Shown here: positions 1-64,000 of the stretch, piece after piece
Numbering within the stretch: the first letter of the stretch is position 1
How the letters are laid out: each line of letters begins with the position of its first letter
Assembly: GCA_017630395.1 (NCBI GenBank)
Contig: JAGBVI010000001.1
Span: 310,001 to 374,000, forward strand
Length of the DNA stretch: 64,000 nucleotides
Direction: 5' to 3'
From: Paludibacteraceae bacterium
GTDB taxonomy: Bacteria; Bacteroidota; Bacteroidia; Bacteroidales; Paludibacteraceae
The notes under the pieces: generated by a model
Database searches by the model: none
Told to the model about the DNA's origin: nothing
The model's input: only the letters and a program-made list of their open reading frames with translations
Made by a program: the position numbers and the translations under genes

Positions 1-3000
1 AAATGCAATCATTAAACATACCATTTACTTGTTCAATTGAGGTCATTCTTGCACTAAAATTACTAAGTTTCTTACAACCCTTGAACATGTGAGAACCATC
101 TCTGAGAGAGTCCATATTAGAACTGAATGTAGTAAGATTATAACAACCAGCAAACATTGACTTAGCACTCTCCATGAATGGCATTGTACAACCAATCTTG
201 GTTACATTTTGGTTTCTGAACATCTGATTTGCATTTTTAACCTTCCAAAGACGAGCGGTTAATACTTCACCATTATCACTATATCTTATATAGTTCTTCG
301 CGTTATCAATAACTTTGATATTTGAAACAGAAACATTAAAATTATCATTAGAAATGTTACCCCCAAATGTAAGTGTTCCTGTTACTATAATTGATGAGTT
401 TTCACTCTTTAATTCAAAGTCTTTTGTAAACCCTGTTACACTACCATTTTCATAATTTATGTAGATTTCAAAACTTTCTCCATCCAAGCCATATATCTAG
501 GTTGAATTATAGTAAAGTTCGGAAGTATCTATATTCATAGTAATACCGTTATTTTCTGGTGTTAATCTAAGCACTTCATCTGTACTAATAGTAATAGAAC
601 CTACAATGTTTTGTTCCGTAAATGTATAAACACCAACAGGAATAGGTTTCAAATATACAGTCTGAGTGCCAGTATTTGTTAATTCACCAGAAAGATTACC
701 GCCTTGTGTATAATCACTAAGATTTAAATTATATGTAAGTTTTGCAATAGTAGTTCCGTTGATTGTTTTTTCATATACAACCTTTTCATCATTTATACTA
801 TAACCGTTCATTGCAACAGAGCCATCGAGAACCAACCCAAGATTAATTCCATTTAACTACGCTGAACCATTTGGTACAAATGTCACTTCTTTACCAAGGT
901 AAATCTAAACATTAGAAAGGGTTAAATTAGTATTATTACCAACGGAATCACAATCAATGACAATATTACCCAGTTTAATAGGTGTAAACTTAATAGAATT
1001 TTCATTTATCTGATTGTGACCAAAAATTGTGATTTCTTTTTCTTCTGAATCATATTCACCATTGACATCAAAAATTGAAGTTACAACAAGTGCAGGTACT
1101 TCTTCACCCTTATTGTCAGTTGTCATATCATCACTATGATACAAGAATTGAGTTGGTGTATAATCTGAATAACTTTCACCATTTTCAGAAGTCGTAATTT
1201 TCTATATTTTTATAGTTCTATCCTTTGTGTTAAATGTTGCACAACCGACCAAATCTTCACTTTTACATGTTAATGTGATTTTTGATGTATTATCACCAAA
1301 TGATATGTTATTGCCTGACATTACAATTCTTGGAGCAATACCAACTTTTCCGTTGTTTGGGTAATTTGCACCTTCGATTTTGGAAGAACTGACTTCCGCA
1401 CCACCTTGTATTGTATAACTTGTAGTATTATTAAAATCACTGTTATCGGTAATTAAATCCTTTGCAGAAATTGAAACAGTAAAAATGTCAGAGTTTATGT
1501 TTCCATTTTCACCAGAAGTATCACCAATTATTTGTCCGTTTACTGCAATTCCAACAAGACCAAACTCATCACTCATCGTAGATGTAAACGCATCGGACTA
1601 AAATGTTCTATCAACATCTACTGTCACTTCTGTTGTTTGTGATATATCAGAAGTATTGACAATAAGACCGTTAATTGTATAATCTCCCTAACTACTATAA
1701 TTTACATTTGCAGTGGATATTTTTGCTGGTGCAGCCCAGAAATCGACACCAAAAGCAAATGTCGTTGAAGCACCACTTGAAACATACTCATTATTCTCAG
1801 AATTACTAAGACTTGTAATTATTAAGTTTTTTTCTATTTTCTTTGGTACTACTGTCAAATTAACAGTATTTTGTTTTATTTCGGAAGTTATTTCTTCACA
1901 TATATAATTGTCATCCAATTTGGTAACATCTCCACCAACATGCACATCACAGCTCAACGCATAATAAGGAGAATCTTCGTGACTACGGAAATCAAAACTT
2001 GTTGTTGAATCTAATTTTCCAGAGTCATCATAATCATTATACAATGATACAATTTTCGTCAAATCGTAATCACTTAATTTATCACCATTTTTAATTTTAT
2101 TAAAATAGACACCATTAATCGAAAGTTTATCATGTTGTTCTACCTATGACTCGTTTGATAATTGTGCAGACAAGCTCAAATAGCCACCATAAATTGAAAT
2201 TTTGGACGATTCGTGCAAATCTTTTATCCCAAAATCTGTACTCAATTTATAATAATTACCAGTCGTTACCTCATTTGTACCTTTTTGCAATCCAGCATAC
2301 TCTGAATAATTTGTTCTGTCTGTTATTTGTATTTTTGTTTCGTCGTTGGCATTGAACGAAAATTCACCATAAACATCATTGATAGTGGGAACAAATGGTT
2401 TTTCATTTTCGTTTTCGTTTCCTTTATCGTCATCGTTTGGGATAATCTTTACTTCAAAGATGTCTTTTTTCATTGGGTTTCCATCGTCTTCATTTTCGTC
2501 TCTATAAAACTTAAATGATTCTGTACGATAAAAATCATTTTTACTCATTTTAATTTTTACATCAACTGGTTTTGCAATTTCATGTTGGCGACCAAACTCA
2601 TCAACATCATCAATCGTCATTTCAACGCTGGTTGTTTTCAATGGGACTCCGCTAGGTGAATTCGTAGTATCGAATTTCATAGCATTTTCACCAATTTCAT
2701 TATTCAAAACACCATTTATCGTAATTTCGTCAACATTAAGCGTAACGCCATAAAGTCTAGGATTTATTACTTTAAGAAGTCCGTGAAATTCTTCGTCTTT
2801 AATGCCATGACTTGTCAAATTAGCACTTTTCTTTTCACCACTAATTGAAACGCCACCAGATTTCCCAACTAATACTTCATCAACGATTTTCTCATTTGAT
2901 AAGAAGTTTGAAATGTTTTTACGAACATCATATCTATTATCAATAAATGTGACTTTTGGTGTTTTTGGTGTGCATATAATTTTTTCGTTATCATCCGTTG

Positions 3001-6000
3001 CAACAGCAGTGAATAGTACATCAACCTCCTTTTCAAATTCAACAATCTGACCATTCTTGTGATATGAGCAATACAACACTATTGTTTCTTCACCCGAAAC
3101 ATTTTCATCAAGTATAATTTCATTCTTACCAGTATCACTGCCCTTCACATAAAGATGTATTTCATTTTGAGGAATTTGAATTGAGTATACGCTTAATTCA
3201 AAATCAGACAGATTAACTTTTACGCTCGTACTCTTTTCGTCGTTTGTGAGAATTCCACTAAAATCCAATGCAAAGTGACCAGATATATGAGAATTGTTTT
3301 CATCCCAAACAATATTACTGATTGTTTTTTTGAATGCCCTTTCAATAACGATAAGATTCACATCTATTGTGTCAAAATCTACATTTATTTCAAATCCTTT
3401 GCTTGATTGCTCTCGCAATGATAATTTTGGCTAAGGAAGTTTGAAAGAAACTTCATAATTGACATCTCCATCTATATCAGATTCTTCACTTATGTTTTTA
3501 ACATCTTGATATTTGTATGTAAAAAATCCATCAAAGTTCTCATCCTAATCTAATTCTGCAATATAAATGTTACCATTTTTGGTCATCTTATACTTAACAG
3601 GAAGTACGACATCGTGCTCAGTAAGAGAAATCATGTATTCATTGCTTACACCACCTCGTTTTGTTGAATATCTAACCTTTGGAGAAATGGTATAAATTAA
3701 TTCCACTATTTCCCCATTCTCATCAGGTACGAAACCTATACCGTTTACTTTAACATCACATTCGGCACGATATCTATTATTGTCTAGTATTTGTTCCTTG
3801 GACTTCAATGTTTTGCTTCCACCGACAATATCGTACTTACAAATAATTTTTTCAAGTAATTGTAAATCGATTTCGCTAAGTTCACAATTTTCATTAATTG
3901 TGAACCAATAATCACGAGTTACTTCATCATCAAGAGAATAATACTTATTTTTTCCCTCAATATCACCGTTATCAAAGTTTTTCTTGGAGAAATAATGTTT
4001 CAAATAATTATCATTTGAACTTGACCTTCTCTTAGGAGTTAAAGTACGAAGTTTAGTTTCGCCAAATTCAGTAACATAAATGTAATAGTTACCAATGTTA
4101 TCTGTCACATAATTTAATTTATCGGTCGGTGCATCTGCGTGAGAATCCGCATTGACGGTGAAATCAAGATGAATATTAAACGAATCATTTTCACCCATTT
4201 TAACCGCCCCTTTACTTGTAACTATTTGTGCAAAATCCGAATTTGCACCAGCCACGAACTTACATTTCAAATCCGTAACTCTATCACTTACAAAGACAGA
4301 GCTTCCATTTTCCCTTACCGTTATGTATGATATTAAAGATTCATCTTTAATTGTAATGTTACCAAATGTTCTGACAAGAACGCCACTTGGTTGTATAGAA
4401 TTGTTTTCTGCTTTAATCTGAATGTTTTTATCAAGTAATACATTACCACTTACTGTGAGAATGATATTAAAATCATCTTCATTTATCAAATCAACAGAAT
4501 CACCTCTATTCCAAGCGTTGAAGGAATACTCATAATTCTTTTCACCTTTATCAGAATAAGAATAAATGTTACCAAAATTATCAACTGAAATCTCAACGGA
4601 TTGATTGATTGGTTTCGATACCTTCCAAATAACATCACTATCTGCAAACTTAGCTTCATTTGTCGTATAACTACCATTGACAATCATTTTATAAATGCCA
4701 TTGGAAAGCTAAATCAAATCACATGAATCGATTTTAATTTCTGATGGGATTTCATAGTAAGTGTAAGTGATATTCTAATCCGTAGTATAATTTTTTACAC
4801 TATATTCATAATTTTCATCAATCTTATCATTTGTATAAAGTTTTACTAACAAATCATTATCAACAACATATGGTTGCTTATACTCGTAACTAGTGGAAAA
4901 TGCCTTGTAGTCGTAATAGAATTTTATAAGACCATAACCTGCACCATCTTCGCCTGTACCGCATTCAATCTTCCACTCTGGGTTAGAGATATTCCCCCAT
5001 AAAGATATTTTAATCCAAGTATAATCATCTAATTTATAAGTTCCTTTATAGAACTTATTGAGAGAATTGTTGCAAGCTGCATTTCCATGAGTACAACTAT
5101 CATTGCAGAATCCGTATACATTGTTATAACTACCTTTTAAGTATACCACACCAGAGTTAATGGGGGATTCTGCAGAACTTGGTAAATTTTCTGAAACACT
5201 TGGGTCATAATCAGCACCATAGATTGTACCATTTTCATCAACGTAAAAGTCTAAGAAAAGTTTATCTATTTTTGAAAAAGAAATTACATAATCATTCCCA
5301 TACTTGAAATCAATTTTTCCAAGTTTTACCTCACTTCTCTTTTTACCAGAACCTTCGATGCTTGTTAATACACTTATTGGAAGTCTAAATGGCAGTGCGT
5401 TAGTTTCAAAATTGTCATCCAATTCTCCACTAGATGTGTAAATTCTACTATCAACATCAATAGTAATGGTATAATCTTCTTCGGTGGAAGAATTTTCACT
5501 TTCCTAGAAGGCATCTATGAGAAATGTTTCCTTTAATTGTCTCTTAATTACCGATGGCGAATAATAAATCTTTACTATTACATTTAATTCAGGGTTATCA
5601 ACAGTTCCTCTAAGGAAAATTGCAATTTTACTTTTTTCTGTATCAATTTTACCATACTTATCATAAAGTCTGATTTCTCTGTATACAAATTCCTCACCAT
5701 TCAGGTCACAAATATCCCTCCCATTCGCTACAAAGTTTATAGTTCTGTCAAAGTCGTAAAGGAAATCAATCTATACAATATCATCAATATAACATTCGTG
5801 TAATTTCATTTCCAATGAGTTTTCACCTTCGGAAAAAACTTTACCACGCAAACTAAAAGAACCAGTAAACTTATATTGTGTATCGGTTACATCATTGACG
5901 ATAATATCAACAGAATCAGTCTCCACATTATCATCACCGAAAGATTGTGGCATTTTATTGAAAGTTTTTTGTAAAGCGATAGTTGTACTTTCCCAGAACG

Positions 6001-8596
6001 CATCAAACTTGTTTATTCTATCTGCATAAATCTTATCCCTGTTTATAAGGTTGCCATTAGTCATCAAAATTTTCATCAAAATATCATGACTAATGCCCCA
6101 TAATTTGTCCCATTCTTTAAGTGAAGCAATTTCTTCCGTGATATTTTCATCAGGAATAAAATTACCTTGACGAATAACATTTCTTTCATTGTTCAATAAG
6201 AAGAACTCATAATATCCAGTTATTATTGAACCCCTCTTCATTTTAAGAGACTCAATTTCTGTTTTGTAAAATGCAATCTCACTATTGAGCTAATCTTTTT
6301 CGTGCGAAGTATCTGCAAACTGCAATTTATTTTCCAAATCGGATAATTCACCCTTATACTTTTCAATCAATTCGCCAATTGTATTAAAGTTTTCTGGTAA
6401 AAGTAAGTTCCATCCCCAAGAATTATTATAATCTGAAATTTTAACATTAATATAGATTGGCATACCACCAACAGTATCAATATAATCGTTCAAACAATCT
6501 CTCAAATGAACAATCTTTGATTTACCAGAAAACTTATCATATAAAATCAAATCTGTACCTATACCATCCAATTTCTCACCATTAAAATGAGTAATTTTAC
6601 CGAATGTTACATAATTATTATAATCGACTTCCGAGTTCTATATAGAGGAAACTCTAAGAACATCATCCATCTTCACACGGTCTCCAACATTTTTACCCCT
6701 GTTGTCATTTATGATTGAAATGTCCCAATCTTCAAGAGCTTGGTGTCCTATCAATTCACTATGATTCATTGATAAAAGACGAGAAAACGTCTTCAAATCA
6801 TTTATACCTTCAAGACGGGAATTTTCATACTCAACTACTTCCTCGCCCATCATTTTAAGCTATGAAATAAGATGAGACAAATAACAGGTTTTTGAGTTCG
6901 CAACATTATCTACAAAATTATTTCCTTCCGTCTACACATTTTCAACAAATGAAGTTATAAAAATTCTCAAAAGTTCTCGTGTATTTGGTGTATCAAGGAA
7001 CATGGGATGTCTCATATAGGCATCCAAAAGATTATCAACATCAACCTCACTTACATTTTCCTTTGGTATTTTAAGCTCTATAAGGCTTCGTAAAGGCTTT
7101 TGACAAATACGTATTTTTTCATTTCTGAATGAAACTGTTGGTTGCCCATCCTAAATTATTCTTCCAATAACATTAGCATCCAATGTTATATCAATATAAT
7201 TGTTCAACTGAATAGGAATTTTTTTCACCCATACGATATCTTGTCCAACAGAATCACCGAGACTCATCATGGAAGGTTCTCCATAATCTTCATTACCAGA
7301 AATATTATACTTCCAATCACCTATTTCAATAACGGTATCTTTTGGTATATAATACGAATTATCAGATGGTTTTATATCGTCATTTTCTGTGTAATGAAAA
7401 ACTGGAAAAATGTAACAATTGATATCCAATCCATTATATAAAGAACCCTCAAAATAAGGGTCAATAAACACTTTACTAAATGTGTCAAAAATTTTAATGT
7501 CACCTATCGTGTCATTGAGGAAAAAGTTCCCACTCACACCAATACGCAAAGTGTCAAGAGAAATGTTATTTCCAGTCGTCTTTACATTAAAACCTAATGG
7601 GGCAACATTAATATAGTTACCGCTTGCGCTCAATTCTCGTGTAATGTCACCAACTTCAACATCATAGAATACTGATAAAGTCGTTACATCTTCCACGAAG
7701 TCATTTCTATAATAAATGTCGGTAAATCCTCTTAAACCGCAATATATCGCATCTTGTGGCAAATTATTAATGTCATATACATTTTCAACAGCATATGTTG
7801 AAAGTATTTCGTTATAAATCGTACTCTTTGGGGAAACAACTTTAATCTTTGTATATCTGTCATCTATCGTTTTATAAGGAAGAACTTGATAAAACTTTAA
7901 ACCAATTTCATTATTTGTAGTCTTTACTAAACGATAATATAAAGCACTATAACTTGGTGAAAAAATTTCACTAGGCGTTAAATCAGACACATACACATCT
8001 GAAAGATTGTTATAGACACTTCTTTTGTTTCGTAATGTTGTCCAGTATTTCTGAATATGGAAATTAAACTGACTGTTTAAGTCAAAATACGACTTACCTT
8101 TACTAACCTCATTTTGTGACTTTTTATCATAAATTCTTTTGACAACCACATTTAGAGGAGCATCCGTCACATCGGAAATTAAACATTCAATTGTTGCGAT
8201 TTTTTCAATTTTTGAACAAGCAATTTCTTTTTTTACATTTTTTGTATCAAAAAATCGTAATTGTGTAGGTATCAATTCTTTAACGACAACATCAACACTA
8301 TATTCATTTTTAATACCAATTCTATCTGCATCAAACAACGTACAAGAGATGGTATACTTGCCTGGTTTTTTATAATGGTGTTCAACCTAAGCACCGTATA
8401 AAGATTCACCATCACCGAAATCCCACAACACACTCTTGCGATAAGGGTGTTCGTACATTTCTAAACCAATCTTGTAACCCTCATTTGAGTAAATTACACT
8501 TTCCACCTTATCTGTGTTTGGACTATTTATCTGTCCCAAAATGTTTCTAACAACAAATGGGATTTTTACTGTTGTATCATTTGTAGTATTACTCAT
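1..8596 (-). CDS. Giant baseplate/adhesin protein, at least 2865 aa, C-terminus off window
   Basis: One frame runs from ATG 8596 to the window edge without TAA or TGA, through 19 in-frame TAG codons (497, 857, 905, 1202, 1598, 1688, 2144, 3431, 3545, 4709, 4775, 5504, 5771, 6290, 6638, 6860, 6932, 7151, 8387). The start overlaps the gp6-like stop by 8 bases. Residues about 58-85 show a PKD-like signature (WDFGDG, then H-x-Y and PGKY). The long middle is beta-rich, Asn/Asp/Ser/Thr-rich, like chained Ig-like modules. The last visible ~100 residues carry MF-x-x-C repeats as in BspA/DUF285 leucine-rich repeats. Position directly after gp6 matches T4 gene 7, so a wedge protein extended into a host-binding adhesin is inferred. 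No catalytic motif was seen. Confidence 0.85.
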
Positions 8597-10391
8597 CTTC
8601 AATATCAATTAGGTTTCCAATGTTATCTAAATCGTAAAAATATGGATATACGAAACTTTCGGTTGGCATGTTTTGTTGAGTTGTTACATTATCTTCATTA
8701 ATGTATAATGGATTCCAAATAAACAAAGTCATTTTGTTTTCAATTTGACCTTGGTTATTTTTAATGTGGAAATTTGTAACACCTGGGACTGACAAAATTT
8801 GCTGAGTTATCGTGGCAAGATTTATTTCAGAACCAAGCGTTAAACTATTAAAATAGTTCTTCAACACATTGACCACCCTTTCCTTGATGAAATTCTAACT
8901 GTACTTGGATAGTCTTCCACGAACAATCACTAATCTATTTTCCAACTGATTAGCGTTCCAATCACTATCATCCATATAATAACCGAAAGTAATAGCCTTA
9001 TAAATAGGGTCTAATAACACCAAATTGTGTGTCAACCCCTTATATTCCTCAGCAGAATTTACAATTTCATGCTTTAATGTGTTGTTCAAGTAATTTGGCA
9101 CAGTTCCACCGATGATTGTGTTGACTTTCGGAACAATAAAAGCATAAACATTATTAAAGTTTGTCGTACTCATGAACTCAACTTGTGCAATGTTTAAGCG
9201 AGAATCCTCTTGCGGTGAACTCAAACCAATGTCAAAGAAGTATTTGAGGAAATTGTTTACATAATAATCATTATTACTGACATGAACATCCTTTACATAC
9301 TGTGAAAAATTTTTCTTAATGAATGTTTTATAATCACTTAACGTAAAAAGACGATTCTGTGAAGCAAATGCTCGTGGAGCATTAACTCGTATACTTTCAA
9401 TACTTTCAGGGTATGAGATAGAAGTACCGCCACCAGTATTCTTCACTCTTGTGTAATCATATAATGTTTTCGTAGTAGCTGTAAGAGAATTACTACCCTT
9501 GATTGAAGACCACATGCCGCTGCTGTACTACGAAGGTTTTACATCCTATACAACATCATCACCGAGTATCGCCTCCTCACCGCTGGACAATAGATAAAAT
9601 ATAACAATTCTTGCACCTTTTGCGAACTTTTTACCATTAATTCCATTACCGAATTTGAACTCATAGTTCATATCTTCATTGAATCGTCGTTCGTATACTG
9701 CATCTAATGAACCATGAAGATATAAAGAAGTCGTTTCAACATATTCTTTCCAATCATTATTTCCATATTCATCAACATAAACAACGAAAAAATTATCTGT
9801 AATGAATCGTTTACTATTATTGATGAAGTTATCGTTTATGATAAAAGTTTCAAATTCATCACCAGTTGCTTCAAAGGTTGTGGATTCGTGCATTTCACCT
9901 TCAAATAAAATGGTATCAATTTCAATAGGTTTATTATCCGTTTTGATGTCTTTTAACGGATAAAGGATTTCATTCTTCAAATAATAATTACTATTATATG
10001 ATACTTTTGTAAAACGAGGTATCGTAATGTATTGTGTATCTTTAATATCCAATTTATTGACATCAATAGTAAAACGAACAGGAAGCATTGATGTCTGCTT
10101 TCCAATAGGTTTATAATTCAAAATATTGACAAGTTTTGACATGTTTTCATACAAACTTGTCGTAGTAAAAGATGCTTCTGCTGTGTTCAAAGAAAAATGA
10201 AACAAAATCTACTAAGAAATCAATGAAATAATATCAATCAGAGCATTCATGTTCGAACCCATGTAAGAACATCCACTGAATACTGGGTTATCTGATTTAC
10301 TTAACTCACTTATAATATAGCTCTTTACATCTGCTGCATTGAATAGCGAATAGGAATCCAATATCTTTGTTGAAGAAATACCGCTTGACAT
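8589..10391 (-). CDS. Baseplate wedge protein, T4 gp6-like (baseplate J family)
   Basis: 600 aa with in-frame TAG at 8895, 9528, 9546, 10209 and 10212 (the last two adjacent). Two family hallmarks are visible: FGNGINGKKFAKGARIVIFY, the FGxGxxG...G..I.I.Y strand of gp6/gpJ proteins, and a downstream block reading SIRVNAPRAFASQNR then T-x-x-DY, the conserved core of gp6. In T4, gp6 dimers form the wedge ring that drives baseplate opening. It follows the gp25-like gene by 19 bases and overlaps the giant gene by 8, the same order (25, 6, 7) as T4. Start chosen at ATG 10391, the first ATG after an in-frame TAA at 10401. Confidence 0.88.
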
Positions 10392-10410
10392 CTTTGTTAT
10401 TTATCATTTC

Positions 10411-10935
10411 TTATCGTTGAAGAGCAAAACCATCTACATTCAAAATCGATGACATCTAAAATGATTCTTCTGAAACACTAGGTATTGCAATATTCATTAT
10501 TATATGATAACATTCATTCTCAACATCAGACTTAACCTCAATACCGTTGACTATAACTCTGGGTTCATATAGAGGAAAAAATTGAAGAATATCATAACCC
10601 AAAAACCATGCAGTAACCTAATTGATAGGCTCAAACATGTAACGAGATAAATTGAAATCAATTTCAGGATTTAATAAGCGTGAACAACTTTGAGTATTGA
10701 ATAAATTTCTCAATGAGTTCATCACAGATTCTTCATTTTTGATTCTTTGTAAATCAGAACTCACTTTTTGAGAATTAAAGGAAGAATCTTTATATTCGCC
10801 TACCTCAAAATCTAATCGCACATCACCCCACAGGTCTTTCTTTGTTGTAGTCGTATTCAATGTGATATTTGAATCAACTGCACTTTTCAATTTATTCTAT
10901 GAACTATAATAACGATTTAGATTGATATTTGCCAT
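10411..10935 (-). CDS. Baseplate wedge protein, T4 gp25-like
   Basis: 174 aa with TAG codons at 10456, 10618 and 10897. The sequence follows the gp25/IraD-type fold pattern: SVMNSLRNLFNT, then a short loop, RYMFEPI, a hydrophobic helix, and YEPRVIVNGIEV leading into a final beta strand. T4 gp25 anchors the wedge to the inner tube and sheath and is needed for assembly. Start ATG 10935 lies six bases from a TAAATA element (plus-strand 10942-10947) and is divergent from the gene at 10968. It heads the leftward wedge operon with the gp6-like and giant genes. Confidence 0.8.
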
Positions 10936-10967
10936 CGTATGTATTTAATTCAAACTAAATAATGTAT
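10936..10967. promoter_or_regulatory. Divergent late-type elements between gp25-like and 10968 genes
   Basis: TAAATA sits on the plus strand at 10956-10961 with six bases to ATG 10968, and on the minus strand (plus 10942-10947) with six bases to ATG 10935. The match to the T4 late promoter core TATAAATA and the presence of a gp55-like gene support late promoters. The very short leader also allows an AT-rich ribosome-binding element instead. Confidence 0.5.
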
Positions 10968-11753
10968 ATGTCTAAGTTTGAACATTCTTTTGATACAATT
11001 TACGAAGCACTTATCACTCGTTATACAGCAGGTTGTTTCTCTGCTGGGGACGTGGTAAAGTTTGATACTAAACAAATTCAAAAACATTCCGCATATCAAA
11101 GTTTAACTAAGTCACTCAAAACTCGTCTCGATGATATGATGCGCTCATCGGATTCAAACGAGACGGTTATTGTTGTAACAGATGTTGCCCTTGGTTATGA
11201 TAATCCAAAATCTTACACCCCTGCAACATTAACTATTGCTTACTCTCATGGTGGAGGTCGTTGGGTAGAACCAATTACAATCCCTGGTGCGCTTGCTGAA
11301 TTTATGGATGTTGTAGAACCTGGCGTAAATCTTGTTGATAAAATCCCATCTGTTTCTAAAATTACATATCCTGTTGAAACCCAAGCTCATGAAATTGACC
11401 TTAAAGAACTTGAAAAGAATCGTACCAAGGGTCATGCTTCTTCAACGCTTCATGGGGAATCTTACGAAAGAAATGAGTACGGTACTGGAGAGTATACGTT
11501 TCAAGTCGGAGAAAAATATCAAGCAGACTGGGGCAAAAAGCACATTTTTGAGGTAACTAAAAGAACAGAAACGCATGTAGTTCTTAAACCAGTTTCTCTT
11601 GACCCAGATTCGCTCGAAGGCATGATTCACGATAAGCCCATTAGACGCAAAATTGAAAAGTCCTATATGCCTCAGCATCGTGAATATTGTGAATCTGCTA
11701 AAATTTCAGCTCACGCTGGATACATTTACGCAGACCATCCTTATAAGGGATGA
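10968..11753 (+). CDS. Conserved-looking protein of unknown function, 261 aa
   Basis: Rightward ORF ending in TGA at 11751. An upstream ATG at 10962 overlaps the TAAATA element, so ATG 10968 is preferred. The protein is soluble and mixed alpha/beta, with no membrane segment or known catalytic motif recognised. It has no in-frame TAG, unlike the flanking wedge genes, and ends at a strong bidirectional terminator shared with the convergent DUF1353 gene. Late promoter context suggests a virion or maturation role, but function is not identified. Confidence 0.75.
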   Translation: MSKFEHSFDTIYEALITRYTAGCFSAGDVVKFDTKQIQKHSAYQSLTKSLKTRLDDMMRSSDSNETVIVVTDVALGYDNPKSYTPATLTIAYSHGGGRWVEPITIPGALAEFMDVVEPGVNLVDKIPSVSKITYPVETQAHEIDLKELEKNRTKGHASSTLHGESYERNEYGTGEYTFQVGEKYQADWGKKHIFEVTKRTETHVVLKPVSLDPDSLEGMIHDKPIRRKIEKSYMPQHREYCESAKISAHAGYIYADHPYKG

Positions 11754-11776
11754 TAAAATAAAAATGTGATTATAAA

Positions 11777-11801
11777 AGGCGTAACCAAAAAGGTTACGCC
11801 T
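11777..11801. terminator. Bidirectional terminator hairpin
   Basis: Perfect 10-bp stem, AGGCGTAACC (11777-11786) with GGTTACGCCT (11792-11801), and a five-A loop between two convergent genes. The TAA of the DUF1353 gene (11794-11796) lies inside the stem. Confidence 0.9.
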
Positions 11802-12270
11802 AATTTATTTGCAATGTATAGTAATCATTATTACCAAACTTCCAAGGTATTCCTACTGTTGTCAAACCCCAAAAGTATAAATGAGGGAATAACCAACTCT
11901 TTATAAACCCTTGTCCCTTATACAACTTCAATAAGTGTCTCATCATTATCTTGTCTGCCAAGAATAAGCTGAAAGGTACTTCAATGTCTTGAGGATTTTT
12001 ATAAGCATTATAAAGAACATCATGTAAAAGGGATGCTTCCATAGTCTGTTCATCTTCGTAGTATTCGCCTATAACAGTTGAACCATCCCACATGTAGCCT
12101 TCCTTGACTGTTACAACATTATTATCACAAATGGCAACTACTTCCTCTGTTTTAGGGTCAAGTAGTTGCCATCTACCAAGGTCATATTCAAGGTTGAAAG
12201 TCATTTCTTCGTTAAGGATGAACTTGAAGTCGTACTCACTTGAAAAGATAATGTACTTTACCTTAAACAT
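11794..12270 (-). CDS. DUF1353-family phage protein
   Basis: 158 aa. The family signature is visible: GYMWDGSTV followed about 15 residues later by ASLLHDVLYNA, matching the G-F-x-x-D-G-S...LLHD-x-LY pattern of DUF1353. DUF1353 proteins are common in phages and often sit near tail or lysis genes; their activity is not established. An in-frame TAG at 11800 adds Gln-Ala before the true TAA at 11794, inside the terminator stem. The gene is 11 bases downstream of the DUF4376-like gene and is likely co-transcribed with it. Confidence 0.8.
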
Positions 12271-12281
12271 GATTTACCTCC

Positions 12282-12722
12282 TTACTTTGTATAAGGGTCA
12301 GCCCAAATTGCAGTTTGTGCTTCGCCACTTTTTCTAAGAGCTTCACGGAGTTGTGCTCTCGTTACCATCTTAATAGTATTATCTGCAAGAACCCATTGAA
12401 CCTTTTCGCCTAAGTCAAGAGCAATAATAGAACGAGCCATTCTGTCCTGTGATACTTCGTCACCATCAAACATCATGCCATCTACTTCTACTACAATACG
12501 CTTAACGTAATCTTCACGCTAAGCCTTAGCAGTAAGCAACTGTTTCATTGCAACTTCTTCATCAGAGAACTTGGGAGCTGTACCTTTACGATACCAACCA
12601 CCCTTTTCAGATTCTTCAACGTCTGCTTCAATGAAACCCAATTTCTTTAAGAACTTGGTGTTAGAGCCATCGTTCATTTCAATGACTCTATCACCATCAA
12701 ACTTTACCCACTTCTTCATCAT
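12282..12722 (-). CDS. DUF4376-like tail-associated protein
   Basis: 146 aa, with one in-frame TAG at 12519. The C-terminal half follows the DUF4376 pattern: DGDEVSQDRMARSI, then WVLADNTIKMVTRAQL and a final AxxxQxxxW. In other phages this domain sits at the end of tail-fibre or fibre-assembly proteins, so a role with the adjacent adhesins is inferred. Start is ATG 12722 or the next codon, ATG 12719; the TAAATA element at plus 12727-12732 lies just upstream. It follows the adhesin gene at 12743-15262 in the same direction. Confidence 0.7.
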
Positions 12723-12742
12723 TAATTATTTAACTAAGGTCA

Positions 12743-15262
12743 TTAGTTCCAAGCGTATCCATCATGGACAGAAGTTACAATTAATCCACTACTTGCAAAT
12801 GCTTCATTCCAAGTGCTTGCGTCAGGAATATATTGAGAACCTTCTACAATGGCATATGCTGCATAAGGACCAGGGTTTGGATAATATACTGTCATTGATA
12901 CCTAACCACCGCTATCACATGTTCTTGCTAACGTCTAATACATATAATCATTGAAGATTTCCTGTTCCTCATTTATTGTTGTCCAATTTCCCCATGTATT
13001 AAACCAACTCAAGTTAGCTTTATCTTCAATTAAAATATGTCCTAAGAACCCTCTTTCAGAGGTGGCTGTCGTTGCAACATTACAATAATTGGCAATTCCT
13101 GCAATATTACTAGCTGTTGTTTGGTCTTGAATAATACGCCCGCTAAACATGTGTGATACATTCGTCAATCCATTGCAACAATCTGCACCTGTAAACAACC
13201 CTGAAATTTGCAATGGAAGGAAAACGGAAATATCCGACCATGTTTGCCAAGCTGCATTTGCGAACATTCGATATGCACTGCTACAATTCTAAACAAGGTT
13301 ACGAGAAGAATACCCATCATCGTTTGTAAGTTCAATAGTAAGAGGTTTTCTCGTGTTAAACATAAGGTCACAATCACCATATATTGAACCTAAATTATGT
13401 AATAAGGCGTGCTTCAAATGGGTCTCATTAAATAAACTTCTACATTGACCATAATTACTTCCTGTCGTGTCAAGATTGTGTAATTTTACTGTTTGTAAGT
13501 TTGTACAACCCTCAAACATTCCATGAACTTCTTTACATGAACCCAAATTCATATAACAATCTGTTAATTCTACACATCCTGCGAACATATAATATGCAGA
13601 AGTTAGCTTAGAGAAATTCAACACCTCGCCATTTTCTCCACCAAGATATTGAATTGAAGTCATTTGAAACATTCTTTGTGCATCTTTGAGATTCGGCAAG
13701 CTCGTATACCATGACCCTGAAGCATTATGACAGTAACTGAACATAGCCGAGCCATATTCAAGAATAGGGAACTTATCAGAAATTAATCCAAAATCTATAT
13801 TTAAATTTTCACATCCCTTAAACATATATTCCGCTTTTTTCAACTAATTGAGTCGTTCGTTCATAGTAAATGGATACGTTGTTAAAGAAGACTCAGCAAA
13901 CATATAAGTTCCATCCTCAAGTTGCGTCATCTTACAAACAGTAGAAACAATATCATCACTTGAAAGATTATAACAACCATAGAACATATACGGTGCATTT
14001 TTACCATAAGGAAGTCCTTCATATTCCGCATAACTATCATCCCAAGACTTAATACTCAATGATTGCAACCTGTAGCAACTATCAAACATCCTAGTTAAAT
14101 CACATTGACTTACCTACATAGGATTGTGCTTAATTGAAGCATTTACCAAGTAACTACAACTACTAAACATATACGAAGCATCTTCTAAGTTAGCCACTGC
14201 AATATCAACATCTGTAAGGGATGTACAGTTACCAAACATACGAGAAGAAGCATTTATCATATAACAATTAGTAATCTATTCTATATTACTCCCCGCAAAC
14301 ATTGAATTGGCAGAAGTTAGTGAATAAAAACGTACATTCGCTAATTTCGTATACTAAAAATGTGCTCCTCTAAACATTTCATTAGCACTTTCAAGATAGC
14401 GACATTCATTCCAAGAGTCTGCACCTTCGACAACACAATTTGTAAACATATAATCAGCGTATTTTAATCGGCTCATGAATCTATTTGAACATGAAATTGA
14501 CGCATATGTGTTAAAAGTAACTTCTGAAAACATGGTGTTAGCATTAATGAAAACATTTGACAAATCAGTTACATTATCGGATATGTCAACATTTATATAA
14601 CTACCTATTGCTGCATAAGAGAACATCCCTGAGCAGTTTAATGTAACATTAGGGCTAGTACCAGCACCTCCCAAAAATGCAATATCAGCACAATCAAAAC
14701 ATGAATTGTTAAAACAATATTCAAAATTAGTAGCCTTAGGGAACATGTTTGACTAGATTGTAGCATACGAATCTTTATATCCCTGAAACATATGATTAGC
14801 ATCAGTTAAGGATGAAAATTCCATATACCCAAAAGATGCACTTTGGTCACTTCCACCTTCTCTTACTGTAATTTTTGAAACACCCCTAAACATTTCAAAC
14901 GCCTCTGTCAATAAAGGAAAATCAAAACATCCATTCAATTTCTTATTGGAAACCAATTCAACATTACCACATTCTGCAAACATTCTATAACCATCCGTCA
15001 ATGAATCAAAATCCATTTGGATAGTTCTTAGAGTAGGTTCAGACCACCCTTCCGCACCAACTCTACTAAACATGTCTCTTCCTATTGAAAGCTTAGGCGT
15101 TTTAGCAGAAAATGCTGTCAAATGATAACAATAAGAAAACATTCCCTACCCATTTTCCAACAAATCTAAATCAGATTCCCATGTTTTAAGATTTCGGCTA
15201 TCAAACATTAAATTTCTACCATTTACTATCTCCTTAGTTTTTATTGTACAAATCTTACTCAT
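12743..15262 (-). CDS. BspA-type leucine-rich repeat adhesin 1 (839 aa)
   Basis: Nine in-frame TAG codons (12902, 12935, 13289, 13844, 14114, 14276, 14354, 14753, 15146) join one frame from ATG 15262 to TAA 12743. After a short N-terminal cap (T-W-E-S-D-L...GQGMFSYC) the protein is a long solenoid in which MF recurs about every 25-35 residues, usually followed by C and L, as in BspA/DUF285 leucine-rich repeats. Such repeats mediate surface binding in bacteria and protists. The C-terminus carries YIPDASTW, shared with the next gene. No signal peptide is seen, as expected for a virion protein. A receptor-binding tail adhesin is inferred. Confidence 0.82.
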
Positions 15263-15276
15263 ATCTTTAATTAAAT

Positions 15277-17778
15277 TTAGTTGTTATCATCATATGCTTT
15301 TTCATCAGAAACACGTGTAATATTCAAACGCCAACCTACTTCTGAATTCCAAGCACTTGCATCAGGGATATATCCGTTTGCTAATGTTACATCATATTCT
15401 GTTGGAGAGTCATCATCAATTATAACTCCACTTTGAGAAGTTAAAGCAATTTGCCATCCTTTATGATTGAATGTATAAGGTGAATTACCCCAAGCAGGTA
15501 TTTCAACAGCATCTGCAAATCTTTCATCTGTAATCAAGTCTGCAACGGCACTGTCAGAAATAGTAATGTCTATATATCTTTCTGTTTCTACCGTAGGAAG
15601 TACATTCAAAATGTTTAATAGTGATTGGTAACTTAACGCACAACCACCAAACATTGCAGTACCATCATTCAAAGATGATAAAGAAGTTATGTTTATGTCT
15701 GTCAATGTCGAACAACCGCAGAACATATTCCAACCACTTGTCAAAGATTGTAAACTTCCTCCAAATGATGTCAATGACTTACAATTATAGAACATCGTAT
15801 CGCCCTTCCATAATAAGGGCATATCTACCGTCCAATTTGTTAATGAGGAATAGCCAAACATTTGCTCTCCAATCCTCAAGTTAGCAAGCGAATCACTCCA
15901 TGTTGTAATTGTTGACTAAACTAATAATCCTTTACCATTTTCTATGTATTGACTTTGTATATTGAAAAGAACATTACCATTTACATCTAATGCTTCCTCA
16001 TTTGCAATAGTTGCAATCTTTCCTGTGACAGCATGACCTACTTCAGACTTCCAAGCACTTGCATCAGGAATATACAAATCCTTTACACTTGGCTGACCAT
16101 ACTCATCATATACAACAGCACCTTTCCAAATATCATAAGGTGTATGTCCTCCTTCAAGACGATAGTCAAATTGTTCTGACTTACATGGATAGAATACCAA
16201 ATTATAAGCAGTTGTCGCTGTTATGAACTCTCCCTTTCTCATTAAAATTTGAACATCTGCTTGTGCTGTATTTGAACTCTTACCAATTTCTATACCATTA
16301 AGAGTTAAAGAATTAGCACCACTTGTAGTTTGAGCTGATTTAGAAATAATCCAACCATTAGTAGGTGCTACGAAAGCTGCACCTGCTGTTGAGAGTGTTA
16401 CATTAATAGGGCAGAATACATCAGGAGTCCAATCATAGTTACGAATGGTAATACCTTTATTCTTGGCATAATTTCTTGTGAGAACACTTAAAAGAATAGT
16501 CCATCTATTTCCTGTATTATTAACCTTGGTATTAGTGTTAGTATTCCAAGTGAAAGTATTGTTACGCTTAATTGGGATTATACGGAATGAAATACCACTA
16601 TTACCTGTTGGAACTGTCCAAGTATTAGCAACCATTGAGAATCGAACATAAGAATAATCAGCAGGTGTTTCAAAAGTGGAGAATTCATATTCACAAATAC
16701 CTCTCACATTACTACCTGTCTTATCTTGTTTTTGCTTATTGATAGAATAATATGTTGCGATAGCACTATTAGAACTGTTAAAGAATTGAACACAAAGATA
16801 ACCATATGAATTGTTACCTTCAATATAAGGAATTTCAATTCTGTCAATTCTACCTGTTGTAAAATCATTCTTATCCAATTGGAATGAGTAAGCAGCGGCT
16901 TTATCAACAATATCACCGTCTTTTAAGTTAGTCCAAGTGTCATAATACTGTTGTTTTTGAGAAGATTGTTCTAACAATTCATCAAACTCTTCCTTTGTTA
17001 CATAGTTACTCAAACTTTCATTTGTGACATAATCTTCCAATGTGTCATTTGTGACATAATCACTTAATTCTTCATCAGATACAAACGACTCAAGTTCATT
17101 TTTAGTTACAAACTTATCAAAAAATTGTTCTGCATATTTTACTTCAACCCAACCCTTATAAGCTTGAGTAGTTCCATTAGAATTATAAAGCTTACTAAGA
17201 TTAGTAGGGTTAATGTTTTGATTATTTTGATTTCTACAGACATTTATTCTGAAAACAGAACAATTTGTGTTATTCGTTCCTGTAACAGGCAATGTAGCAG
17301 AACTACTTAAAACAATTCTAACAAACTCATATTCAGGAATTAATACGTTTTTGTAAGTCCAAATTGACTTTAATAATGTATTATTACCTGTTTGTCTAGT
17401 TTGTGTATCAAGAGATGTTATCTTTGCAATTTGCTCTCCACCATTAAAGAAAAGAACATGACAATATCTTGCTTCCGTATTCAATCCTTGAATATAAGGT
17501 AATGAAACCTCTTTGAGATATACATTACTAGGGATGAAATCACTTTTATCCAATTGAATTGAAACACCCTCAGTTTCACCTGTATAAGTGGTTTCATTTG
17601 TATTGAAAGTCTTTTCATCTCCAATCAAATCTAAACCACCTACTACATCAAGGATGTTTACTCTTTCATCAATAGCTCCCCCCTTGGGTCTTATTAAAAT
17701 TTTCTGAGCATCAATAATCTTGGCATCAACTGTTGTTGCCTTAAAGTTTGCTGCTGTCTTATCGTAAATCTTACTCAT
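15277..17778 (-). CDS. Tail-fibre/adhesin with duplicated domain, coiled coil and LRR end (833 aa)
   Basis: One frame from ATG 17778 to TAA 15277, crossing a single TAG at 15916. Residues about 55-185 and 280-410 look like two copies of one beta domain (QLDKSDF... and QLDKNDF..., each with YIxGxN, then C-x-V-x-F-F-N and a V-R-I/F strand). Between them lies a coiled-coil-like repeat with SDYVTND, EDYVTNE and SNYVTKE. The C-terminal ~200 residues are MF-type leucine-rich repeats. The motif YIPDASAW occurs twice, once before the repeats and once near the C-terminus, as if two adhesin modules had fused. A trimeric receptor-binding fibre is inferred. Confidence 0.82.
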
Positions 17779-17792
17779 GATTATAAAAATTG

Positions 17793-18800
17793 TTACTTAT
17801 TGAAACCCCATGTTACTGTCCAACCTTTACTTACCAATATAGAATTAAGTGTATTCCAATCATCATACTCAGCTTGGGCTGCAAAAGCATCTTTTTCACC
17901 CTGATTGTTACTACAATTTATACCAATTGTAATCTTATGTTCCTCACCATCATCATGCTTAGGTAAACTATCGACAACATTCATCAATGATTGCTCATCT
18001 AACTTGCAACCATAAAACATTTTGTCACCCTTTTCTAACGAACTCAAACTTGAAGTGAATGAAGTAAGTGTTGCATTACCATAGAACATATTATCACCGT
18101 CTCTCAATGAAGATATATTATAAATCCATTTCTCAAGTTTTGTATTATAGAATGCACCCTCTGCACTTTCTAACTTTCTTAATGAATCAGTCTCAAAAGA
18201 GGTCAAATCTGTATTGTTGGAAAATGCTCTGTTCAAATTCTAAACATTTGAGAGTTTTCCACTAAAAGATGTCAAAGAACAATCAGCAAAAATATATGAA
18301 CCATCAATGAGAGAACTCAAATTATGAGAGAAACCTGTTAATGCAGTCTAACTAAACATATATTGTCCATAAAGAACACTCTCAAATGAAGGACATTCAA
18401 GTGTAGTAATAGGTGATTTATAGAACATTTTTTCACCATTTACAAGGGTGTTCAATTCTATCTTTACACTTTTTAATTTGCTGCATTCAGCAAACATGCT
18501 TGCTCCATTCTTTACAGAATTGAAGTTTGCCATATCATCATTGAAATGAACTTCTGTAATGTTGGTACATTCAAACATACTATTTGCTGTCACTAAGGAA
18601 GGCATCTGACCATTGAAGGAAAGAATACTTGAATCGTAAGCAAAGAATGAATCGCCGTTTACCATTGTATCACAAGCAAAAGAAATAGGTCTGTTGACAG
18701 CAGTTGTCTCCTTAATAACAACTTCATTACCATCAACATCATATGTCTTCCACTCTAATTCTTCGTCTTTAGTAGGAGAATAAAAAATTACATTTAACAT
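17793..18800 (-). CDS. BspA-type leucine-rich repeat adhesin 3 (335 aa)
   Basis: Starts at ATG 18800 and ends at TAA 17793, through TAG codons at 18240 and 18348. A short N-terminal beta segment leads into MF repeats (NSMFECTNI, ASMFAECSKL, EKMFYKSPI and so on) spaced about 22-25 residues, ending in a 40-residue non-repeat tail. It lies four bases below the next adhesin gene and 14 above the fibre gene, so the cluster is probably one transcript. Role by analogy: host-surface recognition. Confidence 0.82.
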
Positions 18801-18804
18801 ATCA

Positions 18805-20460
18805 TCAATTCCATTTAATTATTATATTAGTTCCTGTTACTTTCCATTGGTCATCATAACCTTCATCAACTTGCTCACATCCATGTTTAGACTTGAAATT
18901 GTCATTTCTATAAGCAGAGTTCATACCAATGTGAAGCATTGATACATTTGCTGTTCTAGCTGCTGCTATGATAATGTCAGCACTTGCTTCATCAAACATT
19001 GATTCAGAGAACATGTTTTGATAATTACCACCCACCATGAATACAGCCTTTGAACATGATGTGAGTTGAGTACAACTATTAAACATTGAAATACAATGGT
19101 CACAAGTTGAAACGTCAAAAGAAATACTTGTTATAGGGCATTTACCAAACATATAAGCAGTAGGATAATTACCACCTGTAAATGAGTTTGTTTTAACATT
19201 TGGGAAATCCCTTGGCATATCTAAATCAAGATGTCCTGAAATATTACATTCCATGAACATTTGTCTAGCATTCTTCAAGCTTGGGAACTTACAAGGGATT
19301 TTGGTCAATTTAGAAACCTTATCAAACATGCACTATCCGTCTTCGAGTAATGGGAAAGATGTGTCATCAAAACTAGGAACAAAATTTACACAATCTCTAA
19401 ACATGTATCTTGCACTCGTAAGATTAGGGAACTTGTTTGAAACAGTAATTGTGCTTAACAAGGTACAACCTCTATACATTGAATCTGCATTTTGTAATTT
19501 AGGGAATGTTGTATCAATAGTTTTTAAATCATCACAATAATAGAACATTTTAGTACCTTGTGTCAATTCAGGGAATGACTGTGTAGAACAACTAGCGAGA
19601 GATGTACAATAATAGAACATCTCAGTTCCATGTGTAAGTTTAGGCATGCTCAAATTGAAACTAGAAATACTCGTTTCCTTAAACATTTTAGAACCGTAAA
19701 CCAATTCTGTGAATACATCACTAGTGTTACTAATTGTTGTTAAATGCTCACATTTCTCAAACATACCTTCACCATGCTATAATGACTTAAAATTAGTTGC
19801 TGTGAAACTTGTCAAATCATTACTTTCTGCAAACATTCGAATACCACTTATACACTATGGTAAGTTCATATAATAAGAAAGCAATCCTGATTTTTCCCAA
19901 GTATGATTGGCTAACAAAATGTTTTTTGGGTTATAGCCATCATAAGCAGGAGGAACTACACTCTTTCTCTTATCTGTTGCATACCACCATGAAATATCGG
20001 TAACATTCTAAGGGACAGGGTAAGGAGGATTGATAACATCAGGTATATCATCGGGTATATAATCATCAGGTTCACCTGGGGCATCGGGGCTAGTTATATC
20101 ACCTGTTCCTCCAATATAATCGGGCAATAACGCACCATAAGAAGAGCCTTCGGGAACTAAAACAGGATGTAAATGCCAACTTTCATCAGTTCTCCAATTC
20201 CATCTCCAAGGGCGATTCCACTTTTTATTCATTCCATCCTGTAATGCAGGACTTACGAATACACATTTTCCTGCATCATTATGTAATGTGTAAAATTGTC
20301 TTTGTTCAACCTACCCATTAACAACAATAGGAGAAAGAGATGTTCTATGAACTAACTTAGGTAACATTGCCGTACCTATTTCAACACCGTCTATGTAAAG
20401 ATTACTTGTAATTATTTCCTCTGCACCAATAGATACAGGACTTTGTGTCGTTCTTTTCAT
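18805..20460 (-). CDS. BspA-type leucine-rich repeat adhesin 4 (551 aa)
   Basis: From ATG 20460 to TGA 18805, with TAG codons at 19333, 19777, 19855, 20008 and 20311. The N-terminal ~75 residues resemble a fibre attachment segment. A Pro/Asp-rich hinge (PDAPGEPDDYIPDDIP) and a cap containing H-T-W-E-K follow. The remaining ~350 residues are MF repeats with the C-x-x-L pattern. The domain order (attachment, hinge, solenoid) suits a distal tail protein. A TAAATA element lies ten bases before the start. Confidence 0.82.
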
Positions 20461-20484
20461 CGTTACTTTTTATTTATTTTTCGT

Positions 20485-21528
20485 TTAATCCTCCGAAAGC
20501 ACTTCTTCCTCTGTAAGATTAGTAATAACATCCCATCCCTTGTTGTGCATTATAGGAAATAATTCATACAAAATTGTTGCTTTTTCGTTTTGAGTTAAAT
20601 GTGAAAATGAACTCCAAGTTATAGTCATTTTACATGCTTCTTCGGGAGTAATAAGCTTATAACCATCATAATATACAGGTTTACCATTTTCATCATACCG
20701 TAATAGATTTGGCTTTAACTACACACCTGTATCTCCAAGACGCTTCTCCCATCTCTTCAAATTTCTAACACCCTTTGCAATTCTTCTTACACTATCTACA
20801 TCTAAGCATGTGTTTTCAAACATACCAACACCTGTAACCAAGTTAGTTAAATCTCCAACAAAAATACGGAGATTTTTACAATTCTTAAAAGCATTTGTAC
20901 CTGTCAATAACAATGGCATTGATACTTTAACTTCTCTTAAATTTGTTGTCCCCTCAAATAATGATTCTCCTACCGTCAAACTTGGAAAATCCCCATAAAT
21001 CTGCCAAGCATACCCCTTTTCATTCTCCGTCCCTGCATTTCTATAACCAAATAAATGATTAGCTTCATATAATTGAGGAAAATCTACATGCCATACACCT
21101 ACACAATTGAAGTATGTATTGTTTGCTCTTTCAAGTTCATCAAATCTGAAACAAGTTTTATACAAATTGGGCCAGCCTCTATCAGGATTCCAATCAATAA
21201 ATGTATCTTGACCTTCTAAAATTCGTAAGTTATCAAAAGTATCACTTGCGCTCCAATGCCCCAAATTCAAGAGTTGATTAGTGTGACCTTGTGCAACGTA
21301 TGTTTTTCCGCTATTAAATTTCAACAAAACTTCTCCCGCATTATCAATAATGGTGTTATCTTCAATATATCTCCATCCATTTTTATCAGCCGTTATATCA
21401 CTCTCTTTAAGAAAGTATTTTTGAGAATCAGTTGAATACTAAATTAATGTTTCATTTAATGACTTATCTAAATCCCTTTTTGATATAAGAGGACTACCAA
21501 ATCTGTCTTTTAACCCATTCGTATACAT
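20485..21528 (-). CDS. Adhesin-like repeat protein 5 (347 aa)
   Basis: From ATG 21528 to TAA 20485, with TAG codons at 20719 and 21439. The N-terminal ~60 residues look like a small docking segment (NGLKDRFGSPLIS). The rest carries weaker leucine-rich repeats: HLFGYRN, SLFEGTTNL, NAFKNCKNL and GMFENTCL at intervals of about 25 residues. It is the first gene of the adhesin cluster and lies just downstream of the clamp-loader terminator, with a TAAATA element 9 bases before the start. Confidence 0.78.
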
Positions 21529-21555
21529 TGCTTTTATTATTTAGAGAAATCAAAA

Positions 21556-21586
21556 AGGGAGTAACCCCTATAAAAGGTTACTCCCT
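21556..21586. terminator. Terminator of the clamp-loader operon
   Basis: An 11-bp perfect stem (AGGGAGTAACC, 21556-21566, with GGTTACTCCCT, 21576-21586) and a nine-base loop. On the minus strand it is followed by TTTTT. It separates the clamp-loader genes from the adhesin cluster. Confidence 0.9.
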
Positions 21587-21611
21587 ACTATGTTTATTAT
21601 TCCATTAAAAA

Positions 21612-22076
21612 TTACTCTAAGTAATCATCTAATTCGTTAGTTGTGATAATCTTCACCTTTGAAGCAATCTTGGAAAGTTGGTCTGCATGAAATCCAATGA
21701 GTTCGTAATTCACGTTCCCAATAGCACCCTTCATGCCACTTACATTACTTACGATTTCTTTGAGGAGTGTTTTGAGCTGAGCTTTAATTTCATTCTTGTG
21801 TTTTTCCTCAGCTTTCTTTGCTGCATCTTCGGCTTTTCCTTCAACAATAACGCGAGTAGTGTCTTTCTTAATCTGGGTCTTGTATGTGTTGTAATATTCT
21901 GTGAGGATTGCCTTGGCTTGCGTAAGGACTTCGCTTTTACAACCATTGCCCTCAAGTGTCATAAGACTTGCCATAGCTTCCTTGAACATGGCATAACCTT
22001 TCTTGGTCATGCCTTTCTTGGAACATTCATGAAGAGCTACTACCTTTTTACCTAATTTATTCAATTCCTTGTTCAT
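21612..22076 (-). CDS. Small helical protein next to clamp loader (154 aa)
   Basis: Predicted almost wholly helical and Lys/Glu-rich, with a likely coiled coil in the middle (EDAAKKAEEKHKNEIKAQ). No family recognised. It starts nine bases after the clamp-loader stop, the place where T4 carries gene 62, the second clamp-loader subunit. That role is only a positional inference; the 154-aa length is near T4 gp62 (187 aa) but no shared motif was seen. No in-frame TAG. Confidence 0.75.
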   Translation of the reverse strand: MNKELNKLGKKVVALHECSKKGMTKKGYAMFKEAMASLMTLEGNGCKSEVLTQAKAILTEYYNTYKTQIKKDTTRVIVEGKAEDAAKKAEEKHKNEIKAQLKTLLKEIVSNVSGMKGAIGNVNYELIGFHADQLSKIASKVKIITTNELDDYLE

Positions 22077-22085
22077 TTGTATAAT

Positions 22086-23039
22086 TTATTTAGTAATTTT
22101 CATTATCATTTCGGCAAGACATGCTGCCATACAAATCTCTGCATCAATCGCGCTTGTTAAACGATAGAGATATTCTGCAATAACAATCGTCCACTCTGCT
22201 TTCAACTTGTGGTCAAGGTCTGTCTTATCAATCACATACTTGTAAACTTGCATGAGAAGATTACTATAATCACCATTGAACTGTAACTCATTCTCAATTA
22301 CATAGCGTCTTGCAGCAATAGCATCCTTATTCTCAATCATATCGTCAATGAGATTGCTTACAAATACCTCATCCAACTTGAATTCCTTAACTTTGAGGAT
22401 GTTATTCTCATCTACACAGTTTTGTAGAGTCTTAATGACGGAGCGGATGTCAGGGTAGAAAGCATCTACAAGGGCAGGGATTTTGCGAATTTCCTCCATA
22501 GGAGCTTTAATACCCTCTAACTTAAGGATTTCCACACAACGCTTCACAATGTCCAACTTAGGAGCGGTAATATCCAACTCCACACAACGCGAAATGATAG
22601 GGTCGATAATCTTGTGACGATAATTTGCAGTAAGAATGAAGCGACAAGTATCAGCAACCTCTTCCATCAATGCACGAAGAATCTTCTGTGACTGAATATT
22701 TGAGAAACCGTCAGCCTCATCAAGAATAACAAGCTTCAAATTACCGTTGAGAGAGGCAGTCATGGCAAAATCCTTTACCTTAGTGCGAATAGTCTCTACA
22801 TTACCCTCATCAGAAGCATTGATGTAAAGCATATCACACTCAAACTCAATACCAATCACCTTGGCAAGAGATGTCTTACCCATCCCTGGACGAGAACAAA
22901 GGAGAAGATTAGGGAATTCACCCTCATTCTTCCAACTATCGAGCTGTTCTTTGGTAGCCTTAGGCAGAACCATGCTCTTGAAACAATCAGGACGATACTT
23001 AATCGCCCACATACCCTTTAACGCATACGATAACTTCAT
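22086..23039 (-). CDS. Sliding-clamp loader ATPase, T4 gp44/RFC-like
   Basis: 317 aa, close to T4 gp44 (319 aa). Visible motifs are an N-terminal KYRPDCF (the RFC box), Walker A SRPGMGKTS near residue 50, Walker B LVILDEADG near residue 107, sensor 1 around LTAN, and the SRC motif SRCVELD with its arginine finger. The protein loads the phage sliding clamp onto DNA for polymerase and, in T4, for late transcription through gp55. The -10 box at plus 23071-23076 with an AGAACT box upstream gives a leader of about 25 bases containing AGGAAAA. No in-frame TAG. Confidence 0.93.
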   Translation of the reverse strand: MKLSYALKGMWAIKYRPDCFKSMVLPKATKEQLDSWKNEGEFPNLLLCSRPGMGKTSLAKVIGIEFECDMLYINASDEGNVETIRTKVKDFAMTASLNGNLKLVILDEADGFSNIQSQKILRALMEEVADTCRFILTANYRHKIIDPIISRCVELDITAPKLDIVKRCVEILKLEGIKAPMEEIRKIPALVDAFYPDIRSVIKTLQNCVDENNILKVKEFKLDEVFVSNLIDDMIENKDAIAARRYVIENELQFNGDYSNLLMQVYKYVIDKTDLDHKLKAEWTIVIAEYLYRLTSAIDAEICMAACLAEMIMKITK

Positions 23040-23070
23040 AATTCGTGTATAGTAATTTTTTCCTACACCT

Positions 23071-23087
23071 ATTATACACGAGTTCTT
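23071..23087 (-). promoter_or_regulatory. AGAACT-N4-TATAAT promoter of clamp loader
   Basis: On the minus strand AGAACT, CGTG, TATAAT. This is the same box and spacing as at DNA polymerase, but here the ATG is 31 bases beyond the -10 rather than six. Confidence 0.6.
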
Positions 23088-23289
23088 TTATTTTCAAGAA
23101 AAATTATCCCCTTCCGCAGCATTTTTTCTTCTTTCTTCGTGCCACTCTTTGAGAATCATAGTTAATTTTTTCAAGTTTTATTCCAACTAAGGATGGTCGG
23201 CTGGAAAGTTTACTTTTCTATGCCTCCCAATGCTTCTGTTTAGAAACGTTTCTCTTTATGCTACTCACGCAAAGTATTTACACAAAAAA

Positions 23290-23315
23290 ATCAATAATTG
23301 TAAGCATTTATTGAT
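23290..23315. repeat. Hairpin near left end of tnpB element
   Basis: 8-bp perfect stem, ATCAATAA (23290-23297) with TTATTGAT (23308-23315), and a 10-base loop. Subterminal hairpins are typical of IS200/IS605 ends; assignment as the element end is inferred. Confidence 0.5.
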
Positions 23316-23395
23316 TATCCATAACTAGATAAATCAGATAAACCATATTTTTTTCAATCACCTTCTCTTACAAAAAGACTAAATAATAGTGATAG

Positions 23396-23401
23396 TATAA
23401 T
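23396..23401 (+). promoter_or_regulatory. -10 box of tnpB, six bases before ATG
   Basis: TATAAT at 23396-23401, then six bases and ATG 23408. A consensus -35 box is not visible. A TAAATAAT element lies just upstream, from about 23380. A leaderless tnpB mRNA is possible. Confidence 0.45.
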
Positions 23402-23407
23402 CAATTT

Positions 23408-24637
23408 ATGATTTTAGTAGAGCAACAGATAATCAAGTCTAACGACCAACGCTTCTCCTCGTTGATGGAGATGTGTCATTGGTCTAAGGACTTGTACAAC
23501 GCTGCTCTTTATAACATAAGACAACACTACTTTGAGTCTAAGAACGACTCCACCATAAAATACAAGTTTCTTTCATATGTTGAGAATTGGAGACGATTGA
23601 AGAATACAGAGGAATTCAAGAAACTTCAATCACATACTTCTCAGGAAGTCTTAAAACAAGTAGACCGAGACTTTAAATCGTTCTTTGCTCTGGTTTGTAA
23701 GAAAAACAAAGGAGAATACACAAATAGATGTCGTATTCCAAAGTATAAGGACAAAGACGGATTTAACGTTCTCATCTATGAGGGGTCTGACCTTAATAAG
23801 AAACAAGTAGAACAAGGTATTATCAAAATTCCTAAGTCCAAAGTAGTAATAAAGACGAAACAGACTGACATTAAACAAGTTAGAATAATTCCCAGTGGTA
23901 ATCATTTAGTCGTAGAAGTTCTCTACGAAGTAGAAGAACCTGCTTTATTAGAAGACAACGGAAGATATGCCGCTATTGATTTAGGAATTGACAATCTTTG
24001 TTCTGTTTCTTCTAATTGTTGTAATTCATTTATTATTAACGGTAAACCTGTAAAAAGTATCAATCAGTATTACAACAAGAAGAAAGCAAAATTACAGAAA
24101 CGAGTAAAGAAATGCCAGAATCGTAATAAGTCCAAAAGACTCAATAAATTAACGGAAAAAAGAAATAGAAAAGTAAAAGATTATTTCCACAAAGCAAGTA
24201 GATATATCGTCAATCAATTAGTTTCCAACCAAATCAACACACTTATCATGGGGTATAACAAAGGGTGGAAACAAGAGGTGAATATCGGTAGAAGAAATAA
24301 TCAGAAATTCGTTGGCATTCCATTCATGATGTTAAGGGACATGTTATCCTATAAGTGTAAATTAGTAGGAATAAATGTCATCGTAACAGAAGAATCTTAT
24401 ACTTCTAAATGCTCTTTTATTGATAACGAGGAGATTAAGAAGAAAGAAGTTTATGACGGAAAGAGAACTAAACGTGGTCTTTATAAATCAAAAGACGGTA
24501 GACTAATCAACTCAGATATTAACGGTTCTTATAACATTATGAGAAAAGGATTAGTAAAAGCATCACTTGATGGTAAGGTAACTTATCCAGAGTGTAGAGG
24601 GTTCGTGTACAACCCAGATAAATTTAACCTTAGATGA
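23408..24637 (+). CDS. tnpB: TnpB RNA-guided nuclease / IS605 OrfB
   Basis: 409 aa. RuvC motifs are in order: AIDLGIDNL (first Asp, ~residue 192), VTEESYTSKCS (Glu, ~residue 327) and INSDINGSYNI (last Asp, ~residue 367). The N-terminal ~170 residues have the usual OrfB helical and beta-barrel layout. The zinc finger between the second and third motifs is degenerate: only one Cys (SKCSF) is left, and the second pair is replaced by KRTKRGLYKSKDG, a variant known in some OrfB proteins. TnpB cuts DNA guided by an omega RNA encoded at the 3' end of its element. It ends in TGA and has no in-frame TAG. Confidence 0.92.
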   Translation: MILVEQQIIKSNDQRFSSLMEMCHWSKDLYNAALYNIRQHYFESKNDSTIKYKFLSYVENWRRLKNTEEFKKLQSHTSQEVLKQVDRDFKSFFALVCKKNKGEYTNRCRIPKYKDKDGFNVLIYEGSDLNKKQVEQGIIKIPKSKVVIKTKQTDIKQVRIIPSGNHLVVEVLYEVEEPALLEDNGRYAAIDLGIDNLCSVSSNCCNSFIINGKPVKSINQYYNKKKAKLQKRVKKCQNRNKSKRLNKLTEKRNRKVKDYFHKASRYIVNQLVSNQINTLIMGYNKGWKQEVNIGRRNNQKFVGIPFMMLRDMLSYKCKLVGINVIVTEESYTSKCSFIDNEEIKKKEVYDGKRTKRGLYKSKDGRLINSDINGSYNIMRKGLVKASLDGKVTYPECRGFVYNPDKFNLR

Positions 24638-24702
24638 GGTTATTACATTTATCAAAATTATCTGATTTATTGGAAATAGTACATAATGCTTTGTCAACAT
24701 AA

Positions 24703-25296
24703 TTATCGCTTCTTCACAGGCTTCCTCTTGATAACACGGATGCAAGTGTTCTTAATGTCACCCTCACGAACACGGATAACCGTTCCAGTAGGAAGAGTGA
24801 TAGTATACTCGCCACGCACACGGTCAGTAAGTCGAACAGGCATGTAAACCTCCTCACCAATTCCCATGTCATCTATACCAAATACCTTCTCCGTTACCAG
24901 ATTCTCACGAGAATTCTCACGCTCAAACTGATAAATCGTCTTAGGAGCGTGCATATAAAGGTCGGTATGACTCAAACAGAAACGAGTACCAAGACAGTTA
25001 TCACAATCTGTGAACCCTGTGAAGTTATCAAAAGTCTTACCATTCTCACACCAACGAAGAATCTTGACGTGCTGAGTGTTCTTAGGAATGTTATAAGTCA
25101 CCACAAACTCCACCATGAAAGAGTTTCCATTAACATTGTTGACAACAATCTTATTCATCCACTTGTGCTTATTGTTACCAACATTATCACTACGAGACTT
25201 TACATTGCTGCTCAAGTGATGCTTATCAGCGAAATTAATAACCCAGATGAGACGGTCAAAATAACGCATGCTGTCCTTACGAGTAATCTTACTCAT
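24703..25296 (-). CDS. Early-type protein of unknown function (197 aa)
   Basis: No family recognised. A Cys/His cluster, CDNCLGTRFCLSH (~residues 98-110), could bind zinc, and the C-terminal ~50 residues are basic and beta-rich (GTVIRVREGD...RKPVKKR). The leader is C/A-rich (ACAACAAAAACACAC) with no Shine-Dalgarno sequence. It lies 21 bases after the next gene upstream and is probably expressed from that gene's TTGACA/TATAAT promoter. No in-frame TAG. Confidence 0.75.
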   Translation of the reverse strand: MSKITRKDSMRYFDRLIWVINFADKHHLSSNVKSRSDNVGNNKHKWMNKIVVNNVNGNSFMVEFVVTYNIPKNTQHVKILRWCENGKTFDNFTGFTDCDNCLGTRFCLSHTDLYMHAPKTIYQFERENSRENLVTEKVFGIDDMGIGEEVYMPVRLTDRVRGEYTITLPTGTVIRVREGDIKNTCIRVIKRKPVKKR

Positions 25297-25317
25297 GTTA
25301 GTGTGTTTTTGTTGTTT

Positions 25318-25665
25318 TTAGTAGGGAAGGCGAATAATATCCCACTTACGACCACGGTTGATACCTGTCTCCTTGTTGCAGGTGAAAGCGAAGTCCCATG
25401 CAGCATTGATGTACTTACTCAGGCGAGCAACAGGAGCACCACCACTAATGCAAGCAAGGAAGTTGAAGATGTCCAGAGAGGAAGCACCCTGCCACTGCTT
25501 GTTCACATACTCAAGGTTGATGTCTGCTACCTTGTAATCACCCTTCATGACGGTGATAACCATCTTGGCAGGATTGGTCTTGGGAGCGTTCTTCTTACCA
25601 GAGATAACGAAGGTGGCGGTGATATTCATGTTCTCAGTGGCAATCGTGTTCATGTTCGTGTTCAT
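25318..25665 (-). CDS. Small early-type protein of unknown function (115 aa)
   Basis: The frame is open further upstream, but the promoter at 25681-25709 would start mRNA near 25674, so only ATG 25665 or ATG 25653 is usable. ATG 25653 has the AACACGAAC leader seen before the gene at 25912. Beta strands dominate the first half (MNITATFVISGKK), and the C-terminus is basic. No known motif. No in-frame TAG. Confidence 0.7.
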   Translation of the reverse strand: MNTNMNTIATENMNITATFVISGKKNAPKTNPAKMVITVMKGDYKVADINLEYVNKQWQGASSLDIFNFLACISGGAPVARLSKYINAAWDFAFTCNKETGINRGRKWDIIRLPY

Positions 25666-25680
25666 TTCGTTGACAGGGAT

Positions 25681-25709
25681 ATTATAGCTGACTTTTGAAT
25701 TTTTGTCAA
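25681..25709 (-). promoter_or_regulatory. Early promoter TTGACA-N17-TATAAT
   Basis: Minus-strand TTGACA (plus 25704-25709), a 17-base spacer and TATAAT (plus 25681-25686): a perfect sigma-70 consensus. Confidence 0.85.
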
Positions 25710-25738
25710 GAACTTTTTGTAAAAATTTCAAACTTTTT

Positions 25739-25912
25739 TTAGGCTTCACCACGAGCCACTGCATCACAGAACTTCTTGGCTTCCTCGCGGTAGATTACAT
25801 GCCACATACCTGTGCGCTCACCGAATTGAGGATTAGGATTAGCCTTATCCCATTCAGCCATGCGTGCTTCCGTGTTCTTCATGATGGGGTGATTCTTCAT
25901 TTTCTTGGTCAT
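25739..25912 (-). CDS. Small early-type protein (57 aa)
   Basis: Begins MTKKMKNHPIMKNTEAR and ends with TAA at 25739. It is charged and partly helical, with a Trp/His motif (GMWHVIYREEAKKFCD), and no family was recognised. The leader of about 38 bases is C/A-rich (AACACAAAACACGAAC before ATG) and has no Shine-Dalgarno sequence. It has its own promoter at 25958-25986. Confidence 0.7.
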   Translation of the reverse strand: MTKKMKNHPIMKNTEARMAEWDKANPNPQFGERTGMWHVIYREEAKKFCDAVARGEA

Positions 25913-25957
25913 GTTCGTGTTTTGTGTTAGTTGTTGTTCTTAGTAGGTTACGAGAGA

Positions 25958-25986
25958 ATTATACAAGAAATTTGAATTTTAGTCAA
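25958..25986 (-). promoter_or_regulatory. Early promoter TTGACT-N17-TATAAT
   Basis: Minus-strand TTGACT (plus 25981-25986), 17 bases, TATAAT (plus 25958-25963). The -35 box overlaps the stop codon of the glycosylase gene (25979-25981). Confidence 0.82.
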
Positions 25987-26395
25987 GCAAATAATGGAAC
26001 TTTTTTGAAATTTTTTGCCATTCTTCATCAGAAACACCTCCACAGTCATACTTTTCTTGCAAATTATAGAGACATTGCTTCAGATAACGCTGATTATGCC
26101 ATTCCTCATAGATGTATTGCTTGTACATCGTTCCCTCAATGTCATCAACACCAAACTTATTCTTCCACAACTTTTCTTCACATACTTTATAACCCCTCTT
26201 CTTCATCTCATCAATCACATTTACACAGTAACTCTTGAAATGAAGCCAAGAAAAGTCCAAAATCTTATTGACAAGCAGATGATTAGGAGTATTATTCTTC
26301 TTAATGTTAGAAGCAATACAACATAATTCCCTCCATTGACCTAACAGTTGTTGTCTAGGAAGAACATCTATCAAATCTATGTGCCAAAGTCGCAT
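25979..26395 (-). CDS. Pyrimidine-dimer DNA glycosylase family protein
   Basis: 138 aa. The N-terminus MRLWHIDLIDVLPRQQLLGQ followed by WRE, and the downstream EMKKRGYKV, match the Pyr_excise family (PF03013, T4 endonuclease V relatives; bacterial members begin MRLWHxxLIxxLPRxQLLGQHRE). T4 endonuclease V cuts DNA at UV dimers using its N-terminal amine, with an essential Glu. Here the usual HRE is WRE. It is shorter in the middle than bacterial homologues. ATG is only ten bases from the -10 box, so the leader is very short. No in-frame TAG. Confidence 0.8.
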   Translation of the reverse strand: MRLWHIDLIDVLPRQQLLGQWRELCCIASNIKKNNTPNHLLVNKILDFSWLHFKSYCVNVIDEMKKRGYKVCEEKLWKNKFGVDDIEGTMYKQYIYEEWHNQRYLKQCLYNLQEKYDCGGVSDEEWQKISKKFHYLLD

Positions 26396-26404
26396 AACGA
26401 AGGA

Positions 26405-26433
26405 AGTATACCAAAGATTTGAATTTTTGTCAA
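26405..26433 (-). promoter_or_regulatory. Early promoter TTGACA-N17-TATACT
   Basis: Minus-strand TTGACA (plus 26428-26433), 17-base spacer, TATACT (plus 26405-26410), nine bases before ATG 26395. Confidence 0.82.
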
Positions 26434-26463
26434 GTAAATTTCGCTATTTTTGTGAGAAAAATG

Positions 26464-26469
26464 TAAATA
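26464..26469 (+). promoter_or_regulatory. TAAATA late-type element
   Basis: TAAATAAT begins at 26464, 12 bases before ATG 26482. It resembles the T4 late promoter core. Confidence 0.4.
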
Positions 26470-26481
26470 ATCGTAGAAATT

Positions 26482-26973
26482 ATGCAGGATTACGAAGAAC
26501 AAGACGAACTTGACGCACTTTTAGGTGAGGTTGCTTTATCACAGCCACAACATGTTGAACCTAAGTATGAACTTTCTACGGAAACCACTACTGAGGAGAT
26601 TCAACAGAACATTCTTGAAGAGTTAGGAACTACTATGGCACAGAGCAACAGTGCTGTAAATGCTGTTTTGACTGAATTGGCAATGTCTCCTTCTGACCCT
26701 GCCGTAATTTCTGCTGCTTCGTCTCTCTTAAATGCTCATGCTAAGGTGATTGATAGTATGAGTAAGTTGTATACATTACATGAGAAGCATAATCAGAACA
26801 AGGAAATCACCCAGATTAAGCATCAGAATAGTAAAGAGTTATTGGCAATGAAGCTAATGACTGACCACAAGATGAACCAAGAGAATAACGAGACGAAGAT
26901 AATGCTTACACGTGAGCAAGCCATGCGTAGAAAAGCAAAAGATGTTCATGTCATTGATTCTAAGGAAGATTAA
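26482..26973 (+). CDS. Possible small terminase subunit (gp16-like), 163 aa
   Basis: Acidic N-terminus, then a central helical block (SDPAVISAASSLLNAHAKVI, DSMSKLYTLHEKHNQNKE) and a long basic coiled-coil C-terminus. The length (163 aa) and the arrangement with a central coiled coil match T4 gp16 (164 aa), but no diagnostic residue is known to me, so this is a weak call. No in-frame TAG. It is an isolated rightward gene with a TAAATA element upstream and a strong terminator downstream. The large terminase is not in this window. Confidence 0.5.
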   Translation: MQDYEEQDELDALLGEVALSQPQHVEPKYELSTETTTEEIQQNILEELGTTMAQSNSAVNAVLTELAMSPSDPAVISAASSLLNAHAKVIDSMSKLYTLHEKHNQNKEITQIKHQNSKELLAMKLMTDHKMNQENNETKIMLTREQAMRRKAKDVHVIDSKED

Positions 26974-27025
26974 AAAATTCGCACAAAACACAAGAATAAC
27001 TAGGTTCAAGAAAAAATTATAATAC

Positions 27026-27056
27026 GAAACGCTACTTTTTTGGGAAGTAGCGTTTC
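27026..27056. terminator. Bidirectional terminator, 12-bp stem
   Basis: GAAACGCTACTT (27026-27037) pairs with AAGTAGCGTTTC (27045-27056), with a seven-base loop, between the convergent genes at 26482 and 27070. Confidence 0.9.
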
Positions 27057-27069
27057 AAAATGAAAATCG

Positions 27070-28881
27070 TTAGAAACTATTATTTCTCCATTTTTGAACC
27101 TGCATAAGGTCAAAATTATTTCCAGTGATAGCTCGTCTATGAGCATTTATGAATACAAGCCAACCATTTTTAAATTTTTCCCAATTCTTTAATCCTCTCA
27201 AACGGCTTTCATGAGCATCTGCGAGAGCCTTACATTTGGCAGATTCACCAGAAGCATTGTTTACCGCAGAGACATATTTTCCTTTGTTATAACCGTGGTT
27301 AATATAATACATCCATTGCTATAATCCCAATGCACTCTTCATACCAGATTCTTTCATACGACTAATTGCTGGTTTTGCTCGTTTTTCCAAAAACATCTTA
27401 CCCTGTGCCATTTTCATCATTGGCTCAGAACCAATGGCTTTGAGTGCGTCCATTATCTGCTTGTTCTTAACATACTAAGTTCCAACATAATTTCCGCTAG
27501 AAATACTACAATTTGCTATTAGTCTATCGTATTCATTATAATTTGAACTGCCCTTACTGTCAAGATACATTCGTAAAACTTTTGAAAGCAATCCAGATTT
27601 TTCTGTCCATTGATAAGGACCATAACTAATACCTGCTCCGTCCTTAACGTCCTCACATTTCTGCCAATTTGCATTAGGAGTACCAACCTCAAAGTCCCAT
27701 ACTATACGAACACACTTTTCATACTGCTGCTTGGTAATATTCAAACCAGCAAAATACGAAGCATCCCAATAAATGTCACCTTCCTACAATTCAACTATAC
27801 CAGCAGATACAGTTTCTTGTGGAATTTCATAATTACCATCCCCTTCAAGAACACCTTTGAACAAATCAATTTTATATGAGTCTGGTATTTCTCCTATTTC
27901 AGATGCGATTTGTTGTTCAAAATCTTTTGAAAAATAAAATCTAGCTCTACCTTTTTTACCAACCAACGACGAACTTACATAGTCAACTATCATCGTGTCA
28001 TCTGATTCAACATAAGAGGAAGCCATGTCTGGCTTATAACCGTTTATTATGCCTACCTTTCTATCATAATCATTTCCTGAACAGGGAAATGAAACTACGG
28101 AGCCATCAACTATGTGTTCTTTAACTCCACTTTTATTATCAGAAACCTTAACTTTTATTTCGCCAATTGATTTATACTTATTCAAAAGCATCATTGCAGT
28201 TGGAACATATATCTGATAACCCCCCGAATCAATAGTTCTCGTCGCTTTAACAGTAACTTTTGCATGTATTACTCTTGCAGAGCTACCAGAACCAGAGGGA
28301 AACATTAGTTCTGCATAAATTGCACCTTGACCAGCCAATTTTTCCAACTTTACAGCATCCCATGTCATTTCTCCATAAAATTGCTTAAAAAAGTTTAACA
28401 ACAAAGAATCAAATGAAACGCCAACACCTATTACAAATCCACCAAAACTTCCAACACCAGTTTTACAAGCATCATTGGCTTCTTTTGTATATTTTGCAGT
28501 TGGATATTGTATATTACTGCTACCCATGATAGAAATACCATCGTGGTCGGAAATGTTGGAAGGTACTCCAACTACTTCTCTACATATGCTACCATCTGAA
28601 TTTTTGACATCAACTAGAAAAGACATGTAATTGTTGTAAGTCACTTCCGCTTGTTTCTATCCGTTTTGATAAAAACCATTAACCACAACATCTACATTTG
28701 TACTTGATACTTCCGCACCATATACACTTCCTCCGATTTGTTCTTCAACAACTACCATTTCAGCTTTTTTCAAAGCATCCAATACACCAGCATACGCCCC
28801 AACAGTGTAACCAACACGTCTTTTACCTGAAATGTTTGCCTACTATGCGGCATAAACTTTTTCGTATAAACTTTCTGCCAT
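27070..28881 (-). CDS. Tail-associated lysin with chitosanase-like domain (603 aa)
   Basis: Six TAG codons (27319, 27475, 27784, 28657, and adjacent 28840/28843). The N-terminal ~40 residues (MAESLYEKVYAAQQ... GKRRVGYTVGAYAGVLDAL) are shared with the next gene and probably dock both to the same site. The C-terminal ~225 residues resemble chitosanase-type lysozyme folds: WDFEVG, then DGAGISYGPYQWTEKSGLL and a later LQQW and basic helical end. Role inferred: cell-wall hydrolase carried on the baseplate. It is the last gene of a leftward block and ends at the 27026-27056 terminator. Confidence 0.75.
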
Positions 28882-28886
28882 ATTCT

Positions 28887-30821
28887 TTATTTGTGATTAA
28901 ACTAAATGTGCATCGCGTCATATGTATTATTGCCCATAAAACCATATTCTCCACCCCAGCCGCCGCCATTGCTATACAATGCGTGTAACATTGGTCTATA
29001 TGTCGTATCGCATCTCGCACCTATATCGGTTTTGCAGTTTGCAGCTTTGCCTTTACATTCACGATTATTGTTGTATGCAAAATCAATACCAGCACCCGCA
29101 TCATGCCCAGCAGTATGGGTCTGACTCGAATCTTTACGATTACGATGAACACACGATGCGCCGTGCCAAGAACATAAACTGGGAGCACATCGTAGCATCA
29201 ATTCACCTGTTTTCACTTGTTCGTTTTCAGGTTTTCCTTGGTTATATAAATCAGCAGCTTGTTTATATAAGTTCCAAGTCATGTTAAAAAAGTTTTGCAT
29301 TCTTCCCTAAACCGCAGAATTACAATGAATGACTACAACACCAGAATACGCTTTTTTTAAACGTTCATTGTACCACTCCGATGGCATGTCACCTTGTAAA
29401 ATTTTAGATGTTAATGTCGTAATTGCACTATCAAATCTAGCGTTTCTATCTATTCTCTGGTCTAACTATCCAGATGGACAACAATATACCCAATCTGCGT
29501 CACCTCCCCCTGGATGACCCTTTCTGCTTTGGGGCCATCCGTGCGATTTTCTCTTATTAAAATTGTTATTAATGGGACACATGGGCCACCCCGAAGGGAT
29601 AACAAACTTACCAGCCATAGCTGTGCTAATGGGTAAATCATGATTTACCCATTTTGTACTTCCATAGCATCCTTTACTACCCATTTTAGAATGAGGGAAT
29701 CGCATACATCCGTTATTGTTACAAACAGTTTCAATACACTTAATCATTTCTGCTGTATTTGCATTGGAACATGCAGTTCCGTCAAACTAATCAGCCTAAG
29801 CTTCAACATATTCCATCGCTTTAATTTCTTGGAATAATAAATCATTTGGTGCATTTCCTAAAATTTGTGTAACTTCTCCCTTAAATTTTTGGGGAACAAA
29901 AAGACGAACCAAACAACTACCAATTGGTATTGATTCTAATGCCAATTGGACATTAGCATTTGTTTTCTTTTCCGTTGAATTAGCCTACCAAATACTTTTA
30001 CAGTTTGATTTATTGAAATCTTTTATGATTCCGTTGTCACTGTCATAACTAGAACCGTCACACGCAAACTTATACTTATTTGAAGCTGGTATTACCGAAA
30101 CTTTATCTTTGCCGTTCTCAATAACATTGACACCAATTCCAACATCTTTCCATTGAACAGTTCCAAGTAAAGGTAAATTAAGAGAAATTGCAGCAGTGTT
30201 GTGAATTGACGCATTTCCTAAAATTTTTACCAATTTATATGAACCTTTTTCTGGAAATTGAACCTAAGCCATAAGATAACCAGCAGCAACAATGTCTGCA
30301 ATTTTCTTTTCATCAAAACTACAAGATGCGTTTCCATAGAAGCGATTGAAATAGTTGACACCCAATGTTGATAAATCAATAAACCCACCACAAAGGAAAT
30401 CATTTACTGTACAAGCACCTATACTCTCATCGTTTAACATATAAGGGCACCACTTTTTTAATCCATCCATTTTCAATGCTATGTCTTGACTATCCCCAGG
30501 TAAACATAGCATTTCATAAGCATCACTTTCTGCCAATCTTACTGGCATAGCTCCATGAAATTTCAAAGCCATTTTCCAGACACCAGATTTAAGGTCTCCC
30601 GAAAATCCACTGTTATCATAAACGCCTTCCTAAAAACTTTCCCAATCTGGACTATTTGTGCCAAATACCCCATCTCCTCCACCAGATGAAGTTGATGAAA
30701 CGCTTTGCGCCTTCTGTAACGCACTAAGAACACCAGAGTACGCACCTACTGTATAACCAACCTATCTTTTTCCTGCACCGCTCGTTCGTGCAGCTTGTAT
30801 AACTTCATATAAACTAGGCAT
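28887..30821 (-). CDS. Cys-rich baseplate protein with possible M15-like peptidase end (644 aa)
   Basis: Nine TAG codons (28902, 29307, 29466, 29787, 29796, 29985, 30264, 30630, 30762). N-terminus SLYEVIQAAR...GKRQVGYTVGAYSGVLSAL is paralogous to that of the gene at 27070-28881. The C-terminal third has a block (THTAGHDAGAGIDFAYN) resembling the HxxGxAxD zinc motif of M15 D,D-peptidases, preceded by a Cys/His-rich stretch (about ten Cys). Combined with the neighbour, this suggests a pair of wall-degrading tail enzymes. The peptidase call is tentative. Start ATG 30821; stop TAA 28887, five bases before the next start. Confidence 0.72.
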
Positions 30822-30826
30822 ATATC

Positions 30827-31969
30827 TTAACTAAACGCACTTTTAACATTATCAACAAGACCATTTATACCATTCGTTTTAATGCCATGAGCTGCACTAA
30901 TCGTGATACTTGCTACATTCGCAGACGGTTTTGGATTTGTAATCGGTTGAAGTTCAGTACCTTGTGGTGTAGTATTGCCAACAACCTAACTAGGATTAAT
31001 AGGACTGAAAGTATTTTCAGCAGGATTGAAAAGATTCAATCTCCTTTGCTGCGACCACAATCTACCACAATCACCTAAGTTCTTCTTGACATTTGCATGA
31101 GCATTAGGTCCTAAAATTTCTGCCACCTTTGTAGACATCCAATCACCTATACGCTGCGTATTTGCGATTCCTTTACCACAGTTGATAAGCTCTTCCGCAA
31201 ATTCAGTCAAACCGTCAATCCCATCTTTCCAAAACACATTCCAACCGCGCTATACAGATGGAGGTATAAGACCGACAAATGATTTGCTAATTTCGCCAAC
31301 AGGAGGTACGCGATTTGTATTTTGTTCATCATTATCAGGTGCATCTGGACGAACATTTCCATCACCTTGCTTCTCTTTATTTTCCTAATCGGACTTTTCA
31401 GCGTTTTCAATTCTCTTATTAGCTTCCTCTTGTGTAATTTGACCAGTTGCCACCTACTCCTCTGTAATAGCTAACGCCTATTTTAACTCACCGCCCTTTG
31501 CTTTAATATAATTAGAAAGGAAACTAAACATACCATAAGTATTTTCCTTATCTCCAATTCTTCCCATCTATGGAGAAATTTTATCAAGGTAGAAACAAGG
31601 ATTCTTAAAACAATCATCTGTTTCTTTTCCATACTTATCCTAACGTATTTGTGCAATGTTACCATTATTAAAATACGAATATGCGATTTCCATCATTGCA
31701 GGGTCATTATAACATTTTCCTCGGTAGTGCATTATTGTATCCGCATCTAGCTCAGGACCATTAGCCATAAAGTATTCAACAAAATCGTACTTAGCTTGAA
31801 AATCTCCATACTTGGCATTATTGTATCGTATAGCCATTTCCATATTATCTTTGATTAATTCATTTTCCAACAATAAACACAAAGTTGGGTCGTCTTCAAT
31901 TTGTTTACGAGATAAAGTTGCTGCAATATAATCCAGATATTGTGGTGAATTAGATTTATAAGGGAACAT
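30827..31969 (-). CDS. Virion protein of unknown function (380 aa)
   Basis: Seven TAG codons (30986, 31250, 31385, 31454, 31478, 31568, 31640) in one frame from ATG 31969 to TAA 30827. N-terminal ~110 residues are helical and acidic (SRKQIEDDPTLCLLLENEL). A charged low-complexity hinge (EEQVATGQITQEEANKRIEN, DAPDNDEQN) follows, then a helical domain. No family recognised. It heads the leftward lysin block, divergent from 32006, with TATAAATA nine bases from the start. A structural or assembly role at the baseplate is inferred from context. Confidence 0.72.
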
Positions 31970-31978
31970 TTCGTTTTT

Positions 31979-32000
31979 TATTTATAACCATTTATAAATA
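31979..32000. promoter_or_regulatory. Divergent TATAAATA late promoters
   Basis: TATAAATA occurs on both strands: plus strand with TAAATA at 31995-32000, five bases before ATG 32006, and minus strand with TAAATA at plus 31979-31984, nine bases before ATG 31969. These are exact matches to the T4 late promoter core. Confidence 0.65.
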
Positions 32001-32005
32001 CAGGC

Positions 32006-32812
32006 ATGGGATTAGCGTCTTCAATTTCTAAAATTACAAGTTTTGCAACAAAAAATAAAGGTTTGATTTCTGGTGCTATAAATGGAATTCAGGGAATTAC
32101 AAAAGGTTCGATGACTGGAACAAACCTTCCTACAACTGCAGTTAATGCTGCAATGGGTATAGCAGATTCACTAGGATTTAACCCACTTGATAAAATCTCA
32201 TCAAAGATTGAAGAAATAGGTGGAGACATTTTAACTGGCGTAAACGCAATTAAATGCGCTTGGGATTTATTTTCAATTGATGATGCTCTTGGTTTCCTTG
32301 AACAAATGGCTATGGGTGTAGTTGGAGCAGTTACTGCGGTAGTTGACCAAGTTGTCGGTGCTGTCGTTGGACAAGTCGTAGCAGCAATTGACCAAGTTGT
32401 CGGCGCGGTACTAGGTGTCATTGATGCTATTAAAAACATGATTAATTCAATTCTTTTAATAGTAGATGCAATTTTATCGTTGTGGGACAATTGGACAGAT
32501 TGGGCAGATTGGAAATGGAACTTGGATATTCAAGGTCAATCGTGTGATGATATGTTCTCTTCTATCGCTGGATGTCTGATGAATCAAATGCTTGGTAGCA
32601 AATTTGATAAAATACTTGGTAAAATTACAGGTTTCGGTGATAAAGTTACAAACAAAATTCAAAACTTTGGTGATAAAGTCAATAGTGCAATTTACGATGA
32701 ACTGGAAGGTATTAATACATTCTCATCTTACGCAAATCAAGAAGCATTCCTTTTAAGAAAAGCAAGTTTACAAATTAGAGGATTGACAAAAGAAAATTTA
32801 TTAGGTAGTTAA
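32006..32812 (+). CDS. Hydrophobic-repeat virion protein (268 aa)
   Basis: Residues about 100-155 form a long hydrophobic repeat of Val, Ala and Gly with DQVVGAV units (VDQVVGAVVGQ, IDQVVGAVLGV) followed by a hydrophobic helix (MINSILLIVDAILSLW) and a Trp-rich turn. This pattern fits a membrane-active or pore-forming segment, or a tightly packed helical bundle. C-terminal third is charged with GFGDKVTNK/NFGDKVNSA repeats. No family recognised. First gene of the rightward spike block, three bases from the next. No in-frame TAG. Confidence 0.75.
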   Translation: MGLASSISKITSFATKNKGLISGAINGIQGITKGSMTGTNLPTTAVNAAMGIADSLGFNPLDKISSKIEEIGGDILTGVNAIKCAWDLFSIDDALGFLEQMAMGVVGAVTAVVDQVVGAVVGQVVAAIDQVVGAVLGVIDAIKNMINSILLIVDAILSLWDNWTDWADWKWNLDIQGQSCDDMFSSIAGCLMNQMLGSKFDKILGKITGFGDKVTNKIQNFGDKVNSAIYDELEGINTFSSYANQEAFLLRKASLQIRGLTKENLLGS

Positions 32813-32815
32813 TAT

Positions 32816-33394
32816 ATGGAAAATACGATACACAAAGGGATAGTAATGGCTAGATTAAATTCGTACACATACGATGTATGGATGCCGACTGCTGGTGGAG
32901 CTATACCGTTATCTGGCGCATGGCAACAATTATATCCGAATACTGGCAGTGCTTTAAGTGGAGACGCTTTAAGTGGTGCTGAAAAAACATGTAAACAATG
33001 TATGCTTGCAGTTCCACTTCATTCTGGTGCGTGGTTTAAGGCTATTCCAGAAAAAAATGCGTCGGTATTCAATAATCGTTATAGAGACGGAGACCCAATT
33101 TACGATTATATGACTGCAACTGATTATATACCTCCGTATAGTAATCCAATACCACCGATAACTATGCAATCAGATAATCCAGCTATAACAATGAATCCAT
33201 TTGCACCTACATTAAACATTTCTGGTGGAATGAATGTTCCGACTACAAGTAATATCCCACCTGGTACATTTGTGGAACTTGAAAAAGGACAAAGTGTTTT
33301 AGTTGTTTTCCCCTAGGGTTCTCGTTATGGTATAATAATAGCATCACTTCCTTCAAAGGAAGAAATGGAAGCAATGTTAGGCGATAAAGAATAA
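32816..33394 (+). CDS. Possible OB-fold spike/hub component (192 aa)
   Basis: Reads through TAG at 33314 to TAA 33392. The N-terminal part (KGIVMARLNSYTYDVWMP) and the GQSVLVVFP and GIIIAS strands near the C-terminus suggest an OB-fold like the N-terminal domain of T4 gp5 or gpV spikes. A Pro-rich linker (YIPPYSNPIPPITM) lies between. The TAG is 27 codons before the end, so failure to suppress would trim only the last segment. Context: between a hydrophobic-repeat protein and a beta-helix protein. Function is inferred, not shown. Confidence 0.65.
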
Positions 33395-33399
33395 AAAAT

Positions 33400-34155
33400 A
33401 TGGCTAGAAAATATACATCAGACGGTATTAATACGACACTTGAATATGGATTCGGTGTCAGAGAAAATGTTTCGGATGGCAATTATAGTGCTGATACTGG
33501 TAGTGTTCGTAAAACACATTCGGCATCAGGACTGCAAGAATCAGCAACACAACGAAATGTTGACATATAGGGAAACTCACAGGAGTCATGTTATAGCAGA
33601 GGTGTCACTTGCGAATCAAATGTAAAAGTTGTCGGCAACCCAGACCAATTTGACGGTGCTTATTATAAAAAAGCACATAAAGCATTGGCTGAACTTGCTA
33701 GTCTTCTTACACAACCAGGGGATGACAAAAAATCTGCGAGTATGCCAGATTTTCCTGCGATAGACTTTCCACAAGTTTTGAGTAACATGTCATCTTCGTA
33801 TGCTGCGACAAAACCGCCACCTACACCACACATTAAAAAACTGGCAGACATTGGAACTTACCTTGGTGAAATGGCAAGTTGGTATTCTGGATTTTTAAGT
33901 GCAGATTCTGCAGAAGTTGCTTTGCGTGCTGGACAACTTGAAGTTGAAAAACAAGCAACACAACAAGTTGAAAACATAAAAGCTCAGGCACAAGAAACTA
34001 TCAATAGTGCAGAAACAATGCTTGAAGGTGGTATTCCAGCAGGTTCAGGTGCAACGCAAGATAGAAATAAAAAAGTTTCGTATAACATTGAAACTAAAAC
34101 AGTTTTAAATACAGTAAATCAGGATTATCTAATTGAGGTTGAAAGACATTGTTAA
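33400..34155 (+). CDS. Spike-block virion protein, coiled coil (251 aa)
   Basis: ATG 33400 is five bases after the previous stop; TAG at 33568 is read through. N-terminal half is Ser/Asn-rich and beta-like; residues ~165-215 form a predicted coiled coil (EVEKQATQQVENIKAQAQET). The C-terminus is basic and ends in Cys. No family recognised. Position suggests a spike or hub accessory protein. Confidence 0.7.
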
Positions 34156-34180
34156 AAAAATTAAAAAAAAATAAAAATAT

Positions 34181-35233
34181 ATGGCAGGACATAATAATGA
34201 TGGATACGCTGGTGTAGATGTCGAAAACATCGCGGTAGAAAAGAACATTGTTGTCGGTATGCAAGCACCGAACACATTTCCTTGTATGAAGATTGACGAA
34301 AATGGTCGTTCTATGCCTCAGTTAGGTGTAAGCGATAATGGAGGTTCTCAGGTCGTCAAAGGGACAGGTTATGAATGTTCGTGTGTTGACACTTCTTGGC
34401 TTGCACATTGTGGAAAGTACAATGTTTCTGCTGGAAATAAAGTTTCCTTTAATGCTGGTGGAGGAGGTATCCAAATGTCAACTACTGGACCAATAAAAGC
34501 AATTAGTAGATATGCGGACATCATCTCAACATACGGAGTAAACCTCACTACACGACTCTTCACAGTCACCACGACTAAAAGAATGGAATTTGCAGGTTCT
34601 CGCATAGACTTAAACTTTGACGAAACATATTTGCATGGTAACATTAACTTTTTGGGAAACATTCATGTCAATGGCGGTTTATTTGTAAATGGTGAATTCA
34701 TGTGTCGTCACATGACAACACAGGGACAAATGAACTTAACAGACATGTCAGATACATTACACGGATTCATTGACCCGACTCAAAAATTTGCAATTATTGG
34801 CACAACGATGGTAAAGGGTTCTGGTACTGCAACAGCGACAATAAATGGTATCAAATCTCCACACGGCCCATGCGTGGCGCAAAATTGTTCAGTTGTGATT
34901 AGTGATTTTAATTTCCCAGTCTTTACATTCTTCCACCCAGTTCCAACATTGAACTTTAAGAGTAAAGGATTTATGGACCAAACATCCGACCTTCAAGTTC
35001 CAGCTCATTAGCACTCATACAAAGGCCCAGCTTGTAACTTCCTTGATAGTCAGGCAGATGTATTTGCACAAGCAAAAGGTCTAACAGAATCAAAATAGCC
35101 GTTCAATGCAAAACAAACCGTGGCTAACGGTGCAGATTCTCTTGGTCAATTTAAAGAACAGGTTTCAAACCTCATTAAAGAACATGGTCAAAATTGGTTC
35201 AAAGACTGGTTCTCTGGAATGAACCCATTTTAA
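34181..35233 (+). CDS. Beta-helix central spike candidate (350 aa)
   Basis: TAG codons at 35009 and 35096 are read through to TAA 35231. The middle (~residues 80-200) alternates short beta strands with Gly and Asn turns (HGNINFLGNIHVNGGLFVNG), the rhythm of a triple-stranded beta-helix as in the gp5 C-terminus of T4. After it comes a compact segment with conserved-looking Cys and His (SPHGPCVAQNC), then a charged helical tail. A membrane-piercing spike is inferred from fold rhythm and neighbourhood. The gene ends at a strong terminator. Confidence 0.68.
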
Positions 35234-35254
35234 TAAAAACTACACAATAAAACA

Positions 35255-35289
35255 AAAAAATCTCCCACTATTCATTTGGGAGATTTTTT
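35255..35289. terminator. Terminator, 13-bp stem
   Basis: AAAAAATCTCCCA (35255-35267) pairs with TGGGAGATTTTTT (35277-35289). It lies between convergent genes and works in both directions by its A/T tracts. Confidence 0.92.
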
Positions 35290-35311
35290 GTTTTTGTACA
35301 ATTTGTTAAAA

Positions 35312-37042
35312 TCAATCTGGGTCAAAAATGTCTACAAACTTGTAAGCTTCGATTGTATTCTTATACTCATTACCCTCAAATTTATGTATAATTTTTGAAA
35401 CATACAAATAAGTATACTTACTATAATTAATATCTGTACCAACCGTCTTATTGCTAACAGAGCCATCCTTCGCAACTGGGTCAAATCCAAACTTTATAAT
35501 TTCGTTCGGTCTTCTTCTTATATTACCTTGAATCGTAAATTTGTATGAATCATTTGCAAGGATAAAAGATGCAAGATTTTTACCCATAACTCGCATGCAC
35601 TCATTTAATGTATCTTCTGTTTGTGACGGATAGATGAACGAATTGTGTTCATCTATTTTACAAACAAAACCTTCCTAATAAGTATCAATACTCTAATCAG
35701 AATGACCGACATTATGCGCTGCCATCATCGCATGGAAGGCTGGCGTGATATTTGATTGTTTTTTTCTGATAGTAGTTGTGGTCGTAATTGACTCATTGAG
35801 AAATACATTTGTAAAATAATCGTAAAACCATGAGAAGAAAATCAAAACACTATCACCGCTTGTACTATCCCCAGCACATGACAAAAATATAATATTCTTC
35901 CAAAGTTTGTAAAGTTGACCTGCACCAGAATTATACTTAATGTCATAAATCATGCCATTATACTTACCATTTAAAGCGACTTGATTTTCATCTTCAACCT
36001 GTGGGTTAATATCTTCAAAAATGCCACCTTGTTTATCTCCACCAAAAGCAACCATAAATGGCATATAAATGTCTCGCATAGTCATTTGACGATATAACAA
36101 CTGTGGAGCACTCCCACCATAACTATTATTCAAAATCGCAAGCTTATCGACCGAATTTAAGACATCTGAACATGTATTCGTATAAAAGAAACATGGGTCT
36201 GGATATTCTTCTTTGAAGAAGAACGGTATTAATACATCACCTATCTATTCGTATACATTTGAAAAATGTTCAGGTGTTTTTAATGTAGTACAAGCGTCTT
36301 TGTAAATCTCCTATAACGCCTCATAAATTGTAGCATCTCTTTCAATCTTACCAAAAGTATGCTTAATCAATGCTTCCATGTTTACTTCGCCATCATTACC
36401 GCTAACTATTTTGTCCAAAAACATATATTCCTCGGTAAAAATAAGCTCTTTTTTCAAACAATATGTATTGTTAAGATTTGTTTGAATGTGGTCTTTAACA
36501 TAATCAAACAAGTACGCAAATAGTTTTTTATAACTGCCACATGTGGTTATCTCTTTATTATATTGTATAACAGAAGCTATACTATGTTGTTCAAAAATAG
36601 ACGTGATAACATCAACAAGTCCAACTCTCAAAATCTGAGTTTTTGAATCTTTACTACTAATTTCAACCACATTTTTAACATCAAAAATATAAGGTTCATA
36701 CTTTACAATAGGATTGTCATCGCTATTGTATTCAGTGATGTTTATTACCACATTAAAAAGATTCGCTTTATTTAAGAAAATGTCAAACTAAGAACCCTCA
36801 TTTATCACATCCATATAACCGCGCAATCCTATCGAATATAGGTTATCTTCCAAAACAATATTAGAAATATCCTTCGGATATTCCAACATAACAATATCGG
36901 AGTACATTTCCTGCGTTACTATCGGTTTAAATGCAAGAAATACAGAAATCTTATAGTTTTGGCAATTTTGTTTATAAGAAGTCTATTCGTCAGATAACGC
37001 AAAGTTATCATTCCAAAATTCTGTAATTTTAAGGTCTGCCAT
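35312..37042 (-). CDS. Baseplate hub candidate (gp27-like), 576 aa
   Basis: Six TAG codons (35675, 35693, 36245, 36311, 36788, 36983) from ATG 37042 to TGA 35312. N-terminal ~100 residues are beta-rich (YKISVFLAFKPIV). The C-terminal end has FTIQGNIRRRPNEIIKFGFDP and later YLYVSKIIHKFEGNEYKN, the late-control/gp27 pattern of a hub domain ending in a strand that checks for a correct fold (GxxxxRPxxxIxF...V..I.H.F.....). Placed two bases from the gp53-like gene. The hub assignment is moderately supported; no enzymatic motif was seen. Confidence 0.68.
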
Positions 37043-37044
37043 CG

Positions 37045-37341
37045 TTACTAAATTTTACTTACTACTTCTTCAATCATGCTTGGTTTTATTATTAAAATTT
37101 CTTCACCTCTCTTTGCGTAAAACACCATATCTTCATTCAAAGAACACAAAACCCACCAATAATCGATAGTGTTATATAACTGATACGATAAAATAGTCCA
37201 AGGTGTATCATCCTGAATGTGTTTCGTTGTATATATTTCATTGGTTTTATCGTTGGGGAAAACAACACGCCTACTAAGAGAAAGAAATGGCTAACCCTCG
37301 GCTGTTATATACGAATTAAAAATTTTTGAATAATTTATCAT
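37045..37341 (-). CDS. Baseplate wedge gp53-like (LysM-type) protein, 98 aa
   Basis: Frame from AT. Confidence 0.
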
Positions 37342-37345
37342 AAGA

Positions 37346-38899
37346 TTATGTGGTGATAGGTGTATCCGCAAATGAACTGAGAACCAAGTTTGCACTCGTT
37401 GCAATCAAAGATTTGAACTTTATTGTTACCATCCATGCTTCTGGAACTGGTATTGAAATATTGGCATTGGCAAATTCAAATAATTTATCTCCGCTTGACA
37501 AAATTCTAACCATTCCCAACGGTTGAACATCAACACTTTCAACATATGTATATGGTAATCTAATCGTGCCAGGTATAATTAAATCATAAAAAAGAGGTGG
37601 ATAATAAGCAACATTATCTTTTCTGAAAATCATGTTTTTCATACAAAATAACATGATAAATTTGTAATTCTTCTTCCACAACGGTTCAGTTCCATTTGGG
37701 TTTTTTACAGTATTAAGTAATGGAAAAGTTATGGTATATGTGTCGGTGTCGGTTGGAAATTGGAAGAATTTAGCTTTTTCAACATGTGAACGCTCAAATA
37801 AATCTCCTGTCGCTTCCCCACTCAAAAAACTATTAATTTGTGTTAAATCACGGCTAAGTGCAGAAATTGAAGAACCTAATGATGCAATGTTACTGAAAAA
37901 ACTATTCACACTCAAAATCGAAGTATCATCGCCATTTCCGTCTCCGAACGAATTTCGCGTACTTAAAACAGGTGGCGTGGAAATCATTGGTAAATTATAT
38001 CTCGTTCCAGTTGGTTTCAAATCATACAACAAACTATAAGGCTGCATAAAATGCTTATTCTTATCACCGTTAGTAGATTGTAACTTGACTGGATTTGTAA
38101 TCTAAGAAATCTTAGACCCAATATGATTTTCATAAAATTCTTTTAATTGATTTGAAATTTGTGTTACCGAAGAATTAACATCCGCTCCTTTAACATTTCC
38201 GCTGGTTGGATTTGTTGTATTACCAGATGAACTTCCACTATTTGAAGACGATGCGTTCGTTGGGGTTGATGAACCTGCGGTATCGCTATTTGAAGTAGTA
38301 GGTCCACTATTTGCGCTATCAGTTGTTGTTTCTGCTGCTGTTGCGGGTGTTGCAGCAGACTGACCACTCTGACTTGCCTATTGTTGCTATGTACCGTCAC
38401 CAGATGTTCCATTAGACTAAGTGGAATTGTTTTGTTGTGAAGACTGCGTATTGGCAGAAGAGGCATCACTTGCTGCATTCTATTGGGGGGTATTCCCGCC
38501 ACCAGAACTATTACCCCCACTATTTCCTCCACCTTGTGACTCACCCACATTTGTTAAACTCTTAATCAGACCAGACACCTTTGAAATAACATCAGTAATC
38601 TAACCATATGAAGTAATTGAGCTATTTTTAGCTGCAACAAAGCTATTAATCAAGTTGGTTATAGATGAAGAATAACGCTGCTAATACTCAACAATATAAC
38701 AATGTGGTATATCAATAGTTCCACCAGTAGAAGACATTTTAACACTGTCAATACTCCAAGGATAATCTGAAACCACGTCAACTATTTCAGAATCCGTGCC
38801 GTTGAAATTCTTCATACCTGTCTTGTTATACCAGCTATAAATTATACTATTGTAAACATTACTTCCGTAAAGAACACTTGTATCATCCGAATCAGCCAT
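37346..38899 (-). CDS. Baseplate-tail tube junction protein, gp48/gp54-like (517 aa)
   Basis: Seven TAG codons (38102, 38378, 38387, 38417, 38480, 38600, 38681). The C-terminal ~160 residues carry the tube-initiator pattern: YTITFPLLNT, W-K-K-N-Y-K-F-I, PPLFYDLIIPGTIRLPY and IPVPEAWMVTIKF. In T4, gp48 and gp54 cap the baseplate and nucleate the tail tube. Residues ~108-240 are a low-complexity Gly/Ser/Asn/Gln/Thr linker in which TAG alternates with CAA, supporting TAG as Gln. Start ATG 38899 lies six bases from a TAAATA element. Confidence 0.7.
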
Positions 38900-38905
38900 C
38901 GTTTC

Positions 38906-38911
38906 TATTTA
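38906..38911 (-). promoter_or_regulatory. TAAATA late-type element
   Basis: Minus-strand TAAATA exactly six bases before ATG 38899. Confidence 0.45.
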
Positions 38912-38920
38912 TTATGATTA

Positions 38921-41900
38921 TCAAACTTTAAGGGCATGTACAGACTCTATATTATTAACTTCATTGTGAGTCTACATATTTGCGGTGCAGATTTTACCCA
39001 ACTTACTTATATTAAGTGCATTTTGATTAGCTTTATTAGTATTGGAAACTACAACTTTTCCAATCATGTTTATTCCATTACTTAAAATCTATAACTATTC
39101 ATCATTTCGTTCTTTATCAAATACTCTAATACTACTCTTATGCCCATTCTTGTCTGTAAAATTGATGAGACAAGTTTTTTCTTCTGGATTATTTTCAATG
39201 ATTTCAACTCCACAATTATCCTAAACAATAGTTGACCTATTTGTTACATACTGTCTCTTCAAATAATTTACTGTATAATTTTTAACTGTGGTTAAAACCT
39301 CATGATTATTTGAAATCTGATTTGCAATAGTAGTAACAACACTTTCATTGTTAATTACATTATAAACCAAATTGTGCATAGTTGTACTATTGTCGGTAAT
39401 TTCTTCAACTACTTCTTCAACGAAATCATTATTTGTGATGACCGTATTTCTAAACTCATTCAAGACCTTTTCGTTATTAATGATGTTATTAACCAAGGTT
39501 TGTGCAATTTGTGTAATAATTTGGCTATTATCAGTAATTTCTTCAACTATCTCTTCCGTAATATCATTATAAAACTCTGTATTCTTTTTGAAAATATTTG
39601 TTGTCATCTCATTTAATACAGTTGAATTATTTGTAACATTACTAATTATCGTATCCGATAACTGATTCACAATAGTGCTATTATCGGTAATTTCCTCAAC
39701 TATTTCTTCTATAAAATCATTATTATTTGAAATGTTAATCATCACCTTATTGACAACTTCTGTATTTGAACTAATTGTTTGCACAAACGACTACACCAAA
39801 GTATTAACCACTGTATTATTATCAAGAAGCTCATCAACAATTTCTTCAATCAATATATTGTTATTAGTCACATTGAGAAGTAACTGATTCATGACAGTTT
39901 CATTATTAACAACATTACTTGTTATTTTATTAATTATAGAATCATCATTGGTTATCTGATTTGTAACTTCCTCCGTAAAAGTATTGATGTATGTATTTTT
40001 GACATGATTGTCAACCATATTGTTAATTGTTTTCTAATCAACCTTTACATTTGCACTTGAAGCATCACCAGAACCCAAACTTTTGATTTTATCTACTCGT
40101 TTTGAAATTTTTTCAAGTATTTTATTCGTTTCATCCAACTACTCATTCAAATCTGCGTCAATTGAAACAACATCTTTTATAAAAGCATATTGATTGGTTG
40201 GTTTATCACTTAATGAAACATTTACATTAATTACAAAATCACGAGAAGTATTGGCTTCTTCCGCATTTTGAACTTCTGTCTAGCTTTGTATTTTATCGGA
40301 AGATTCTTTTACTAGATTTGCAACCCCATCAAAATAAGTATTAAAGTAGTTGGCAACATCTGCAATATTACCCAACAATGTATTGGCGTAATCTCTGATA
40401 GCATTAAAAAATTGTACAAAATTATCATTGAGATTTTTCAACCCATTTGTTATACTTTTTGCAACAATATCACCATCGAGAAACTTTTTCATCGTAGTTG
40501 TCAAGTCAAGAAACGCCTCTTTTAGCGTTTCTTCAATCACCTTAACTGCATTTATTGTCACATTGGCATTAGCATCAACAGAAGCATCGTCACTTTCAAT
40601 TACATTTGTTTCTGATTGCTCTTGTCGTCTTCTTTCAAGCTCAGATGAAATTCTATCCTGTGTCTCCTTGTCTCTGTTAGCCATATCTATCAGCTTACTG
40701 AACGAATCACCCTATGCTTCACGCGCAGAATTTGCAGCATCTCGTATTTTTGCAGTCGTATTTGCAACACTATTACCTAAATTTTCATCCTCAATGACAA
40801 CATCTCCTTGTTCTGGTTGAGGGAGTTTTCTAAATTGCAATTGTGCTGCTGTCGCTTCATCCGAGATAGATTTTTTCAATGCATTAAACGCTTCTTCACG
40901 AGATAAGTTTCCATCCTAACTTGCTTGTCGCACATTTTCAAAAAGTTGTCTGGTATCAACTTGACCATCTTTAACCATTTGTAAGATGTCTTTGTTACCT
41001 TCAACCAAACCACTTAACTATTTTATCAATTCAGAGTTTTCGTCAAATTGTGAAAATTGAGCCGATGATGAAACAGCTTGAAGTTTCGTTAGTTCAGCGT
41101 TTGACATCTAATCAAGATTATCGCCAGACTAATCTACAATTTTTTGTGCATTAGAAATAACATCATTATCAGCTTCACCTGATTTAATTTCTGCTTCTGC
41201 CCTATCTGCAATTTCGTTTGATGTCTCTTCCAAAGTTGACGATTCTGCACTATTTTCAATTTCAGACTATAAATCCTGAGCGTCATCATTACCGAACATA
41301 CTAAGAATGTTGACATATAATCCAAAAATTGCATCTGGAAGTGTTCTTGAAAAGAAAATAACCAACGAATCTTTCAAATATCCTATAAGACCACTTACGC
41401 CGCCAGCAAGAAATGATTTTGCACCACCTTTAACAAAGTCAAAAGCATTTTCAACAAATTTACCTATAAAGTTTTTAGCTTTTTCAAAAATATCTTTAAT
41501 GAAGCCAGTTATATTTGGTACAGCATTCATTATTTTATCTTTGAAAACATAAAAAATTGCACCCAAAAGTCCAACTATTAGCATCAACTTACCCAAAAAA
41601 CCTGATGCCTTTTTAACTTTTTTAATAGCACTTTTTACCTTTTTAATGCCAGCGGTAAACTTTTCTTTTACCGTAGACATCATGCTTTTAAATTTAGAAG
41701 CTTTGAGTATGTTTTTAAATTCTTTACCAGCACCTTCAATAAACTCTTTACCGATATTTTGATATCTCTTCTTTTCGGAAGATGAAAGAGAAGCCTTTAA
41801 TTGATTTTTGTCAATGATGCTTTTTTCATTTTCATCTAATCCTATTTTTTCGGCAAGTTCATCAGTTTCTTCTTCCAAATTCTCAATTGACTCAGAATGC

Positions 41901-42001
41901 TCATCTATTTCTTCTTTAATCTGAGCATTCTGTTTATCAATTTCTTCGGCTCTCCTAAGTTCTTCAAGGATGCTTTCAATCTGTAAATCCACCTCTGCCA
42001 T
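38921..42001 (-). CDS. Large virion protein with membrane segment and tandem repeats (1026 aa)
   Basis: Fourteen TAG codons in one frame from ATG 42001 to TGA 38921 (first 41267, last 38972). N-terminal ~60 residues are a charged coiled coil; one strong hydrophobic helix (GKLMLIVGLLGAIFYVF) lies near residue 145. Residues ~660-895 hold tandem repeats of about 46-51 residues centred on EEIVEEITDNS, followed by Asn/Ile/Val-rich helices. No family recognised. It is one of three consecutive large proteins with hydrophobic helices between the tube initiator and the gp26-like gene, so a tape-measure or injected hub protein is possible. Confidence 0.78.
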
Positions 42002-42007
42002 CTGAAT

Positions 42008-42013
42008 TATTTA
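42008..42013 (-). promoter_or_regulatory. TAAATA late-type element
   Basis: Minus-strand TAAATA exactly six bases before ATG 42001. It lies just beyond the stop codon of the upstream gene. Confidence 0.45.
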
Positions 42014-42015
42014 AT

Positions 42016-43872
42016 TTATAATTCATCAAAACCTTCTTTAATCTACTTCAATAAAGTATTTCTCCGTTCATATCTTCGTTTTAAGTCATTCTTAGCTCTA
42101 ACCTGTCCTTTAACCAAACTTTCAATTAATGCTGATTCATTTCCTACCTATATCTCACCTTCAAAGTCTTTAACATCCCTATCCGAAACATAAACATTAC
42201 TGCTTGCCCTAAACTTTTTGTCGTCTTGGGAGATTAGTTTTAATCTTTCAAACCAATCATTAACAATTTCCAATGTATCTATGAAAATAAATTTAAAACT
42301 AAAAACAACACCAAAATTAATGCGCTCAAAGGAGAGCATTGGATTTTTAGAAAAATCATCAATATACTTTATAAATGTCTATACATACTCTGAAAAACTA
42401 ATTTTATTTTGTCTCACATCATTAGCAGCATTTTCTATTTCATCGAACTTTTTTTCCGTTAAAATTGTGTCTAACTTCTGATTAACTTCTTTCATGTCAC
42501 GGTTCAATCTCGCAGACAATTTGTCATTCCTATCTAAAATGAACTCAAATTGACAAATTGCATAATAAATCGCAGGAATAAACATATAAAGAACAATGGG
42601 TATTATATTCGTTGAACCCCAAGTTTTTCCACCGAATCTATTCTTAATCTCGTCACAAATTTGTTTAGCAAAAGGATGAGAAGACGAGCTATATTTTTTC
42701 TAAAAGTCAATAATTTTATTATATGAATCTTTCAACTGCTATGTATTTTTTGGGTCTTGAAGATTATTATCCAAATTAATTGTCAAATTTTCAAAATCAA
42801 CATTATCACCCCATTCAATATCAATAGTTTTATCACGCCAATCCTACCAACCGTCAATTAAATTTCTATATGCTTCTGTATCTAATAGATTAGGATTTCC
42901 GTAAAAACTTTCAACTCGCTCTTCCTAACTAGCCTCTTCTGCTGCTTTTTGAATACCATGTTGGTACTCATTTATCTTTTCTTTAACCTCGTCCAATTCA
43001 TATGATGTCCAAGGTAAACGACTATTACCAGCGTCAACACCCTTAAAAACCTAAAATCCCTCATCGTCCTACACCACGCCTATCGCAGCATTACTAAAAT
43101 CAGAAAACCTGGTTGCAGTATTTTCAACACGTCTCAATACATCATAATTAGCATTATCAAGTGCTTCAACTTTTTTATATGTCTCATTTCCGTACATTAA
43201 CCAATGACTGATTACTGGTCTTGAAATACCTTTATTGCCAAAAAACGCATAGGCAAGTTTCAACATCCATCCGAGAGGTCCTTTTGCGCGAGACACAACA
43301 GATTTTGCCCACTCATCCAAACAACGAAGAAAGACATTGTTTTGCATTTCATTAAAGAAATTGAAAACCAATTCCACCATAAAATCGCCAATAGGACCCA
43401 AATACTCTTTTGTAAAATCAACAACCTAATCCCAAATCTTTCCCAAATCTATATTTGAAAAAATTTTTTTCAATTCATCACCAACAACATCACCGATATT
43501 TTTTGCAAAATCAACTACCTTCTTCATTTTGTTTGGCATTAACCCGAATGCAATTATACCTAACTAACATGCAATTATGAAATTAAGAATCGTATTCCAC
43601 AATTTTGATTTGCCGTCGTTTTCTTCTCTTACCTAATTTGCCCTGTCTTGTATCGATTTTGTGTATTGATTCACATGTTCCTGATATTGTTTTGTAAAAT
43701 CGTTGTTGAGAATTTTAGTATCAACACTTTTTATGACCTATGAATGAAATTCGGTCATAAAATGATGAGAACCTTTTAAAAAATTCTCCGCAATCTAATG
43801 AAATCGTTTCTTTTCATTAGATTTAAGATTAGGTTTCACCTGACTATTATTGATTACATTTTCATCATCCAT
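42016..43872 (-). CDS. Large virion protein with two hydrophobic segments (618 aa)
   Basis: Fourteen TAG codons (42043 to 43795) from ATG 43872 to TAA 42016. Hydrophobic helices lie near residues ~95-110 (ILNFIIACQLGIIAFGL) and ~425-445 (NIIPIVLYMFIPAIYYAI), with charged helical regions around them and a basic C-terminus. No family recognised. Helical, membrane-capable and next to the hub genes, it may be a tape-measure segment or an internal injection protein. Confidence 0.77.
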
Positions 43873-43884
43873 AATATGTCAAAA

Positions 43885-45882
43885 TTATAGTGCATTTAAT
43901 GCAAATGCTAATTTCTTTACATTATTTAAAACTTGCTTTTCCTTTTTGAGCCACTCGTTTCTCGGAATGATAATGTCGCTTAAATCTTTTAACACAACAG
44001 TAGTTTCATTATGACCCCACAAAGTTCCAGCTACTCTTTTTTTCGTTTCAATTTTTTGTTCCGCACCAGAAGACTTTTCTACCGTCAAGGATAATTCATT
44101 GAGTTGACCGTCTTTCGTCTCACCTTGTACAAAAAATACATTTACAATGTTAGAAAAAGCATTATTGATTATTGTTTTACCCAATGAAAACTTGGAATCA
44201 AATTTTAATCTAGCTCCAAAAAGTGACCCATCTGTTCCGTATAACAATTTTTTACCATCCTATTTTGAAAGTCTGACATAATTATCCTTAATCACCCCAA
44301 CTTTTTTAAGAGTTTCAATTGTTCCTTGTTTCAAATCATGTCCCAAATTATAAACTTTATCACCTCTCTATAACTACAATGTTTTTTCTTTTGTATTGAA
44401 CGAAAATGAATCAAAATTAAAAACATCATTTGAACGAGTCGGCTCATAAACATCAATTTTAGGTATTTCAATATCAGCTTTAAACTTTGTAATCATTTCT
44501 CCAATTATCTAAAAATCAAGCCCTGTATTCTACACCTCTTGCACAAACACACCATTGGTTTCAGAAATTTTACTATATAAGTTTGAAATGTAAGAAACAT
44601 TTGAATCTGAGTCTTCGCGCTCGTCCATTTTATTGAAAAAGTTTTCCATTTTAGTAATCTAATTGACAACTCCTCTACCAAATCTCGCACCTCTTTGTCT
44701 CAAAGAACTTCTGAACTCTAACATTTCTTCCCTATCAGCACTGATATACTGGAACATTTCAATGGAGCCTAAACCGACATCAACTGCCATATCTGCAACC
44801 TTTGCCCTTGTACCAACTTTATTGAGCAATTCTCTTCTCTAACCCCTATCCATTCTACGCATTCTTTCAAGGAACTTAATCGTTGACTACCCACCTCTTT
44901 TCGCCAAAGATTTAGCACCATTGAACATTTTTCTACCAGCGTTAATTACCTGAATGACTTTTTTACTTCTAGCGACAGTTTTATAAATGCTGGTTACTGT
45001 TTTACCAAATTTGGCAATTCTTGCAGCGATTGCAACCCATCTTGCACTATTTGCGATTTTAAGTGCAATACCAGCAGGGGCGGCAACGCCGGAAGCAGTC
45101 ATTGCAACTGCAATAGCATCAATAGCTAAGGTTAAAGCAATATCCCATAAAATCAATGCAACTTGTTTACCTATCCAAATCCAAATTGACCGATTTATTT
45201 TATTGAATAACATATCCGTTGCAGCATATAACATTCTTGTCATAGTGAACAAAAATGGGCTAATACTTTCTTTAAGTCTCTCCAAAATTGTACTATTCAA
45301 ATACTTGGAAAAATCTTTACCCATTTTATCTCTATCCAACTCATTGGATAAATTGTAATCGGATAAATTAAATCCGTGTTCTTTTTTGTCACTTTTTATT
45401 TTGGACACATCAAATACTCCACGGACACGGGCAAAATAACCGTAAAATCGTATAGCGAATGAAACAATTTTAAAAATACCACGAGCATTTTTAATAAATT
45501 TAAGAAAGAGATTACCTTTTTTATCATCTTTCAATTCATCTAACTCATCCTCTGCTTCATCCTGTGCTTCTTTCAGCTCACTCCAAGCATTATCAAATAT
45601 TTCCTTTAATTCTTTAACTTTTATTTTTCGATACCTCGCATTAGTTTCCTCAACATATGTTTGTATCAGAGTTCCGTTTCGTAAACTATCAGTTAAAATA
45701 GGAACTACACCTTTTTTGAATCTCTAAAGTTGTTTACTACCAAAAGTAGTTCCAGACTTATCCGAATTCTCCTTATCAATGTGCTCTTCGGCTGAACTTT
45801 TTAAACCATTAACTATATCGTCAAAGAAATCATCTTTGACTAGCATATTTTTCTTCTTGATTATTTGCTCTTTTTTAATCAT
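43885..45882 (-). CDS. Large virion protein with long hydrophobic helix region (665 aa)
   Basis: Nine TAG codons (44260, 44368, 44374, 44509, 44530, 44659, 44839, 44887, 45724) from ATG 45882 to TAA 43885. After a charged N-terminal coiled coil, residues ~235-300 are strongly hydrophobic (IWIWIGKQVALILWDIA, then AIAVAMTASGVAAPAGIAL). A basic stretch follows, then a beta-rich C-terminal domain. Start overlaps the upstream gene by eight bases, implying coupled translation. ATG 45846 is a second possible start. No family recognised; tape-measure-like role inferred from size and position. Confidence 0.77.
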
Positions 45883-46711
45883 AATGATTCTGAATCAATT
45901 TATTAACCGAAGTGTTATCACCATTTGCCTCCTCCTGTTCTTTCCTATTTTCCTCTATCACGCACTTTAATAAAATAGATGCTTCAACATGACTAATTTT
46001 CATGAAGTCACTATAACTCATTCTCAGATGTCGTATGGCAGCATATGTAACATGATAGAAAACATCCAATGGCATCTTATAAAAGGAAATTACATTTGCA
46101 AGCAAAGCTTCGCTAAAAGAGTTAATCTTCATTGAATTCATAGGAACTTCATGAAGTAAATCAATCTCATTTTCAAACCCCTACCTCAATGTCTATTCTA
46201 TAAATGATATATGCTTGGTTGGCAATTTTGTTTTAAGAATATCCTTCTGTTCCTATGTAACATCTTCTCCATTGATTTTTTTCAAACCGCTATAAAAATC
46301 AATAATAGGTAATTCTCCATCAATGCTAAATGATGTCGGGTATCCAAATGATAGAACATAATTTTTACCAATGTTATACTCTATATTTCTAACAGGTACG
46401 TATTGACTTTCAATATTATTCAAAATCTATCCTATCGTTACCTCCTGATTACCAAGCATTTTATTCGTGACTTCAATAGTCGGTCTAATACTATACATAC
46501 ACATCGCAATCCAAATATAACATTTTTCAACAATATCAAAGTTATCAAAATCTGGAATATCTCGTTTTGCTATCTCAGTGATACACTCAAAGAAATTTTT
46601 ATAATCTTCACCTTGAAGATACTTCAAAATGATGAGATAATCCCGATTTGAAATCTCTTGTATTGTGCAGTATTTTCCTGATGGGGTGGTAAGATAGTTC
46701 TTAAAAATCAT
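45875..46711 (-). CDS. Possible baseplate hub assembly protein (gp26-like), 278 aa
   Basis: Four TAG codons (46181, 46193, 46253, 46427) from ATG 46711 to TAA 45875. The N-terminal block (IQEISNRDYLIILKYLQGED, then C-x-Y-S-I-R-P) resembles the helical N-terminal part of T4-type hub assembly proteins such as gp26 and gp51, but the match is weak. It is the first gene of the leftward hub operon and overlaps the next start by eight bases. A TAAATA element lies 12 bases upstream, back to back with the one for the gp15-like gene. Confidence 0.6.
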
Positions 46712-46785
46712 GTTTTATTAAATTATTTACAGGATACTGTATACAAAAAGAGATAGTTCTTTCGGTATCAACCAATCATGTTTTA

Positions 46786-46791
46786 TAAATA
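46786..46791 (+). promoter_or_regulatory. TATAAATA late promoter of the neck/portal operon
   Basis: TATAAATA with its TAAATA part at 46786-46791, eight bases before ATG 46800. It is an exact match to the T4 late promoter core. Confidence 0.6.
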
Positions 46792-46799
46792 ACACTTAT

Positions 46800-47984
46800 A
46801 TGGCTTAGTATGAATACGGATTTGAAATTGAATCTATTTTAAAGCAATTTACTGCTTTAATTGACAAAGCGATAGTTCTTCGTTATGAAAAAGTTGAAAA
46901 TGAAAGAAGATTGGTTTAGACTATCCAACCGATGTATAAATTTGCAACAAAAAGTAGAGCACTTCTAATGTCTCTTAATGGCGCGAAAAATTTTATATTA
47001 CCATGCGTTGTTGTTGAAGTCACTGGGATTAAAGCCGATAAAAACAGACTAACAAACAAAACTGCAATCATTAGTAGAATAGACCCATCTAATCTTTCGG
47101 AAGGATATAAATATCCCACCCCTATTGAAATTTCAGTCACCCTTAATATCATCACAAAATATAAAACAGATTTATTTCAAATTTATGGAAATTTGGCATC
47201 TAAGTTCCAACCAGAATGTTTTATATCATGGATTGTCCCAACACACGAAAGAGTTAAAAGAATTGAGGAACTTCGTAATAAAGTAGAATGGGATTTCAAT
47301 CTTGACATTGATTCAAAGGAAACATTAAAAGAAGAGGAAGAAGAAAGATACACTGGCAAAATGTCATTTACAATAGAAGGATGGTTATTCCACAATCATA
47401 GAGATTTATTGGGTAATACGATTCTTGATATTGGTACAACTGAATTGGTGTCAAACGAACTTGAAAATAGAATTGACGGTTTTATCACAGATGCAGCTCC
47501 ATTGACTTCAATTTACGGTTCAACTTATAAAAATCCTCGTTAGTATGCAACCTCTCATATACGAATACTTAAAGCGTTCAGTACAGCAAATATACAAGAT
47601 AAAGATTTTCATTTTAGAATTTCAAAAAATAATTATAACCAATTTAAAATAAACTCAGAAAGAGACTACTACATTACATTTGACGGTTATAATCTTAAAA
47701 ATGCAAATGCTTTTTTTGTTCCAAAAGAAAAAACAAAAATAAAACAAACCGAGTACATTTTTGACGATTTTTCAAAAGTTACACCAAAAATAGAAGAAAG
47801 TGAACCAAAACCGAAAAAAATTAAAGGTATACCCACAGAAATTGTAAATCAAACAGACAACACTCTTAAAATTAAATTACCAAAAATCAATTATTCTGGT
47901 GACTTTGACATCATTTTATATGATAGAATAGATTATGATAGTTTTAGTGATGCGGAGGGTTTTACGCTTCACGCTACAAGTTAA
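46800..47984 (+). CDS. Tail sheath terminator/stabiliser, T4 gp15-like (394 aa)
   Basis: TAG codons at 46806 (third codon), 46917 and 47541 are read through to TAA 47982. Family hallmarks: ILPCVVVEVTGI, then YPTPIEISVTLNIITKY, DLFQIYGNL, F-Q-P-E-C-F-I-S-W and KMSFTIEGWLF, which follow the T4 gp15 order of tail-completion motifs. gp15 caps the tail tube and sheath and joins tail to neck. It leads directly into the portal gene, 13 bases away. The third-codon TAG means no product without suppression. Confidence 0.82.
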
Positions 47985-47987
47985 ATA
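47982..47987 (+). promoter_or_regulatory. TAAATA element before the portal gene
   Basis: TAAATA at 47982-47987 overlaps the gp15-like stop codon and lies ten bases before ATG 47998. Confidence 0.35.
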
Positions 47988-47997
47988 ATAACGCAAT

Positions 47998-49827
47998 ATG
48001 TTAAACGGAGGAAATAGATTTCAGACAAGAATAGCAACATCGCTTTCAAATGCATTAGCCAATACAAACTTTCTAGGTCGCGCTTTGAAAGGTGGCATTT
48101 CTCAATTTGAGAACCCCAAGTGGGATAACTTTGAATAGACAGGAATGAGACGAAGAGAAGCTCTTCTTACCCATTCTGTAAGCGGCTCTCTCTTACATCA
48201 ACAAGAGCCTACTGCTTATGGTGCTGCTTATGGTGGAAGATACAATGCTTACGCCAATGTTCTTTATCATACTCTCGATGCAGAAAAGTCAAATCGCATT
48301 TATGAGTATCGTCTCATGGCTGCTTTCCCTGAGGTTGCCAACTGCATTGAGGAATATACCGATAACTTCATCTGGGAGGATGAAAGAGGTCACGTGGTCA
48401 ACCTCAAATACACAGATGAAGACCTACCAGAAGAACAAGTAAAAGACATTGAACAAGAATTCCAAACTTTTGCTGGTTATTTTGATTTCAAAAATAACGG
48501 TGCTCAAATGTGTAAAGATTACATTACTGACGGTGAATTGTATTATGAATATTTGATTGATAGCACAACGCCAGAAAATCGTAAACGAGGTATCCTTGGT
48601 GTTCAACGACTTCAAACAGAACTCATGGAAGCTGTTTATAAGGACAAAACTAATGGTATTGTTGGTGCTTTCATCGGGCGTAACATTACATACAATGATA
48701 AGACTAAACACCAAGTCATGATAAACAATGTTCCTTATCATCCTAATGAGATTTTCCATATTCACAGTGGCACATGGGACCCTAGTGGTGAATGGGTAAT
48801 TCCTTTCATTGAACGCGCTCGTAAGCCTTATGTGTAGCTTTCTTATCTTGAAGATGCTATTGTAATCTATCGTCTTGTTCGTGCTCCTGAACGTCTTATC
48901 TTTGATATTGACACAGGTAATATGCCTCCTCATGAAGCAGAAGCATATATCCAATCTGTTCAACAGGAATATTGGCGTTCTAAGTCATTTGACCTTGACA
49001 AAGCAGACATCATTCATAAGTTTGAACCACAGTCAATGTTAGACGCTTTCTTCCTTTCTCGTTCCAATGGAATGGAAGCTGTGAAAATTGAATAGTTGGC
49101 AGGTGGTCAGAACCTCGGTCAATTAGATGACTTACAATTCTTCCTTAAAGCTCTTTATCGTGCTCTTAGAATCCCTGTAACTTATCTCAATGAAGATGCA
49201 CAAGGTATTGGTTCTGACGCATCTCAAACACTTCGTGATGAACTTCGTTTTGCTAAACGAATCATTGGATTCCAGAATAAGTTTGCACAAGGTCTTCGTG
49301 ACGGTTTTATTACTCACTTGAAACTCACAGGTAAGTACGACGAATACCAACTCAAAGAAACTGCTTTTGAAATCAAGTTCTGTCCTCCCTCTAACTACTA
49401 CGAACTCCGTAGAAAACAAGCTATGCAATTAGATGCTGCTGCATTTAATGCTATAGTTAGCAATGATTGTATTTCAAAGAGTTGGGCAATGAAACGTATT
49501 TGGGGATTGACAAATGCCGAAATTAAACAAAATCAAAGATTGCTTATGATTGATGCTATTAATCAATGGAAAGTTGAACAAGCCAAGGCTAATGGCCCAT
49601 TCTGGGAAACTGCTGCTGCTATGGCTATGGCACAAGGCGGGGAAAACGCTGGAGGTGATATGGGTGGAGGTGACTTCGGAGGTGGTGACATGGGAATGGA
49701 TTTTGGAGGTGACTTCGGAGGTGGTGACATGGGTGGTGACATGGGTGGAGGTGACGATATGTCATTCTCAGATGACGAACTCGACACAATGGAATCCGAC
49801 CTTGATGCTGCGGATGAAATGTTATAA
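47998..49827 (+). CDS. Portal vertex protein, T4 gp20-like
   Basis: 609 aa with TAG codons at 48136, 48835 and 49093. The signature LEDAIVIYRLVRAPERLIFD, then DIDTGNMPPHEAEAY and GGQNLGQLDDLQFF with Y-R-A-L-R-I-P-V, is diagnostic of gp20. The portal is the dodecameric ring through which DNA is packaged and ejected. It is longer than T4 gp20 (524 aa): residues ~547-590 add a Gly/Asp/Met/Phe low-complexity tail (GGDMGGG, DFGGGDMG) ending in an acidic segment. Two bases of the TAA-to-ATG spacing leave a short intercistronic gap. Confidence 0.96.
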
Positions 49828-49964
49828 GTTAGTAAATAATATCATCCAATATATGAAAGTGGTTAGAATGTAGAGTCCAATGGCTACTGACATTTGATAC
49901 CGAATCAATAAAGTCAATACTTACTTGGTGAGACATAGACTAAATAAAAATTAAATAGAAAGGA

Positions 49965-49970
49965 TAAATA
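49965..49970 (+). promoter_or_regulatory. TAAATA element before tail tube gene
   Basis: GGATAAATAA with TAAATA at 49965-49970, seven bases before ATG 49978. The preceding AAAGGA could also act as a Shine-Dalgarno sequence. The 150-base gap from the portal gene holds no other gene. Confidence 0.5.
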
Positions 49971-49977
49971 AAATCAA

Positions 49978-50532
49978 ATGGCTGTTAATCAAAATATTTC
50001 TAAGTTTATCAATGTCGCAGCGTCTAAGGACTTTGCACGTAACAACTTGTACAGAGTAATGGGCTTTGCAACTCGTGCTCTTACACTCACAGAAGACGAT
50101 TTAGTGTACTGTAAAGGTGCTGACATCCCTGGACGTAATACTCCAACCGCTACTGTTTCTTACAACGGTATGAAAATGAATTACAACCAATCCACTGTTG
50201 AATACAATGGTGCTGACTCTTACACCCTTGAATTCTACTTGGATAAGGATGGTGATTTAAGAAAAAGATTTGAAGAAGCTTCCCGTAAAGTTTTCAACGA
50301 AAAAAACAATACTGGCGACTGGCGTTTCCCATCAACACAAGACCGAATCACTGTGGCTCAGTTAGGTTTTGACCTTGAACCCATCAAAACATTTACTCTC
50401 GTTGGTGTTGCAATTAAAGCTATCGACATCATTAATACCAGCATTGCTGAAGGTGACGGTTCTGCACAGACTGCTAAGATTACAATTTCTTACATCTATT
50501 ACGAAACCGAAGGTGCTGATGTAGGTGCATAA
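49978..50532 (+). CDS. Tail tube protein, T4 gp19-like
   Basis: 184 aa (T4 gp19 is 163 aa). The order of motifs fits the tube family: N-terminal FARNNLYRVMGF, then ADIPGRNTPTATVSYNGMKM, then SYTLEFYLDKDGDLRKRFE and a final beta-strand block with A-K-I-T-I-S-Y-I-Y-Y-E. It forms the inner tail tube. No in-frame TAG, notable for a highly expressed late gene. It follows the portal gene and ends before two tandem terminators. Confidence 0.9.
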   Translation: MAVNQNISKFINVAASKDFARNNLYRVMGFATRALTLTEDDLVYCKGADIPGRNTPTATVSYNGMKMNYNQSTVEYNGADSYTLEFYLDKDGDLRKRFEEASRKVFNEKNNTGDWRFPSTQDRITVAQLGFDLEPIKTFTLVGVAIKAIDIINTSIAEGDGSAQTAKITISYIYYETEGADVGA

Positions 50533-50560
50533 TCCTCAATAAATCTTATTAAAAATCAAA

Positions 50561-50587
50561 AAAGCGTAGGAAAAATCCCTACGCTTT
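50561..50587 (+). terminator. Terminator 1 of tandem pair (rightward)
   Basis: AAAGCGTAGG (50561-50570) pairs with CCTACGCTTT (50578-50587), followed by T's. It ends the tail tube transcript. Confidence 0.9.
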
Positions 50588-50610
50588 TTCTCGTAAAAAT
50601 GAAATATAAA

Positions 50611-50636
50611 AAGCGTAGGGAAAAATCCCTACGCTT
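50611..50636 (-). terminator. Terminator 2 of tandem pair (leftward)
   Basis: AAGCGTAGGG (50611-50620) pairs with CCCTACGCTT (50627-50636). Almost the same sequence as terminator 1; on the minus strand TTTTTA follows. It ends the acidic-protein transcript. Confidence 0.88.
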
Positions 50637-50659
50637 AAAAAATCTCATCCAATAATTAA

Positions 50660-51355
50660 TTAGTTATCAAGAGAATCAAAGACTTCCACGTCATCTTCAC
50701 ATTTAGAAGAAAGTACCTCTTCCATATCTTCTTCCTCATCATAATCTTCTTCATCATCGGAGTCATCCTCATCTTTTTCATCATCGGAATCATCAGAATA
50801 CCAATCATCATGTGGTGCAAGCATAGTGTCAGCATCGTCTTCTTCCCACTCATCTTCATCATTAGAATCGTCAAACATTGGATTCTCTTCCTCTGTATCA
50901 TCTGATTCATCTGAATCTTCGCTACGAAGCTCATCAAGAATGTCAATAAGTATTTCCTTTATTTCAACATCTTCCAAATCATCCGAAGTATTGGACTCAA
51001 AACCACCACCAATCATGAGGTCTTCCATGTCATCATTCTCATCGTCTTCACAATCGACATCATATCCACAAGAAGGACAAAGGTCATGTTCGGACTCATA
51101 TTCATCTGTGGAAATTATACCATCGTGTTCGCAGCATTCAGACTCATCATCGTCAGTCAATTCAGTAGCACCGAATGGCTCGTATTCAGACTCCCAATCA
51201 AGGTCTTGGTCAGGGTCAGCGGTAATAATGGCAACAATTTTCTTGCCCATGTTCTCCATCTCGTGACCGTCATCCATTGCTGTGTCAAGGTTATTGTCGT
51301 GGTAAGCGTTCACGATGGACTCTGTAATTCTTGAGTATATGTTTTTTCTAATCAT
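50660..51355 (-). CDS. Very acidic protein with zinc-ribbon-like Cys motif (231 aa)
   Basis: Asp and Glu dominate the C-terminal half (runs such as DDSDDEKDEDDSDDEEDYDEEED). The middle holds CCEHDG and CPSCGYDVDC, a likely zinc ribbon. The N-terminal ~40 residues are helical with normal composition. No family recognised. Candidates are a DNA-mimic inhibitor or a transcription or assembly factor. It lies 24 bases downstream of the gp55-like sigma gene and has its own TAAATA element 11 bases upstream. No in-frame TAG. Confidence 0.75.
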   Translation of the reverse strand: MIRKNIYSRITESIVNAYHDNNLDTAMDDGHEMENMGKKIVAIITADPDQDLDWESEYEPFGATELTDDDESECCEHDGIISTDEYESEHDLCPSCGYDVDCEDDENDDMEDLMIGGGFESNTSDDLEDVEIKEILIDILDELRSEDSDESDDTEEENPMFDDSNDEDEWEEDDADTMLAPHDDWYSDDSDDEKDEDDSDDEEDYDEEEDMEEVLSSKCEDDVEVFDSLDN

Positions 51356-51379
51356 GATTCTTTTATTATTTAGTAACTT

Positions 51380-51901
51380 TTATTCACTAATTGAAATTTC
51401 CATTTCTTCATTGTAAAATTCCCCTAATTTAGATGTGAATGTAGGCTTTACATAGATGTCCTCATCACAATCCTCAGCAAAGTCTCTCAAATGTTCTTCG
51501 CCATACTTATTAACCATATCAAAATGTTTCTTCTCTACCTTAATACGATGTACAAACTCATGATTAGCTATCATATTGAAATAAGAGAATGGATTAAAAC
51601 CTCTATCTGGGTCAAACTTTCTATTCAATAATGCTTTCGTACACTTCGTTAAAGCATCTCCTAACATATCCTCCCTCCAAGTGTAACCACTAAACTTACC
51701 ATGATTACTTAATCCTAAACAAACCTTATATATTGCCAATCCACACATATCAATCGCTTTCTTTCTCTGTCGAACAATTCTTCTGTATTCCTTTGTGTTT
51801 GTGTCACCCTAGTAATTGTTCATTTCATCATCCCACTTATAAAAGTCTTTTATAAATTGAGTGAAATCGCTTGATTTTATATAATGATTATCGTTACTCA
51901 T
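51380..51901 (-). CDS. Late-transcription sigma factor, T4 gp55-like
   Basis: 173 aa (T4 gp55 is 185 aa). The gp55 core is clear: AIYKVCLGLS, then YTWREDMLGDALTKC, then FDPDRGFNPFSYFNMIANHEF and RIKVEKK. In T4, gp55 directs host RNA polymerase to TATAAATA promoters, activated by the clamp through gp33. An in-frame TAG at codon 31 (51809) must be read through to make the sigma domain. A TATAAT box at plus 51916-51921 lies 14 bases upstream of ATG 51901. It is divergent from the gene at 51962. Confidence 0.9.
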
Positions 51902-51947
51902 TTGCTCTAATTACAATTATAACACGATTTTATTGTTAAGGGAGTAA

Positions 51948-51953
51948 TAAATA
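51948..51953 (+). promoter_or_regulatory. TAAATA late-type element
   Basis: AATAAATAACGC with TAAATA at 51948-51953, eight bases before ATG 51962. Confidence 0.4.
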
Positions 51954-51961
51954 ACGCTTAT

Positions 51962-52309
51962 ATGACTTATAATGTAAAATTTATTAAAGAAAGTATCTAC
52001 AATGACCCCAATTTTCAACCTAAAAAGAAAAAAATCCCCTTATCAATGGCTACTCATCGCGTTACAGTGCAAGTGAGAGGTTGGAAAGTAGACCATACAA
52101 AATATAATCTCATCCCTAAATCTATTTTCTTTACCGCTGTTATCCGTTCTGTGCCTAAAAATTTAAAAGAGTTAAACTTTGAACAAATGACAGAGTTGTT
52201 TAACAGAAACGTAATCAGTCCATTTTTACCAATTATTGATTGGCAAGAAATGAAGTTCTTCAAAGATGGTAGATTGTGGTTCAAAAGAAACAAGGTTGAT
52301 TTGATATAA
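51962..52309 (+). CDS. Small protein of unknown function (115 aa)
   Basis: Basic N-terminus (PNFQPKKKKIPLSMATHRV) and a mixed alpha/beta body with several aromatic residues; no family recognised. It is the only rightward gene between the gp55-like gene and the early region and ends at a bidirectional terminator. No in-frame TAG. Confidence 0.7.
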   Translation: MTYNVKFIKESIYNDPNFQPKKKKIPLSMATHRVTVQVRGWKVDHTKYNLIPKSIFFTAVIRSVPKNLKELNFEQMTELFNRNVISPFLPIIDWQEMKFFKDGRLWFKRNKVDLI

Positions 52310-52316
52310 AAGAAAA

Positions 52317-52342
52317 GGACGATACCAACTAAGGTATCGTCC
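52317..52342. terminator. Bidirectional terminator
   Basis: GGACGATACC (52317-52326) pairs with GGTATCGTCC (52333-52342), with a six-base loop between convergent genes. Confidence 0.88.
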
Positions 52343-52365
52343 GAAAAGTTTTTATGAAGAGAGGA

Positions 52366-53772
52366 TTAGAAAAGTCCTCTCGTACCCCACATGCCAGGTC
52401 TCCATGCCCCTGTTGACTTGGAAGCTTGAACACCCTTGGCATCATTAGGATTCTTCTCATCCCATTTAGCAGAAGCCTTTGCTACGGATTGTTCCCAAAT
52501 CTGTTCAAGTTCATCATTCATCTGTGAGAATAAGTTATCACCTGAGTATTTGTTATACTTGCCACTCTTAAACTCCTCATCAGGGTCGTTTACAATACGA
52601 TACTTGAAAGCATAACCAACCTTGTAAAGATTTACCATAATGTCATAAATCTCTTGAATCTGTGGCTTGGCATACTTACCACCATTGAGGAATGATTTAC
52701 CGTAATTACCAATGAAGTTAGCCCAGTTCTTACCAAGTTCACCTGTCATACCAAGACTATCACGCCATGCTTTCGGAACTCGTCTGAGAATTTCCTTTCT
52801 TGCAGCAGAACCAATACCTGCTTTATTTTGATTGAAAAGAGAATCATACTTCGAGGGGTGTTTTTGACCCATGAAAACTTTCTCCTCTTTCTCCCAACGC
52901 CTATAATCTGCTTTGAGAGCGTCTCTGTTTGCCTTATCTTCATCAGACATACCATAATCTGTCCAATCCATGTTAGCAAGCTTCTTCAAGTAATCAAGCT
53001 TAATCTTATACTTTCCTGTAAGCAACTTCAAAGCAGGACTCCAGAAATAGAACATTGCATACCATTTTACCCAATTATCTTTCTGTGCCTGATTGTACTG
53101 GTCATGTTGTCTCTCAAAATTACCATACAAATCATCTACATTGATGTCCTCAATGTTACCCAATGCTCTGAGACCTTCACTTCTCAATACATAATGCTTA
53201 GACTTGGCTAATACTTGCTCACAATGATGTATCTCATTGGCAAAATTAGTTCCTTGCTTGCGTGCATAACCAATGTCTGACCATGTGCCATCATGATTCT
53301 CAATTTCTCTAACACGTCCTTCGCCTTTCTCGGAACGGATTCTGTCTTTCAACTGATTCTCCCTAGCCTGTGCCTTTTCATACTTCTTTTTAAGCTCTGT
53401 GTAGTAAACTGTCACAACATCTGCTGCGACATCTTCCCACTTCTTATCAGGATAATGTTGACCACACCATTCAACCCACTTGGCTTGTGCAAGTTTAGCT
53501 GCACCGTATGCACCACCTCTTCGTTCTCCCTTTTCATTGATGTATTGACCATTGTGGTCTTCAATGCTATCAATTTCACTGTCTCTCAAATCGGATGGGC
53601 CGTAGTCAGGAGCATACTGTGAATGATGCAAGCTGTGATACTTATAATAAGCTCTCTCAGCACCTTCTACATCATCACCATAACTACCTGTGTACCAAGT
53701 AGGGTCTATATATTCATCTTTATAACGCTCAAGAATGATACCATTCTGTATCGCTTTTCTATCGTAAAACAT
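52366..53772 (-). CDS. Soluble protein of unknown function (468 aa)
   Basis: Rich in Lys, Tyr, Trp, Asp and Glu, helical, with no hydrophobic membrane segment. Notable blocks are YHSLHHSQYAPDYGPSDLRD near residue 45, a long charged coiled coil (~125-155) and a C-terminal WDEKNPND...GAWRPGMWGTRGLF end. No family recognised. A TAAATA element (plus 53781-53786) eight bases before the start suggests late expression, yet the gene has no in-frame TAG. It is bounded by terminators on both sides and forms a single-gene unit. Confidence 0.78.
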   Translation of the reverse strand: MFYDRKAIQNGIILERYKDEYIDPTWYTGSYGDDVEGAERAYYKYHSLHHSQYAPDYGPSDLRDSEIDSIEDHNGQYINEKGERRGGAYGAAKLAQAKWVEWCGQHYPDKKWEDVAADVVTVYYTELKKKYEKAQARENQLKDRIRSEKGEGRVREIENHDGTWSDIGYARKQGTNFANEIHHCEQVLAKSKHYVLRSEGLRALGNIEDINVDDLYGNFERQHDQYNQAQKDNWVKWYAMFYFWSPALKLLTGKYKIKLDYLKKLANMDWTDYGMSDEDKANRDALKADYRRWEKEEKVFMGQKHPSKYDSLFNQNKAGIGSAARKEILRRVPKAWRDSLGMTGELGKNWANFIGNYGKSFLNGGKYAKPQIQEIYDIMVNLYKVGYAFKYRIVNDPDEEFKSGKYNKYSGDNLFSQMNDELEQIWEQSVAKASAKWDEKNPNDAKGVQASKSTGAWRPGMWGTRGLF

Positions 53773-53799
53773 CGTATAACTATTTAAAACTCACAAAAA

Positions 53800-53822
53800 G
53801 GAGTAACCTTATCAGTTACTCC
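53800..53822 (-). terminator. Terminator of the early gene at 53831
   Basis: GGAGTAAC (53800-53807) pairs with GTTACTCC (53815-53822). On the minus strand TTTTTG follows. It separates early transcripts from the gene at 52366. Confidence 0.8.
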
Positions 53823-53830
53823 CAAAATTA

Positions 53831-54196
53831 TCAACTGTCGTGAAGTCGCTTTCTCCACTCAGGTTCAACAGGGTCTTTCTCATAGATTGTTACATCCGAA
53901 ACAGGACACTTACAATCCCAACCACCCACCATGAAGTTCCACTGCTGAGTATAACTGCCACATACATTGTAACCCTCGTAACGCTGCACATGTACAATAT
54001 GCTTGGTAATCTCACCTTCCCAACCAAGAACCTTCAGGAAGATACGCTTGCCGCGGCGAGTAATGGTAAGCTCCTTGTCATTCTTACGCTCACCATCCCA
54101 TACCCAGTTGGAGAAATGTACTTCTTCACCGTTGGGGCAAAGGCGAGTGAGGTCTTTGAGAAGTGCTGTCTTGTTGCTATTCCAGAATGTACCCAT
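53831..54196 (-). CDS. Early protein of unknown function (121 aa)
   Basis: Ends in TGA. Beta-rich, with a Cys/Trp-rich C-terminal part (GGWDCKCPVSDV). No family recognised. The start is preceded by GAAAGGAACTAAAGATT, a Shine-Dalgarno leader shared in form with the genes at 56084, 63435 and 63855. Its promoter at 54223-54251 is a perfect TTGACA-N17-TATAAT. No in-frame TAG. Confidence 0.75.
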   Translation of the reverse strand: MGTFWNSNKTALLKDLTRLCPNGEEVHFSNWVWDGERKNDKELTITRRGKRIFLKVLGWEGEITKHIVHVQRYEGYNVCGSYTQQWNFMVGGWDCKCPVSDVTIYEKDPVEPEWRKRLHDS

Positions 54197-54222
54197 AATC
54201 TTTAGTTCCTTTCGTCAGGGAG

Positions 54223-54251
54223 ATTATACACTAAAATTCTAATAATGTCAA
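54223..54251 (-). promoter_or_regulatory. Early promoter TTGACA-N17-TATAAT
   Basis: Minus-strand TTGACA (plus 54246-54251), 17 bases, TATAAT (plus 54223-54228). Confidence 0.88.
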
Positions 54252-54270
54252 GTTAATTCTGCTAAAATTC

Positions 54271-54546
54271 TTACAATTCTTCGTGAAATTTTTCAATTTG
54301 TTCAAAGATAACGTGCATTGATACGCCAATGTTAAGCTTCTCCCAGAGAATCTTCTCAAGCTTAACCGTGTTCTTCAACTCAGCATTGATACCCTTACTA
54401 CGAATCCAACTATTCAAGCAGGAAGATACACGAATCTTACGCTGATTGTAGATATACTTGGCTTCCTCATACTGACGCTTCATCTTCTTCATCTGAAACT
54501 CAAAGTCAGAGAGGGGAGTATTGGATGTATCGTGGAGTTCTATCAT
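54271..54546 (-). CDS. Small helical early protein (91 aa)
   Basis: Strongly helical and basic (FEFQMKKMKRQYEEAKYIYN), with no family recognised. ATG 54546 is one base after the stop of the 48-aa gene, so the two are co-transcribed. No in-frame TAG. Confidence 0.72.
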   Translation of the reverse strand: MIELHDTSNTPLSDFEFQMKKMKRQYEEAKYIYNQRKIRVSSCLNSWIRSKGINAELKNTVKLEKILWEKLNIGVSMHVIFEQIEKFHEEL

Positions 54547-54547
54547 C

Positions 54548-54694
54548 TTAGTAATAGTTTTTGAGTTGGAGTTTGAGAGCTTGACGAGAGTTCTGCTTGT
54601 CCTTCTTGGACTTCATCACGCGAGTACCTGTGTTACCCTGAACCACTACTCTCGGCTTGTATTCCTTCGTCACCTTAATCTTTACCTTTTTCAT
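54548..54694 (-). CDS. Small basic early protein (48 aa)
   Basis: 48 aa, Lys/Arg-rich (MKKVKIKVTKEYKPRVVV, then KSKKDKQNSRQ), typical of a nucleic-acid-binding phage peptide. It has its own TTGACA-N17-TATAAT promoter nine bases upstream, so the leader is only about two bases. No in-frame TAG. Confidence 0.65.
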   Translation of the reverse strand: MKKVKIKVTKEYKPRVVVQGNTGTRVMKSKKDKQNSRQALKLQLKNYY

Positions 54695-54703
54695 GTCAAG
54701 GGT

Positions 54704-54732
54704 ATTATAAAAGATACTCGCGTGTTTGTCAA
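54704..54732 (-). promoter_or_regulatory. Early promoter TTGACA-N17-TATAAT
   Basis: Minus-strand TTGACA (plus 54727-54732), 17 bases, TATAAT (plus 54704-54709), nine bases before ATG 54694. Confidence 0.85.
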
Positions 54733-54733
54733 G

Positions 54734-55402
54734 TTAATTTATCCATTCTTTTGGAATAAATTTACTACGATAAGTTAAATGCTTATTGAACTCGTCATAA
54801 ATCATCTTCAACTTGACTTTATCTTCATTGCCAATGTCTTTAATGTACCACCAATGACAAATCATGTTCTGCAATGAGCATCTTACCATTGAAATAAAGG
54901 CTTGGGCATTCTCAATTTCTCCATCGTATCCCATTCGCTTTGTGTGAGTTGCACCATTTACGACCTCAAACTTACCATCTTTCGTTCTGTATGAAGTTCG
55001 AAAAAATTGTTCAATTTTATCAAACCATTTGGGTTCGCCTACATGATTCAACTTCATGGCATCTTTACCACACCATCCATAATTGCGAATCAATCCCTTA
55101 ATAAGCTCACTGGCATTAGTGAACACATCCTCAATGTTGACATTTTCAATGATGGGATTAGTTTTTTCAATACAATTTCCAACAATTTTGCCATGTATGT
55201 ACTGGATGGAACTATATTCTACCGAATGGAAGTCCTCTCCATCTGAATCAACTACACTAAGAATGACCTTCGTGTTACCATATCGTATAACCTCAACATA
55301 ATGAGTATGAGGGATACCAAAGCCATCAAGCCAAGTTACTAGTGGACGCTCGACTTTAACGCCATTATGGCGTTCCAACATGTTTTTAATCTTCGTTTGC
55401 AT
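54734..55402 (-). CDS. Early protein of unknown function (222 aa)
   Basis: Mixed alpha/beta, with no recognised family. N-terminal ~75 residues are beta-rich (HTHYVEVIRYGNTKVILSVV); the rest is helical with several Trp. ATG 55402 is exactly six bases from a TATAAT box with an AGAACT box upstream, so the mRNA may be leaderless. No in-frame TAG. Confidence 0.75.
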   Translation of the reverse strand: MQTKIKNMLERHNGVKVERPLVTWLDGFGIPHTHYVEVIRYGNTKVILSVVDSDGEDFHSVEYSSIQYIHGKIVGNCIEKTNPIIENVNIEDVFTNASELIKGLIRNYGWCGKDAMKLNHVGEPKWFDKIEQFFRTSYRTKDGKFEVVNGATHTKRMGYDGEIENAQAFISMVRCSLQNMICHWWYIKDIGNEDKVKLKMIYDEFNKHLTYRSKFIPKEWIN

Positions 55403-55408
55403 GACTAT

Positions 55409-55424
55409 ATTATATCACAGTTCT
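55409..55424 (-). promoter_or_regulatory. AGAACT-N4-TATAAT promoter, six bases from ATG
   Basis: Minus-strand AGAACT, GTGA, TATAAT (plus 55409-55414), then six bases and ATG 55402. Confidence 0.65.
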
Positions 55425-55489
55425 TTTTTATAAATGAGCTAATTTTATCTATCGTTTACTGAAAATGCTCTACAATGCCCTATAATGAC

Positions 55490-55816
55490 TTATACTTCTT
55501 CAACTTCAAACCAAAAGTGTACATTTTTGTGCTCACCCCAACAAATAGCCTCATAATAAGTTTTATTATCTTCAATAATGAAATCACTCATATCTACCCC
55601 ACGAATACCAAACTCTTTGAAAAATATAGTAAGCCACGCAACTAAATCACCACTATAACTTTTGCACTCTACAACCATCTTCTCAGACCAAGTGTAAGCA
55701 TCGCCACCATACTTTCCAAACACAATTTGAGAAGTCCTGCTCTTGCGTCCGTTCTTATAAGTTGTCACCATCTGCCCTTTGTTCATGGGCTTGATTGCTA
55801 ATGTTGCTCTGTACAT
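55490..55816 (-). CDS. Early protein of unknown function (108 aa)
   Basis: Beta-rich, with an aromatic C-terminus (CWGEHKNVHFWFEVEEV). No family recognised. It starts four bases after the stop of the preceding gene, so it is probably co-transcribed from the promoter at 56112-56140. No in-frame TAG. Confidence 0.72.
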   Translation of the reverse strand: MYRATLAIKPMNKGQMVTTYKNGRKSRTSQIVFGKYGGDAYTWSEKMVVECKSYSGDLVAWLTIFFKEFGIRGVDMSDFIIEDNKTYYEAICWGEHKNVHFWFEVEEV

Positions 55817-55820
55817 AGTA

Positions 55821-56084
55821 TTAGATGATTATGATTGCGTTCCAGTTGTCATTGACGCTTGAAGTAATGCAATAGAACTTCTTACCACCGCTCTTTTCGG
55901 TCAGTTCAACATTATCAGTAGAGTTAATACATACAGTAGCACCATCAATTGAAATCCTGTGTCCCCAACGGTCAGTAGTAATGCGTTCAATTGCCCCTAC
56001 ATAAGGAGTGGTTTGCTCAATAACAGTCACTCCTATGTTCATTTCCTTTGCATTTTCCAGAGCTTTGATGAGTTTCTCGTACAT
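55821..56084 (-). CDS. Early protein of unknown function (87 aa)
   Basis: Helical N-terminus (YEKLIKALENAKEM) then beta strands. The frame is open to 56111, but that overlaps the -10 box; ATG 56084 follows the Shine-Dalgarno leader GAAAGGAAACAAAGAAC and is chosen. No family recognised; no in-frame TAG. Confidence 0.75.
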   Translation of the reverse strand: MYEKLIKALENAKEMNIGVTVIEQTTPYVGAIERITTDRWGHRISIDGATVCINSTDNVELTEKSGGKKFYCITSSVNDNWNAIIII

Positions 56085-56111
56085 GTTCTTTGTTTCCTTT
56101 CGTGTGACCAC

Positions 56112-56140
56112 ATTATACTAGAATTCTAATCTTTTGTCAA
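56112..56140 (-). promoter_or_regulatory. Early promoter TTGACA-N17-TATAAT
   Basis: Minus-strand TTGACA (plus 56135-56140), 17 bases, TATAAT (plus 56112-56117). The -35 box overlaps the TGA stop of the upstream gene (56137-56139). Confidence 0.88.
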
Positions 56141-56529
56141 GACAATTTTGAAATAAAATTCAAAAATCTTTTGGCATTATCAGAAACCACATAAGGATAA
56201 TCCTCATTATTCAATGAAGTTATAAGGTGATTCATGAACTTCTTTACAGCAGGGGGAAGCTTAGTTACCACCTTGTAATTACCACATTCCATAATTTGCA
56301 TTCTACGGCTATAAAGAGTTACACTGTAACCAAAACTTACCAATTCACCACCTACAAAGTACATCTCAAAAAACTCAGTAGGATTACGGTCTACATAGAT
56401 ACGGAAGTAGTTCTCCTTATACTGAGGAATCTTACCATCACATACCTCAAAGTTGAACTCATCACTTGCGTAGTTCTTAAAGAGATTGAGAACAGTGTTA
56501 CGGCTAAGCTCTGTGGATTTGTAAATCAT
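56137..56529 (-). CDS. Early protein of unknown function (130 aa)
   Basis: Mixed alpha/beta, with no family recognised. Central beta block (YFRIYVDRNPTEFFEMYFV) and a basic helical C-terminus. It starts one base after the stop of the 30-aa ORF and ends in TGA inside the next promoter's -35 box. No in-frame TAG. Confidence 0.72.
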   Translation of the reverse strand: MIYKSTELSRNTVLNLFKNYASDEFNFEVCDGKIPQYKENYFRIYVDRNPTEFFEMYFVGGELVSFGYSVTLYSRRMQIMECGNYKVVTKLPPAVKKFMNHLITSLNNEDYPYVVSDNAKRFLNFISKLS

Positions 56530-56530
56530 A

Positions 56531-56623
56531 TTAGTTGTCTCCTAAAAGTTTCATGAACATGTTAAGCTCCTCTTCAAGAGCAATGCGATTATATTCGAGA
56601 ATGTCTACCGTTTCTTCCTTCAT
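56531..56623 (-). CDS. Possible small early peptide (30 aa)
   Basis: ATG 56623 sits nine bases from a strong TTGACT-N17-TATAAT promoter; 30 codons (MKEETVDILEYNRIALEEEL and on), amphipathic helix, ending in TAA. The absence of any other start near the promoter supports it, but it could be a leader region for the 130-aa gene. Confidence 0.5.
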   Translation of the reverse strand: MKEETVDILEYNRIALEEELNMFMKLLGDN

Positions 56624-56632
56624 GACAGGGAC

Positions 56633-56661
56633 ATTATAAACAAAAATAGGGAGAAAGTCAA
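56633..56661 (-). promoter_or_regulatory. Early promoter TTGACT-N17-TATAAT
   Basis: Minus-strand TTGACT (plus 56656-56661), 17 bases, TATAAT (plus 56633-56638). Confidence 0.8.
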
Positions 56662-56697
56662 GAACTTTCTCCCATAAAATTCAAATTATTTTCAGTT

Positions 56698-57825
56698 TTA
56701 CCCTTCAATTTCGTTAAACATCACTCCACTTTGTTTGAAAATGTTGTAGAATGTATTAAAACGAATCTTTGCGGACTTAGCAGTCGTTGTACCCTTTGCA
56801 ATAGAATCAAGCAACTCTACATTGTTCTTAATTGCATCATAATACATTGCCTTAACAGTATCACGGTTCTTAAACACGCTATCCATATCGGCAAATGAGA
56901 AGAAGTACATTAACACTTCAAAAATACCCTGATTAAATGAACTGAACTTAGGTTCTCCGTTTTCTGTTACCCACACACCATTTTCAATAATCGGTCGGCA
57001 GAACGCACGAGTACCGAAAATAGACTTAATGATAGTAATGGCATTATTAAACTTCGTCTTAAGATTACCCTTATACTCTTCAGTCAGTTCAGCAGGATTA
57101 TCACGGAAATGACCGAGATGCTTATCCAAATCGCCATCAGGATTGGCAGGATTGGCTGCATAGTTTAGGGTATTCTGATAGAATGTCTTATTGTGAATAA
57201 GAGTAGCCCAAATCTGACAGAACTTCTCATGTTCAAGCTTCTTCCTGTTCACAGTGTTAGCCTTAGAACCAAGAATAGAAAGGTAATCCTCATTGTTACT
57301 AAGTTCCTTCAAGAAGTCATAATAAGGCCCAGAAAGACTATTACGGCGAATTGCACCAGAAGTAAGAGCAACACCCTTAGTATTAATACGATTGTAATGG
57401 TCTTTAATTACGGAAAGAGGAGTTCCATGTACCCATCGCTCAATCTTAATACAAGACTGTGCAATAATCCACTGGTCAACACCAAAATCCTTAAACTTCT
57501 TCCCATTAAGATGCTTAAGACGCTCAATCTCAGTCTTGAACTTAAACTTGTTCTCCATGAAACGGCGAAGAGTAGTAAGGCGTTGCTGACCATCGCTAAA
57601 ATATGTCATGGTTTTCCCATTTTCCTCAATGTCATATGCAAAGAAAGTAGGAAGCGCATAACCAAGAAGGATAGACTCAATAAGAGAGGTCTGGTTTGGA
57701 AGCTTCCAAACATATTCTCGCTGGAAGTCAGGACTTACCGAATAAGTACCACTCTGAAGGTTACGAACAACTTCTTCAATAGTTGGCTTGGTCTCTTGTG
57801 TTACATACGGATTATACTTAGACAT
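56698..57825 (-). CDS. DUF262 family protein (GmrSD/ParB-like nuclease fold)
   Basis: 375 aa. DUF262 hallmarks: VSPDFQREYVWKLPNQTSLIESILLG near residue 33 and YFSDGQQRLTTL near residue 74 (the DGQQR motif), then IKIERW and YNRINTKGVALT. In type IV restriction enzymes (GmrSD) this domain is the NTPase/specificity part; stand-alone copies are widespread and their role in phages is unknown. No partner nuclease domain (DUF1524) is seen at the C-terminus, which instead is helical. The leader is long and C/A-rich. No in-frame TAG. Confidence 0.85.
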   Translation of the reverse strand: MSKYNPYVTQETKPTIEEVVRNLQSGTYSVSPDFQREYVWKLPNQTSLIESILLGYALPTFFAYDIEENGKTMTYFSDGQQRLTTLRRFMENKFKFKTEIERLKHLNGKKFKDFGVDQWIIAQSCIKIERWVHGTPLSVIKDHYNRINTKGVALTSGAIRRNSLSGPYYDFLKELSNNEDYLSILGSKANTVNRKKLEHEKFCQIWATLIHNKTFYQNTLNYAANPANPDGDLDKHLGHFRDNPAELTEEYKGNLKTKFNNAITIIKSIFGTRAFCRPIIENGVWVTENGEPKFSSFNQGIFEVLMYFFSFADMDSVFKNRDTVKAMYYDAIKNNVELLDSIAKGTTTAKSAKIRFNTFYNIFKQSGVMFNEIEG

Positions 57826-57896
57826 AATGTGTGTTGTGTTTTGTGTTTCTTGATTTCTATGACAGGTACTTGTCCTTTTTCCCTGTCGGCACGGAC

Positions 57897-57925
57897 ATTA
57901 TACACAACTTTTTTAATAATGTCAA
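57897..57925 (-). promoter_or_regulatory. Early promoter TTGACA-N17-TATAAT
   Basis: Minus-strand TTGACA (plus 57920-57925), 17 bases, TATAAT (plus 57897-57902). The leader to ATG 57825 is about 65 bases. Confidence 0.88.
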
Positions 57926-57959
57926 TAACTTTTTTATAAAAAAGTGAAAAAATAAAAAA

Positions 57960-57978
57960 GGGGATTTTTTAAATCCCC
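57960..57978 (-). terminator. Terminator at the DNA polymerase stop
   Basis: GGGGATTT (57960-57967) and AAATCCCC (57971-57978) form a perfect stem that contains the polymerase TAA. A minus-strand T tract follows. Confidence 0.85.
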
Positions 57979-60701
57979 AAGATGTCAAACAAACTAAACT
58001 CGTAGTTCAATGTAGGGTTAAAAGCGGGCCAACCCATTGTCTGATAATACCTTCTGAGTTCTTCATAGATAATCTTCTCAAATCCTGTCTTGTTATCAAT
58101 CTTGAATAAATTATCAAACTCACCTGGCCATTCGTCCAAGAAACAAATCTTCTCAATACCCCACTCATTATCCTTTTCAACAGGAACAATCTTCACAACA
58201 TCGCCACCCTTTACTTCCTGTAACTTATTGATACCCTTTTCTTTGATAACTTTGTTGTAGGTCTGTGCTACTCGGATGTGACCAGGGATTACTATCTTCT
58301 TACCATAATTGTCATAGGTAAGATACTTCACATTCTTTCCTTGTATCACTTCCTCAATTCTAAGATTAGAATACTTATCCATGTTATTACAACGCTTAGT
58401 CTCTGCCTTTTCCGTGGGATTCATCTCACAGTAATCCTTGTAGAGTTGATTTATCATGATGTCTGTACTCTGTCTGTCCTGTGTGAGCATCATGTTCTCT
58501 ACAATCTTCTTACCCATCTCTTTCAAATTTGCAGGCATTACAGACCGTGCAAACTTCACCCCTGTATACTTGAACTTAGGATGCTTAACACCCTCATTAT
58601 CAAGGATATGCAATACATAGTTCTTCTTAGCTGCTTCATCTGCATTGTTCAACTTGGTCAAATACAAGCCACCATCACAGATTTTCTCACGTTTGAAGTA
58701 CAAGCAACAGTTATGGCTATTCGTTTTCTCCTCATACCATCGTGGAAATTCAGTAGAGAAGAAATCGTCAGCCTCTTGCACAAGGGCATATCCCTCATCT
58801 GTTACTCTGTCACCATCAAACATTTTGATACCTACGCCACTGAAATCAATACCCAATGAGTCTGTATCATTGAATACAACCACTCTATCCCAATCAATGT
58901 CAGATGTAGTGCCTAACTCCTTACGCTTGGCTTCTACAAACACCTTAGCAAAGGCATTCATCTGCTGAATTGAACGGCTACCCATCGAGCAAATAGCATT
59001 ACCAATGTCATCATCACCCAAGGGATTCATGCGACTATTGATTGCACCATACGCACTGTTAATCAAAATCTTAATAGTATACTGCATGATGTCCTTCTGT
59101 TCAATAATGTAATCATTCTCCTTAATCTTGGCTTTGAGTTCCTTGATAAGTTCCTTGTTACCCTTATTGGCTTTAATCTGCTTCTCTAACTCTTCGTTCT
59201 CAGCGTTCAACTTCTTAATGTCCTTACGCTCTCTGTTACGGTTCTCGTAGTTGGTACGCATGTACTCAGGGAAAATACCCTCGCTCTTCTGAGTGAATAC
59301 ACAACCATTTGCAGATAATACCAAGTCAAACTTCTGAATGAAAATCTTCAACTGACCTCTGTTAATTCTACGCTCATGTCCCTGAATGTCCTTAAAGGTA
59401 AGCATATCAGAATCATCACCATAATACACATCTCGGTTGAAGTCAAAGTAACACATACCTACCTTTGTTTCAGGTGACATGTTATTGGAACGAACCAATG
59501 AGGGATAAAGTGATGAAGCATCATAAGTTACAACACAATTATAGAAGCCAGGGTTAGAAGATACGAAACCACCAACCTTATTCTCATCATCAGTGCCACG
59601 GAATGTATGAATTTGAACACCACGTGCTTTTGCTAATCGTGTAATACCTCCATTGGTCACAGGAATTGTGGTAATACCTTTACTGTAATTCACACAACCA
59701 ATGTTGCTAATCATTCGTAAGATGTCCATGTAGCGCATCTTACCGTCCAACCTCACAATTAGTTCTACGTCTCGGACGTTGTATTCTACGAACTTATCCC
59801 AGTCATGTTCCATGAATTCGTAAATGGTCATACCTTGGTAGTCTACCTTACCAACGCCTAATTCCATTGTACAAATGTAGTCCAACTTGTAAGACTCTTG
59901 TTTTACTACCTTGAACTTGGTATAAATCTCCTGATAATCCATGAGGTCAATTCCTGCCACATCATAGCGAGTAATCTTTTTCATCATCTTATCCACAGCT
60001 TCACGCTCATTGATAACGCCATAGGGAGAAAGTCTATAATACTGTGCATCACCCAACTTCTTCTTGATACGATTGAATGTATAAGGATAGTCAAAGCCAT
60101 TACTATTCCATCCTGCTACAATGTCAGGATAGTCCTTATCACACCACATGTCTACAAATCTTTGTAAAAGGTCTTTCTCATCCTTACACTTTACAAAGAT
60201 TGCTTGCTTTATCAATCCCTAACCACTGTATTCATTCTTAGAGAATACATAATACTTCTTTACCAAACTGTCATAAGCAGTAATAATGTTAATCTCTGCC
60301 TTCGCTTCTTCAGGCTTAGGGAATTCACCATTAGGCAAGGGGTCTACCTCAATGTCAAAGAAAATAATTCGTAAGGGATTGGCAGTAAAGTCTTTATCTT
60401 CTACCTTATCCCAATACTCGTCCAATAGGAACTGCTGCGTTACATCAAAATTTTCATATATACGCTTCGTCTCTTTATTCTTGAGGTAACGGCTTCTGTC
60501 CCAAGGCTGTTCAAACTCCTTCTTGATTAGCTTAGTTCCAAACAAAGATTTATAAGTTCCTCTTGGATGTTCAATGTAAATGTAAGGTGAGTAAGGTTTA
60601 GTCAAACGGACACGATTACCCTTACTATCCCAAGTAGATAGTTTGATACATGGTCCGCCTAAACTCTCATCACTACACCACCAAGCATTACGATAACTCA
60701 T
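57969..60701 (-). CDS. DNA polymerase, family B, T4 gp43-like
   Basis: 910 aa. Exonuclease motifs FFDIEVD (Exo I), AGWNSNGFDYPY (Exo II) and YNVRDVELI (Exo III), and polymerase motifs YDASSLYPSLV (A), NSAYGAINSRMNP (B) and FNDTDSLGID (C) are all present. The catalytic Asp residues are intact. One in-frame TAG at 60216 (codon 162) lies between Exo I and Exo II; without suppression it would give only a short fragment. Start ATG 60701 is chosen because a TATAAT box ends six bases before it; an upstream ATG at 60731 would lie outside this transcript. Confidence 0.95.
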
Positions 60702-60707
60702 ACCACT

Positions 60708-60723
60708 ATTATACGGATGTTCT
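60708..60723 (-). promoter_or_regulatory. AGAACA-N4-TATAAT promoter of DNA polymerase
   Basis: Minus-strand AGAACA, TCCG, TATAAT (plus 60708-60713), six bases before ATG 60701. The -10 overlaps the TAA of the small upstream gene. Confidence 0.68.
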
Positions 60724-60840
60724 AAGGACAATGAATATCAAAATTAGACCAATTATGTATATTATTCTTGCACGGCAGTCATCTGCCATTACAAGCAGCG
60801 TCACCAAATAAGTTATACTAATAATTGTAAGAAAACTCAT
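60709..60840 (-). CDS. Small membrane peptide (43 aa)
   Basis: ATG 60840 to TAA 60709. Two hydrophobic helices (LTIISITYLVTLLVMA and ARIIYIIGLILIFIVL) around a short charged loop (DDCR), so likely a two-pass inner-membrane peptide. It has the same start context as DNA polymerase (TATAAT-N6-ATGAGT). Its stop codon lies in the polymerase -10 box. Function unknown; small phage membrane proteins often act in exclusion or lysis timing. Confidence 0.6.
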   Translation of the reverse strand: MSFLTIISITYLVTLLVMADDCRARIIYIIGLILIFIVLRTSV

Positions 60841-60846
60841 ACCAAT

Positions 60847-60862
60847 ATTATACAGTAGTTCT
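60847..60862 (-). promoter_or_regulatory. AGAACT-N4-TATAAT promoter, six bases from ATG
   Basis: Minus-strand AGAACT, ACTG, TATAAT (plus 60847-60852), then six bases and ATG 60840. Confidence 0.65.
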
Positions 60863-60871
60863 ACAACAAAA

Positions 60872-60895
60872 AGACGGTGGAGATTTCCACCGTCT
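60872..60895 (-). terminator. Terminator after the 514-aa gene
   Basis: AGACGGTGGA (60872-60881) pairs with TCCACCGTCT (60886-60895), with TTTTTG on the minus strand. Confidence 0.88.
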
Positions 60896-60911
60896 CATTC
60901 AATCGTTCAAA

Positions 60912-62456
60912 TTATCTTTTCTCAATAGAACTGTTTATCTCTTCAATCTCACTATCAATCGCTTCCTTAAACTTTTCAACTTTATCTACTTCATCAATAA
61001 GTTGTTCGTCTTCGGAAATGAAAAGAACATCAAATGCTTTATATTCCTCATCGAGGATATTTTCAGTGAGCCATACTGTTACAATGTTCTTTTTCTCGTC
61101 ATGCTCGTACTTTGAGAAATTCACTACATTTACAACATCTTCTTTATCATTCTTGTAATGAATCGTGATTGAGGAATCAATGTCATCGAAAGGAGGACAA
61201 CAATAGATACTTTTAACTTCTCGTGAAATACTAAATGCTCCTTTAACAATAAACACCTTCGGGTCAATGTAATTTCTAACAATTATCTTTTTACCTTTTT
61301 GTAATTTATGAAGAAGATTACAAAGTTCACTCCACTTACTGAGGTCAATGATAGGAGCAGTTTTCTCAGATTGCTTATTCCACTTATTCATCAACATTTC
61401 TTCAATGGCTTGAAGATAATTTATTTCAACTCTTTCTGCATTCAACCAATCTTTTGAATATTCAAATCGAGGGGCTGGATACTCTTTATCAAATGTATCT
61501 CTATTGTGGCCTTCGTTATTAATTACTTTTGTAGTTTCTTCTGACCAATCCCATTCCTTTCTACCCAAACCTCTATTAGTCCAACCATTTATGATAAGTC
61601 TGGACTTCAAGAAACTCCACATGTAACTGATGGGCATGTCTCTATGTTCAAGAAATTCACCACACCACAAATCAAAAATACGCTTAGACTCGACATGAAC
61701 ATCAGGTCTAAACCATTTCCATTTTGGAAATTTCCTATCTTTGACAATAGCCTGAAAACTCCATCCATTAGGTTCTGTAACAAGTCTCTTGGTAAGACTT
61801 GTCATTTTATCACTAACAAAATTATCCAAAACCCTTACAAATCTATCGTATTCAGTTTGTTTCTCTCGCTCCTCATAAAAATCCCAATGTCTTCTTCCAT
61901 TCTTATCACCAAAGAAGTTCTGCTTTATGTCCTCATCAACTCTATCAAGACTTTCCAATGGAATAGCCTCATCAGTGCGTTCTGCCAATTCATCGTTCAA
62001 TTCAAGAGGGCGCAAATCATCAATCAAAACCGTTTTGTCATCAACTCCACACAATGCAGAAGTCAAAGACTTTTCAGCAATGTAATCAAGGGAAAGTTCA
62101 GAAAGTTTTTCAATTATAGAAGGCTCAGGGTCTTCGTCCATCTCCTTTCTGAGAAGTGCTGCTCTATAAAAATCCCCAATTTGACGATACACATCATCGT
62201 AATCCTCACCATCAAGACACTCAACAAAAACATATTTCAACCCCAAGTCATCATAGGTCGCTGAATGAAGTTTTGTTTCTTTCTCAATCTCCTGTAGTCT
62301 ATCCCTTACACGTTTAGTTTCAATGATGGAAATGTCTCGTTTCACCATTTCCTCTGCAATCTACACCAACGTATCTGAGGTCTTCACCAACGCTGACTTA
62401 TTTGCGTCTTTATCATCGTATTCAAATACCTTTTCTTCAATCGTTACTCTTACCAT
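60912..62456 (-). CDS. Early protein of unknown function (514 aa)
   Basis: Reads through TAG at 62361 (codon 32) to TAA 60912. Highly charged and helical throughout, with an acidic N-terminal third (ERTDEAIPLESLDRVDEDI) and an acidic C-terminus (EAIDSEIEEINSS). No catalytic motif or family was recognised, and it is not a large terminase: no Walker A or B motif is visible. The start is six bases from a TATAAT box with an AGAACT box, as for DNA polymerase, so it may belong to the replication set. Confidence 0.75.
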
Positions 62457-62462
62457 ACAACT

Positions 62463-62478
62463 ATTATACAGTAGTTCT
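62463..62478 (-). promoter_or_regulatory. AGAACT-N4-TATAAT promoter, six bases from ATG
   Basis: Minus-strand AGAACT, ACTG, TATAAT (plus 62463-62468), then six bases and ATG 62456. Confidence 0.65.
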
Positions 62479-62480
62479 TA

Positions 62481-62660
62481 TCAATCAAGTGGTAATCCAA
62501 TTAGTGCATCTCCATTGATAAAACACCATACACAGCCATACTTATCCACTTCACACTTGGTAAGTGGCTCTTTATCATAGTGATTAGGTATTGTTAGTTT
62601 GTTATCTTCAATATAACCTATGATGTTTTGTCCATCAATTTCAAATTCCCATTTTGTCAT
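62481..62660 (-). CDS. Small early protein (59 aa)
   Basis: ATG 62660 to TGA 62481. Compact, with paired Cys residues (KCEVDKYGCVWC) that could bind zinc. The start overlaps the upstream gene by 20 bases. No family recognised; no in-frame TAG. Confidence 0.65.
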   Translation of the reverse strand: MTKWEFEIDGQNIIGYIEDNKLTIPNHYDKEPLTKCEVDKYGCVWCFINGDALIGLPLD

Positions 62661-62808
62661 GTAATTGTTTCTTTACCTTATCGTATTCTTTTTGAAATTT
62701 GATAAGTTGTTCATCAGAAGGCTTTACTTGTTTTATTGCACCATATGTAACATTGAGCATATATCTCAATGCTATCTTCTTCATCTCTAAAATCTCTAAC
62801 TCATTCAT
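62641..62808 (-). CDS. Small helical early protein (55 aa)
   Basis: ATG 62808 to TGA 62641; helical and basic (QLIKFQKEYDKVKKQLHDK). Overlaps both neighbours by 8-20 bases, a sign of translational coupling. No family recognised. Confidence 0.65.
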   Translation of the reverse strand: MNELEILEMKKIALRYMLNVTYGAIKQVKPSDEQLIKFQKEYDKVKKQLHDKMGI

Positions 62809-63073
62809 GATTATAAATTTTTGACAAGTTCTTATAACGATTAGCAAATGCAAGTGATGCTTTGGAGATAGTCTGTGGCTTAGAAATTGTTGCTGAAACA
62901 CCAGGTAAACCAGAAGCAATAGAACCCAAAGACATAAAGATAGACTGAATGGTTTCAACAGCATTTTTACCTCTGTTGCGTATCTCCTCAATTTTCTTCC
63001 TACCCCATTTCTTTGATTTCTTTATGTGCTTCTGTTTCTTTTTAAATTTTTGTATGACCCTTTCTCTGTTCAT
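62801..63073 (-). CDS. Basic early protein (90 aa)
   Basis: Very Lys/Arg-rich N-terminus (IQKFKKKQKHIKKSKKWGRK) followed by a helical segment; probably binds nucleic acid. No family recognised. It ends in TGA overlapping the next start. No in-frame TAG. Confidence 0.7.
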   Translation of the reverse strand: MNRERVIQKFKKKQKHIKKSKKWGRKKIEEIRNRGKNAVETIQSIFMSLGSIASGLPGVSATISKPQTISKASLAFANRYKNLSKIYNHE

Positions 63074-63075
63074 AA

Positions 63076-63435
63076 TTATAAAACTTCTAAAAGATTATCT
63101 ACTTTCTGAATAACATGTCGCAGAGGTCTAATAATCCAATTCTTCGTGTCTGCCCAAGGACCTTCACAGCCAACAATAATACCATCATTCGTAATCTCTT
63201 CCACACTGACAATGTATGCAATACCCCAATCAGTAGTGCCATCGTATCTGCACTTCTTCAATGTAAAGAAAGAGGGCTGATAATCTGAAGGATAATTTAC
63301 TCTAAATTCACAACCATCCCGAAATTTGTATTCCCTACGATACATAGGCATTTCGGCATCTATTATCTCAAACTCACTGTATCCTTTTTCAATGAGTTTA
63401 TCAATGATTTCCTTCAACTGTTTTATATTAGTCAT
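63076..63435 (-). CDS. Early protein of unknown function (119 aa)
   Basis: Mixed alpha/beta, with a central aromatic region (YPSDYQPSFFTLKKC). The leader GAAAGGAACAAAGAAC before ATG 63435 is nearly the same as at 63855 and 56084. No family recognised; no in-frame TAG. Confidence 0.72.
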   Translation of the reverse strand: MTNIKQLKEIIDKLIEKGYSEFEIIDAEMPMYRREYKFRDGCEFRVNYPSDYQPSFFTLKKCRYDGTTDWGIAYIVSVEEITNDGIIVGCEGPWADTKNWIIRPLRHVIQKVDNLLEVL

Positions 63436-63473
63436 GTTCTTTGTTCCTTTCTTTTGTCAAAAACTTTTCACTA

Positions 63474-63665
63474 TTATTTTTGAATTTTAGTTGCAAAACC
63501 ACGAACCTTTCCGTAGTTCTCTGTTATGTATCGTCCGATAATTTCCATGAAAATACGACTATCATGGTACTTCATATTAGGAACTTCCACATACAGTGTT
63601 GTAGGGTGGTCATCCTTCTGCTCAACCCATTTGAGATTTGTCACCTTAACAGTTTTAGTTTCCAT
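63474..63665 (-). CDS. Small early protein (63 aa)
   Basis: ATG 63665 (METKTVKVTNLKWVEQ) lies five bases after the previous stop and is chosen over ATG 63692, which overlaps the upstream gene. Beta-rich, C-terminus basic. No family recognised. Confidence 0.68.
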   Translation of the reverse strand: METKTVKVTNLKWVEQKDDHPTTLYVEVPNMKYHDSRIFMEIIGRYITENYGKVRGFATKIQK

Positions 63666-63669
63666 AGTT

Positions 63670-63855
63670 TTATGCACAAAAGTCTGTTTCAATTATGAAA
63701 TCTATTTCCCTATGAAAGAGAGCATGAGTTTCCCTTACAAGTTCCGCAGCCGCATCCGCTCCATCGCTGCTCAGGGTGATGGCAATCACTTTCCAAGTAG
63801 CATGGTAAAGTTCGACAAACCAATTGAGAAGTTCTGTAATAATTGTCTTGTGCAT
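63670..63855 (-). CDS. Small early protein (61 aa)
   Basis: Helical, acidic C-terminal half (HREIDFIIETDFCA). Preceded by the Shine-Dalgarno leader GAAAGGAACAAAGAAC and the promoter at 63906-63934. No family recognised; no in-frame TAG. Confidence 0.68.
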   Translation of the reverse strand: MHKTIITELLNWFVELYHATWKVIAITLSSDGADAAAELVRETHALFHREIDFIIETDFCA

Positions 63856-63905
63856 GTTCTTTGTTCCTTTCTGTTTTTTGTTCTCTTGGGACTTTCCTCA
63901 CAGAC

Positions 63906-63934
63906 AGTATACTAAAATTCTAATGTTTTGTCAA
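63906..63934 (-). promoter_or_regulatory. Early promoter TTGACA-N17-TATACT
   Basis: Minus-strand TTGACA (plus 63929-63934), 17 bases, TATACT (plus 63906-63911). Confidence 0.85.
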
Positions 63935-63952
63935 GCTTTTTTCGCTTCTTTT

Positions 63953-64000
63953 TTATTTTTTATCGAGACCAAGGGCAACGCTCATGATAATGTACGATGT
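63953..64000 (-). CDS. C-terminal end of a leftward gene, cut by the window edge
   Basis: Fifteen codons ending SVALGLDKK then TAA at 63953 are open to the edge. Too short to identify. Confidence 0.4.
   Translation of the reverse strand, partial: TSYIIMSVALGLDKK

Follow-up and report, generated by a model that had tools for sequence, protein, structure and literature searches.

Judged by its sequence, contig C113 is a giant T4-like jumbo phage that reads TAG as an amino acid, and its use of TAG is sorted by promoter motif: early-type genes have nearly none, genes behind a replication-type box take an intermediate place, and late-type genes are densest. The window, a stretch of 64,000 nucleotides (C113:310001-374000), includes a gp55-like late sigma factor gene that is itself interrupted by TAG. 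This TAG is probably a glutamine codon like any other, in a gene expressed after the early period, such that late expression would depend doubly on the suppressor tRNA, via the sigma factor and via the late reading frames, with no dedicated timer.

A recoded T4-like phage and its suppressor tRNA

C113 comprises 375,692 bases and its ends share an exact terminal repeat of 141 bp, which makes a complete, circular phage genome probable. In the ORF set used for TAG counts (433 ORFs, largely non-overlapping, at least 80 aa), TAG stands as a sense codon 405 times in 111,319 codons, and 152 of the 433 contain it. ARAGORN predicts 27 tRNAs on the contig, including a suppressor tRNA with a CTA anticodon (C113:235055-235130) that is drawn with four arms and has an unusual T loop; Rfam does not detect it even with the E limit raised to 1. 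When compared by eye, the 5′ acceptor side of this tRNA equals that of the phage tRNA-Gln at six of seven positions, while exchange between TAG and CAA/CAG codons is demonstrated only in the Lak phages considered below, not in C113. The release factor domain PF00472 was not found on C113, its only matches being on two other contigs.

Upstream of the CTA tRNA on the same strand, the nearest late-, middle-, and early-type motifs lie at about 223, 441, and 701 nt, respectively. The early motif matches its consensus at 12 of 12 positions, and a terminator-like hairpin is located between it and a tRNA-Gly. Since all three types of motif lie upstream, the tRNA could be made early and in larger amounts later, and it may be made from the start of infection. 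The layout fits reading of the gp55 TAG as an ordinary codon and is also compatible with a self-reinforcing code switch, in which gp55 would need the suppressor tRNA and the nearest motif of the tRNA would be of the gp55-dependent late type. We judge such feedback decidedly improbable; were it true, some TAG decoding would allow the sigma factor and the suppressor to raise each other, giving a sharp commitment to late expression.

In other recoded phages a theta ribozyme is published as lying beside the suppressor tRNA (PMC10879173). As a candidate here it was rejected, Rfam at E 1 having matched nothing within 401 bases, and at gathering scores Rfam matched only tRNAs in loci L018-L021 and the window. 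Two further Rfam tRNA matches on C113 (198299-198373 and 244131-244244, one of them 114 nt long) are not default ARAGORN calls, which suggests odd or intron-bearing tRNAs. The ribosomal protein S7 of the bin has as its nearest chains 9i5v and 7jil, both of which we take to be from Bacteroidota, and the early motifs of the phage, TTGACA/TATAAT, differ from the Bacteroidota kind. It may be that C113 was binned wrongly and that its host belongs to another phylum.

The late sigma factor gene and its in-frame TAG

A preliminary description of this DNA had reported a gp55-like gene with a TAG at 51809, codon 31, ahead of the sigma core, and this is borne out (Table 1). The product matches the late sigma factor family PHROG_234 at E 3.8e-26 and the T4 gp55 structure chain 7d7c_F at E 2.4e-11; Pfam Sigma70_r2 reaches only 13.1 bits, with a cut-off of 24. 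Position 51809 is the last base of the TAG, the sole stop interrupting the frame, and the accompanying claim that full-length sigma factor would require TAG decoding is supported, as it follows from the frame itself. The gene resembles T4 gp55 (PHROG_234; 7d7c) in its sequence family, its sigma region 2-like core, and the TAAATA late-type box of the phage, and differs in having the TAG together with an extra stretch of approximately 23 residues. In alignment A1 the TAG sits within this stretch, which is absent from five of six viral relatives and partial in the sixth, and the N-terminal motif 5′ of the TAG aligns with all six, with Y7 invariant. Because that motif is common to the relatives, the part preceding the TAG belongs to the gp55 gene, which is also supported by the TATAAT near the ATG. 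By the motif rules applied, the region 5′ of the ATG has no -35, middle box, or late box.

The shared motif bears on whether the TAG is simply bypassed. Restart at the in-frame ATG at 51748 would yield a 122-aa sigma factor with the whole core and require no suppression, and the 122-aa ORF retains 88.3 of the 93.3 bits to PHROG_234. However, by eye there is no promoter-like box or clear ribosome site 5′ of this ATG, conservation of the motif ahead of the TAG in six relatives argues against dispensing with it, and the bypass could not be general, since gp55 of the Lak phages lacks a Met between its last TAG (codon 46) and codon 72. On balance, restart is improbable. It is exceedingly unlikely that the gene is broken or the TAG an assembly error; the lack of a close relative for comparison leaves some room for it, but 119 of 357 long C113 ORFs contain an in-frame TAG, the contig has a CTA tRNA, TAGs of this kind occur in eight of eight Lak gp55 sequences, and the gp55 frame has no further stop.

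The TAG had also been proposed to act as a switch for late genes, that is, as a selected gate whereby build-up of the suppressor tRNA sets the timing of late transcription. We regard selection of this kind as rather unlikely. That the TAG of C113 precedes the sigma core, as do three differently placed TAGs in the Lak sequences, speaks for a gate; its frequency speaks against one. At the genome rate 0.63 TAGs are expected in 173 codons, with a probability of 0.47 for at least one (0.21 at the middle-class rate), and TAG is present in 32 of the 109 C113 genes of 140-210 aa. For a C113 gene as long as gp55, a single TAG is not unusual and, being within chance at the genome rate, needs by itself no special cause. 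Nor is gp55 a significant outlier against its TAG-poor flank (1/173 versus 3/4513 codons, p 0.14), and the other flank is TAG-dense (62/4986 codons). Just 3′ of gp55 lies a 231-aa protein (50660-51355, minus strand) that is very rich in Asp/Glu and has a CxxC motif, a late-type box, and no Pfam match.

Table 1. Features of the window, in window coordinates
Feature	Position	Strand	Remarks
gp55-like late sigma factor gene	51901..51380	-	173 aa with TAG read as Gln; PHROG_234 match
In-frame TAG, codon 31 of gp55-like gene	51811..51809	-	Between N-terminal motif and sigma core
TATAAT preceded by TGn	51916..51921	-	15-20 nt 5′ of gp55 ATG
In-frame ATG, codon 52	51748..51746	-	3′ of TAG, just 5′ of sigma core; possible bypass start
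Family B DNA polymerase (gp43-like)	57969..60701	-	From ATG beside middle-type box
DNA polymerase TAG	60221..60219	-	Inside exonuclease domain
Middle-type box AGAAC-N5-TATAAT, DNA polymerase gene	60708..60723	-	
514-aa protein, function not assigned	60912..62456	-	TAG at codon 32
Middle-type box AGAAC-N5-TATAAT, 514-aa gene	62463..62478	-	
Clamp loader, gp44-like	22086..23039	-	TAG-free; middle-type box upstream
Block of six large ORFs	35312..46711	-	4 to 14 TAG each; small overlapping ORFs left aside
Portal protein, gp20-like	47998..49827	+	3 TAG; late-type box

TAG use by promoter class

Promoter classes were derived from k-mers upstream of ORFs and denote motifs, not mapped transcription starts. 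The early class requires agreement with TTGACA-N16-18-TATAAT at 11 or more of its 12 positions (2.3% of random positions), the middle class AGAAC-N4-8-TATAAT, where the second part may have one mismatch (3.4%), and the late class TAAATA 9-24 nt 5′ of the start (0.4%). The T4-type late promoter box is of the TATAAATA kind. A box of this kind precedes the late genes of C113, with TAAATA in 74 genes; portal, terminase, sheath, and major capsid are among these 74, which are of late class only. TAG is found in 3 of 39 early and 12 of 42 middle genes. The earlier statement that late genes are full of TAG holds on average, their density being highest, but only 36 of the 74 contain one and the major capsid gene has none. 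The remainder are 14 mixed genes, 4 of them with TAG, and 264 of the 433 without a class, gp55 included, of which 97 have TAG. Within gene bodies (codons 11 to minus 10, counted from the first ATG) there are 0.36 TAG per 1000 codons in early, 1.36 in middle, and 4.72 in late genes, and the unclassed genes, at 3.69, come close to the late class. A length-stratified permutation of late versus early gave 122/20,000, and middle and late differ less (Fisher p 0.049 for genes with TAG), p-values that are optimistic because the classes were chosen after inspecting the same genome.

Middle-type boxes lie within about 110 nt 5′ of replication genes 41, 43, 44, 46, 47, and 32 and of the 514-aa gene, and no middle box lies upstream of uvsX and gp61. 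An AGAAC-N4-GTATAAT box is seen before several of the replication genes, and the AGAAC box is a possible middle-promoter system of the phage. The TAAATA motif occurs 72 times at 11-20 nt 5′ of frame starts, and no other 10-nt bin has more than 6; late-type messages, and probably that of gp55 itself, would accordingly have very short leaders.

A T4 protein set of 54 queries was compared with the C113 ORFs, and TAG falls within the T4-homologous region of genes 17, 18, 20, 21, 25, 32, 43, and 47. The structural side of this set consists of terminase, portal, sheath, gp21, and gp25, and the replication side of DNA polymerase (171), gp47 (219), and SSB gp32 (261). The major capsid gp23, gp4, gp13, gp53, gp44, gp46, uvsX, uvsW, and a weak motA match are TAG-free, with the matches to gp3, 13, 15, and 53 weak (E 3e-5 to 4e-3). 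Primase (gp61) has TAGs at codons 351 and 363, outside the homologous region. An apparent TAG at codon 5 of gp41 was discarded as spurious; it is outside the homologous region, and the middle-type box overlaps that start. Both further TAGs named in the preliminary description are present, at codon 32 of the 514-aa protein and in the DNA polymerase, where the codon given as 162 is 171 in the TTG frame and 161 counted from the ATG next to the promoter-like box. Because the TAGs of DNA polymerase, SSB, and gp47 lie inside conserved regions, TAG decoding would be needed at or before replication, and a gate placed on late transcription meets the difficulty that decoding must come earlier.

The position of TAG within genes was dropped as evidence for a gate. 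Among genes with a single TAG, 30/74 in C113 and 28/52 in Lak-A1 have it in the first fifth, an excess that is at least partly an artefact of frames extended 5′ of the true start, gp41 being one case.

PHROGs gave no match for the five ORFs searched of the six-ORF block. For gp33 and gp45 in C113, PF02916 had no match, PF16805 gave nothing above cut-off and none on the phage contig, and the T4 gp45 and gp33 queries had no phmmer match at E 0.01. The 375-aa phage protein at 56698-57825 (minus strand) has a GmrSD restriction endonuclease N-terminal domain (PF03235, E 4.4e-20).

Lak megaphages and other relatives

Prevotella phage Lak-A1 (541,664 bases) was analysed similarly, as a whole genome and with motifs of its own, which were likewise chosen after inspecting the genome and include no middle class. 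ATAAATA lies upstream of 74 of 155 TAG-rich genes (4.7 expected) and 24 of 273 TAG-free genes (8.2 expected). The motif TATCTTTG, which we take to resemble the Bacteroidota -7 element, precedes 32 of the 273 TAG-free genes and none of the 155 TAG-rich ones. TAG occurs in 1/36 early-class and 89/114 late-class genes (Fisher 8e-17), with 368 genes unclassed and one mixed; body TAG per 1000 codons is 0.16 for early, 10.56 for late, and 7.82 for no class (permutation of early versus late, 0/20,000). Within T4-homologous regions, Lak has TAG in gp41 and gp46. At Lak-A1 225329-226308 (L215:5329-6308), a 256-aa ORF containing 11 TAGs has a CTA tRNA on either side, a pair situated about 2.4 kb from the portal gene and 8 kb from gp55, away from the main tRNA cluster.

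A search with profile A1 detected gp55 in each of five Lak genomes, always with three TAGs, and in these and three IMG/VR loci (eight of eight sequences) the TAGs stand at codons 20, 33, and 46 of 128. The first is inside the gene, as it sits in the conserved N-terminal Y motif. Here gp55 is a local outlier, with TAG at 3/127 codons versus 8/5273 in 22 neighbour genes (Fisher p 0.0018), and such an island amid TAG-poor neighbours favors selection for a gate. Retention of the codons does not. As a control for codon turnover, 328 orthologues of Lak-A1 and Lak-B2 with a minimum of 60% identity were compared. TAG is kept as TAG at 409/604 sites that stay Gln, and gp55, whose two versions differ by 30 synonymous codons and 2 amino acids, keeps three of three, an outcome that matches the genome-rate prediction (probability 0.31, or 0.677 cubed). 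Similarly diverged genes with at least three such sites kept all in 4/41 cases, making full retention less common among them, and three sites are few. In the early class of Lak, 0/70 CAA/CAG sites in 20 orthologues have become TAG, versus 237/1871 genome-wide (P 8e-5). The clearest sign of selection in these comparisons is the avoidance of TAG by early-type genes, rather than any favoring of TAG in gp55.

Close relatives of C113 were not found among viral contigs queried with gp55, portal, and DNA polymerase, of which gp55 alone gave any relatives (14, all distant), nor by gp55 in genome contigs, by megablast of window positions 40001-64000, among 150 genomes around the bin (bin included), or with profile A1 in 395 genomes of the phylum or 393 of the order. 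Besides the bin, profile A1 has weak matches in 16 phylum and 10 order genomes (E 6e-7 or worse, no internal stops), which are probably cellular sigma factors.

Outside Lak, TAG is clearly inside gp55 in none of 221 relatives. The aligned stretch has TAG in 0/94 IMG/VR loci, where TAGs further 5′ always had a Met after them, and in the Lak-side family (80 loci) it has TAG only in three, the Lak contigs counted above, and in none of the other 77; TAG is found in the match of 0/45 genome-contig loci, with L169 left open by a TAG just before it, and inside gp55 in 0/5 huge phages. Taken alone, this distribution would favor a gate particular to the recoded lineages. Reading TAG as sense, however, adds 0.32-0.35 to local coding coverage in the Lak loci, and the gain does not exceed 0.10 in the remaining 77, 0.13 in the 94 IMG/VR loci (short contigs), and 0.01 in the five huge phages, the sets that this comparison covered. 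The relatives look like standard-code phages, in which TAG could not persist, and so its absence says little about selection.

Discussion

Several elements of the proposed gating of late genes by the gp55 TAG stand, including the identity of the late sigma factor, the CTA tRNA, late-type genes as the TAG-richest, and the presence of TAGs in Lak gp55 too. The part left without support is the switch itself, given the earlier decoding demanded by replication genes, a CTA tRNA that may be made from the start, the chance-level frequency of TAG, and its expected retention in Lak. The reading we favor treats the TAG as a plain glutamine codon of a gene expressed after the early phase, against which it counts that both recoded lineages found, C113 and Lak, have gp55 TAGs ahead of the core. 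Under this reading only TAG-free genes would be read early in infection, as the phage CTA tRNA builds up from behind its early-, middle-, and late-type motifs. Once the middle period begins, TAG would be read as glutamine, allowing full-length DNA polymerase, SSB, and gp55 to be made; gp55 would then direct late transcription, and many late genes would need TAG decoding in turn. Since DNA polymerase and SSB need TAG decoding as well, the switch would be one from early to post-early, with gp55 on the dependent side. In T4, late transcription is coupled to replication and needs it (PMC2988020), and it needs gp55, which is termed a middle protein (PMC6024815).

The Lak phages (Prevotella, code 15) share with C113 the T4-like genes, TAG recoding, CTA tRNAs, gp55 TAGs, and TAG sorted by promoter, and differ in their size of about 540-550 kb, a distant gp55 protein, and an early motif TATCTTTG where C113 has TTGACA/TATAAT. 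Late-gene TAG/TGA recoding of gut phages was reportedly treated by Borges in 2022. Release factor 2 is reported for Lak genomes (PMC6784885), whereas C113 has no release-factor domain, a difference we do not count as defining. Gut phages of the crAss-like kind likewise read TAG as Gln, mostly in late genes (PMC7886860, PMC9523058); unlike these, C113 has TAG in the late sigma factor gene itself and a three-class gradient that includes several replication genes. One crAss-like phage is reported to have reassigned TGA in RNA polymerase, helicase, and terminase genes (PMC12386605); recoded stops are therefore already on record for genes of transcription and replication. For jumbo phages another study gives no protein-type preference of recoding (PMC13037316), which differs from the gradient in C113. 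A search confined to open-licence literature, hence a weak negative, found no report of TAG in a late sigma factor gene or of TAG by promoter class.

Late-gene recoding has been put forward as a timing device (PMC6784885, PMC9523058, PMC7886860, PMC10607447, PMC10879173), and in the available parts of these papers the idea of a late-gene delay rests mainly on which genes have the recoded codon. Promoter motifs supply an independent timetable, by which two distant T4-like phages with different early motifs show the same sorting of TAG, and they make the delay idea testable in any recoded genome without culture. With TAG present also in DNA polymerase, SSB, and gp55 itself, the likely switch would move to one from early to everything after.
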